Assembly (NCBI GenBank): GCA_022826755.1
Contig: JAJDUG010000035.1
Span: 1-38,418, forward strand
DNA length: 38,418 bases
DNA from: Acidobacteriota bacterium
Lineage (GTDB): Bacteria > Acidobacteriota > Terriglobia > Versatilivoradales > Versatilivoraceae
Direction of reading: 5' to 3'
This document shows positions 1 through 38,418 of the stretch, one piece after another (within the stretch, counting starts at the first letter, position 1; each line of letters opens with the position of its first letter). The notes beneath the pieces were generated by a model. The model worked only from the letters and a program-made list of their open reading frames with translations, was not told where the DNA came from and searched no databases. A program made the translations under genes and the position numbers.

Positions 1-311
1 CCGAAGCCAGGGGAGATAACCGCTACCTGCCACTCGATCAGCCCTCGGGATGCGTTTCAATCCGCTCCCCTGACCGAAGCCAGGGGAGATTTGCTCATCA
101 CGTAGAGATGCACGAGCCATGGACACATGTTTCAATCCGCTCCCCTGACCGAAGCCAGGGGAGATGGATTCTCCCGGACCTGGGCGGCTTCGGCTTTGAC
201 GTTTCAATCCGCTCCCCTGACCGAAGCCAGGGGAGATGGCAATGCATGCACGAATCATAATTCCTCCGATCTTTGTTTCAATCCGCTCCCCTGACCGAAG
301 CCAGGGGAGAT
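1..311 (-). CRISPR. Type I-C CRISPR array, leader-proximal end (truncated by window start)
   Basis: Four complete 37-nt repeats lie at 54-90, 129-165, 201-237 and 275-311, and the last 17 nt of a fifth at 1-17. All copies I can read are identical. Spacers are 18-53 (36 nt), 91-128 (38), 166-200 (35) and 238-274 (37). On the plus strand each repeat begins GTTTCAATCC and ends GGGGAGAT, so the minus strand ends in ATTGAAAC, the usual 3' end of a repeat that leaves an 8-nt crRNA handle. The repeat is palindromic: CTCCCCTG and CAGGGGAG form an 8-bp stem around ACCGAAGC. Orientation and the adjoining cas2 place the leader at 312-491, so 238-274 is the newest spacer. No spacer matches another part of this window by eye. 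The array continues beyond base 1. Confidence 0.97.
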
Positions 312-491
312 GCTGGTGTTTCTAACCACCAGCGTTTCAGGCAGTTGCGCAAGCAAATGCGCGAACCGCCGTCCATCTGCACACTTCCATTGGTGAACGT
401 CCCTGTGGCTAGATTTAACTTGTTGTCAGGCATGACGTTGCACGTTGCGCGAAAGCAAAGGGAAGCGGTCGTCACTAGGCATTCGCGCCAG
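312..491 (-). promoter_or_regulatory. CRISPR leader
   Basis: This 180-nt gap lies between the cas2 stop and the first complete repeat and has no credible gene. By position it is the leader: it should hold the promoter for the pre-crRNA (read leftward) and the signals that direct new spacers to the 275-311 repeat. A perfect 7-bp inverted repeat, GCTGGTG (312-318) and CACCAGC (327-333) around an 8-nt loop, directly touches the first repeat. I could not pick out a convincing -35/-10 pair. Confidence 0.7.
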
Positions 492-782
492 TTACAGTAT
501 CAGTGGAGCGTTCAAGTCCACAGGCTCCTTGAGTCCGTGATGCTCTGTCCTGTCTCTGGTATCTTCGTCCAGATGATAAAACCTGAGAGAATCCTGCCGG
601 GGGTCCATTTCCTTCAGTAGGCGACCTCTGAGCATCGCCCATTCGGTTTTTCCAACTTGGCATTCAAAAATAGACTTTTGTACCCGCACACCGTAATCCT
701 CGCAGGTCCTGGCTACACGGCGCAGTCGTTTTTGTCCCGCCTTGTCCGAGGTGGAGACATCGTACGCGATCAGGATGAACAT
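492..782 (-). CDS. cas2: CRISPR-associated endoribonuclease-fold protein Cas2
   Basis: 96 residues, starting at the ATG whose product begins MFILIAYDVST. A longer in-frame extension upstream overlaps cas1 and does not look like Cas2. The ferredoxin-like fold is recognisable from the first beta strand with its conserved Asp (IAYDVS), the G-VRVQKSIFEC segment and the YHLDEDT strand. Cas2 forms the dimeric core of the Cas1-Cas2 integrase that inserts spacers at the leader end. The start lies 5 nt after the cas1 stop, so the two are co-transcribed, and the gene is the last of the cas operon before the array, as is normal for type I-C. Confidence 0.95.
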   Translation of the reverse strand: MFILIAYDVSTSDKAGQKRLRRVARTCEDYGVRVQKSIFECQVGKTEWAMLRGRLLKEMDPRQDSLRFYHLDEDTRDRTEHHGLKEPVDLNAPLIL

Positions 783-787
783 ACGCT

Positions 788-1849
788 TTACTTCGGAATA
801 AAGGGGATATAGTCGGGGATATCGCCCCGCAGTTTTCGGGCCAACAGCTTGGCTTGGATACTGAACACCTGCCCCAACCGGATCGGCTCCTTGAACAAGG
901 CATGTTTCACTACCGCTTGTTTGCGTTGCTGCCAAGCCTGGATGACTTCTTTCCTGCCTCGGTCGGTGAACTCCACCGCTCCACCCTCTCGTTCGCGGAA
1001 GTGCCTCGGCTCAATCTGACGGCGATTGATCAGCGTCAACGCCAGCCGCTCTGCCAGACAAGGTCGAAGCTCTTCCATCAGATCAAGGGCACAGGCAGGC
1101 CGACCGGCGCGCGTTGCATGAAGCCAGCCGACATAGGGGTCCAGGCCGGCGGTAGTCAGCGCGGCCAGACAATCATGCCGAACCAGGGCGTAGATGAAGG
1201 AAAGAAGGCAGTTGATCCGGTCCCGCGGCGGGCGGCGGGTGCGGGTAACGAACCTGAAATCTTCCCGCTGCTGCTTGAGCATGTACTGGAACACCGAGAA
1301 ATAGACCCGGGCTCCCAAGCCTTCCAATCCCCTGATCGGATCGAGCGCCTCCCGCAGTTCGCAGGTCTGGGCTATGAACCGATCATGCCCTAGCCGTCGG
1401 ATAAGCCGGCCGAGCTCAGCGGCCGCTTCCAACAATTTCTTCTGTTCCGATTCGTCATCGACCTCCCGCCCTGCTCTCAAGACATTGGCACGCGCGTTTT
1501 GCAGCTTCCCGGCGACGAACCGGCGCGCAATGCGGGTTGCACTCTCCGCACTGTCCGCCGCCGCGTATTGAGCCCGGCGGAGAAGGTAACGCGTGTCTCC
1601 ACTCCCCAGTACCTGCGCCAGCAGGTAACCGCCCTCAGTATGGTAGTGGACGGCCACCTGACGGTCCCAGCACAAAGCCATGGCCGGGGGCGTCACCACC
1701 ACCCGTCCGAACGCGCAGATGCTTTCAAGGTGGTGAATGGGCACGGTCAGGCGGGTTTCGTTCCCAATTTCGACCCGGAGCGTCAAATGGTCCCTGGCAA
1801 CCACCGTGCCCGGCGTCGTCAGGTAAAGAGTGTTTTGTATGACGGCCAC
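788..1849 (-). CDS. cas1: CRISPR-associated integrase Cas1 (type I-C)
   Basis: 353 residues from the GTG at 1849, giving (M)AVIQNTLYLTTPG, the typical type I-C Cas1 beginning. The open frame continues upstream into cas4 but that part has no Cas1 character. A weak ribosome-binding sequence (GAGGCG) precedes the GTG. The metal-binding residues expected of the family are visible: Glu176 in IRGLEGLGAR, His244 in GWLHATR, and the acidic group Asp256/Glu259/Glu260 in ALDLMEELRP. Cas1 catalyses the strand-transfer reactions of spacer integration as a Cas1-Cas2 complex. It sits between cas4 and cas2, so the adaptation module is complete. Confidence 0.96.
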   Translation of the reverse strand: MAVIQNTLYLTTPGTVVARDHLTLRVEIGNETRLTVPIHHLESICAFGRVVVTPPAMALCWDRQVAVHYHTEGGYLLAQVLGSGDTRYLLRRAQYAAADSAESATRIARRFVAGKLQNARANVLRAGREVDDESEQKKLLEAAAELGRLIRRLGHDRFIAQTCELREALDPIRGLEGLGARVYFSVFQYMLKQQREDFRFVTRTRRPPRDRINCLLSFIYALVRHDCLAALTTAGLDPYVGWLHATRAGRPACALDLMEELRPCLAERLALTLINRRQIEPRHFREREGGAVEFTDRGRKEVIQAWQQRKQAVVKHALFKEPIRLGQVFSIQAKLLARKLRGDIPDYIPFIPK

Positions 1850-1889
1850 TGCATGTCTTTCGCCTCGTCTGGCAAGGCTGTAGGGTGTT

Positions 1890-2549
1890 CTAACCGCCCG
1901 TATCGAACACGGCCCGACCGACCTGCGCCAGCATGGGCGGCGAACTGGTGATTTTCGGCAGGCAGATTTCAAAAAGCGAGCATTCCGAACACTGGGGCTT
2001 GTGAACGGCTCGCGGCACCGTCTCCGCTTCGATCAGTTGGTGCATGGCCTGGATAGCCTGTTCAGTAAGGTGCCGCAGCTCCCGGGTAAAATGCACCTCG
2101 CGGCGGCGCCTGCTCTTGGCGTGAAAAATGGCTCCGCTCGCAACCTCCAGTCCGAACATTTCTTCAAGGCACAGGGCCTGGGCGCAAAGCTGAGCGTCGT
2201 CATTGTCGAACTTGCGCCGCCTGCCTTTCTTGAATTCGACCGGAACCAACGCGCCATCGGGGTGACGCTCGACGATATCGCACTTTCCGCTGAGTCCCAG
2301 CCGCGCCGACCAGACGGGCAGGGCGCGCAGCAATGTCACGCCCCTCACGGTTTCATAGCCTGAGATATCGGCCTGATCGTGTAGCTGACTCCCGAGCACC
2401 GTGTGCTGGTTGTCGGCGAAGACGCCCTCGATGTGGATTAGCCCTGCCCGTCGCGGACAATACAGGTATTGGTTAACGGAGGAGAGAGGGATGATACGCC
2501 CTCCGCTATCGAATAATTGAGTGGGCAGAGTTCCCGTTGTATTACTCAT
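1890..2549 (-). CDS. cas4: CRISPR-associated Cas4 exonuclease (RecB-like, Fe-S)
   Basis: 219 residues, start ATG. Four cysteines fit an iron-sulphur cluster: Cys31 in YLYCPRR near the N-terminus and Cys187, Cys190 and Cys196 in CSECSLFEIC near the C-terminus. The RecB-type nuclease core is also present, with Asp91 (GKCDIVE) and the E-x-K motif Glu105/Lys107 (VPVEFKKG). His57 is a candidate for the upstream metal ligand. In type I-C systems Cas4 works with Cas1-Cas2 to trim prespacers and select the PAM end. The start overlaps the end of cas7 by 8 nt, which indicates translational coupling. Confidence 0.95.
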   Translation of the reverse strand: MSNTTGTLPTQLFDSGGRIIPLSSVNQYLYCPRRAGLIHIEGVFADNQHTVLGSQLHDQADISGYETVRGVTLLRALPVWSARLGLSGKCDIVERHPDGALVPVEFKKGRRRKFDNDDAQLCAQALCLEEMFGLEVASGAIFHAKSRRRREVHFTRELRHLTEQAIQAMHQLIEAETVPRAVHKPQCSECSLFEICLPKITSSPPMLAQVGRAVFDTGG

Positions 2550-3495
2550 GGCGTTTGTTCAGCCGCACTCCGGGAGGTAAATCCGCCGTGTCCCACTTGC
2601 AGCTAACCTCATAATTGGCAAAGGACTGAGGAAACTCTACGCCATCTCTCAGTTGTACCCCAATTCCCTCCAAGAGCTTGTGTGCATGAGCACAACCGAG
2701 TCGGGCTTCGCGTCTGTTTTGTTCGGCGTTGTTCTCATGCTGGGTGCCGACATGTTCAAAGTCGTAAATGCCGCGGACTACCATTTCTCCTCGGGCGGCG
2801 GAACGATCGTGTTCAAACATGTGGTTGAGCGCATCGAAAAGCACCTCAAGGTCGGCATTGGTAAAATTGGTGCGCTCGGCAAATGCGGGGGATACGTACA
2901 CCTTGGCGGCGTAAAGAGCGTAAGGGACTATGTGTTTGTTTCCCATGGTACGTTCCTTCTCGATGTCCTCCGTTTTGGTTACGGCACCGCGCGTAATGGA
3001 GATCTCAAGCGGCGTGATCGCGTCGAACGACTGCCCGAAGGTGAATTGCACCGGACCGCGTACCTGGCCCCAAGCAGAGCCTTTCATGATGTCCGCACCG
3101 GTGGAGAGCACGCCACCAAAAGCGCGAACGTCAAAAAACTCACGGCAAAGCCATTTCATTGCCGCTTCTTGCCTTTGGGTCTTAGAAGCATCTGACGCCA
3201 GCCTTTCGCCGCTTTTCTCGATGCCGTTGGTGATTTCGTTGTTGAGTACGGCACCCTGTCTGACGAACAGGTTGTAGCCGTTGCCCTCGGCGCTGCTGCG
3301 CACGGGTGGGAACGTCTCGACGAAGTTGCGTACCTTGCGTTTGAGGCACACGTCGGAGACGATGCCGCGGTTGGAATTGGGATCAAGACGCGGCAGATTG
3401 CCAGCGTCCGGGTCACCGTTTGGGTTGCCGTTCGTGACCTCGAAAAGCAGCAAAACGTCATGCCGATTGGTAACGACATCGTTGGTTTGATTCAT
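2542..3495 (-). CDS. cas7: Cascade backbone protein Cas7 (Csd2, type I-C)
   Basis: 317 residues, start ATG with GGAG about 8 nt upstream. The N-terminus reads HDVLLLFEVTNGNPNGDPDAG, followed by DVCLKRKVRNFVE; this is the signature of the Cas7/Csd2 RAMP fold. Several copies of this protein coat the crRNA spacer in the type I-C surveillance complex. The ATG overlaps the cas8c stop by 4 nt and the 3' end overlaps cas4 by 8 nt, so the gene lies in a tightly coupled operon. Length is normal and I see no lesion. Confidence 0.95.
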   Translation of the reverse strand: MNQTNDVVTNRHDVLLLFEVTNGNPNGDPDAGNLPRLDPNSNRGIVSDVCLKRKVRNFVETFPPVRSSAEGNGYNLFVRQGAVLNNEITNGIEKSGERLASDASKTQRQEAAMKWLCREFFDVRAFGGVLSTGADIMKGSAWGQVRGPVQFTFGQSFDAITPLEISITRGAVTKTEDIEKERTMGNKHIVPYALYAAKVYVSPAFAERTNFTNADLEVLFDALNHMFEHDRSAARGEMVVRGIYDFEHVGTQHENNAEQNRREARLGCAHAHKLLEGIGVQLRDGVEFPQSFANYEVSCKWDTADLPPGVRLNKRHE

Positions 3496-3926
3496 GATCT
3501 ATTCTCCGGTTCACAGCTACTGGTTTTCCTTTTTTCTTTGGCTGCCTCGCGGGCAACGCGGTCGGCGGCTTTTTGCTGGTAAAAGCCGATAGCGAATCGA
3601 CCCTGTGCATGTAGATCCAGCGTACGAGGGAACTGATTGATTTTGATCAACACGTTCTGAATAGTCTCATCCAAGAAGCGATCATGTCCTTTGTATCTGT
3701 CAGATTTGCGGATACTGTTTAGGTGGTGGCGGTTGAGCTTGATAAGGATGGGGAAGACAGACGCTGGCGATACCATGGCGGTACCGAAGTACCGCTCGAC
3801 GACTCCGGCCCCTTCGAGTTGGTAGTCGTGCGCCTTGGCTTGCGTCTCGGCGAGCACGGCCAGCAGTCGCCCGCATTGATAGGCATCGTCTCCCGCGTCA
3901 GTGGATTGTTGTTTAGCAATTTCCAC
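3492..3926 (-). CDS. Candidate internal translation product Cas11c (small subunit)
   Basis: Established knowledge: type I-C loci make the small subunit Cas11c by internal initiation inside cas8c. Here an in-frame GTG at 3926 has AGAAGGGA roughly 8-9 nt upstream, which is a good ribosome-binding sequence inside a coding region. It would yield 144 residues covering the helical C-terminus, including GRLLAVLAETQAK and SPASVFPILIKLNRHHL; the length suits a small subunit. The reading frame is the cas8c frame, so this is an alternative start and not a separate gene. The exact start codon is my inference. Confidence 0.5.
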   Translation of the reverse strand: MEIAKQQSTDAGDDAYQCGRLLAVLAETQAKAHDYQLEGAGVVERYFGTAMVSPASVFPILIKLNRHHLNSIRKSDRYKGHDRFLDETIQNVLIKINQFPRTLDLHAQGRFAIGFYQQKAADRVAREAAKEKRKTSSCEPENRS

Positions 3927-5360
3927 GATGGTGTCCCTTCTGTTTCGGTTCAGAATGAGTTTCGTCACGGCAAATCGAGAATGTTTCAACAAGGCCATGT
4001 TCCCGTCGCGTGCGATATCGACACGCAGACGATTCAGCGTGGGATGCAAAAGATTAAGGGAAGGAGCAGTCCCTTCCATTGCGGCACGGAACAACTGAGT
4101 GGTGACTTCTGCTTGTAAATCCTTCGCATCACGTACGGTAGAGCAGGCTAGTCGGAACAATGCCAACGGTGCCATCTTTTCCTTGCCAGTGGGCAATCGC
4201 ACCGGTTCCAAATCAAGGTCTCGGAACCAGCGGTGGAAGTTCTCCGTTGCGTTTTCCAGCGTCACCTGCATCCAATGACGCACGACGATACGTCCGGCAT
4301 TCCCTCCAAGGGAAACAGCATAGAATTGTTCCTGACGCAAACGCTCACGTTCTTGGCCCGCCCACGGGGACTTCAGAAAATCAGCGACTGCCTTAGGGTC
4401 GGCTTGGTTGAGTAAAGCCCCCCAATTTTTCGTAGCGTCTGTTTCATTCCGAGTCCAGAAACAGCAGGATGCCTGACCCATACGAATGGAATGAACTTGA
4501 CTGCTCAACATTGCGTTGAGCGCGGTGCAATAGGCGGTGGCGGCTTGGTTGGAGGTGGAAGCATTGAGACTTTGCTCAAAGCCGTACGAAGCAAAGGCAT
4601 CTTTATCGAACGAGACGATCGCTGCGCCAAACGATTGGGTGTTGGGGACGCCCTGTACCTTGGGGTTGTGGGTAAGTGCGATGGGCTGCTCCTCCTCACC
4701 AGTGACCAGGCAGAGCCCTCGCGGTGCATTGTCCTCCTGGGCTTCATTTTCCTTGGCGAATTCATCTCTCCAGAAGGACTGAATGCTCGCTGCATCCTGA
4801 ATAAACAGTTGTCCCCCAACACTGAAAGTGAAGTTATCCGGGCCCAACCTGACTTCCTCACCGTTAGCTTTCGTAATCCACCAGGAGGATTTGTCCGTGG
4901 GCTTGGCGTCTGAACCAAGGCCCCAGCGCAAAAATGCTGGAATGCGCCCTGCCTCGGGTTTGAAGGCCAACAGGCTCTTGAGCGCAGAGCTAAGGATTTT
5001 CTTGTGGGCCTTGTCAATCTGCGCCCAAAAATCATCGTACTTGCGGCGGTTGTTTTCGTCCCGTTCCTTCCGTTTCTTATCGGACATGGGCTGCTCCGGG
5101 TTTGCGTCCAGTCCGAAAACAGCCGTAATGCCGTCAGCCAGAAACTCCGCAACCCCTCCGGCCACCTTGGGGCGGGTTGTCTGTGGGCAAGTGAATTCCT
5201 TGCCGCGTTTTTTTTCTCCCGCGGTTTCCACCGGCCCTTGCCCAACGACGTTTCCAAAGTCATCCAAGGCAATGATCCATCGCACGGCCTTGGGTTTAAA
5301 CGCCAAGTTGTCCAGGAGCTTTCGAGAATTTGCAAATTCGTTCAAGCGCTGAAGCAGCAC
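3492..5360 (-). CDS. cas8c: Cascade large subunit Cas8c (Csd1)
   Basis: 622 residues from a GTG start, beginning MLLQRLNEFAN as type I-C Cas8c proteins do. The family is very divergent. The identification rests on that N-terminus, on the FDKDAFASYGFEQSLNAS-type segment near the middle, and on the position between cas5 and cas7. Cas8c recognises the PAM and helps position the target for Cas3. The start lies 2 nt after the cas5 stop and the end overlaps cas7 by 4 nt. The C-terminal part from about residue 479 is helical, resembles the small subunit, and is probably also made separately (see the Cas11c entry). Type I-C lacks Cas6, so this locus depends on Cas5c for crRNA processing. Confidence 0.93.
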   Translation of the reverse strand: MLLQRLNEFANSRKLLDNLAFKPKAVRWIIALDDFGNVVGQGPVETAGEKKRGKEFTCPQTTRPKVAGGVAEFLADGITAVFGLDANPEQPMSDKKRKERDENNRRKYDDFWAQIDKAHKKILSSALKSLLAFKPEAGRIPAFLRWGLGSDAKPTDKSSWWITKANGEEVRLGPDNFTFSVGGQLFIQDAASIQSFWRDEFAKENEAQEDNAPRGLCLVTGEEEQPIALTHNPKVQGVPNTQSFGAAIVSFDKDAFASYGFEQSLNASTSNQAATAYCTALNAMLSSQVHSIRMGQASCCFWTRNETDATKNWGALLNQADPKAVADFLKSPWAGQERERLRQEQFYAVSLGGNAGRIVVRHWMQVTLENATENFHRWFRDLDLEPVRLPTGKEKMAPLALFRLACSTVRDAKDLQAEVTTQLFRAAMEGTAPSLNLLHPTLNRLRVDIARDGNMALLKHSRFAVTKLILNRNRRDTIVEIAKQQSTDAGDDAYQCGRLLAVLAETQAKAHDYQLEGAGVVERYFGTAMVSPASVFPILIKLNRHHLNSIRKSDRYKGHDRFLDETIQNVLIKINQFPRTLDLHAQGRFAIGFYQQKAADRVAREAAKEKRKTSSCEPENRS

Positions 5361-5362
5361 AA

Positions 5363-6163
5363 TCAGGCCCCCCGTGATTCGAGGATTTCGATTTCATCGG
5401 GATGACAAGCCAAAGTGGAATCCTTGAGCTTGGCGTGGAAAAAACAAGCCCTTGGCTTGGCAGGTTGACCGACAAAACGCAGTATTTTCTTGGGCTTGGG
5501 CCCCAGCTCATCGGGACGCTTCCAGCGAAAACCTTGGAAGCGTGCCCCAGGGGAAAAAACATCGTAGAGCATCAAACCCAGGTCTTCTTCAGATTGCCGC
5601 CAGTTGGCGCCCACTTCCGCAGTCCTGTGTTCCAAGGCGTCTTGAGGATCGTCCACCCACTCAAAATCCGCAGCGAATTCACGCATGCCCAGGGCGGGCC
5701 GGTGGAAGCACTTGCCCAGCTGAGCGCGACGTTTGAACTCAACGAAATACTTTACCTGAGGGTCCTTCATAGGATCCGCCAATCTCGTGGTGCGCAGTTC
5801 GGCGCTGATGATGTACTCCACCTCCCGTAGCGCCAGCATGTTGCGCTGAGTACCGTCGGGAGATCCGCCTCCGGCCCTAATGGGCAAGACACGTTCAGGT
5901 TTCTTCATCCATTGGCCGGCGTTGCGTATGCTGATGACCGATTGCACTTCGTTGCGTCTAATTGAGGACCAACGGCCACGTTTCACCACCCGGATGGCAG
6001 CGACTCGGTAAAAGACTTGGGGCTCCCAGTAGACGGCTTCCAAGATGCCCCTGGCAGCGGATGGCGTCATGACAGGATAGCTGACGCGCTCTACCTTCAT
6101 CTCAGGGCGAGTGAAACAGGCCCAGTCCCCCCAAACTCTCAAGTGGACATAGGGGTTTTTCAT
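5363..6163 (-). CDS. cas5c: Cas5c (Cas5d) crRNA-processing endoribonuclease
   Basis: 266 residues, ATG start that overlaps the cas3 stop by 4 nt (ATGA). The N-terminal RAMP segment HLRVWGDWACFTRPEMKVER and the PVMTPSAARGILEAVYW region are typical of type I-C Cas5. In this subtype Cas5 replaces Cas6: it cuts the repeat hairpin and stays bound to the 5' handle. Tyr45 and the basic segment FKRRAQLGKCFHRPALG (about 143-159) occupy the places of the catalytic Tyr, Lys and His described for Cas5d. I match these by position and have not aligned them. The repeat's 8-bp stem is a suitable substrate. Confidence 0.94.
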   Translation of the reverse strand: MKNPYVHLRVWGDWACFTRPEMKVERVSYPVMTPSAARGILEAVYWEPQVFYRVAAIRVVKRGRWSSIRRNEVQSVISIRNAGQWMKKPERVLPIRAGGGSPDGTQRNMLALREVEYIISAELRTTRLADPMKDPQVKYFVEFKRRAQLGKCFHRPALGMREFAADFEWVDDPQDALEHRTAEVGANWRQSEEDLGLMLYDVFSPGARFQGFRWKRPDELGPKPKKILRFVGQPAKPRACFFHAKLKDSTLACHPDEIEILESRGA

Positions 6164-8430
6164 AACAAGAAATCTTCTGATGGCCGCTGGTCAATAACTA
6201 CGCCGAGGGCCGGGTGATAAGCCGCCTCATTTAACACACGCAGTTCCATACCGGGCAAGAGCGGATGGAGCAGGCCCATTGAGTCCAACTTCTGGAAATC
6301 TCGCATATGCAAATTCACCATAAAACGCTGTAGACTGCGCATATCCTGACGGGTAAACCACGGACCGGTGGTTTGGGCACGTTGCCGGATCTCGGTTACT
6401 TTTTCCAAAGCCTTTTCCCTTGGAGCAATTACAGCCTGAGTCTCATCAACAATCACCTTTGCCTTACGGGCTACTTCCCGGAAACGCAAAGCCTCTCGAT
6501 CCTCCTGAATGGAGCATTCGCGTCCACGTTCATGATCTGTGGGGACGTACTGAAACAACTCGGTAAAGTAGCGATTAAACAGCCCCGGGTCCACTGACAA
6601 ATCGCGTGAAGGTGCCGCTGATGACTGGTCTAGCAATCGTGCTGCAATGTCCGTAGCCACGCGATATACGCCGCTTGGTAGTTTGCCGTCTGTGGGGCGG
6701 AACACCACCACGCGGCCTATTTTCTGACGTCCTTCCCGATTGCACCGTCCCGCTGCCTGCACAATGGAATCCAGCGGCCCTAATGCCCGGTAAACCAGCG
6801 GAAAATCGATATCCACCCCGGCTTCAATGACTTGTGTGGCCACCAACCTGCAATGGGCGCCGTTTCCCAAACACCTCTTCGCCCTTTTCAGAACGTCAGC
6901 GCGGTGATCCGCACACATGGCCGAGGAAAGGTGCAGGACACCTCCTAAATCCCGCTGCCGAAGCAACTCCCACCATTTGGCCGCATGTTTGCGCGTGTTT
7001 ACCACACCCAAAACCTGAGGTTCTCCTTCCCATTCGTCGGCCAGTAGCGACCAATCGGTCGGTGTGGCTCTTACGTCGTATTCGACTCGTTTCAATTGTC
7101 GGAACAGCTTGCCGGTTTGTGACGTAATCTCCTTCACTTCATTTGCAGAAAACCCATTTGGCAGCGATATGCCGTGGGCAAATGCCGGCTGAGTAGCAGT
7201 GGAGAAAACGAAACTGGTGCGGTAATGCGCATTTAGGTCCCGCACGACATGAAGGAGCGGATTGAGCAGATGAGAAGGCAGCGTCTGTACCTCATCAAGC
7301 ACTACGACTGAGTTTGCAATGTTGTGCAGTTTCCGACACTTGGAGGGTCGATTCGAGAAAAGTGATTCGACGAATTGAACTGAGGTCGTGACCACGACCG
7401 GTGCGTCCCAGTTTTCCGAAGCCAGTTCCTCCGGCCTTCGACCCTCATCTTCTACATGGTTCTTCGCATCCACAGCAGAATGGTGCTCAATCACGATGCC
7501 TTCGTCGTCTGGGTCAAGCACATTCCTGTATTGGGTGGCGTTCTGTTCAATGATTGACAAGTAGGGTATCACCACGATGACTCGCCGCATCTGATGGCGC
7601 CGTGCGTGTTCCAGGGCAAAGCCCATACCCGAGAACGTCTTGCCGCCACCCGTGGGTACGGTGAGGGAAAAGAACCCCCGAGGCTCCGTAGCCTTTGTCA
7701 GGCAGTCTCGAAATATTTCGGCACGGATCTTGTTAATTTCGCCGGAGACATCAAACTTGGCCTGCCGCGCCTGCAGCCGCTTTAGCAGCAACGCAGGATC
7801 CATGTTTACCGACGGTCGCTCCCACCCAACCTTAAATCGTTCCGTATCCAGGAAATCAGCGTCCACTAAACAGGAAAATAACATCCGTACATAGAATTCA
7901 GTGACCGCCTTGTCCCCGTCAGGATTGGCAAATTCAGGCTCTTCCAGTTCCTTGGGGACTGCCCCTATTTCCATTTCAAACAAATTTTCCAAGGGCGTGA
8001 GACGATTAATCGCATCGTACTTCTCTCCACAAACCAAATCCTGCAAGTCGCTCAAGTCATGCAAGCCCGTATGGTGCCCAGCAATGGCAAAAGCTGGCCC
8101 GACCCACTCATTCTTAAAGGCTAGCGCCGCGCCATAAACCGCATGATGAGTTGCGGCCGACGGTGAGACGTCGCCTGCCAAATACTCCTGAAATGGAAGG
8201 CGATACTTACCCAAGTCGTGAAGTAGGCCAGCTTGTTCGGCAGCGTCGGCAAGTAGCGGCTCAGCAAACTCCCGGGTCTTGTCACCCACGTTTCGTAAAT
8301 GTTTCGCGAGTGGGTGCCAGTGTTCCCTATTCGGTTGGCGTTTACCCGTCTCCATTTCTGCCGTGTGAGCGTAGAAGTAAATCAATGGTTCCCTTGCGCA
8401 CCCGGTTGATGTCACTAAAGCGTCAGACAC
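6160..8430 (-). CDS. cas3: Cas3 HD nuclease-helicase (type I-C)
   Basis: 756 residues from a GTG start. The N-terminal HD nuclease domain shows LLHDLGKYR (His71-Asp72), the paired histidines at 95-96 and GHH at 118-120. The helicase follows, with Walker A TVPTGGGKT (257-265), the DEVQ box at 379-382, an S-T-A-T motif near 410, and the late motif QAAGRCNREGR. Cas3 is recruited by Cascade and unwinds and degrades target DNA. It is the first gene of the cas operon. The start is uncertain: a TTG at residue 17 (IYFYAHTAEM) would also give a typical N-terminus. A short overlapping upstream frame ends just inside the gene (see 8415-8489). Confidence 0.95.
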   Translation of the reverse strand: MSDALVTSTGCAREPLIYFYAHTAEMETGKRQPNREHWHPLAKHLRNVGDKTREFAEPLLADAAEQAGLLHDLGKYRLPFQEYLAGDVSPSAATHHAVYGAALAFKNEWVGPAFAIAGHHTGLHDLSDLQDLVCGEKYDAINRLTPLENLFEMEIGAVPKELEEPEFANPDGDKAVTEFYVRMLFSCLVDADFLDTERFKVGWERPSVNMDPALLLKRLQARQAKFDVSGEINKIRAEIFRDCLTKATEPRGFFSLTVPTGGGKTFSGMGFALEHARRHQMRRVIVVIPYLSIIEQNATQYRNVLDPDDEGIVIEHHSAVDAKNHVEDEGRRPEELASENWDAPVVVTTSVQFVESLFSNRPSKCRKLHNIANSVVVLDEVQTLPSHLLNPLLHVVRDLNAHYRTSFVFSTATQPAFAHGISLPNGFSANEVKEITSQTGKLFRQLKRVEYDVRATPTDWSLLADEWEGEPQVLGVVNTRKHAAKWWELLRQRDLGGVLHLSSAMCADHRADVLKRAKRCLGNGAHCRLVATQVIEAGVDIDFPLVYRALGPLDSIVQAAGRCNREGRQKIGRVVVFRPTDGKLPSGVYRVATDIAARLLDQSSAAPSRDLSVDPGLFNRYFTELFQYVPTDHERGRECSIQEDREALRFREVARKAKVIVDETQAVIAPREKALEKVTEIRQRAQTTGPWFTRQDMRSLQRFMVNLHMRDFQKLDSMGLLHPLLPGMELRVLNEAAYHPALGVVIDQRPSEDFLL

Positions 8431-8489
8431 GGGGCTGGCAGTCTGCGCTGCAGAACGCCTTGAAAATCGATCATTTCTTTGGCCGTCAT
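8415..8489 (-). CDS. Possible 24-residue leaderless upstream ORF of cas3
   Basis: ATG at 8489 lies exactly six bases after a TATAAT box (8501-8496), so transcription would be expected to begin at the A of this ATG. The frame encodes a peptide beginning MTAKEMIDFQG and stops at 8415, after overlapping the cas3 GTG in another frame. I recognise no homologue. It may be a leader peptide coupling translation to cas3, or it may be coincidence. Confidence 0.25.
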   Translation of the reverse strand: MTAKEMIDFQGVLQRRLPAPCLTL

Positions 8490-8501
8490 GCCCTGATTAT
8501 A
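8490..8501 (-). promoter_or_regulatory. Candidate cas operon promoter (-10 TATAAT)
   Basis: A perfect TATAAT (8501-8496, minus strand) lies about 65 nt before the cas3 start, the right place to drive the whole cas operon leftward. At 17-nt spacing the -35 would be AAAGTG, which is poor, so an activator or an unusual sigma factor may be needed. Confidence 0.4.
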
Positions 8502-8519
8502 CTATGAAGAACGGCTTCC

Positions 8520-9021
8520 ACTTTGGCGACAATCTCCACTACCTGTGCAGGGTGCCCCAGCAAACTGTGGATCGGGATGCATGCGGCAACACAGGAGCAT
8601 ATGTGTTCCACAGAGGCCATGGGGACTGAGGTTGGGAGACTGACGGTGCACCTGCAATGCCGCAAGAGGCGTATTACAGGGACGGAGGGACATGGAACAG
8701 CATCGAAGCCTCGCGCGTAACACCAAGGTTTTGATCGAAGTCTTATCGCCTCAAGAAGTTGCAGGGACGTTGCCTGCTCCGATCCGCCGATGGGCAGTCC
8801 GGGGTGGATGACAGGAGCAACCCTGTAGAGGGAAACTCTGGTTAGGGCGCGGACCAGTCCCTATGGTAATACCGTCGCCCCACGCCTTCCAGGGTGTCGG
8901 TCCCGTGCAAAATGATCCCAGCGGGAAGGCCATCGAGCGCCCTTGCGCGTTCATGGTGGATGAGTGTCTCCCTGTGTAGCTTTGTAACCTGTTTGTTGTT
9001 TTATGTGTTGTTGTGTGTCTT
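8520..9021. other. Intergenic stretch without a recognised gene
   Basis: About 500 nt between the cas operon and the pseudogene at 9022. Short open frames exist on both strands, for example a 39-codon frame at about 8692-8811 starting MEQHRSLARN, but none has a convincing ribosome-binding site or a family I know. The stretch just before 9022 is unusually T/G-rich. I see no tRNA, array or insertion-sequence ends. Confidence 0.5.
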
Positions 9022-9410
9022 ATGTCGCACCGTGTTCCACTTCATATCCGCATCTCTCCCGAAACCCTTCAACGTCTCCAGTTCCTCCGTGCCCAGCGGC
9101 ACCTCAACCTCGGCTCCTGGCTGCCGCCCTCATCGATGAGGCCCTCGACCGCGAGTTCGGTGCCGCTCCCACGGATGCGAATGAGCTGGTCGTGCCGGTC
9201 AAGCCCGCGCCCCTCGAACCCATCCCTGGATGGACCCCGGCCAGGCTGATGCTCAATGAAGTCGGGCCGAAAGCCCAACACTTCATCGAGAATAGGTCTT
9301 CGCCATGGCCCGGAAGTGCTGCATGGTCATCTGATCCGATTGTACGTCCTCACCTCAAATCCCCGCTAGCATCAGCTGTTAGGTCTTGTAACTGTTCGGT
9401 CAGGTCGTGA
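9022..9410 (+). pseudogene. Frameshifted ribbon-helix-helix-type DNA-binding protein
   Basis: The first 34 codons from the ATG at 9022 (MSHRVPLHIRISPETLQRLQ and on to LNLGSWL) look like a ribbon-helix-helix domain: a short beta strand followed by two helices. At about 9120-9126 the reading moves to the next frame, where it continues ALIDEALDREFGAA and then a Pro-rich tail ending near PGWTPARL. The join SWL/ALIDEALDREF restores a continuous second helix, which argues for one gene broken by a small indel. Such proteins are usually antitoxins or small repressors. No toxin gene is visible next to it. An assembly error could also explain the shift. Confidence 0.55.
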
Positions 9411-9463
9411 TGGCAAGGATTCAAGGGCTGTCGGACCCTCCCCGCGCCTGCGGAGATCAGGGC

Positions 9464-9916
9464 CTACCACCCGGCCCGCCTCGGCTCCCTGAAGGCATCC
9501 TTGATCAGGAAGACTTCCGGATCCTTCCAGCTCCCTTGTATGCCCACGATGTCGTAGCGCCAGGCAGCCGCCTGGCGGCGAAGCCCCCGGCGATAGTCGG
9601 CGGCTGCCCCACAGATCTGCCGCTGCTTGGCGATGCCCACCGCTTCCTCGGGACCTCCGTAGAGACGATTCCGGCGATATTTCACCTCGATGAAGGCCAG
9701 GATGTCTCCGTCCCAACCGATGAGATCGATCTCCCCCGAGCGGCTGCGGTAGCGGTGGGCGACAATGCGATACCCTTGCCGCTTCAGGAAGGCGTAGGCA
9801 ACCAGTTCTCCCTTCATGCCCGTTTCCGAGGTGTTGGGCCGGCGGGGAGGCCGGTCGCGACCGAAGCGGCATCCGGCCAGCCATCGCCTTCCCTTTTCAA
9901 ACCAAGCGGAACGCAC
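9464..9916 (-). CDS. YraN / UPF0102 family nuclease-fold protein
   Basis: 150 residues from the GTG at 9916, chosen because AGGAGG lies just upstream. The open frame continues about 57 codons further but without family similarity. The core matches UPF0102: KGELVAYAFLKRQGYRIVAH, SGEIDLIGWDGDILAFIEVK and a C-terminal RYDIVGIQ strand. GEIDLI and FIEVKYR carry the Asp and E-x-K pattern of the restriction-endonuclease-like fold. The family's cellular role is unproven. It lies about 200 nt downstream of cysS in the same direction and may be read through from it. Confidence 0.85.
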   Translation of the reverse strand: MRSAWFEKGRRWLAGCRFGRDRPPRRPNTSETGMKGELVAYAFLKRQGYRIVAHRYRSRSGEIDLIGWDGDILAFIEVKYRRNRLYGGPEEAVGIAKQRQICGAAADYRRGLRRQAAAWRYDIVGIQGSWKDPEVFLIKDAFREPRRAGW

Positions 9917-10120
9917 CACCTCCACCTCCTGGCCCCGGGGCCTTGATCGGACCGGTCGAGAACCGTCAACAGGTTGTAGAGGGAGAGTGACCGAAGGAGA
10001 AGCCCGGCAACGAGGAGGGAGAGCCTTACTGCCTTGCCCAAGGGAGCGCCGCGGGGAGAAACCGTATGGAGGCAAGAGGGTCCGCAACGGAACTCGACCG
10101 GCTCCGCGGCAGGATCGGTC

Positions 10121-11512
10121 CTACCGCTTCTTCCAGCGGACGCCGTCCCTGGTGTCCTCCACCAGGTAGCCCAGCTCGAAAATCCGGTTGCGGAGCTCGT
10201 CCGCCAGGGCGAAGTCCCGGGCCTGCCGCGCCCGGCTCCTTTGCTCGATCAGGCTTTGAATTTGGGGGTCCAGCCTGGATTCCTCGGACTCCCAGAGCGG
10301 CAGGACCCGGTTGAGCCTGTCCATGGTCGCCAGAATCGCCGAGCCGTCGTCGTCATGCACCCGGCCGGCAGCCAGGGCGGTATTGACCTCCCGCACCCAG
10401 TCGAAGATGGCTGCCAGGGCCTGGGCCGTGTTGAGGTCCTGGTCCATGGCCTCCTCGAACTTCTTCAGAACCACCTGGCAGCCGGACTGGAGTTCGGCGC
10501 TGGAGCCCCTCGGCAGCGTCTCGGTTTCGATCCGCTGCCTGAAGTCCTGCAGCCGCTGGAGCGAGGCCCCGGCCTGGCTCACCGCATCCATGGTGAAGTT
10601 GAGTTGGCGCTTATAGGGAACGCTTTGCAGAGCGTAACGAACGGCTCCGGGTTGAACTCCCTTCTGCAGCAGGTCCCGAAGCGTAAAGAAGTTGCCCTTG
10701 GACTTGGACATCTTCTCGCCATCCACGATGAGATGCTCCCCGTGGACCCAGTAGCGCACGAAAGGCTTGGCAGTGGCGGCCTCGCTTTGCGCAATCTCGT
10801 TCTCGTGGTGGGGAAAGATGAGATCCACCGCTCCGCAATGCAGGTCGAAGGTCTCGCCCAGGTATTTCATGCTCATGGCTGAACATTCAATGTGCCATCC
10901 CGGCCGACCGGGACCCAGTGGGGTCTCCCATCGAGGTTCCCCGTTCCTGGGAGCTTTCCACAAGACGAAGTCCCGCGCATCCTGCTTGTCGTATTCGTCC
11001 ACATCCACGCGGGCCCCCACCCGAATTCCCTCCCGGTCCAGCTTGGCCAGCTTCCCGTAGTCCCCGAAGGACTCAATGCGGAAATAGATCGATCCGTCCT
11101 GCTCGTAGGTGTAGCCTCCGGACTGAAGCTGCCGGATCAGGGCCACCATGTCATCGATGTGATCGGTCGCGTGAACGGCTCGGTCGGGTTTCTCGATGCC
11201 CAGCCGATCGCAGTCCTCGAAAAAGGCTTGGGTAAAGCGGTCGGTAAACGTTCTGAGCTGAGCGACGGTTTGCGCCTCGGAGTTCCGAATGGTCTTGTCG
11301 TCAACGTCGGTGATGTTCATGACGTGAAAGACCCCAAATCCCTTGTGCCGCAGATAGCGCTTCAGAACGTCCTGGAAGACGAAGGTTCTGAGGTTTCCGA
11401 TGTGGACATAGTCGTACACCGTCGGACCGCAGGTGTACATTTTGACTTGCCGGGGCTCCAGCGGTTGAAAGGGTTCGGTCCTCCCGGAGAGGGTGTTCGT
11501 CAACCGCAACAT
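10121..11512 (-). CDS. cysS: Cysteine--tRNA ligase
   Basis: 463 residues. This class I aminoacyl-tRNA synthetase shows the MYTCGPTVYD segment with zinc-ligand Cys28, the HIGH-type motif HIGN at 37-40 followed by LRTFVFQDVL, a second zinc region around GWHIECSAMS, and KMSKSKGN. It charges tRNA-Cys with cysteine in the cytosol. The ATG is about 90 nt downstream of a good divergent promoter (11600-11629), shared back-to-back with smc. Length and motifs are normal. Confidence 0.97.
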   Translation of the reverse strand: MLRLTNTLSGRTEPFQPLEPRQVKMYTCGPTVYDYVHIGNLRTFVFQDVLKRYLRHKGFGVFHVMNITDVDDKTIRNSEAQTVAQLRTFTDRFTQAFFEDCDRLGIEKPDRAVHATDHIDDMVALIRQLQSGGYTYEQDGSIYFRIESFGDYGKLAKLDREGIRVGARVDVDEYDKQDARDFVLWKAPRNGEPRWETPLGPGRPGWHIECSAMSMKYLGETFDLHCGAVDLIFPHHENEIAQSEAATAKPFVRYWVHGEHLIVDGEKMSKSKGNFFTLRDLLQKGVQPGAVRYALQSVPYKRQLNFTMDAVSQAGASLQRLQDFRQRIETETLPRGSSAELQSGCQVVLKKFEEAMDQDLNTAQALAAIFDWVREVNTALAAGRVHDDDGSAILATMDRLNRVLPLWESEESRLDPQIQSLIEQRSRARQARDFALADELRNRIFELGYLVEDTRDGVRWKKR

Positions 11513-11599
11513 GAGTGAAATCTCCTGCAGGACGCCTGGGCCCGGCGACGCCTTCCGCCCACCCGATCGCCACCTGGGGTCGGGTCGAATTCCGGGCCT

Positions 11600-11629
11600 A
11601 GAATAGACCGCGTTTCACCGATAAGTCAA
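11600..11629 (-). promoter_or_regulatory. Candidate cysS promoter
   Basis: TTGACT (11629-11624) and TATTCT (11605-11600) on the minus strand are separated by 18 nt, a sigma70-like arrangement facing cysS about 88 nt away. Confidence 0.5.
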
Positions 11630-11655
11630 TACGTGCGAGTCTTTTCCATGGTGCT

Positions 11656-11684
11656 TTGCACTCCTGCCCCATCCGTGGTAAACT
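11656..11684 (+). promoter_or_regulatory. Candidate smc promoter
   Basis: TTGCAC (11656-11661), a 17-nt spacer, then TAAACT (11679-11684). It lies inside the long open frame upstream of the likely smc start, which supports choosing the downstream TTG at 11774. Confidence 0.5.
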
Positions 11685-11773
11685 CGCCGGGTCAGCATGA
11701 AATCCTACCTTTTCCCGACCCTGTCAAACCCAACGGTTCCAGTTGGCGTCAAGCCTTTGAGGGTGCCTTCCTA

Positions 11774-14700
11774 TTGCTGAAACTGAAGCAAATCCAGATT
11801 CAAGGGTTCAAATCCTTCGCTGACAAAACCGAACTGACTTTTGACGGATCCGGCATCGCCGCCATCGTGGGACCCAACGGTTGCGGCAAGAGCAACATCT
11901 CGGATGCCATTGCATGGGTATTGGGCGAGCAGAGCGCCCGGACCCTTCGCGGCGGGAGAATGCAGGACGTCATCTTCAACGGCACCCGCTCCCGGCTGCC
12001 GTTGGGGCTGGCCGAGGTCAGCGTGGTTCTGTTCGATCCGGAGAAGGCGGAGGACCCGACCTCGACCGCCTCTTCTTCCGCAATGGCGGCTTCGGCCGGC
12101 AAGGATCCGGCAGCCGGCCAAGACGGCGTCCCTCGCAGCGGCGAGGCGACGATCGAGGGTTCCGGTCGGACCGTTCCCTTCGAGGGCCGGACGACCCCAA
12201 CCTCCAAGAAGAAGGGAAGGCGTTCCAGGACACCGGCCAGGCCGGGAGAGTTGGTGGTATCCCGGCGCCTCTTTCGTTCGGGTGCGAGCGAGTACCTCCT
12301 CAACGGAAGGAAGGTCCGATTGCGGGATGTTCAGGAGATTTTCCTGGGAACAGGACTGGGGCCGGATTCCTACGCGCTGATAGAGCAGGACCGGGTAGGA
12401 CTGATCCTCAGCTCCAAGCCCTCGGATCGACGGGCCATCATCGAGGAGGCGGCAGGCGTCACCAGGTTCAAGGTCAAGCGCAAGCTGGCTGCCTCCAAGC
12501 TGGAACAGGCCCGGCAGAACCTCCTCCGTGTCAACGATATTACCGAGGAGGTTTCCCGCCAGCTCGACACTCTCAAGCGGCAGGCCGGCAAGGCCCGACG
12601 CTACCGGGAGCTCAGTCAAGAAGCCCGGGATCTCTCCAAGAGCCTCTTCTCCGCCCGCGCCCGCCACCTGAAAACCCAACTGAGCCAGGTAACGGAAACA
12701 TTCGAGCAATTCCGGGACCAGGTCGATCGGAAACAGGGCTTCATCCAGGAGCAGGAGACGCATTTCCGCCGAGAGAACGACGCCCACTTCGAGGCCGAGA
12801 CCGAATTGAAAGGGCAACGTGAACAGTTGTCCCGGTTGCAGATGGAGAACCAGCGGGACCAGCAGACGATTCAGCATCAGAAAGACCGGCTCGACCAACT
12901 GGGAGTCCGGTCTCGCGAAAACGCTCTCGAGCTTCAGCTTCTCTCGGAGCAGGAGGCGCGATTCCAGGCGCAAGTCGAAGAAAAACAGCAGGCACTCGAG
13001 GAGGTTACCCGGCAGTTCGACAGCCTGGAGGAGCAGTACGACGCTCGCAATCGGGAACAGGTGCTCCGGCAGAGCAGGCTGGGCGAACTGGAGACATCGG
13101 GAGACCGGCTACGGTCGGAACAACTGGAACTGCTGAGTCGAGCGGCAACCCTTCGCAGCGCCGTCATCCAATTGGAGGAGCAGGAAAAGCAATTGGCGCT
13201 GCAGTCCGGCCGCCTGGAAAACGATCGCCGGCAGACATCCCGGGATCGTCAGAGCCTGGCGGACTCCTGCGAAGATGCCGGCAGCCGGCACGCACTGAAA
13301 GAGGCAAGCCTGCGTGAGTTGACCGGCAGAGTCACTGGGCTCTCGGCCGAGTTGAGCCGGGAACGGGAGCAGCAGGTTCGAGCCCGGCAGCAGGTGGCCG
13401 CGAAACGGGAAGATCTGAGCGCGCGGGATCAACGACTCCAGTCCCTTCAGGAGCTGGCCGCCCATCATGCCTACAGCGCCGAATCGGTGCGGATGCTGTT
13501 GTCGGTGGCCGACCGCTCCGGGGGCGCCGACTTTCGGACCCACGGGATCCTGGCCGACCTGGTGGAGGTGGATGCCGATTACGAGAAGACGGTGGAACAG
13601 TTCGTGCGACACGAGCTGGAATATTTCCTGGTGGATTCTCCGTCCAACGCGCGGGAAGGCATCGACCTGCTGCGCAAGAGCGGCGCCGGCAGATCCACCT
13701 TTCTGTTCCCCGGCAATGGCGCCTCCGAGCTGGCTCCCGACACCCTGGAAGCCCTGATCCAGGATCTGGTGGATCGAGACCCGCGGCTGGTTCCGATGAG
13801 CGCCGTCATTCGTCTTCCCTCCCGCCACAGGCAGCGCCTCCGTTCCGCCCTTCCCCATCTGTTCCACAGTCTCATTGCCCCCGGCTACGAGGCGGCCCTG
13901 GAGATCGCTCGAGCCCACCCGAAGTTGACGGTACTGACGCCGCAGGGCGAGGTGTTTCGCGGACAGCTCATTTCCGGCGGCAGCGGGGACCAGCGTGGAC
14001 ACCTCTCCCTGAAACGAGAGATCCGCGAGCTGGACCGCCGGCTCGAATCGGCCCGCCGGGATCTGCTGTTGCTGGAGGAACGGTTCGAAGCGCTGAATCA
14101 ATCGGTGCAAGCCCGCGAGGAGGAGTTGACTCTGGCGAACCGGCAGGCGCAGGAGCTGGAAAAGGAGCTGGTGGGTTCCAACCACCGCCTCGAGACCCTT
14201 TCCGGCGAACTGCAACGCCTCACCCAGCGGGAGCAGGAAGTTGCCCGGGAAGTCCGGAGCGTCGCTCAAGAGCGGTCGGAAATCGGGCGGCGCCGCCTCC
14301 GATCCGGATCGAAAATCACAGGGGCCGAGGCACGCAAGACCGAGTTGGACCAGGCCATCGACTCCAATCAAACCGACTGGAGCCGCTTGAGGGACGAATG
14401 GTTGCAACATTCGCAGCAGTTGAGCCTGGTGGGCTCGGAGCTGGCCGCCTGCGGTGAGCGCAAGCTCGCTACCGAGGCCGACCTGGAACGGATTCAAGCC
14501 AGCCTGCAAGCCTGCCTCCAACGACGGACCAGGCTGAACGCCCAGCGGGAAGAGTGGTCCGGTCAGAGCCTGGAGATAGAGACCTCGGTGCGACAACTGG
14601 AGGAGACCGTCTTCCATCGAGCCGCGCAACGGGTTTCTCTGGAGGCTGAGATCCGGATCGGGGAGGGACGGTTGGAGGCGTCCCGAAAGGCCCAGGCACG

Positions 14701-15535
14701 ACTGGGAGAAGAGCTGCAGGGGTGGCGCCTGGAACTGGACGAACTGAGGAACCGGAAGACGCAAATCGAGGTCGACCGGGCCCGACTCACCTCCGACTAT
14801 TCCCATCTGGAGGAGACCTGCCGCCAGGAGCTGGGGGAACCCCTGGAATCGCTTCAGGTGGAGGAGGCCGGTGAATTCAACCACGAGACCCATCGGAAAG
14901 CGGAGGCGCGATACCTCCGGCTCAGGAAGCGCCTGGATTCCATGGGGCCGGTGAACATGATGGCCCTGGAGGAATTCCAGGAATGCGAGGAGCGATTCGA
15001 TTTCCTGAACCGGCAACGCCAGGACCTGCTCGATTCCATTGAGGACACCGGCGCCGCCATCCGCGAGATCGACGAAGTCTCCTGCGAGCAGTTCCAGCAG
15101 GCCTTCGACGCCGTGAACCTGAACTTCAGGGAAAGCTTCCGCGAATTGTTCGGCGGGGGACGGGGCGAAATGAAGCTGCTGGACCCTCAGGACCTGCTGG
15201 AGACGGGGATCGAGATCGTCGCCCAGCCCCCGGGGAAGCGATTGCAAAATGTGCTGCTGCTCTCGGGCGGCGAAAAGGCCTTGACCGCCATCGCCCTTCT
15301 GCTGGCCATATTCAGCTACCAGCCCAGCCCTTTCTGCGTCCTGGACGAAGTCGACGCTCCTCTGGACGACGTCAACCTGGGGCGATACTCCCAGAAGATC
15401 AAGTCCATGAGCGGGGAAACCCAATTCCTGCTCATCACCCACAGCAAGCGCACCATGGAGGCGGCCGACGCCCTCTATGGAGTGACCATGGAAGAGGCCG
15501 GCGTGTCCAAACTGGTCTCGGTCCGGATGAACTGA
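11774..15535 (+). CDS. smc: Chromosome partition protein SMC
   Basis: 1253 residues from a TTG start giving (M)LKLKQIQIQGFKSFADK, the standard SMC beginning. Upstream in-frame codons run through a promoter and are unlikely to be translated. The N-terminal head has Walker A GPNGCGKSN (33-41). A long coiled coil surrounds a hinge near HGILADLVEVDADYEKTV. The C-terminal head carries LLSGGEKALTAIALL and Walker B CVLDEVDAPLDD. SMC works with ScpA and ScpB, not seen here, to organise and segregate chromosomes. Odd feature: about 60 extra residues (roughly 92-155), rich in Ser, Thr, Gly and Lys, interrupt the first head between LFDPE and RPGELVVSRRLF. This explains why the protein is longer than usual. 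Confidence 0.96.
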   Translation: MLKLKQIQIQGFKSFADKTELTFDGSGIAAIVGPNGCGKSNISDAIAWVLGEQSARTLRGGRMQDVIFNGTRSRLPLGLAEVSVVLFDPEKAEDPTSTASSSAMAASAGKDPAAGQDGVPRSGEATIEGSGRTVPFEGRTTPTSKKKGRRSRTPARPGELVVSRRLFRSGASEYLLNGRKVRLRDVQEIFLGTGLGPDSYALIEQDRVGLILSSKPSDRRAIIEEAAGVTRFKVKRKLAASKLEQARQNLLRVNDITEEVSRQLDTLKRQAGKARRYRELSQEARDLSKSLFSARARHLKTQLSQVTETFEQFRDQVDRKQGFIQEQETHFRRENDAHFEAETELKGQREQLSRLQMENQRDQQTIQHQKDRLDQLGVRSRENALELQLLSEQEARFQAQVEEKQQALEEVTRQFDSLEEQYDARNREQVLRQSRLGELETSGDRLRSEQLELLSRAATLRSAVIQLEEQEKQLALQSGRLENDRRQTSRDRQSLADSCEDAGSRHALKEASLRELTGRVTGLSAELSREREQQVRARQQVAAKREDLSARDQRLQSLQELAAHHAYSAESVRMLLSVADRSGGADFRTHGILADLVEVDADYEKTVEQFVRHELEYFLVDSPSNAREGIDLLRKSGAGRSTFLFPGNGASELAPDTLEALIQDLVDRDPRLVPMSAVIRLPSRHRQRLRSALPHLFHSLIAPGYEAALEIARAHPKLTVLTPQGEVFRGQLISGGSGDQRGHLSLKREIRELDRRLESARRDLLLLEERFEALNQSVQAREEELTLANRQAQELEKELVGSNHRLETLSGELQRLTQREQEVAREVRSVAQERSEIGRRRLRSGSKITGAEARKTELDQAIDSNQTDWSRLRDEWLQHSQQLSLVGSELAACGERKLATEADLERIQASLQACLQRRTRLNAQREEWSGQSLEIETSVRQLEETVFHRAAQRVSLEAEIRIGEGRLEASRKAQARLGEELQGWRLELDELRNRKTQIEVDRARLTSDYSHLEETCRQELGEPLESLQVEEAGEFNHETHRKAEARYLRLRKRLDSMGPVNMMALEEFQECEERFDFLNRQRQDLLDSIEDTGAAIREIDEVSCEQFQQAFDAVNLNFRESFRELFGGGRGEMKLLDPQDLLETGIEIVAQPPGKRLQNVLLLSGGEKALTAIALLLAIFSYQPSPFCVLDEVDAPLDDVNLGRYSQKIKSMSGETQFLLITHSKRTMEAADALYGVTMEEAGVSKLVSVRMN

Positions 15536-15590
15536 TTCCCCTGCCGCCGACCCTCTTCTCACGGGTTTCAAACGGGTTCTCACATGGGCC

Positions 15591-15618
15591 TTGACAACCA
15601 TCCTCCATGTACTAGAAT
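15591..15618 (+). promoter_or_regulatory. Candidate purC promoter
   Basis: Perfect TTGACA (15591-15596), a 16-nt spacer and TAGAAT (15613-15618). Transcription would begin about 95 nt before the purC ATG. Confidence 0.55.
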
Positions 15619-15718
15619 GGCCCCCTCCTGAAGGAAAAATCCGGGCAAGCGAAGGGTTCGAGGGTCTCCTCCCTATTCCCGCCTGGCGTTCCCAAACGAA
15701 AGGACAGCGATTAATCCC

Positions 15719-16618
15719 ATGGCCGTAGAGAGCCTGCAAACCGAGGTGAACTTACCCCACCACCACCTGGTCGGCAGAGGCAAGGTCCGAGACAACTACG
15801 AAATCGGGGACCACCTGCTGATCATCGCCACGGACAGAATTTCCGCCTTCGACTATGTGCTGGCCAGTGGCATTCCCAACAAGGGACGCATCCTGACCCA
15901 GATGTCGCTCTTCTGGTTCGAGCGCATCGCCGATATTGTTCCCCACCACCTGGTGACTGCCAACGTCGAGGACTTCCCGGCCGATCTTCAGCCCTATTCC
16001 GACCTGCTGGCTGGACGATCGATGCTGGTGAAAAAAGCCGAGGTCTTTCCGGTGGAATGCGTGGTCAGGGGTTACCTGGCCGGATCGGGCTGGAAGGAGT
16101 ACCAGCAGTCCCAGTCGGTCTGCGGTATCCGGCTGCCTTCAGGACTGCCGGAATCGGCCCGTCTGGAAGAGCCTCTCTTTACTCCCGCCACCAAGGCCAC
16201 CACCGGTCACGACGAAAATATTTCCTTCGAGCGCATGGTCGACGTGGTTGGGCAGGACACGGCCGAGAGGCTCCGCGACATTACCCTGGCCATCTACAGC
16301 AAGGCCCGCGATTACGCGGCCTCCAAGGGCTTCATCATCGCCGACACCAAGTTCGAGTTCGGCGCCTACCAGGGCGACATCATTCTCGTCGACGAGGTCC
16401 TGACTCCGGACTCTTCCCGGTTCTGGCCGGCTTCCGACTACCAGCCCGGAAAACCCCAGCAGCCCTTCGACAAGCAGTTCGTGCGGAACTACCTGGAAGA
16501 GATTCAGTGGGACAAGAAGCCCCCCGCTCCCAAGCTGCCCGACTGGGTCGTGGAAGCGACCAGCCGGAAGTACATGGATGCTTTCGAGCGCCTCACCGGC
16601 AGAAAACTGGACGGCTGA
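15719..16618 (+). CDS. purC: Phosphoribosylaminoimidazole-succinocarboxamide synthase
   Basis: 299 residues. SAICAR synthetase joins CAIR and aspartate using ATP, a middle step of de novo purine synthesis. Visible family motifs are the N-terminal RGKVRDNYEIGDHLLIIATDR, where GKVRD binds ATP, SAFDYVL, VECVVRGYLAGSGWKEY, and the late IIADTKFEFG and DEVLTPDSSRFWP. The C-terminal PFDKQFVRNYL places it with the longer, roughly 300-residue form of the enzyme. It stands alone, with no other pur gene nearby. Confidence 0.97.
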   Translation: MAVESLQTEVNLPHHHLVGRGKVRDNYEIGDHLLIIATDRISAFDYVLASGIPNKGRILTQMSLFWFERIADIVPHHLVTANVEDFPADLQPYSDLLAGRSMLVKKAEVFPVECVVRGYLAGSGWKEYQQSQSVCGIRLPSGLPESARLEEPLFTPATKATTGHDENISFERMVDVVGQDTAERLRDITLAIYSKARDYAASKGFIIADTKFEFGAYQGDIILVDEVLTPDSSRFWPASDYQPGKPQQPFDKQFVRNYLEEIQWDKKPPAPKLPDWVVEATSRKYMDAFERLTGRKLDG

Positions 16619-16794
16619 CTGCCGGCAGTTCGCCTTGCAGAAACCGACGAGGCCCGCCGATGAAGTACGTTCCCTCTAATTAACAAAACAATCGATTGAA
16701 TGGGGAGTTTCTTCCCTGTCAAAGACGTTTTTCAGTCTCTATTTGAGAAGAATGTCCCTAATAATTGCTGAATGACGCAGGCTCCCGGTGAGAA

Positions 16795-17679
16795 ATGCGC
16801 GCTGGCTTCTACGACTTGCACATTCACTCGAATTACTCCAGCGACGCTGACCACCCTCCAAGGCGGCTCTTTGAAATGGCTTGCGAATCCGGTCTTGCCG
16901 GTCTCTGCATTTCCGACCACGACACGGTGGCCGCCATCGCCGAGGGAACGCGCCTGGCTCGGGAATTTCCCCTTGAGTTTTATCCCAACGTCGAGATCAG
17001 CACTCATTACCTGAGCCGCAAGTTCCACGTGCTGGCCCCCCTGGTCGACTACCGCTCCGCCGAGTTGCAGTCAAGGCTTCAAGGCCTGGCCGAGGGAAGA
17101 CGCCAGCAGGCGAAAGCAAGGGTGGAGCGGCTGCGGGATTCAGGTTTCGAGATTACACTTGACGAGGTCATCCAAGCGACCCGTAATCCGATACCGACGG
17201 GCCCGGCCATCGCTCAAGCCCTCTTGGCGAAACCCGAATCCCGCGAGTCCCCCAGGCTGCACCGCTATATTCACGGGAAGGAAGCCGCCCGAGGGGTCAT
17301 CGCCTTTTATCGGGACTTTTTTGCCCCCGGGAAACCTGCCTTTGCCGAGATGGAGCGGCTCGGAACCCTGGAAGCCCTTCCGTTGATCCGCCGGGCAGGC
17401 GGCGTCCCGGTGCTGGCCCACCCGGGAGCTCCCGGCTATGAGGCCGACGAGCAGGTTCTGCAGACCTTTGCCGATCATGGACTGGCCGGACTGGAGGTCT
17501 ATTCCTCCTACCACGAGCCCGGGTCGATCCGACGGTTCTCCGACTGGGCGGATCGCTGGAATCTGGTGAAGACAGCCGGCTCGGATTTTCACGGGAGTAT
17601 CAAGCCGCACGTTCGCATCGGCTCTGTCAAGGCCCGCGGCAGAGAGATGATTGAAGAGCTGCTGGACAGGAGGGACTGA
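16795..17679 (+). CDS. PHP-domain phosphoesterase
   Basis: 294 residues. Motif I is FYDLHIHSNYSSDA; motif II is LCISDHDTV; further metal ligands lie in PNVEIST, VLAHPGAPG and AGSDFHGS. This is the pattern of the stand-alone PHP family that includes the YciV/RNase AM 3',5'-nucleotide bisphosphate phosphatase or 5'-3' exoribonuclease. The substrate here is not certain. The insertion between motifs II and III (the helical EGRRQQAKARVERLRDSGF region) also fits YciV-like proteins. The CvpA-like gene starts 4 nt after its stop, so they are likely one operon. Confidence 0.85.
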   Translation: MRAGFYDLHIHSNYSSDADHPPRRLFEMACESGLAGLCISDHDTVAAIAEGTRLAREFPLEFYPNVEISTHYLSRKFHVLAPLVDYRSAELQSRLQGLAEGRRQQAKARVERLRDSGFEITLDEVIQATRNPIPTGPAIAQALLAKPESRESPRLHRYIHGKEAARGVIAFYRDFFAPGKPAFAEMERLGTLEALPLIRRAGGVPVLAHPGAPGYEADEQVLQTFADHGLAGLEVYSSYHEPGSIRRFSDWADRWNLVKTAGSDFHGSIKPHVRIGSVKARGREMIEELLDRRD

Positions 17680-17683
17680 CTGC

Positions 17684-18250
17684 ATGGAGCCTCTCCACGA
17701 CCTGAACTCCCTCGACTGGGTCATCCTGGCGGTGGTGTTTATCTCGGTGTTGGGCAGCCTCATGAAGGGTTTCGCCCGGGAGGCCTTCTCCCTGGCGTCG
17801 GTCGTGGTTGGAATCGTGCTGGCTTCCTGGTTCTACCCCATGACCAGCAGTTTTTTTCTTCAGTTCGTCAGCAGCCAGGACCTTGCCGACATCCTGGGCT
17901 TTGTGACGATATTCTGCGGATGTCTGATTGCAGGCGCTCTTGTTTCCTTCTTCGTCCACAAATTCGTGCGACTGGCTCACCTGCAATGGTTCGATCGCCT
18001 GTTGGGAGCCGCCTTCGGCCTGATTCGCGGATGGTTGATCGCCGCCGTTCTGGTTCTTCTCCTGACGGCATTCCCGGTGAAGTTGGCCAGCATCCGGGAA
18101 GCCAGGTTGGCCCCCTTCTTCCTGGTCAGCGCCCGGGTCCTGATCCTGGTCACCCCTCAGTCCCTGAAGGATCGGTTCATGGAAGGCTACGGCGAAGTGG
18201 AGAGACTCTGGCGGGAACAATCGGAGCCGCCGAGTGAAGAGGAAGTCTAG
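17684..18250 (+). CDS. CvpA-family inner-membrane protein
   Basis: 188 residues from the ATG at 17684, which follows an AGGAGG sequence. An earlier in-frame ATG at 17651 lies inside the preceding gene. Four hydrophobic segments are visible, beginning at WVILAVVFISVLG, then ASVVVGIVLASWF, ILGFVTIFCGCLIAGALVSFF, and GLIRGWLIAAVLVLLL. The LDWVILAVV start, the SLMKGFAREAFSL loop and the RLLGAAFGLIRGW segment are characteristic of CvpA. The family is named for colicin V production but has a broader envelope role. The C-terminus is short and acidic. Four membrane passes are my estimate by eye. Confidence 0.85.
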   Translation: MEPLHDLNSLDWVILAVVFISVLGSLMKGFAREAFSLASVVVGIVLASWFYPMTSSFFLQFVSSQDLADILGFVTIFCGCLIAGALVSFFVHKFVRLAHLQWFDRLLGAAFGLIRGWLIAAVLVLLLTAFPVKLASIREARLAPFFLVSARVLILVTPQSLKDRFMEGYGEVERLWREQSEPPSEEEV

Positions 18251-18301
18251 CTTACCAGGCGAATCGGCAGCGCGGCGCGGAGAACTCATGGGGACTCGAT
18301 C

Positions 18302-18547
18302 GTGAAAGACCAACTGGACCGTCTGATCACCGAAATGCTGGATCGAGGGCTTCTCTATGAAGAAGCCACCAGGGAATTTGAAAAACAATTCATCATGAAG
18401 TGTTTAGAGCGATCCGGGGGCAATCGGACCCAGACCGCCAAGACGTTGGGAATCCACCGCAACACGCTTCAGAAAAAGCTGTCCCCCTCCAACCACTCCA
18501 ACCCCCGAAAAAAAGCCGGTCCAACCAAAAAACGCTTGACTCGGTAG
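18302..18547 (+). CDS. Small Fis-type helix-turn-helix DNA-binding protein
   Basis: 81 residues from a GTG start. The first half is helical (DQLDRLITEMLDRGLLYEEA). The second half has the HTH of the Fis/HTH_8 family: QFIMKCLERSGGNRTQTAKT followed by LGIHRNTLQKKL. The same fold forms the C-terminal DNA-binding domain of NtrC-type activators, but here it stands alone with a basic tail rich in Lys, Arg and Pro. It may act as a nucleoid-type or local regulator. The groESL promoter begins inside its last codons, so the two are closely packed. No strong ribosome-binding site precedes the GTG. Confidence 0.8.
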   Translation: MKDQLDRLITEMLDRGLLYEEATREFEKQFIMKCLERSGGNRTQTAKTLGIHRNTLQKKLSPSNHSNPRKKAGPTKKRLTR

Positions 18548-18564
18548 GGACCCGTTCCTATTAT
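18536..18564 (+). promoter_or_regulatory. groESL promoter (sigma70-type)
   Basis: TTGACT (18536-18541), a 17-nt spacer and TATTAT (18559-18564). The last base of the -10 box is the first base of the CIRCE element, so bound HrcA would block initiation directly. Confidence 0.8.
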
Positions 18565-18590
18565 CAGCACTCTCGGGTCCGGAGTGCTAA
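18564..18590. promoter_or_regulatory. CIRCE operator (HrcA binding site)
   Basis: TCAGCACTC (18564-18572), nine spacer bases, then GAGTGCTAA (18582-18590). This matches the CIRCE consensus TTAGCACTC-N9-GAGTGCTAA with one mismatch in the left arm. It implies HrcA-type heat-shock repression of groESL. hrcA itself is not in the window. Confidence 0.93.
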
Positions 18591-18645
18591 CAGCCCCCAT
18601 CCGAGCCGAAATTGTTGACACTTGGAATAGAAAGGAGATGCCGGC

Positions 18646-18942
18646 ATGAAGGTCAGACCGCTCCACGACCGGATACTGATCAGGCGCATCGAGGAGACCG
18701 AAAACATCAGGGGCGGGATCATCATTCCCGACACCGCCAAGGAAAAACCCCAGGAAGGAATTGTGGTGGCGGTTGGAAACGGAAAGATCCTGGACGATGG
18801 GACCCGCTTGAACCTGGAGGTCAAAGAAGGCGACCACATACTCTTCGGCAAATATTCAGGAACCGACATCAAGATTGAAGGTGAGGAATACCTCATCCTG
18901 AGGGAAGACGAGGTCCTCGGCATCCTTGCGGACGCCGGCTAG
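18646..18942 (+). CDS. groES: Co-chaperonin GroES
   Basis: 98 residues, starting at an ATG preceded by AAAGGAG. It begins [16 protein letters not shown]. The mobile loop [20 protein letters not shown] and the C-terminal [21 protein letters not shown] strand are typical. It forms the heptameric lid of the GroEL folding chamber. groEL follows in the same operon, and a CIRCE operator and strong promoter lie just upstream. The length is normal and there are no defects. Confidence 0.98.
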
Positions 18943-19012
18943 CAGGCAACGGCGTCCCACCCCGGCCAATCCGGCCTCGACAGATCAACCCACGAATAAC
19001 ATGGAGGAATGA

Positions 19013-20635
<1,623 letters not shown>

Positions 20636-20655
20636 GTCTGGAACCAGGCAACCTC

Positions 20656-20690
20656 AAAGCCACCGGAGCCCGCTCCGGTGGCTTTTTTTT
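20656..20690. terminator. Rho-independent terminator after groEL
   Basis: AAAGCCACCGGAGC (20656-20669), a two-base loop, then GCTCCGGTGGCTTT (20672-20685), with a T run to 20690. The A run on the other side means it could also end leftward transcription of the converging histidine kinase gene, whose stop abuts it. Confidence 0.93.
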
Positions 20691-22084
20691 CAGAGTTTGA
20701 GGAGGATGGAAAACTCGGCTCCTCCCCCGTCGCAATTCTTCCATTCCAACCACCCGCCGTGGGCTTCCACGATCCGTAGGGCGATGGGCAGTCCCAAACC
20801 GGTGCCGCCGCGCTTGCTTGAATAAAACAGGTCGAAGAGCCGGCCGGCTTCCCCCTCCGAGACTCCGGTTCCGCTGTCGCGGACCCACACCGCCAGGCGG
20901 CCCGACTCCCGCCTGACCCCCATGGAGATCCGGCGCGGTCCATCCCCGCCGGCCAGGACCGCTTCCCTGGCATTGACCAGCAGGTTCATCACGGCCTGCT
21001 GCAACAAGTCCCGGTCGCCCCGAACCTCCAGCACCCCCGGTGCATCCTGCCTCACCAGCTCGATTCCGTCTCGGTCACATTCCTTGGCTACCAGCCGGAC
21101 CACCTGATCCAGGACCTGGGGCAGCGAAACCACCTGCCGGTCCGGCTTCAACGGCTTGGCGTAGACCAGAAAATTGCGGGCCAAGCGCTCCAGTCTCCGA
21201 ATCTCCGACTTGGCCCCGGCCAGCAGTTCGGTCATCTCGCCGGAATGGGACCGGGATGTGGAAACCTCTTCTTCGATCATCTGCAGATTCAGGTTGATGG
21301 CGCTCAAAGGGTTCCGGATCTCATGGGCCAACCCTGTGGCCAGCGTCCCCAGCACTGCCAGCCGCTCGGCGGTGTGGGCTTCGGCCTCGATCAACTGGGC
21401 TCGCTTGAGCAGCCAGCGCACATAGAACAGGGCCACCAGCAGAAGCGCCAGCACCACCGAGGAGGCCACAAGAATCTGCCGGTTGATCCGGCTCCGGTCT
21501 TCGGCAACCCGGCCGGCAATCAGGGTGTTGTCGAAACCGAAATGGATGAGCACCCTGAATTGTCCCTGGGAAACAACCGGTTCGACCCAGTCGGTAATTC
21601 GCTCTCCCGGATTGCTGACCGAAGCGATTTCCTGTCTTGCCCTGGAGGAGAGAACCAGGTCGGCAAAGTGGCTCTGCTCCAGTTCCCTGCCCATCTGCAA
21701 GCGCTGCCAGAGCAGGTCTCCCCGCGGATGCTGCGCGAAAATGTAAACGACCTCGTCATTGGCAGCCAACAATTCTTCCAGATACCGCTCCATGTGCTGC
21801 CGGCGGCGAAGCTCATCGGCGGGAGCGGCGCCCGGAAGCTCCAGATCGACGAGGCGCATTCGATCCTCGATCCGATCCTTCAATTCGTCGCGCATTGCCT
21901 CCATTTCGAGCTCCACCCGCTCGCCTGCCCAGCGGTTGGCCAGATCGATCAGGGAGAAGGCGATGGCGCCGATCGCCAGCAGAAAGAGAGCCGAGCTGAT
22001 GTAGAGGTGGCGACGGAAGATCGGCTTGCCCTTGACAAGCCTTGCTCTCAATGACTTCCAATCCGTGCTGGGGGAATCGGCCAT
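20690..22084 (-). CDS. Membrane sensor histidine kinase
   Basis: 464 residues. There are two membrane segments, about 28-48 (YISSALFLLAIGAIAFSLID) and 203-224 (QILVASSVVLALLLVALFY). They flank a periplasmic sensor of about 150 residues of no family I recognise. The kinase core follows: H box GLAHEIRNPLSAI with phospho-acceptor His254, N box NLLVNAREAV, and the G boxes DSGTGVS and GGTGLGLPI. It would sense an envelope signal and phosphorylate a response regulator. No response regulator lies next to it, so the partner is encoded elsewhere. The gene converges on groEL at a shared terminator, and tatC lies 57 nt upstream in the same direction. Confidence 0.93.
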   Translation of the reverse strand: MADSPSTDWKSLRARLVKGKPIFRRHLYISSALFLLAIGAIAFSLIDLANRWAGERVELEMEAMRDELKDRIEDRMRLVDLELPGAAPADELRRRQHMERYLEELLAANDEVVYIFAQHPRGDLLWQRLQMGRELEQSHFADLVLSSRARQEIASVSNPGERITDWVEPVVSQGQFRVLIHFGFDNTLIAGRVAEDRSRINRQILVASSVVLALLLVALFYVRWLLKRAQLIEAEAHTAERLAVLGTLATGLAHEIRNPLSAINLNLQMIEEEVSTSRSHSGEMTELLAGAKSEIRRLERLARNFLVYAKPLKPDRQVVSLPQVLDQVVRLVAKECDRDGIELVRQDAPGVLEVRGDRDLLQQAVMNLLVNAREAVLAGGDGPRRISMGVRRESGRLAVWVRDSGTGVSEGEAGRLFDLFYSSKRGGTGLGLPIALRIVEAHGGWLEWKNCDGGGAEFSILLKL

Positions 22085-22141
22085 GGCGGGTCACCAGCAA
22101 GACCGCTGTAACCTCAGGCTCGGGCAAGGGTCCCGGGAACC

Positions 22142-22912
22142 TCAGTCGGAATTCTCGTCCTTCAGGCGCTTTTTGCCGAAGATCCAGGCTACCAATATAC
22201 CCACCAGGTACAGCAGGAGCATGGGCGCGGCGAAGACCATCAGGGTCGGGATGTCAGGCGTTGGCGTGATGATGGCTGCTGTGATGAAAATAATGAGGAC
22301 GGCGTAGCGAAGGTTTCTCAACAGGAATCGGGCATTGGTAATGCCCATGACCGACATGAAGAAAATCACGATCGGAATCTCGAAAATGATGGCGCACCCC
22401 AGGATGATCACCAGAGCGAATTCGAAGTAGAAGGTTGCGGTCACGATTTCCTCAAAGGCGTGGCCGAAATCAGTGAGAAAGTTCAAGGTCATGGGAAGGC
22501 CGACCGTATAGGCGAAGACCCCCCCCAGAATAAACAGAAGGCTGGAGGACAGCAGGAAGGGTATGGCGTATCGTTTTTCCCGGGCATAGAGCCCGGGGGC
22601 AATGAACAGCCAGACCTGCCACAGAACCACCGGCGAAGCCAGAAAGATCCCGGCGTAGAAGGAAGCCTTCATGTAGATCATGAAGGGCTCGGTGGGCTTG
22701 AGATAGGTCAGCTTGCGGTCCCCCAGATGTTGGGTGATCGGAACCGACATGAATTCGAAGATTCTCTCGTGAAAGATCCAGCAGGCGACAAAAGCGATGC
22801 CCACCGCGGCGATGGCCACGATGATGCGCCGGCGCAACTCGTCCAGATGATCCAGAAAGGACATCTTGCCGGTCGCCGCAAGCTCGTTATCGTCCCTTGG
22901 GTCAGTGTCCAT
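22142..22912 (-). CDS. tatC: Sec-independent protein translocase TatC
   Basis: 256 residues from the ATG at 22912; the open frame continues upstream within tatA but has a low-complexity translation there. The N-terminus MSFLDHLDELRRRIIVAIAA is the TatC signature. Six hydrophobic helices follow, along with the YLKPTEPFMIYMKASFYAG and PGLYAREKRY loops. TatC recognises the twin-arginine signal and recruits TatA. It overlaps tatA by 11 nt. A Tat-signal cysteine-rich peptide is encoded about 6.7 kb further on (29644). Confidence 0.95.
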   Translation of the reverse strand: MDTDPRDDNELAATGKMSFLDHLDELRRRIIVAIAAVGIAFVACWIFHERIFEFMSVPITQHLGDRKLTYLKPTEPFMIYMKASFYAGIFLASPVVLWQVWLFIAPGLYAREKRYAIPFLLSSSLLFILGGVFAYTVGLPMTLNFLTDFGHAFEEIVTATFYFEFALVIILGCAIIFEIPIVIFFMSVMGITNARFLLRNLRYAVLIIFITAAIITPTPDIPTLMVFAAPMLLLYLVGILVAWIFGKKRLKDENSD

Positions 22913-23357
22913 CCGGCTTGGGTTCGGGCTTGGGCTCCGAGTTCGGGTCGGCCGAGGCGGCTGTGACTGCCTCAGGCTCATGGCCTTCGTCGGTTTGGGA
23001 AGGAGGGGAGGGTGCTTCAGCTTTCGCCTGGGCGGAGACGGCTTCCGCCGCGGAATCACCGGCCTCGGCTTCGGAAGAGGTCTGCGCTGCCGGTTCCTCC
23101 CCGGTCTCGACGGCCGGTTGAGAGTCGGCGGGCGCGGCTTCAGCCGGCTTGTCCAGCTTGGGTGGGGGAGGGGGAGGCTCGTATTCGGCCGCGCGAACCT
23201 CTTCCTCCAGTGTATTTCTGAGTTCGTTGGAGGCGCGTCGGAACTCGGAGAGGCCCTTGCCGAGAGATTTCCCCAGCTCAGGCAACTTTCGCGGCCCGAA
23301 TACCAGCAGAGCCACGATAAAAATGATGATCAATTCGGGTACGCCGAGCGGTCCCAT
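22902..23357 (-). CDS. tatA: TatA/TatB-type translocase subunit
   Basis: 151 residues from the ATG at 23357, which has GGAGG just upstream. A short N-terminal helix (VPELIIIFIVALLVFG), the hinge and the amphipathic helix PRKLPELGKSLGKGLSEFRR are diagnostic. A long, low-complexity acidic and Pro/Ala-rich tail of about 90 residues follows (PPPPPPKLDKP onward). TatA forms the pore-like assembly in Tat export. The long tail resembles some TatB proteins, so a TatB or combined TatA/B role is possible. The window has no second TatA-like gene. Confidence 0.9.
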   Translation of the reverse strand: MGPLGVPELIIIFIVALLVFGPRKLPELGKSLGKGLSEFRRASNELRNTLEEEVRAAEYEPPPPPPKLDKPAEAAPADSQPAVETGEEPAAQTSSEAEAGDSAAEAVSAQAKAEAPSPPSQTDEGHEPEAVTAASADPNSEPKPEPKPDGH

Positions 23358-23444
23358 GAGTTCCTCCAAGCACCCCGAATCATAATGGGAGCAGGGGTAC
23401 AAGTCAAGGCAGCGCTCCTGCTCTGCGCGTTCCCGTTTGAGGCT

Positions 23445-23473
23445 TTACTTCGATTGAAGGCCGATGCTATATT
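23445..23473 (+). promoter_or_regulatory. Candidate promoter of the S41 protease gene
   Basis: TTTACT (23445-23450), a 17-nt spacer, TATATT (23468-23473). The ATG follows about 20 nt after the -10 box, with AAGAGG in between, giving a short leader. Confidence 0.45.
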
Positions 23474-23495
23474 TGGGCCAACTCAAGAGGTGGAT

Positions 23496-25073
23496 ATGCA
23501 GAGATTTCGTTCCTGGACCACGGTCGCAACCGTAATCGTTATCGCCTCCCTGATCGGAGGATTTTGGGGGAGGCCGGTCCAAGCGACCTCCCAGTCCAAC
23601 GAGCGTGAACGCCTGGTCAACGTCTACTCCCAGGTGCTCGACCTGGCGGAGAAGTACTACGCCGATGAAATCGACGTCGAGAAGAGCGTTCACGCCTCGC
23701 TGCGGAGCATGCTGAAGACGTTGGACCCCCATTCGAACTTCTTCGACGCCAAGCAGTTCGCCCAGTTCCGGGAAGACCAGCGGGGGAATTTCTATGGGCT
23801 GGGCATCATCATCTCCATGAGGAATGCCAAGCCCACCGTCATCACGCCCATTCCCGGGACGCCCGCATACCGCCTGGGCATTCGCTCCGGGGACGTCATC
23901 GCCAAGATTGAAGGCAATCCCACCGAGGGACTGGATATTCAGGCTGTCGTGGAAAGGCTGAGGGGCCCCAAGGGAACGGTGGTCAACATCTCCATAGACC
24001 GAGCCGGAATCCCGAAACTGCTCGATATGGCCATCGTTCGCGATGAGATCCCCCACCACAGTGTTCCTTTCGCCTTCTTCTTCCGCCCCGGCATCGGCTA
24101 CATCAAGCTCAACACCTTCAACGAGACCACCAACAGGGAAGTTCAAGAAAGCCTGGAGAAATTGGGAACGGACCTGCAGGGTCTGATCTTTGACCTCAGA
24201 TCCAACCCCGGAGGGTACCTGCAGGCAGCCATCCAGGTGGCGGACAAATTTCTGGAGAAGGGCCAGAAGGTCTTGATTACCGACGGACGCACGCCGAGCG
24301 CCAAACAGACCTACGAAGCGCCCAGAGGGGCCGGGGGAGTTCTGTTCCCCCTGGTGGTGCTCATCAACACCGGTAGCGCCAGCGCTTCCGAAATCGTGGC
24401 CGGCGCCATTCAGGACCATGACCGCGGACTGCTGGTGGGCGAAGTCAGTTTCGGCAAGGGTCTGGTTCAGACGGTCTACCCCCTTGACAACGGCGCGGGC
24501 GTTTCACTCACCACCGCCAAGTGGCACACCCCCAGCGGACGGCTCATCCAAAGAGATTACGCCAATCAATCGTATATCGACTACTACTACGCCAGAAACA
24601 AGGATCCCGAGAAGAGGAAAGTCTACAAGACCGATAGCGGACGCGAGGTTTACGGGGGAGGCGGCATTACCCCGGATTTCCAGGTTAAAGTCAACAAGAT
24701 CAATGAATTTCAGTTGCTGCTCACCAGCAGGGGAATGATCTTCAGCTTTATCCGCGCCTATAACGCCGACCATCCGACAGTCGACCGGAAATTCCAGGCA
24801 ACGCCTGAAATTCTGAAGGAATTCCGGACCTATCTCACCAGCCAGAAACTGGCCTACAAGGAAAGCGACTTTCAGGACAACCTGGACTTCATCAAGTTCC
24901 AGATGCGCTACGAATATTTCCTCTCTCGGGTGGGTCAAGCCGAGGCCCACAAGGTTTCCCTGGAGAACGACCCCCAATTCGCCAAGGCGCTGGAGGTGCT
25001 TCCTCAGGCCAAGGCCCTCATCAACCGTGACTCGGGCGATACTGACCTGCTGGTCAGAAAGCAGGGAGATTAA
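23496..25073 (+). CDS. S41-family carboxy-terminal processing protease
   Basis: 525 residues from the ATG at 23496, chosen because of the AAGAGG before it and the signal sequence that follows. The N-terminal hydrophobic segment ([18 protein letters not shown]) is a signal peptide or anchor. A PDZ domain runs from about 95 to 170 ([20 protein letters not shown]). The protease core has [30 protein letters not shown] with nucleophile Ser296, and [10 protein letters not shown] with general base Lys321, 25 residues later as in CtpA enzymes. It degrades or trims periplasmic proteins at their C-termini. The C-terminal ~170 residues ([19 protein letters not shown] onward) are an extension with no domain I can name. 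It diverges from tatA. Confidence 0.92.
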
Positions 25074-25158
25074 TCTATCCGGTTCCCGGCCGCACTCCTC
25101 CTGCCAGAGCAGAACACAACCCGCAGAAGCCCGTCATTGGCCGTACGCACAAGATCCC

Positions 25159-26607
25159 ATGACCCACACGACCTATGAAGCCGTCATCGGCCTCGAGGTA
25201 CACGCCCAACTGCTGACCCGAACCAAGATCTTCTGCCCCTGCTCGACCCGATTCGGAGCCCCTCCCAATACCAACACCTGTCCGGTTTGCCTCGGTCTGC
25301 CGGGAGCCCTTCCGGTGCTGAATCGCGAGGTCGTCGTCATGGCCGTCAAGGCGGCCCTGGCGTTCAATTGCCGCGTCAATCCCATTTCGATCTTTGCGCG
25401 CAAGAACTATTTCTATCCCGATCTGCCCAAGGGCTACCAGATTTCCCAATTCGACAAACCCCTGGCGGAATTCGGACACCTCGACCTCGAAGAGAACGGC
25501 CGTTCCCATCGGGTGGCAATCAAGCGGGTCCACCTGGAGGAAGACGCCGGCAAGTCCATCCACGACGGATTCGCCGATTCCGATCGCTACAGCTATATCG
25601 ACTTGAACCGCAGCGGCACGCCGCTGATCGAAATCGTCAGCGAACCCGAAATCTACTCGCCGGCCCAGGCCCACGACTACCTGACCCGCCTGAAGGTCAT
25701 TCTCGAATACCTGCAGGTCTGCGACGGCAACATGGAAGAGGGTAGTCTCCGTTGCGACGCCAACGTGTCGATTCGCCCCGCCGGCTCACGCACCCTTGGA
25801 ACCAAGACCGAGCTGAAAAACCTGAACAGCTTCCGCTTCCTGCAGAAGGCGCTCGAATATGAGATTGCCCGCCAGACCCGCCTCTTGCAGCAGGGCGGCG
25901 CCGTCACCCAGGAGACCCGACTATGGAGCACGACCGAGCAGCGCACCTTCCCCATGCGCAGCAAGGAAGAGGCTCACGATTACCGCTATTTCCCCGAACC
26001 CGACTTGCCCCCTCTGGCGGTGGACGTCGATTGGCAGCGTGAAATACGCGCAGACATGCCGGAGCTGCCCGAAGAAAAGAAGCAGCGGTTCGTGGCCGAG
26101 TACGCCATTCCCGCATACGACGCCGGCGTGTTGACAACCACGCGCGCCCTAGCCGATTTCTTCGAGGAGACCGCCGCCCGATCCCGCAATCCCAAGGCCG
26201 CTTCCAACTGGATCATGGGAGACCTGTTGCGCGACCTCAAGGAGTTCAATCTCGACATCGAGTCTTCTCCGATCAGCCCGACCCATTTGGCCGAGTTGAT
26301 CGGATGCATCGACAGCAGGGAGGTTTCGGGCAAGATGGCCAAGGATATCTTCGAGGCCATGTTTCGGGAGAAGAAGCCGGCCAGGCAGGTGATCCGGGAA
26401 AAGGGTCTGAAGCAGATCACCGATCCCGATGCGATCACAACCGTGATCGAGGAAGTCCTGGCCGGCAATCCCAGAATCCTCGAGCAGTACATGAGCGGCA
26501 AGAAGGCCACCTTCGGCTTCTTTGTGGGTCAGGTCATGAAGGCTACCAAGGGACAGGCCAATCCCCGCCTGGTCAACGAGCTGTTGAGAGCCAGGCTGGA
26601 CGGTTGA
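25159..26607 (+). CDS. gatB: Aspartyl/glutamyl-tRNA amidotransferase subunit B
   Basis: 482 residues from the ATG at 25159, beginning [15 protein letters not shown]. Other GatB marks are [61 protein letters not shown] and the C-terminal YqeY-like helical domain ending [16 protein letters not shown]. GatCAB converts Glu-tRNA-Gln or Asp-tRNA-Asn to the amidated form. gatA and gatC are not in the window. The YgfZ-like gene starts 20 nt after its stop, suggesting co-transcription. Confidence 0.96.
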
Positions 26608-26627
26608 CGCCACAGGAGTTCAGGTTC

Positions 26628-27707
26628 ATGTCGAAGCGATCTATCCTGTATGAAACCCAACGGGACTCGGGAGCGGACTTCGTGGAATTTCGGGGCCGGG
26701 AGGTCCCCAGCCGCTTCACCTCTCTGGATGAGGAGTACTCCGCCCTGGGACACGAGGCCGGTCTTCTCGATCTGTCGGTTCAGTGCGTGGTCGAATTGCG
26801 GGGCCGGGATCGATCGCGTTTTCTCCACGGAATGGTCACCAACGACATTCGGAGCCTTTCACCAGGGCAGGGCTGTTATGCGTTCATGCTGTCTCCCCAG
26901 GGACGGATCCTCACCGACATGCGAGTCCTCTGCCTGGAGGAGGCGCTGAGGCTGGTGGTCGATGCCGACCTGGTGGAGAAGGACCTGGCCCTCTTGAGGA
27001 AGTACATCATTGCGGATCAGGTCGAGGTCATCGACCGGTCGGCCGACCTGGCCATTCTCTCGCTGCAAGGACCCAAGGCCGGGGAGGTCATCGCAGGGCT
27101 GTGTCCGGGAACCTCCCCGCCGGAGGGTCCTTTCGAACACCGCCTCATTCAAGTCGGGAATCTGCAGGCCCGCTGCGCGCGTGTGCGGCGAACCGCCTCG
27201 GGGGGCTACGACCTCATCGTGCCCGAACCCCGATCAGTCGACCTCTGGAACCTCCTCCTTCAGGCGGGAAAGCCGGCCGGCCTTCGCCCGGCAGGCCTTG
27301 AAGCCTGGAACGTCCGCCGACTCGAGGCGGGAATCCCCTGGTATGGCGTCGATATGGACGAAGCCCGCATACCCCCGGAGACCGGCCTGGAGGAGGCCAT
27401 CAGCTATAGCAAGGGGTGCTACATCGGCCAGGAAGTCGTGGCCCGGGCCACCTTCCGCGGACACGTCAATCGCAAGCTCACGGGTCTCCTGCTGTCATCC
27501 GGGGAGCCTGCCCAGGCGGGAGACAAGATATTCCGCAATGGGCGGGAGGTGGGCTGGGTTACCGACAGCGCCTACTCGCCCGGGCTGCGGCGGACTATCG
27601 CCCTGGCCTACGTTCGCAAGGAGGCCTGGGACCCCGGTACAAGCGTCGGAGTGGATAGCGTCGGAGGCCGGTCCGATGCCGAGGTGACGCAGTACCCCTT
27701 CGACTGA
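26628..27707 (+). CDS. YgfZ/GcvT-fold folate-binding protein
   Basis: 359 residues from the ATG at 26628; CAGGAG lies upstream. The signature YSKGCYIGQEVVAR matches the KGCYxGQE motif of the YgfZ/IbaG-type folate-binding proteins, which use tetrahydrofolate and support iron-sulphur cluster assembly or repair. The N-terminal half resembles the GcvT aminomethyltransferase fold, with LLDLSVQCVVELRGRDRSRF and LHGMVTNDI. The KGCYxGQE motif favours the YgfZ branch over true glycine-cleavage GcvT, and no other gcv genes are present. Confidence 0.88.
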   Translation: MSKRSILYETQRDSGADFVEFRGREVPSRFTSLDEEYSALGHEAGLLDLSVQCVVELRGRDRSRFLHGMVTNDIRSLSPGQGCYAFMLSPQGRILTDMRVLCLEEALRLVVDADLVEKDLALLRKYIIADQVEVIDRSADLAILSLQGPKAGEVIAGLCPGTSPPEGPFEHRLIQVGNLQARCARVRRTASGGYDLIVPEPRSVDLWNLLLQAGKPAGLRPAGLEAWNVRRLEAGIPWYGVDMDEARIPPETGLEEAISYSKGCYIGQEVVARATFRGHVNRKLTGLLLSSGEPAQAGDKIFRNGREVGWVTDSAYSPGLRRTIALAYVRKEAWDPGTSVGVDSVGGRSDAEVTQYPFD

Positions 27708-27790
27708 GGACGAGTGTCCTGACCTGGAAACAGGATCGCCCTCTTTCCGGGCTTTCCCCGTCTCTGGGACGGCCCGACGATTACCAGCCG

Positions 27791-28204
27791 ATGCCATCCT
27801 TTCGCTTCACCACTGACCTGGAGATTCGCTTTCGAGACCTGGACGCCCTGGGCCACGTCAACAACGCCGTCTACCTCACCTATTTCGAGATCGTCCGCAC
27901 CCGATACTGGAAGCGCCTGTTCGGACTGCCTCCCGCCGATGACTGGGGTTTCGTGATGGTGCGGACCGAGTGCAACTACCGCTCACCCGCACTCCTGGGG
28001 GAGACCATAACCATCGCCACCCGAGTCTCCGCCCTCAAGAACTCCAGCTTCACCTTCGAGTACCGTCTGACCGAGCACCGGACCGGGCGCTTGATTGCGG
28101 ACGGCCTGTCGGTGCAGGCCTGTTACGACATGAAGAGCGGCCGCACGGTTCGCATACCGGAGGCGATGCGGCAAGAGATCAAGGAATTCGAGGGCCTGGA
28201 CTGA
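27791..28204 (+). CDS. Hotdog-fold acyl-CoA thioesterase (4HBT family)
   Basis: 137 residues. The 4HBT motif is present: RFRDLDALGHVNNAVYLTYF, in which Asp18 is the probable catalytic residue and GHVNN lines the active site. The strand pattern after it (WGFVMVRTECNYRSPALLGE, then FTFEYRL) fits the single-domain YbgC/FadM-like group that hydrolyses acyl-CoA thioesters. The acyl substrate cannot be read from sequence. It starts 83 nt after the YgfZ-like gene and converges with mtnA. Confidence 0.88.
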   Translation: MPSFRFTTDLEIRFRDLDALGHVNNAVYLTYFEIVRTRYWKRLFGLPPADDWGFVMVRTECNYRSPALLGETITIATRVSALKNSSFTFEYRLTEHRTGRLIADGLSVQACYDMKSGRTVRIPEAMRQEIKEFEGLD

Positions 28205-28266
28205 GGCGTCCCCGGTGGAGTAGGCGAGGCCGGCCCCCATCTTGCCGTGCGGATCATACAGTTGTT

Positions 28267-29316
28267 TCAGGGAAGTCCCGCCCCGGCCTTCAAAGCTCTC
28301 AGATTCTCCAGAAAAGGAGGCCGGGCAACTCCGGCGTCGGTGATGATGGCCGCCACGTAGCGGTGAGGAGTCACGTCAAAGGCGGGATTTCCGGCGGCGG
28401 CCCCCCGGGGAGCGATGGCCCTTTCGCCCAGGTGAGTCACTTCACGCGGGGAGCGCTGTTCAATGGGGATTTCTTCACCGGTGGGGACGTCCGGATCCAC
28501 CGTCGAGAGAGGCGCGGCCACGTAGAACGGGATCTCATGCTCCCTGGCCAGCACGGCAACCGAATAGGTGCCGATCTTGTTGGCGACGTCTCCGTTGGCC
28601 GCGATCCGATCCGCTCCTACGACCACGCAGTCCACCTGTCCCTGTTTCATGTAATACCCCGCCATGTTGTCAGTAATCAGGGTGACCGGTATGTCGTCCT
28701 TTTGCAGTTCCCAAACGGTCAGACGAGCCCCCTGCAGAAAAGGCCGCGTTTCATCCGCCAGCACCTCCACTCGCTTGCCCTGTTCCACCGCTGCCCGAAT
28801 GACTCCCAAAGCCGTGCCGTAACCTGCCGTCGCCAGGGCGCCGGCGTTGCAATGGGTCAACACCCGGGATCCGTCCCGGATGAGAGCGGCCCCGTGGCTC
28901 CCCATGCGACGGTTGAGTCGAACATCCTCGTCGTGCATGCGCAGCGCCTCTTCCTTGAGGGCGGCGGCCACTGCCAGGGGCCCCCGGGACTTGTGCCGCC
29001 GGTAGACCCCCTTCATCCGTTCGATGGCCCAGAACAGATTCACGGCCGTCGGCCGGGTTGCCGCCAGGGTCTCGCATATGGACTGAAAGGCCCTCTCGAA
29101 CCGGTCCGGATCATGGGACTTGATGGACTCGGCCCCCAGCGCCACTCCCATGGCAGCGGCGACTCCAATCGCCGGCGCGCCTCGAATGACCATGTCCTTG
29201 ATTGCCTGCGCCACTTCCTGGTAGGTCTTGAACACCGGGTATTCTTCGACCGCCGGCAATTTCCGCTGGTCGATCATGACCACGCCTTCGTCGCTCCATG
29301 CGATGGTCTCGAACAT
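28267..29316 (-). CDS. mtnA: Methylthioribose-1-phosphate isomerase
   Basis: 349 residues from the ATG at 29316 ([18 protein letters not shown]), chosen because GGGAGG lies 9 nt upstream. An ATG 33 nt earlier is in frame but lacks such a site. Motifs: [15 protein letters not shown], the catalytic Cys in [18 protein letters not shown], and the catalytic Asp in [20 protein letters not shown]. It converts methylthioribose-1-phosphate to the ribulose form in methionine salvage. Related eIF2B-like proteins share the fold, but the Cys and Asp motifs together mark MtnA. No other mtn gene is nearby. Confidence 0.93.
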
Positions 29317-29519
29317 GACCCTTGACCTCCCGGGAAGGGGCTCCGCCACTTGAATGCTTGCGCCAACCGCCAGGAACTATACCATAGACCCGAGCCCGCC
29401 AAGGGCCAAAGGGGTAGCCTCGAACAAGTGGAAGGCACCGGCATTCATCCATCCCGCCGGTCCTTGGAGAACGGCACGGGCCCCGGCAGTCCCTGCCCCG
29501 CGGACGCGGAGAGCCGGCT

Positions 29520-29548
29520 TTGATTTTTTGGGGAGCTTGGGCTATATT
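29520..29548 (+). promoter_or_regulatory. Candidate promoter of the Cys-rich peptide/MNIO operon
   Basis: TTGATT (29520-29525), a 17-nt spacer, TATATT (29543-29548). Transcription would start near 29555, about 90 nt before the peptide's ATG. No known metal-responsive operator (such as a CopY, CueR or Fur-box sequence) is obvious. Confidence 0.6.
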
Positions 29549-29643
29549 CTGGCTCTCTGGAAAGCAGGAGGCATCCGGTCGACGTTGCCCACCGGATCGC
29601 CGGGAAGATGACGTTCGAACCCATCCTCAAGGAGAACCACTCA

Positions 29644-30018
29644 ATGGATCGAAGAAAATTCACTCAGGTCATGGGAGCCGCGGTGGCCGGCATGGTGGCG
29701 GGTTCCAAGGCGGTCAGCCAAGCCGATTCCCTGTTGTTGGCCGATGAAGACAAGAAGTCCAAGCACGTCTGCAAGGGCCGCAACGCGTGCAAGGGCCAGG
29801 GCGGCTGCGCCAGCGGCGACAACGGCTGCGCCGGCAAGAATTCCTGCAAGGGCAAGGGCGGCTGCGCCACGGTAGCCAAGCACGCCTGCAAGGGCCAGAA
29901 CGAGTGCAAGGGCCAAGGCGGCTGCGCCAGCGGCGACAACGGCTGCGCCGGCAAGAATTCCTGCAAGGGCAAGGGCGGTTGCGCCGTTCCCGTCCACGGA
30001 GTCGAAAAGAAGAAATAG
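29644..30018 (+). CDS. Tat-signal Cys-rich RiPP precursor (bufferin-like)
   Basis: 124 residues from the ATG at 29644, preceded by AAGGAG at good spacing; an upstream in-frame ATG at 29608 is less likely. The N-terminus MDRRKFTQVMGAAVAGMVAG is a twin-arginine signal. The mature part has twelve cysteines at 43, 49, 55, 62, 68, 74 and 82, 88, 94, 101, 107, 113. These are two copies of C-x5-C-x5-C-x6-C-x5-C-x5-C. Most Cys sit in CKG or GGC contexts separated by Gly, Lys and Asn, and no other ordered domain is visible. The next genes encode an MNIO enzyme and its DUF2063 partner, the pair that modifies cysteines in bufferin-type RiPPs, which then bind copper or other metals. Modification, export and metal binding are inferred from that context. 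A plain secreted metallothionein-like protein is the alternative. Confidence 0.8.
   Translation: MDRRKFTQVMGAAVAGMVAGSKAVSQADSLLLADEDKKSKHVCKGRNACKGQGGCASGDNGCAGKNSCKGKGGCATVAKHACKGQNECKGQGGCASGDNGCAGKNSCKGKGGCAVPVHGVEKKK
29770..29982 (+). repeat. Tandem 117-nt repeat inside the Cys-rich peptide gene
   Basis: Six-Cys units at 29770-29865 and 29887-29982 lie 117 nt (39 codons) apart. Counting by eye, they differ at 5 of 96 positions. The connecting 21 nt between units encode ATVAKHA. The near identity points to a recent internal duplication or gene conversion. Confidence 0.9.
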
Positions 30019-30138
30019 CCTGACAGCCACCAGGACTGACCGGTCCCCCGGCACTTCCGACCGTTGGGCGCGACACGCGACTTCGCGGGCAGGAAGCGGG
30101 AGCGGCTGCGTCCGTCCGTTTGGACCGGGAGGTCCCTC

Positions 30139-30999
30139 ATGGGCAGGAATCGGTGGAATTTACCCGACCTGGGGTTCGGGATCGGTCTCCGTACCGTCCA
30201 CTACAGCTACATTCTGGCCAACCATCCCCCCATCGACTGGTTCGAGATCCTGTCGGAAAATTACATGGATACGGAGGGCCGCCCGCTGTACGTGCTGGAC
30301 CAGGTGGCGGAACGCTACCCGGTCGTGCTCCACGGCGTTTCCATGTCGGTGGGAAGCACCGACCCCTTGAACCTGGACTATCTGAAGAAACTGAAGGCCC
30401 TGGCCGACCGTACCCGGGCCCACTGGGTCTCGGACCACCTCTGCTGGACCGGCGTGAGCGGAATCAACGTCCATGACCTGCTGCCAATGCCCTACACCGA
30501 CGAATCCCTGCGCTACACCATCGAGCGGGTGAAGGCGGTTTCCGAGATCCTGGAGCGCCCCCTGGTCCTAGAGAACCCCTCCACCTACCTGGAGTTCGGG
30601 ACCTCCACCTGGACTGAAGTGGACTTTCTCTCCACCCTGGCCCGAGAGGCCGACTGCGGAATACTTCTGGACGTGAACAACGTCTACGTGAGCTGCTTCA
30701 ACCACGGCCTGGACCCGGAAGCCTTCATCGACCGAGTCCCGGCCGACCGCGTCGTTCAATACCACCTGGCCGGACACACCCACAAGGGAACTCATATTCT
30801 GGACACCCACAGCGATCACGTCATCGATGAAGTCTGGTCCCTCTATCGACGTTCCTGCCAAAGAACCGGCGGCGTGGCCACCCTGCTGGAGTGGGACGAG
30901 AACATTCCCAGCTTCGAGGTGGTTCACGCCGAAGCCCTGAAGGCCCGCCGGCACCGCGGCCTTCCCGAGCCGGACCAGCAGAGGGCCTATGGCACCTGA
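30139..30999 (+). CDS. MNIO enzyme (DUF692), precursor-modifying oxidase
   Basis: 286 residues from the ATG at 30139, with GGGAGG upstream; the open frame starts earlier but without family similarity. The DUF692 TIM-barrel is clear: GFGIGLRTVHY, DWFEILSENYMD, VVLHGVSMSVGS, VSDHLCWTG, PLVLENPSTYLEF, ILLDVNNVYVS, YHLAGHTHKG, TLLEWDENIP. Probable metal ligands include His65, His100, Glu145, Asp179, Asn180, His209, Asp222, His224 and Glu251; I chose them by position in conserved motifs, without alignment. MNIO proteins (MbnB, TglH, BufB/HvfB) use a multinuclear iron centre and oxygen to remodel precursor cysteines. It lies 120 nt after the precursor gene and overlaps the DUF2063 gene by 11 nt. 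Confidence 0.93.
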   Translation: MGRNRWNLPDLGFGIGLRTVHYSYILANHPPIDWFEILSENYMDTEGRPLYVLDQVAERYPVVLHGVSMSVGSTDPLNLDYLKKLKALADRTRAHWVSDHLCWTGVSGINVHDLLPMPYTDESLRYTIERVKAVSEILERPLVLENPSTYLEFGTSTWTEVDFLSTLAREADCGILLDVNNVYVSCFNHGLDPEAFIDRVPADRVVQYHLAGHTHKGTHILDTHSDHVIDEVWSLYRRSCQRTGGVATLLEWDENIPSFEVVHAEALKARRHRGLPEPDQQRAYGT

Positions 31000-31828
31000 T
31001 CTGGGCGTCACCCAGAAGTGGATGCAGGCGGTCATCCTGCATCCCGGCTCCGACCGCCAGGCGGTAGCTTCCGCCGAGGCCCGGAAGCTGGTGGCGCCGA
31101 GCCGGTTTCCGCGCCTGATACGGCCTTCCCGAACGCTGGACTCCTTCGAAAGAATCGGCATCTACCGCGGCATGTACCTGGCCCGCTTGCAGGAAGCCCT
31201 GGAGGCCGACTTTCCCGGACTCCGGCACTTTCTGGGTCGGAAGCGCTTCTCCGACCTGGTCCGGGGCTATGTCGACCGCTATCCCTCCCAAAGCTATACC
31301 TTGAACCGCCTGGGAGATCATCTTCCCGAATATATCCGGAGCAGTCCCGGGATTGTGCGGAAGGACTTCCTGTACGAGCTGGCTCGCTTTGAACTGCTGA
31401 TGAGCCGACTGTTCGATGCCGAGGAATCCCCTGTTCTCACCCCCGAGGCCATTGCCGCGGTACCCCCCGAAAGCTGGGAGACAGCCCGTCTCAAGCCCGT
31501 CGCCGCCCTTTCGGTGCAGGCGCTTCGATACCCGGTGGGGGCTTACCTCGAGGCGGTGCGCCAGGGCAATCCAAGGCCGGCCACCCGGCGCAAGAATCAG
31601 TGGGCGGTGGTCTATCGGCGCCAATTCGCACTCCGATGGCTGGATCTGCCCCGTCCCGGGTATCGGCTGCTCCATGCTCTGGTCAATGGCGTGCCGCTCG
31701 GAGAGGCGTTGAGCGGGGTCTTGAGAGGCGGGCGCCAGCCGGTCGGAGAGGTGCAGCTCTTTTCCTGGTTCCGCGGCTGGGTGACCGAAGGGTTGTTTCA
31801 GGCGGTTGAGCTCGAAGACCCGGCATGA
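30989..31828 (+). CDS. DUF2063 partner protein of the MNIO enzyme
   Basis: 279 residues; the ATG lies inside the end of the MNIO gene (11-nt overlap). The N-terminal half is a DUF2063-type domain, with SFERIGIYRGMYLARLQEAL, FPGLRHFLGRKRFSDL and DHLPEYI. The C-terminal half (about 165-265) has strands and helices seen in BufC/HvfC-like proteins. These proteins bind the precursor leader and bring it to the MNIO enzyme, as MbnC does for MbnB. The role is inferred from family and overlap. No DoxX-like membrane gene, common in bufferin operons, follows here. Confidence 0.88.
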   Translation: MAPDLGVTQKWMQAVILHPGSDRQAVASAEARKLVAPSRFPRLIRPSRTLDSFERIGIYRGMYLARLQEALEADFPGLRHFLGRKRFSDLVRGYVDRYPSQSYTLNRLGDHLPEYIRSSPGIVRKDFLYELARFELLMSRLFDAEESPVLTPEAIAAVPPESWETARLKPVAALSVQALRYPVGAYLEAVRQGNPRPATRRKNQWAVVYRRQFALRWLDLPRPGYRLLHALVNGVPLGEALSGVLRGGRQPVGEVQLFSWFRGWVTEGLFQAVELEDPA

Positions 31829-31855
31829 CCCCCTCACCCAGGGATGGCGAGGGGG
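31829..31855. terminator. GC-only hairpin after the MNIO operon
   Basis: CCCCCTC (31829-31835) and GAGGGGG (31849-31855) can pair around a 13-base loop directly after the DUF2063 stop. There is no T run, so it is at best a factor-dependent terminator or a transcript-end stabiliser. Confidence 0.3.
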
Positions 31856-31903
31856 GGGCCCGGCAAAGCCGATGGGAGAACCGCGGTCCCACTCGTTCCT
31901 ACC

Positions 31904-32116
31904 ATGGGCAGCAAACTCACCAAGAGCCAGATGGACAAGCTGAAGAACTTGTCTCAGGAATTCGCGGCGATTGCCAGGGAAGGAAAGAAGTCCCCAGCCA
32001 CCTCTGCGACCCTGGCCGAACCCAGCGAACATCACTCCGAAGCGGCCAAGGTTGCCTCCGGCGGACCATCAAGCAAGGGCCGGCCGTCCCAGGCCGAAAC
32101 AAAGCGCAGTCAATGA
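31904..32116 (+). CDS. Small Lys/Ser-rich hypothetical protein
   Basis: 70 residues starting MGSKLTKSQMDKLKNLSQEF. The first ~30 residues form a likely amphipathic helix; the remainder is low-complexity, rich in Ser, Ala, Glu, Lys and Gly. Third codon positions are mostly G or C, like the core genes, which favours real coding. There is no clear ribosome-binding site. I recognise no family. It is the last plus-strand frame after the MNIO operon, 76 nt beyond the DUF2063 stop, and could be an unrelated gene. Confidence 0.35.
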   Translation: MGSKLTKSQMDKLKNLSQEFAAIAREGKKSPATSATLAEPSEHHSEAAKVASGGPSSKGRPSQAETKRSQ

Positions 32117-32127
32117 ATTGTTGATGG

Positions 32128-32148
32128 CTGATTTCTGATTGCTGATTG
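32128..32148. repeat. Three imperfect CTGATTG heptamers
   Basis: CTGATTT (32128-32134), CTGATTG (32135-32141) and CTGATTG (32142-32148) run head to tail just before the integrase remnant. They may be a slippage product or a remnant of a junction. No matching copy is seen elsewhere. Confidence 0.5.
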
Positions 32149-32303
32149 GCGAGTGGCTCCCACGGGCTTATGGCCGCCGCTACCCGCCCCTGCTCGACCC
32201 CCAAGCTCACGCCCGGAAATAATCCAGTCGAAAATTCCATCCCCCGGCAGTGTCGTGGGTCAAGGGAGAGCCGCGTAGGCGGCGGTTGCCGTAGGTTCCC
32301 TGA

Positions 32304-33619
32304 GACAAGGTCGCCTACAGGTTTTCCTTTAACGGGACCAAGCCCACCGGACGCCATCCCCAAAAGGCCCTCTCGGCCTCTTTCCTCCGCTCCGCTCCGC
32401 CCGGAAAACACGCTGACGGCAATGGCCTCTACCTCTTCGTCCAGCCCACCGGAACCCGCAGCTGGATTCAACGCCTCGTCATCCGTGGCCGCCGCCGTGA
32501 GCTCGGACTCGGCGCCCTCGCCCTCGTTCCCCTGGCCGAGGCCCGGGAGAAGGCGCTCGCGAACCGCAAGCTGGCCCGTGAGGGCGGAGATCCACTTGCC
32601 GAGAAGCGATGCACCCAGGGCATCCCCACCTTCGCCGAAGCGGCTTCGCTTGTGCTGGAGCAGAAGCAGGCCGGCTGGCGCAGTCGGGACCACGCCCGCG
32701 AGTGGCTGTCGAGCCTGAAGCGGTACGCCTTCTCGCGGATCGGCAAGGTGCCGGTCTCCGAGGTCACGAGCGCCGACGTGCTTGAGATCCTCACGCCCAT
32801 CTGGCACCGGAAGGCGGACACGGCCCGGCGGGTGCGCCTGCGCCTGCGTGCGGTCCTGGAATGGGCCGTTGCCATGGAACACAGGATCGACAACCCATGC
32901 GACCGGATCGGACCGGTGCTGGGTGTCCAGAAACACGTTGCCCAGCACGTGCGGGCCTTGCGCCATCGGGAGGTAGCCGCGGCGATCGAGGCGGTGCGGG
33001 GATCGGCGGCCTTGCCGGCCGCCAAGCTGGCCTTCGAGTTGCTGGTGCTGGCGGCAGCCAGGTGGGGCGAGGTGCGGTGGGCCGAGTGGGCAGAGATCGA
33101 TCGCAGCGGGAGGGTATGGACCATTCCGGCCAGGCGGATGAAGACCAACCGCCAGCACCGGGTGCCGCTGTGCGGACGCGCCCTGGAGATTCTTGAGGAG
33201 CCGAGGCACTCGGAGAGGAGACAGGTCCGCTGGTGTTCACCCATGGGAGCGGGAAGGCTCTCGACGCCCATCAACTGCGGTGGATGGTGCGCGAGCTTGG
33301 GATTGCGGCCGTGCCGCACGGGTTCAGATCCAGTTTCCGGGACTGGGCGGCCGAGGAGACGGATCATCCCCGGAAGGTGATCGAGGCGGCCCTGGCGCAT
33401 GTGGTCCGCAACCGGGTCGAGGCGGCCTACGCCCGCTCGGACCTGTTCGAGCGCCGGCGCCGCCTGATGGACGACTGGGCCCGTCATTTGGCCCAAGAGA
33501 CGGGGGAGGATCCGGAGCCCGTGGAGGAAGTAGACCCCTGGATCTTGCCGCAGTGCGTTGCAGGGTACCGAACAGACTCATCAAGTTCTCACCAACAAAG
33601 TCTCTATATTCACCCTTAA
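32304..33619 (+). pseudogene. Decayed tyrosine recombinase (phage/island integrase)
   Basis: The coding frame opens after a TGA at 32301. A typical integrase N-terminus appears from 32331 (GTKPTGRHPQKALSASFLRS, then HADGNGLYLFV and SWIQRLVIRGRRRELGLG), but there is no ATG, GTG or TTG in frame until a GTG at 32652, far into the protein. The catalytic domain has the box I Arg (AARWGEV), the Lys region (RRMKTNRQHRVPL) and, after a one-base shift at about 33203-33208, HGFRSSFRDWAAEE (H-x-x-R), AHVVRNRVEAAYAR (His and the Tyr nucleophile). The second frame runs from about 33209 to 33619. Active-site residues survive on both sides of the break. No start and one frameshift make it non-functional as it stands, unless the assembly is wrong. 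Confidence 0.85.
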
Positions 33620-33966
33620 ATCACACAGATTCCATTATACTTGCTAGGCTGAGGCTGACCGACCTACTACTAAAATCCAGGGTATTGAGGGTCATCGGAC
33701 CCATAGGAAGCGCAGCCCAGGGCAAATACGGGCCTCTTATTCTGGGGAGTGGCCTCAAAGTTGTAGGTTTCCCACAGGGGGAGACCTGCGACCTCTGTTC
33801 AGTAGGCCCTCAAAGCTCCGGTGCACGTAGGTGTGGATCTTGGTGTCAATAGGCATCGAAAGCGGTGGAACACTGAACTATAGAGCGCGATCTTAAAGAA
33901 TCGGGGTCGTGGCTGGATCAAAAAGGCTCTAACCGATCCTCACATCCAATCGGAGGATGGCCGACG
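33620..33966. other. Intergenic stretch without a recognised gene
   Basis: About 350 nt between the integrase remnant and the Mrr-like gene. It is less GC-rich than the core. The only frame that caught my eye is a 33-residue one on the minus strand at 33755-33856, containing TKIHTYVHRSFE and NRGRRSPPVG. It faintly recalls the C-terminus of integrase-type recombinases, but it is too short to call. There is no tRNA that could serve as an attachment site. Confidence 0.4.
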
Positions 33967-35703
33967 ATGAAAGTCCGATTCGGCGAACTTGAAACAACGT
34001 ACTCAGCGCGGGGGAACCCCACTTACCGCATTGAGATGTGGCATGACGGGCTGAAGAAGCATCGTCAGATCAAAAGTACCGAACTCGAAGTCGTTGAACG
34101 CAAGAAGCAGCTTCAGGCTGAAGAATGGGAGTCAAAATGGGAGGCGGTAGAAGCTAAGGAGGCAGCCCGGGAGGTACAAGCCGAAAAAAAGGCACTGGCT
34201 AGCGAGCGGTCGATCGAAGCAAGAGCGAATCTGGATCAACTTGAACAGACGCTTGAGCACACGTTATCTGTCGACGACGTCATTGATTGGGAACAACTCA
34301 AAGACACGAGCCCATTTCCGGAGCCCCGACCCAAGAAACCAAGGGCGATCAAAGAACCAAGTCCGCCAACCTACCCAAACCAACCGTCACGAGATGAACC
34401 TAGATTCAATGCCAAATTTGGGCTTTTTGAATTCCTGATTCCCTCGTGGGGCCAAGCGGAGGAGCAACGGGCATCCGATCTCTACAAAAAAGCATATGAC
34501 AAATGGCTTTTGCAGACGGAGCATCTTGAGGAACGGCATCGCAAGGCAATGAATAGACATGCCGACCAAGTGGAAAAACAACAAAGCGATTCAGCAAAGA
34601 TGGTCGCAGCCTGGGAAAAACGACGGGATGCATTTCTTGCGACACAGCGTCACACAAATGCCGCCATCGATCAACAAAGAGAACGATACGAGGCAGGCAG
34701 ACCCGAGGCAATCGAAGAGTACTGTGATCTGGTTTTGTCTCGGTCCACATATCCTGACTGGATGCCGCAGGAGTTCGAACTTAGTTATATCCCGGAGAGT
34801 TCTACACTCCTCGTTTCGTATTCGCTCCCGTCCGTCGACGCGATCCCACGACTCCGGGAAGTTGCGTATATACAGAGTCGTGATGAGTTTAACGAGAAAG
34901 AGCTTTCTGATCCACAGGTGCGGAAGCTCTATGATTCGCTTGTGTACCAAATCACTCTCAGGACTGTTCATGAACTGTTCGAGTCCGACCAATTGGGTGC
35001 GTTCGATTCGGTGGTCTTCAACGGCTACGTCACATCAGTTGACCGCAGTACGGGACAAACGTCTACGGCTTGCATCCTTTCTCTGCAATCAATTCGTGAG
35101 GACTTCCTGAAAATCAACCTCGCCCAGGTGGACCCCAAAGCATGTTTTAAAGCCTTGAAGGGTGTCGGGAGTTCAAAGCTTCACAGCCTCACGCCTATCG
35201 CTCCGATCATGGAGATGCGCCGAGAGGACGGACGATTTGTGTCATCTCGAAATCTCGCAGACACGCTCGACGATTCTGTCAATCTCGCGGCGATGGACTG
35301 GGAGGATTTCGAGCATCTGATTCGAGAACTCTTTGAACAGGAATTTAGTTCCGGTGGCGGCGAAGTGAAGGTCACACAGGCGAGTAGGGATGGCGGCGTG
35401 GATGCCGTTGCCTTCGATCCAGATCCCATTCGCGGCGGAAAGATTGTCATTCAAGCGAAGCGTTACACGAATACCGTCGGCGTGGCGGCGGTACGAGACC
35501 TCTACGGAACGGTCCTAAATGAAGGTGCCACGAAGGGGGTTTTGGTTACCACGTCCGACTACGGTCCAGATGCGTATAACTTCGCCAAGGATAAGCCTTT
35601 GGTCCTCATGAATGGCGCGAACCTACTCCATCTCCTTGGAAAACACGGCCATCAGGCACGGATTGATATCAAGCAAGCGAGAAAACAGCAGGACGAGCAG
35701 TAG
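33967..35703 (+). CDS. Mrr-type restriction endonuclease with coiled-coil N-terminus
   Basis: 578 residues; the ATG is preceded by GGAGG. Residues 40-110 and about 170-240 are strongly charged helices (coiled-coil), separated by a Pro-rich linker (SPFPEPRPKKPRAIKEPSPP). A middle region (about 260-430) has no name I can give, although SRSTYPDWMPQEFELSYIPE looks like a conserved start. The C-terminal ~145 residues are the Mrr/PF04471 nuclease: DWEDFEHLIRELFEQEF, DGGVDAVAFDPDP with catalytic Asp479, and IVIQAKRYTNTVG with the Q-x-K pair Gln496/Lys498, followed by GVLVTTSDYGPDAYNFA. Mrr enzymes cut modified or foreign DNA. No methylase or specificity gene adjoins it, so a methyl-dependent or other stand-alone role is likely. 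Base composition is clearly lower in GC than the core. Confidence 0.82.
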   Translation: MKVRFGELETTYSARGNPTYRIEMWHDGLKKHRQIKSTELEVVERKKQLQAEEWESKWEAVEAKEAAREVQAEKKALASERSIEARANLDQLEQTLEHTLSVDDVIDWEQLKDTSPFPEPRPKKPRAIKEPSPPTYPNQPSRDEPRFNAKFGLFEFLIPSWGQAEEQRASDLYKKAYDKWLLQTEHLEERHRKAMNRHADQVEKQQSDSAKMVAAWEKRRDAFLATQRHTNAAIDQQRERYEAGRPEAIEEYCDLVLSRSTYPDWMPQEFELSYIPESSTLLVSYSLPSVDAIPRLREVAYIQSRDEFNEKELSDPQVRKLYDSLVYQITLRTVHELFESDQLGAFDSVVFNGYVTSVDRSTGQTSTACILSLQSIREDFLKINLAQVDPKACFKALKGVGSSKLHSLTPIAPIMEMRREDGRFVSSRNLADTLDDSVNLAAMDWEDFEHLIRELFEQEFSSGGGEVKVTQASRDGGVDAVAFDPDPIRGGKIVIQAKRYTNTVGVAAVRDLYGTVLNEGATKGVLVTTSDYGPDAYNFAKDKPLVLMNGANLLHLLGKHGHQARIDIKQARKQQDEQ

Positions 35704-36080
35704 TCGAAGATTGCGGAAGCACGTGACCCAGGTTGCCAAAGTAACGACGCGGCTCGCACCCAGGAACTGTTTGGCGCCGTCGTAAGCAACCACCATCAGG
35801 GAATTCGTCCGACGGTGTCTTGCCCCCCGAATCCGCGAGCTTTGCCGGGGGCAGGCTGCTATTTCCAGGGACATGGCATAGCAGAGCACCTCGGAACGCG
35901 TCCTGGACGCGTTTCCCTCTCAGAGACCGCAGGTCTCGCCGCCTGTGGGGAAACTGGAAGGGTCGGCTCGCTCAGCGTTCCTGTGGTCGCCATTCCGTCT
36001 GGGCCAACCGTCCCTCCCGTGCGGAGCGCCGTGCGAGGCGGGTGCAGCGAGGCCGGCGCCGCAACGCGAAGTGCCGGGGA
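35704..36080. other. Non-coding stretch containing direct-repeat copy A
   Basis: Between the Mrr gene and the hairpin cluster I find no gene with a known family. The stretch contains copy A (35823-36006), described separately. A minus-strand open frame at 35623-35889 overlaps the Mrr gene end and looks spurious. Confidence 0.4.
35823..36006 (+). repeat. Diverged direct repeat, copy A
   Basis: About 184 nt, shared with copy B (38071-38251) in the same orientation, from GAATCCGCGAGCTTTGCCGG to TGTGGTCGCCATTCCGTCTG. A translatable core begins TGGCATAGC and runs 45 codons without indel relative to copy B. Its frame reads WHSRAPRNASW then PLRDRRSRRLWGN. The two copies bracket the darT-NADAR pair. 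Confidence 0.85.
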
Positions 36081-36150
36081 GCCAGCCTACCCAATGTAGT
36101 ACATTGGGGCTGGCGAGGGGCTCCGCCCCTTCGAACTCCCGACCCGGGAG
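36081..36150. repeat. Cluster of three strong hairpins
   Basis: Hairpin 1 (36081-36114): GCCAGC, three unpaired bases, CCCAATGTA, a single central G, TACATTGGG, GCTGGC, giving 15 base pairs with one bulge. Hairpin 2 (36116-36130): AGGGGC, TCC, GCCCCT. Hairpin 3 (36136-36150): CTCCCG, ACC, CGGGAG. There is no T run. Roles such as an element end, REP-type sequence or operator are all possible. Confidence 0.8.
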
Positions 36151-36720
36151 AGTGCTCCCGTGGCCCCCCTCCATCACCCCGCCGCGCCCTTCTCCCTCTC
36201 CCTTGACGGACGCCTCGATGGCGCGAGAAGCGACAGCGACGGGGGTGACGCGGCGTTTCCGGGAAGCTTTCGACCACAACGGCGAGGAGCTTTGCCCTCT
36301 GAGAGAAATCGGACCTTCAAACTCAGGGTTGATGCTCGGCTGACCTGTCCGTCAAGGTTCTGAATGGTCTTATGGATTCCTGTTCAATTCGAGGGACTTA
36401 ATTACGGGAATAGATCGAGCTGATCCACATTAAGGCTTTTGTAATTATTGTGTTGGAATAGAACGATTTCAGCCCACCGTGAGGTTCGGGCGAACCTCGA
36501 AGCAATTGGACGACCCATCAGGCCACTTGAAACTCTGATCGCAGGGCAAGCTAGCCGGGGCTTCAATTCTGGTGACCGCTAACACCCAGGTTTTCGTTCG
36601 GATGGAGGGGCTCCATTGCGAGGCCTGGTCGGTTTCTGGACAAGGCAGCACACGATGTTACATTTGCAAACCAAACTCGGGCTTGGCAGATGTGAGCCAG
36701 CGATCGTGCGGACGGGGATG
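36151..36720. other. Stretch without a recognised gene
   Basis: About 570 nt downstream of the hairpins. The first 200 nt are GC-rich and the rest is closer to the lower-GC neighbours. Short frames, such as a 60-residue one on the minus strand at 36469-36651, have no recognisable family or ribosome-binding site. Confidence 0.4.
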
Positions 36721-37443
36721 CTAATTGGATTCAAATAGGCTCCTCTGCTTGAATCGATGATCGCGAAACAGCCCTGGGCGGTATTCCGATTTGGACAGAA
36801 CCTTTCTGAAACTGGTAGGCGAATTCATTGCTGCATCCAGCACTCCTCTTTTCTTGAGACTAAGGAACAGCGCCGCGGATCTCGCTTGGCAGTTGATCGA
36901 TCGACGGGGATTGAACTCAATGTCCGTAAAACCGGCGTAGCTGTCAAGCTCCGGCACCCAATCGCTATACTTCTCCAGAATAGACCGACAATACAGCCAG
37001 TCGTAGAAAACGGTCTTGGGTTCGTTGGGAAAATTAAATCCTTCGAAACGGAATCCCGTGAGCTCCCCAGATTCTTGTAACCGGGGATCACGCTTTGCTT
37101 GGCCAATCTCTTTATCCCCCTTCTTGTACAAGTCTGTGAACGGTCCCCTGTCCCCAAAGACTTTGCTCCCCTGAAAGGCCAGTTCAAGTTTGATCCGTCC
37201 GTGCTCTTTGGTCGGAACCGTCATGTGGAAAGCGCTCATGTGTCTTCCAAGCTTATTCTCGGATCGCGTAGAGATTTCCAGAAGCGGTGTAAGGCCAGTA
37301 CGTGCAGCGGCCGCGTGCAGCGCCTTGATATTCTTTTCCTTCTGGACAGCAGCGAATCCAGGATGCCACTGAAACTCGAAGAAACGTTCCTCCACCAATT
37401 CACTGCTATAAGGTTTTGAGAGGAAGACGGGGCGTTTAGTCAT
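36721..37443 (-). CDS. NADAR-type antitoxin of a DarT toxin
   Basis: 240 residues; the ATG overlaps the darT stop by 8 nt (ATGACTAA). The protein matches the DarT-associated NADAR family: VEERFFEFQWHPGFAAVQK, LTPLLEISTRSENKLGRHMS, ELAFQGSKVFGDRGPFTDLY and GFTDIEFNPRRSINCQARS. NADAR domains remove ADP-ribose from DNA guanines and thus reverse the damage done by the partner. The family name comes from memory of these motifs and the position directly after darT. A macrodomain antitoxin (DarG) is not what this is. Antitoxin after toxin, overlapping, implies coupled translation. Confidence 0.78.
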   Translation of the reverse strand: MTKRPVFLSKPYSSELVEERFFEFQWHPGFAAVQKEKNIKALHAAAARTGLTPLLEISTRSENKLGRHMSAFHMTVPTKEHGRIKLELAFQGSKVFGDRGPFTDLYKKGDKEIGQAKRDPRLQESGELTGFRFEGFNFPNEPKTVFYDWLYCRSILEKYSDWVPELDSYAGFTDIEFNPRRSINCQARSAALFLSLKKRGVLDAAMNSPTSFRKVLSKSEYRPGLFRDHRFKQRSLFESN

Positions 37444-37987
37444 TTGGAAGATTCCGTATCAGCTCCAGCGGAATTTCATTTGGCACAAGAATCTCGCACT
37501 TTTCTGCTTGCTGCAAGCGCTTCTGGACCTCCGGGTCATTCCAATCGGTCCTTGTGCAGAGAACTTCAAGATCGATCATTTTGTGTGCGTCCTCAATAGG
37601 GTAGCTGGGTACTCCAGCCTTGTTTGACACGTCCGGCGTAAATAAAACGCCCTCGAACTCCAGCACTGCTGGATGTATCCAGAGAAAAATTGAGTCTTTG
37701 ATACGACCTTCCTTGCGGGCTACATGTTCCATCGGTTGGTTGTTTCTTAAGCACAGATGCACGTACCCATCCAACCCCTTATTCTTATCAGCGTCATGAC
37801 TCCAGTCGTTGCCACCTGGAGCCGGAATCTCAATCCCCCGCTCCATCAGTCTGGCTCGCGAAAACAGCCCTCTGAGCTCTCGAATTAGCCTCAGGTTTCG
37901 ACGATCGGTGAAGTGGTAGAGATTCGTGGCAGCGTACCGCCTAAATAGCTCTCTCGTGGCCATTCTCGTAATGAGCCCTCCGAACAC
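37436..37987 (-). CDS. DarT-family DNA ADP-ribosyltransferase toxin
   Basis: 183 residues from a GTG at 37987 with GGAGG about 6 nt upstream. An ATG 24 nt later (MATRELF) is an alternative. DUF4433/DarT marks are NLYHFTDRRNLRLIREL with His25, the NAD-binding region, GNDWSHDADKNKGLDGYVHL, NNQPMEHVARKEGRI, FLWIHPAVLE and the C-terminal RLQQAEKCEILVPNEIPLEL. Glu165 there is the likely catalytic Glu. DarT proteins attach ADP-ribose to bases in single-stranded DNA, stopping replication and acting in anti-phage defence. The NADAR partner suggests the DarT1 branch, which targets guanine. It is the first gene of the pair. Confidence 0.85.
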   Translation of the reverse strand: MFGGLITRMATRELFRRYAATNLYHFTDRRNLRLIRELRGLFSRARLMERGIEIPAPGGNDWSHDADKNKGLDGYVHLCLRNNQPMEHVARKEGRIKDSIFLWIHPAVLEFEGVLFTPDVSNKAGVPSYPIEDAHKMIDLEVLCTRTDWNDPEVQKRLQQAEKCEILVPNEIPLELIRNLPND

Positions 37988-38007
37988 TCCTATCCTCCAG
38001 AGTTATC

Positions 38008-38030
38008 ATTATAGCCAACCGCTGGTTAGC
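38008..38030 (-). promoter_or_regulatory. darT promoter -10 box with palindromic operator
   Basis: On the minus strand TATAAT (38013-38008) directly follows an inverted repeat at 38014-38030: on the plus strand GCCAACC, GCT, GGTTAGC (one mismatch between arms). It fills the spacer between -35 and -10, an ideal site for autorepression. The -35 itself is weak. The GTG start lies about 20 nt downstream of the -10 box. Confidence 0.55.
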
Positions 38031-38070
38031 AGAATCCAAACTAAACTAGGCTCTGGGTCCATACTCCCAC

Positions 38071-38251
38071 CCCCCTGAATCCGCCAGCTTTGCCGGGCAG
38101 GCTGGACATTCTCACTCTCTGGCATAGCACAGCACCCCGAAACGCCTCCTGGACTGATTCCCCTCTCAGGGACCGCAGGTCCCGCCGTCTGTGGGGAAAC
38201 CGGAACGGCCGGCTCGCTCAACGGTCCCGTGGTCGCCATCCGGTCCGGGCG
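38071..38251 (+). repeat. Diverged direct repeat, copy B
   Basis: About 181 nt, the partner of copy A at 35823-36006. It is alike over its whole length apart from small indels before the shared TGGCATAGC. The 45-codon core reads WHSTAPRNASWTDSPLRDRR, then SRRLWGNRNG. By eye there are 22 base differences from copy A in the core, 14 at third positions of this frame. Confidence 0.85.
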
Positions 38252-38418
38252 AATGGTGCCGATAGCAACTGTCCGCCAACGTAAGCGTTCGGTCAAGCCG
38301 GTATCCGGCGTTACGGCAGCCGGACAAGCATTGTCGAACAGCGAGCCGATCCGGTCCGGGCGCCCTCCGTGCACAGGGGACATCGACTGGTGCCGGCCGT
38401 CGACAACGCCAGCGTCCG
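38252..38418. other. Window end without a recognised gene
   Basis: GC-rich sequence after copy B that runs off the window. Open frames on both strands here are unconvincing. No similarity to the sequence beyond copy A (hairpins) is apparent. Confidence 0.3.

What the first reader, a model, noticed from the sequence alone, without database searches (positions are those of the whole stretch)
33967..35703. Solitary Mrr-type nuclease with long coiled-coil and unnamed middle domain
Only the last quarter is a known nuclease. The first 430 residues (coiled coils, Pro-rich linker and a separate folded region) are not explained. It has no methylase partner and an atypical base composition, and it sits between an integrase and a toxin-antitoxin pair, so it is a good candidate for a stand-alone anti-phage nuclease with its own sensor.
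Basis: partly seen in the sequence, partly recalled or inferred. Interest (0 to 1): 0.55.

Follow-up and report, generated by a model that had tools for sequence, protein, structure and literature searches.

The report
Nuclease with a shared front module
This gene makes a lone DNA-cutting protein, probably an anti-virus defence of bacteria, whose unexplained front three-quarters turns out to be a separate module that also occurs next to a known virus-entry-blocking nuclease and, in remote form, in tellurite-resistance operons.

Summary
The ORF at 33967-35703 (578 aa) has a C-terminal Mrr_cat nuclease with intact D479/Q496/K498 and about 430 residues that no Pfam model explains: two long helices (coiled coil), a Pro-rich linker and a confidently predicted alpha/beta middle domain without a clear PDB match. 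It is solitary, lower in GC than its surroundings, and lies behind a broken integrase.

The architecture itself is not new: PADLOC's "mREase_IV" profile covers residues 43-561, and relatives occur in many phyla.

What I did not find in print is that the N-terminal region is a transferable module. It occurs without the nuclease directly upstream of SNIPE (PD-Lambda-1) genes in four loci, is remotely related to DUF4236 proteins of ter operons, and a few Mrr-type members carry an N-terminal membrane helix, as SNIPE does. The middle domain is acidic in 60 of 61 relatives, so modified-DNA reading is not favoured.

Best explanation: a SNIPE-like, location- or contact-gated anti-phage nuclease, with the N-module as adaptor/sensor and Mrr_cat as cutter. 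Defence and sensing are inferred, not shown. SNIPE pairing is a minority arrangement (2 of 14 in genomes; 0 of 80 viral-contig SNIPE loci).

The parts
33967..35703 (+). CDS, 578 aa: N-module plus Mrr_cat nuclease
   Evidence: GGAGG 10 nt before the ATG
33991..34077 (+). residues 9-37: small three-stranded N-terminal segment; absent from many relatives, whose match begins near residue 20
   Evidence: model; match ranges
34084..34245 (+). residues 40-93: first long helix (coiled coil)
   Evidence: model
34246..34440 (+). residues 94-158: conserved L..TL..DD..DWE.LK motif, Pro-rich linker and the 146-168 stretch that is net basic in 55 of 61 relatives but neutral here
34441..34692 (+). residues 159-242: second long helix
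   Evidence: model
34699..35214 (+). residues 245-416: acidic alpha/beta middle domain (helix, four strands, helix, two strands), shared with SNIPE-paired and DUF4236 proteins
35287..35637 (+). residues 441-557: Mrr_cat PD-QxK nuclease; D479 at 35401-35403, Q496 at 35452-35454, K498 at 35458-35460
   Evidence: fold match AspBHI/MspJI

Best explanation
A single-gene anti-phage (or anti-mobile-element) nuclease that works like SNIPE. The N-terminal coiled coil plus acidic middle domain is an adaptor/sensor that docks the protein at, or recognises, a protein of the infection machinery and so brings the C-terminal Mrr_cat PD-QxK nuclease onto incoming DNA. Shown here: the domain anatomy, intact catalytic residues, and that the N-module is an independent unit which elsewhere is encoded without a nuclease directly upstream of SNIPE genes, is remotely related to DUF4236 proteins of ter operons, and in some Mrr-type members carries an N-terminal membrane helix. 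Inferred: that it defends, that the module binds a protein rather than modified DNA, and that gating is by location or contact.
For: Module without nuclease directly upstream of SNIPE/PD-Lambda-1 genes in 4 loci: L108, L137, L121, L267; expected chance neighbours about 7e-5 and 3e-4 in the two genome sets, 1 seen in each. The middle domain alone matches (1.4e-35 for L108), so this is not coiled-coil similarity only. N-terminal hydrophobic helix in Mrr-type L119/L122, L095 and L090. Middle domain net positive in only 1 of 61. DUF4236 proteins of ter operons related: profile-profile E 1.2e-16, context; ter operons are reported to give phage resistance (PMC8193136, passages). SNIPE mechanism and variable N-terminal adapter region: PMC13190303, passages.
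Against: No activity data. 12 of 14 distinct SNIPE genes in the genome sets and 80 of 80 SNIPE loci of viral contigs have no module beside them. The window protein has no membrane helix and lacks the basic 146-168 patch of its relatives. The module is not related to SNIPE's DUF4041. PADLOC labels the family methyl-directed.
Confidence: 0.45

Rival explanations
1. A genuine type IV (modification-dependent) restriction enzyme: the middle domain or coiled coil reads modified bases and Mrr_cat cuts nearby, as in MspJI, AspBHI or EcoKMrr.
For: PADLOC label mREase_IV; nuclease domain closest to AspBHI Z 12.0 and MspJI Z 11.6; no methylase beside it, as expected of type IV.
Against: Middle domain acidic in 60 of 61 and without a fold match to a known modified-base reader in the lists (a missing match excludes nothing); the module also occurs with SNIPE and DUF4236, not only with an Mrr nuclease.
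Confidence: 0.25
2. An abortive-infection nuclease: the module senses infection (a phage protein or metabolite) and Mrr_cat degrades DNA generally, killing the cell.
For: Separate conserved sensor-like domain with invariant N352, G353, G363, C393; Mrr_cat domains occur in PADLOC profiles of other defence proteins (PDC-S02, ZorD).
Against: No immunity or regulatory partner is conserved; membrane-helix members and the SNIPE pairing speak for local action.
Confidence: 0.18
3. Not a defence protein: a nuclease of integrative elements or of DNA repair that travels with mobile DNA.
For: Integrase remnant beside the window gene; recombinase or integrase families are shared by 3 of 85 loci each and a recombinase sits next to a plasmid relative; no phenotype known.
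Against: Rare and patchy (11 of 396, 18 of 396, 8 of 299 genomes) with no conserved partner; links with SNIPE and ter operons.
Confidence: 0.12

Closest known systems
PADLOC mREase_IV, profile PDLC03663 ('restriction endonuclease' in plasmid annotation)
   Same: Same protein family over residues 43-561 of 578, E 1.1e-71
   Different: The label asserts methyl-directed restriction, which is untested for this architecture here; the profile also matches nuclease-less module proteins
SNIPE (PD-Lambda-1), PMC13190303
   Same: Single elongated protein, helical front part and C-terminal nuclease; the N-module is encoded beside SNIPE in 4 loci; some Mrr-type members have an N-terminal membrane helix
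   Different: Mrr_cat instead of GIY-YIG, no DUF4041, no membrane helix in the window protein
DUF4236 proteins of ter (tellurite) operons
   Same: Coil, linker and middle domain are homologous
   Different: DUF4236 at the N-terminus, no nuclease, multigene operon
MspJI / AspBHI modification-dependent enzymes
   Same: Nuclease fold, Z 11.6 and 12.0
   Different: Their N-terminal SRA-like reader (PMC12707154, passage) was not found here, though the searches cannot exclude it
EcoKMrr
   Same: Mrr_cat with a PD-QxK site
   Different: EcoKMrr has a winged helix in front (PMC12707154, passage); here there is an alpha/beta domain and long helices
CoCoNuTs (PMC11090510, search listing with start of abstract only)
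   Same: Coiled coils joined to a nuclease, type IV label
   Different: A branch of McrBC systems; no NTPase found in this protein and no partner gene

Membership tests
Mrr_cat nucleases (PF04471) | Profile score over the curated cut-off | tested here: met
   113.7 bits against 21
Mrr_cat nucleases (PF04471) | PD-QxK catalytic residues | tested here: met
   D479, Q496, K498 in 61 of 61 aligned sequences
Type IV restriction enzymes (PADLOC mREase_IV) | Sequence family over most of the length | tested here: met
   43-561 of 578, profile 39-527 of 544, E 1.1e-71
Type IV restriction enzymes (PADLOC mREase_IV) | Cuts modified DNA only | not testable with these tools
   needs an assay
MspJI family | N-terminal SRA-like modified-base reader | tested here: inconclusive
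   no Pfam hit at E<=10; not in the fold lists, which does not exclude it
EcoKMrr-type | Winged helix directly before Mrr_cat | tested here: not met
   the region before Mrr_cat is a helix / four strands / helix / two strands domain; no other Pfam hit
SNIPE / PD-Lambda-1 | DUF4041 domain | tested here: not met
   no hit at E<=10; hhalign of module against SNIPE alignment probability 2.9%
SNIPE / PD-Lambda-1 | GIY-YIG nuclease | tested here: not met
   nuclease is Mrr_cat
SNIPE / PD-Lambda-1 | N-terminal membrane helix (59-66% of homologues by PMC13190303) | tested here: not met
   best 19-residue hydropathy 0.76 in the window protein; 2.6-2.8 in L095, L119/L122, L090
Anti-phage defence systems | Reduces phage infection | not testable with these tools
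   needs a phage challenge
CoCoNuTs / McrBC | McrB-type NTPase in the protein or beside it | tested here: not met
   no NTPase domain in the protein; no recurring partner in 85 loci

The most novel reading that the evidence does not exclude
Residues about 40-416 are the prototype of a general phage-entry adaptor: one module that evolution has paired in cis with an Mrr nuclease, in trans with the SNIPE GIY-YIG nuclease, and with DUF4236 in ter operons. It would recognise a shared feature of phage injection, and would explain both how lone Mrr nucleases avoid host DNA and why ter operons block phage.
Probability: 0.22. Interest if true: 0.78.

Novelty: new variant of a known kind. Interest (0 to 1): 0.52.

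Why it matters
If right, a large family now filed as methyl-directed restriction enzymes would instead tell self from non-self by place or protein contact, as SNIPE does, and SNIPE would have a second, overlooked subunit in some bacteria. It would also give a concrete handle on the unexplained phage resistance of ter operons. All three links can be tested with one- or two-gene constructs in laboratory strains.

Tried and rejected
Housekeeping domain: none found by Pfam at E<=10, by PDB sequence search of the protein (best E 0.38) or of the middle-domain profile (best E 0.018, an intein, over 44 positions, taken as chance), by Foldseek against the PDB (no match at E<=1e-3) or VIA-align 2 (top Z 7.0, sex-pheromone cAM373 precursor, inside the noise range stated by the tool). 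BFVD gave two hits at E<=1e-3 with TM 0.45 and 0.28 to viral proteins of unknown function. A weak or missing match does not prove a new fold. In the whole-model list the nuclease domain filled nearly all rows.

Module = DUF4041: rejected. Conserved partner gene of the Mrr form: rejected; apart from the family itself the most shared neighbour family occurs in 6 of 85 loci and reads as an ABC-transporter ATPase (the function is my reading of the sequence; 4 duplicate loci were left out beforehand).

Other membrane-helix candidates: L005/L113 and L055 also passed the hydropathy threshold, but the helix lies in an N-terminal extension of uncertain start and the sister sequence (L004, L049) was not flagged, so I did not count them.

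Other nuclease-less modules not counted as SNIPE pairs: L123/L120 (distant, DUF4236-like clade, no SNIPE seen), L115/L162 (long odd ORF), L139 (truncated, zinc-ribbon-like N-terminus), L134 (nuclease in another frame), L140/L149 (interrupted).

Tree: only the quick tree finished (114 rows; 47 of 111 inner branches unresolved). L108 and L171 (the G874 module) are sisters, the G337 module lies elsewhere but unresolved, and L267 was not in the tree, so I claim no number of origins. DUF4236 rows are long branches of unsure place.

Genome searches are samples, one genome per species (396, 396 and 299 genomes). Several SNIPE loci were only about 3 kb, enough for an adjacent gene; wider stretches were read for the four SNIPE loci without a module in the window's phylum (L163-L166). 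Chance expectations assume 4000 and 3500 genes per genome.

Literature: eight searches: DUF4236 (one paper, not read), DUF4041, Mrr/coiled-coil/type IV, ter operons, SNIPE/accessory/Mrr, Mrr-cat/coiled-coil, mREase_IV/PD-Lambda-1. Nothing in the listings or passages that I saw describes this module or its link with SNIPE or ter. I read passages only of PMC13190303, PMC9519451, PMC12707154, PMC8193136 and PMC12904381. The library lacks most subscription papers; I recall a 2012 comparative study of ter systems (not seen) that could mention the DUF4236 proteins.

Full report
WHAT IS THERE. The ORF at 33967-35703 is real: ATG start behind GGAGG, 578 codons, no internal stop. Pfam recognises only Mrr_cat at 441-557 (E 6.6e-33, 113.7 bits against a cut-off of 21) and the related NA-iREase1. 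In an alignment of 61 sequences D479, Q496, A497 and K498 never change. The AlphaFold2 model (mean pLDDT 89.3) gives a small three-stranded N-terminal segment (9-37), a 54-residue helix (40-93), a linker, an 84-residue helix (159-242), a folded middle domain and the nuclease. Predicted alone, the middle domain has pLDDT 93.4 and pTM 0.87, with the order helix, four strands, helix, two strands. The nuclease domain is closest to AspBHI (Z 12.0, 3.3 A over 128 residues) and MspJI (Z 11.6, 2.6 A over 123). The middle domain alone has no PDB match at E<=1e-3; its best VIA-align Z is 7.0, 4.2 A over 105 residues, which the tool's own note calls usual for models without a clear match.

SURROUNDINGS. 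Gene GC is 52.0% against 59.8% for window 1-31800. The gene follows a tyrosine-integrase remnant whose C-terminal part has slipped into another frame. About 1.0 kb downstream, on the other strand, lie a NADAR-DarT1 antitoxin (E 1.9e-77) and a DarT toxin (E 6.9e-16). Among 85 related loci no neighbour family, other than the protein itself, is shared by more than 6, so neither the integrase nor the toxin-antitoxin pair belongs to the system. The host is probably an Acidobacteriota: contig 12 of G182, 'same phylum' as the window, has the length of the Holophagales contig of L004.

FAMILY. A scan of the species genomes gave 166 pattern matches, of which 143 encode relatives (80 kept), in many phyla, the best 57-59% identical; 9 more came from viral contigs. 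PADLOC's mREase_IV profile PDLC03663 covers 43-561 of 578 at 1.1e-71. So the architecture is known and is labelled a type IV methyl-directed restriction enzyme. The N-module profile (A2) is found in 11 of 396 genomes of the window's phylum, in 18 of 396 of the phylum of G477 (reached through L017, an Actinobacteria record) and in 8 of 299 of the phylum of G479 (reached through L015, Ureibacillus). Of 6 other genomes of the window's genus, 5 have no match to the whole protein and 1 has a weak nuclease-domain match.

THE FRONT PART IS A MODULE OF ITS OWN: NEXT TO SNIPE. A 415-aa protein on a Kocuria rosea plasmid matches the N-module over coil, linker and middle domain (whole-module profile 1.4e-59, middle domain alone 1.4e-35; four proteins searched) and has no nuclease. 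The next gene overlaps it by one base and is a SNIPE / PD-Lambda-1 protein (PADLOC 2.1e-96; DUF4041 plus T5orf172/MUG113). The same pair occurs in G874 (L137: 421 aa plus 393 aa, 1-nt gap, PADLOC 5.4e-109), in G337 of the window's own phylum (L121: 388 aa plus 514 aa, 36-nt gap, PADLOC 2.7e-158) and in a viral contig (L267: 4-nt overlap, module gene interrupted, PADLOC 2.3e-98). With 11 modules and 5 DUF4041 genes in 396 genomes, and 18 and 10 (over the cut-off) in another 396, about 7e-5 and 3e-4 chance neighbours are expected, assuming 4000 and 3500 genes per genome; one was seen in each set. Against this, the pairing is a minority habit: 12 of 14 distinct SNIPE genes in those genome sets have no module beside them (four weak DUF4041 matches, L178-L181, gave no SNIPE hit and were dropped), and none of 80 SNIPE loci from viral contigs has one. 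In L108 and L137 the SNIPE protein has no hydrophobic helix in its first 120 residues; in L121 it has one.

IN TER OPERONS. Stretches within about 87-411 of the protein matched DUF4236 proteins at about 1e-6 in the plasmid search. Profiles make this firm: whole-module profile 1.1e-24 and 1.1e-16 for an E. coli and a P. aeruginosa protein; profile against profile, 167 columns of the middle domain, probability 98.8%, E 1.2e-16 (five rows, one of which, L123, has no DUF4236). The E. coli and Raoultella genes lie with ATP-grasp, phosphoribosyltransferase, StiP and HpcH/HpaI genes and ter genes; the P. aeruginosa gene lies with VWA and TerD genes. A paper on E. coli ter operons states that they are also involved in resistance to phages and pore-forming colicins (PMC8193136, passages). 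That the DUF4236 gene is needed for this is not shown.

WITH A MEMBRANE HELIX. Mrr-type members L119/L122 and L095 (sisters on a long branch) and L090 begin with a strongly hydrophobic helix (19-residue means 2.74, 2.61, 2.84). The window protein does not (best 0.76).

WHAT THIS SAYS ABOUT MECHANISM. [quoted passage not shown] the N-terminal region is variable and may be an adapter, and 34% of homologues lack a predicted membrane helix (PMC13190303, passages). The present family keeps the plan 'helical front part plus C-terminal nuclease' with other parts. Its middle domain is acidic (net positive in 1 of 61, median -7), which fits protein binding better than DNA reading. The only regularly basic piece of the front part is 146-168 (55 of 61 net positive), and the window protein is neutral there. 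I therefore favour a location- or contact-gated nuclease (0.45) over a modification-dependent one (0.25), an abortive nuclease (0.18) or a non-defence role (0.12). None of this is shown by experiment.

MEMBERSHIP AND NOVELTY. It is a member of the Mrr_cat nucleases and of PADLOC's mREase_IV sequence family. It is not SNIPE (no DUF4041, no GIY-YIG) and not of the EcoKMrr plan. The label 'methyl-directed' is unproven, and the PADLOC profile also matches the nuclease-less module proteins. The protein is of a known kind; the module relation is the new part, as far as the searches named under Tried and rejected show.

VERDICT. Observation confirmed; interpretation partly supported; a new variant of a known kind, with an unexpected and testable link between three phage-related systems.

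Noticed in passing
window 35823-36014 and 38071-38260: An imperfect direct repeat (27 nt at 93% and 141 nt at 83%, spacing about 2247) flanks the DarT1/NADAR pair, which also has low GC (50.8%); it looks like a separate insertion.
   Followed up: no
window 29608-31828: A Cys-rich repeat protein (29608-30018), an MbnB/TglH/ChrH enzyme (E 1e-107) and a DUF2063 protein in a row: probably a peptide-modification cluster of the bufferin kind (that name is recalled, from no call).
   Followed up: no
window 32652-33619: Tyrosine integrase broken by a frameshift: the part up to 33380 reads in one frame, the C-terminal part 33233-33619 in another.
   Followed up: partly
L108:4755-6002, L137:1225-2490, L121:7146-8312: PADLOC's mREase_IV profile matches these nuclease-less proteins (1.9e-41, 1.7e-28, 2e-57), so automatic annotation would call them restriction enzymes.
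   Followed up: yes
L014:10465-11272 (also L008): A second, partial copy of the protein (70% identical over residues 325-578) lies about 0.7 kb downstream of the full copy in a Planctomycetota contig.
   Followed up: no
L156:224-826 and 1429-2580: A DUF4236-type module protein lies about 0.6 kb from an Mrr-like nuclease with a hydrophobic N-terminus on the other strand.
   Followed up: no
L139:946-2082: Module protein with a zinc-ribbon-like N-terminus (four CxxC pairs), cut short before the nuclease.
   Followed up: no
L108:6002-7375 and L267:6223-7539: Both of these module-paired SNIPE proteins start with a Pro/Trp-rich stretch (PPPGWP) in place of a membrane helix.
   Followed up: no
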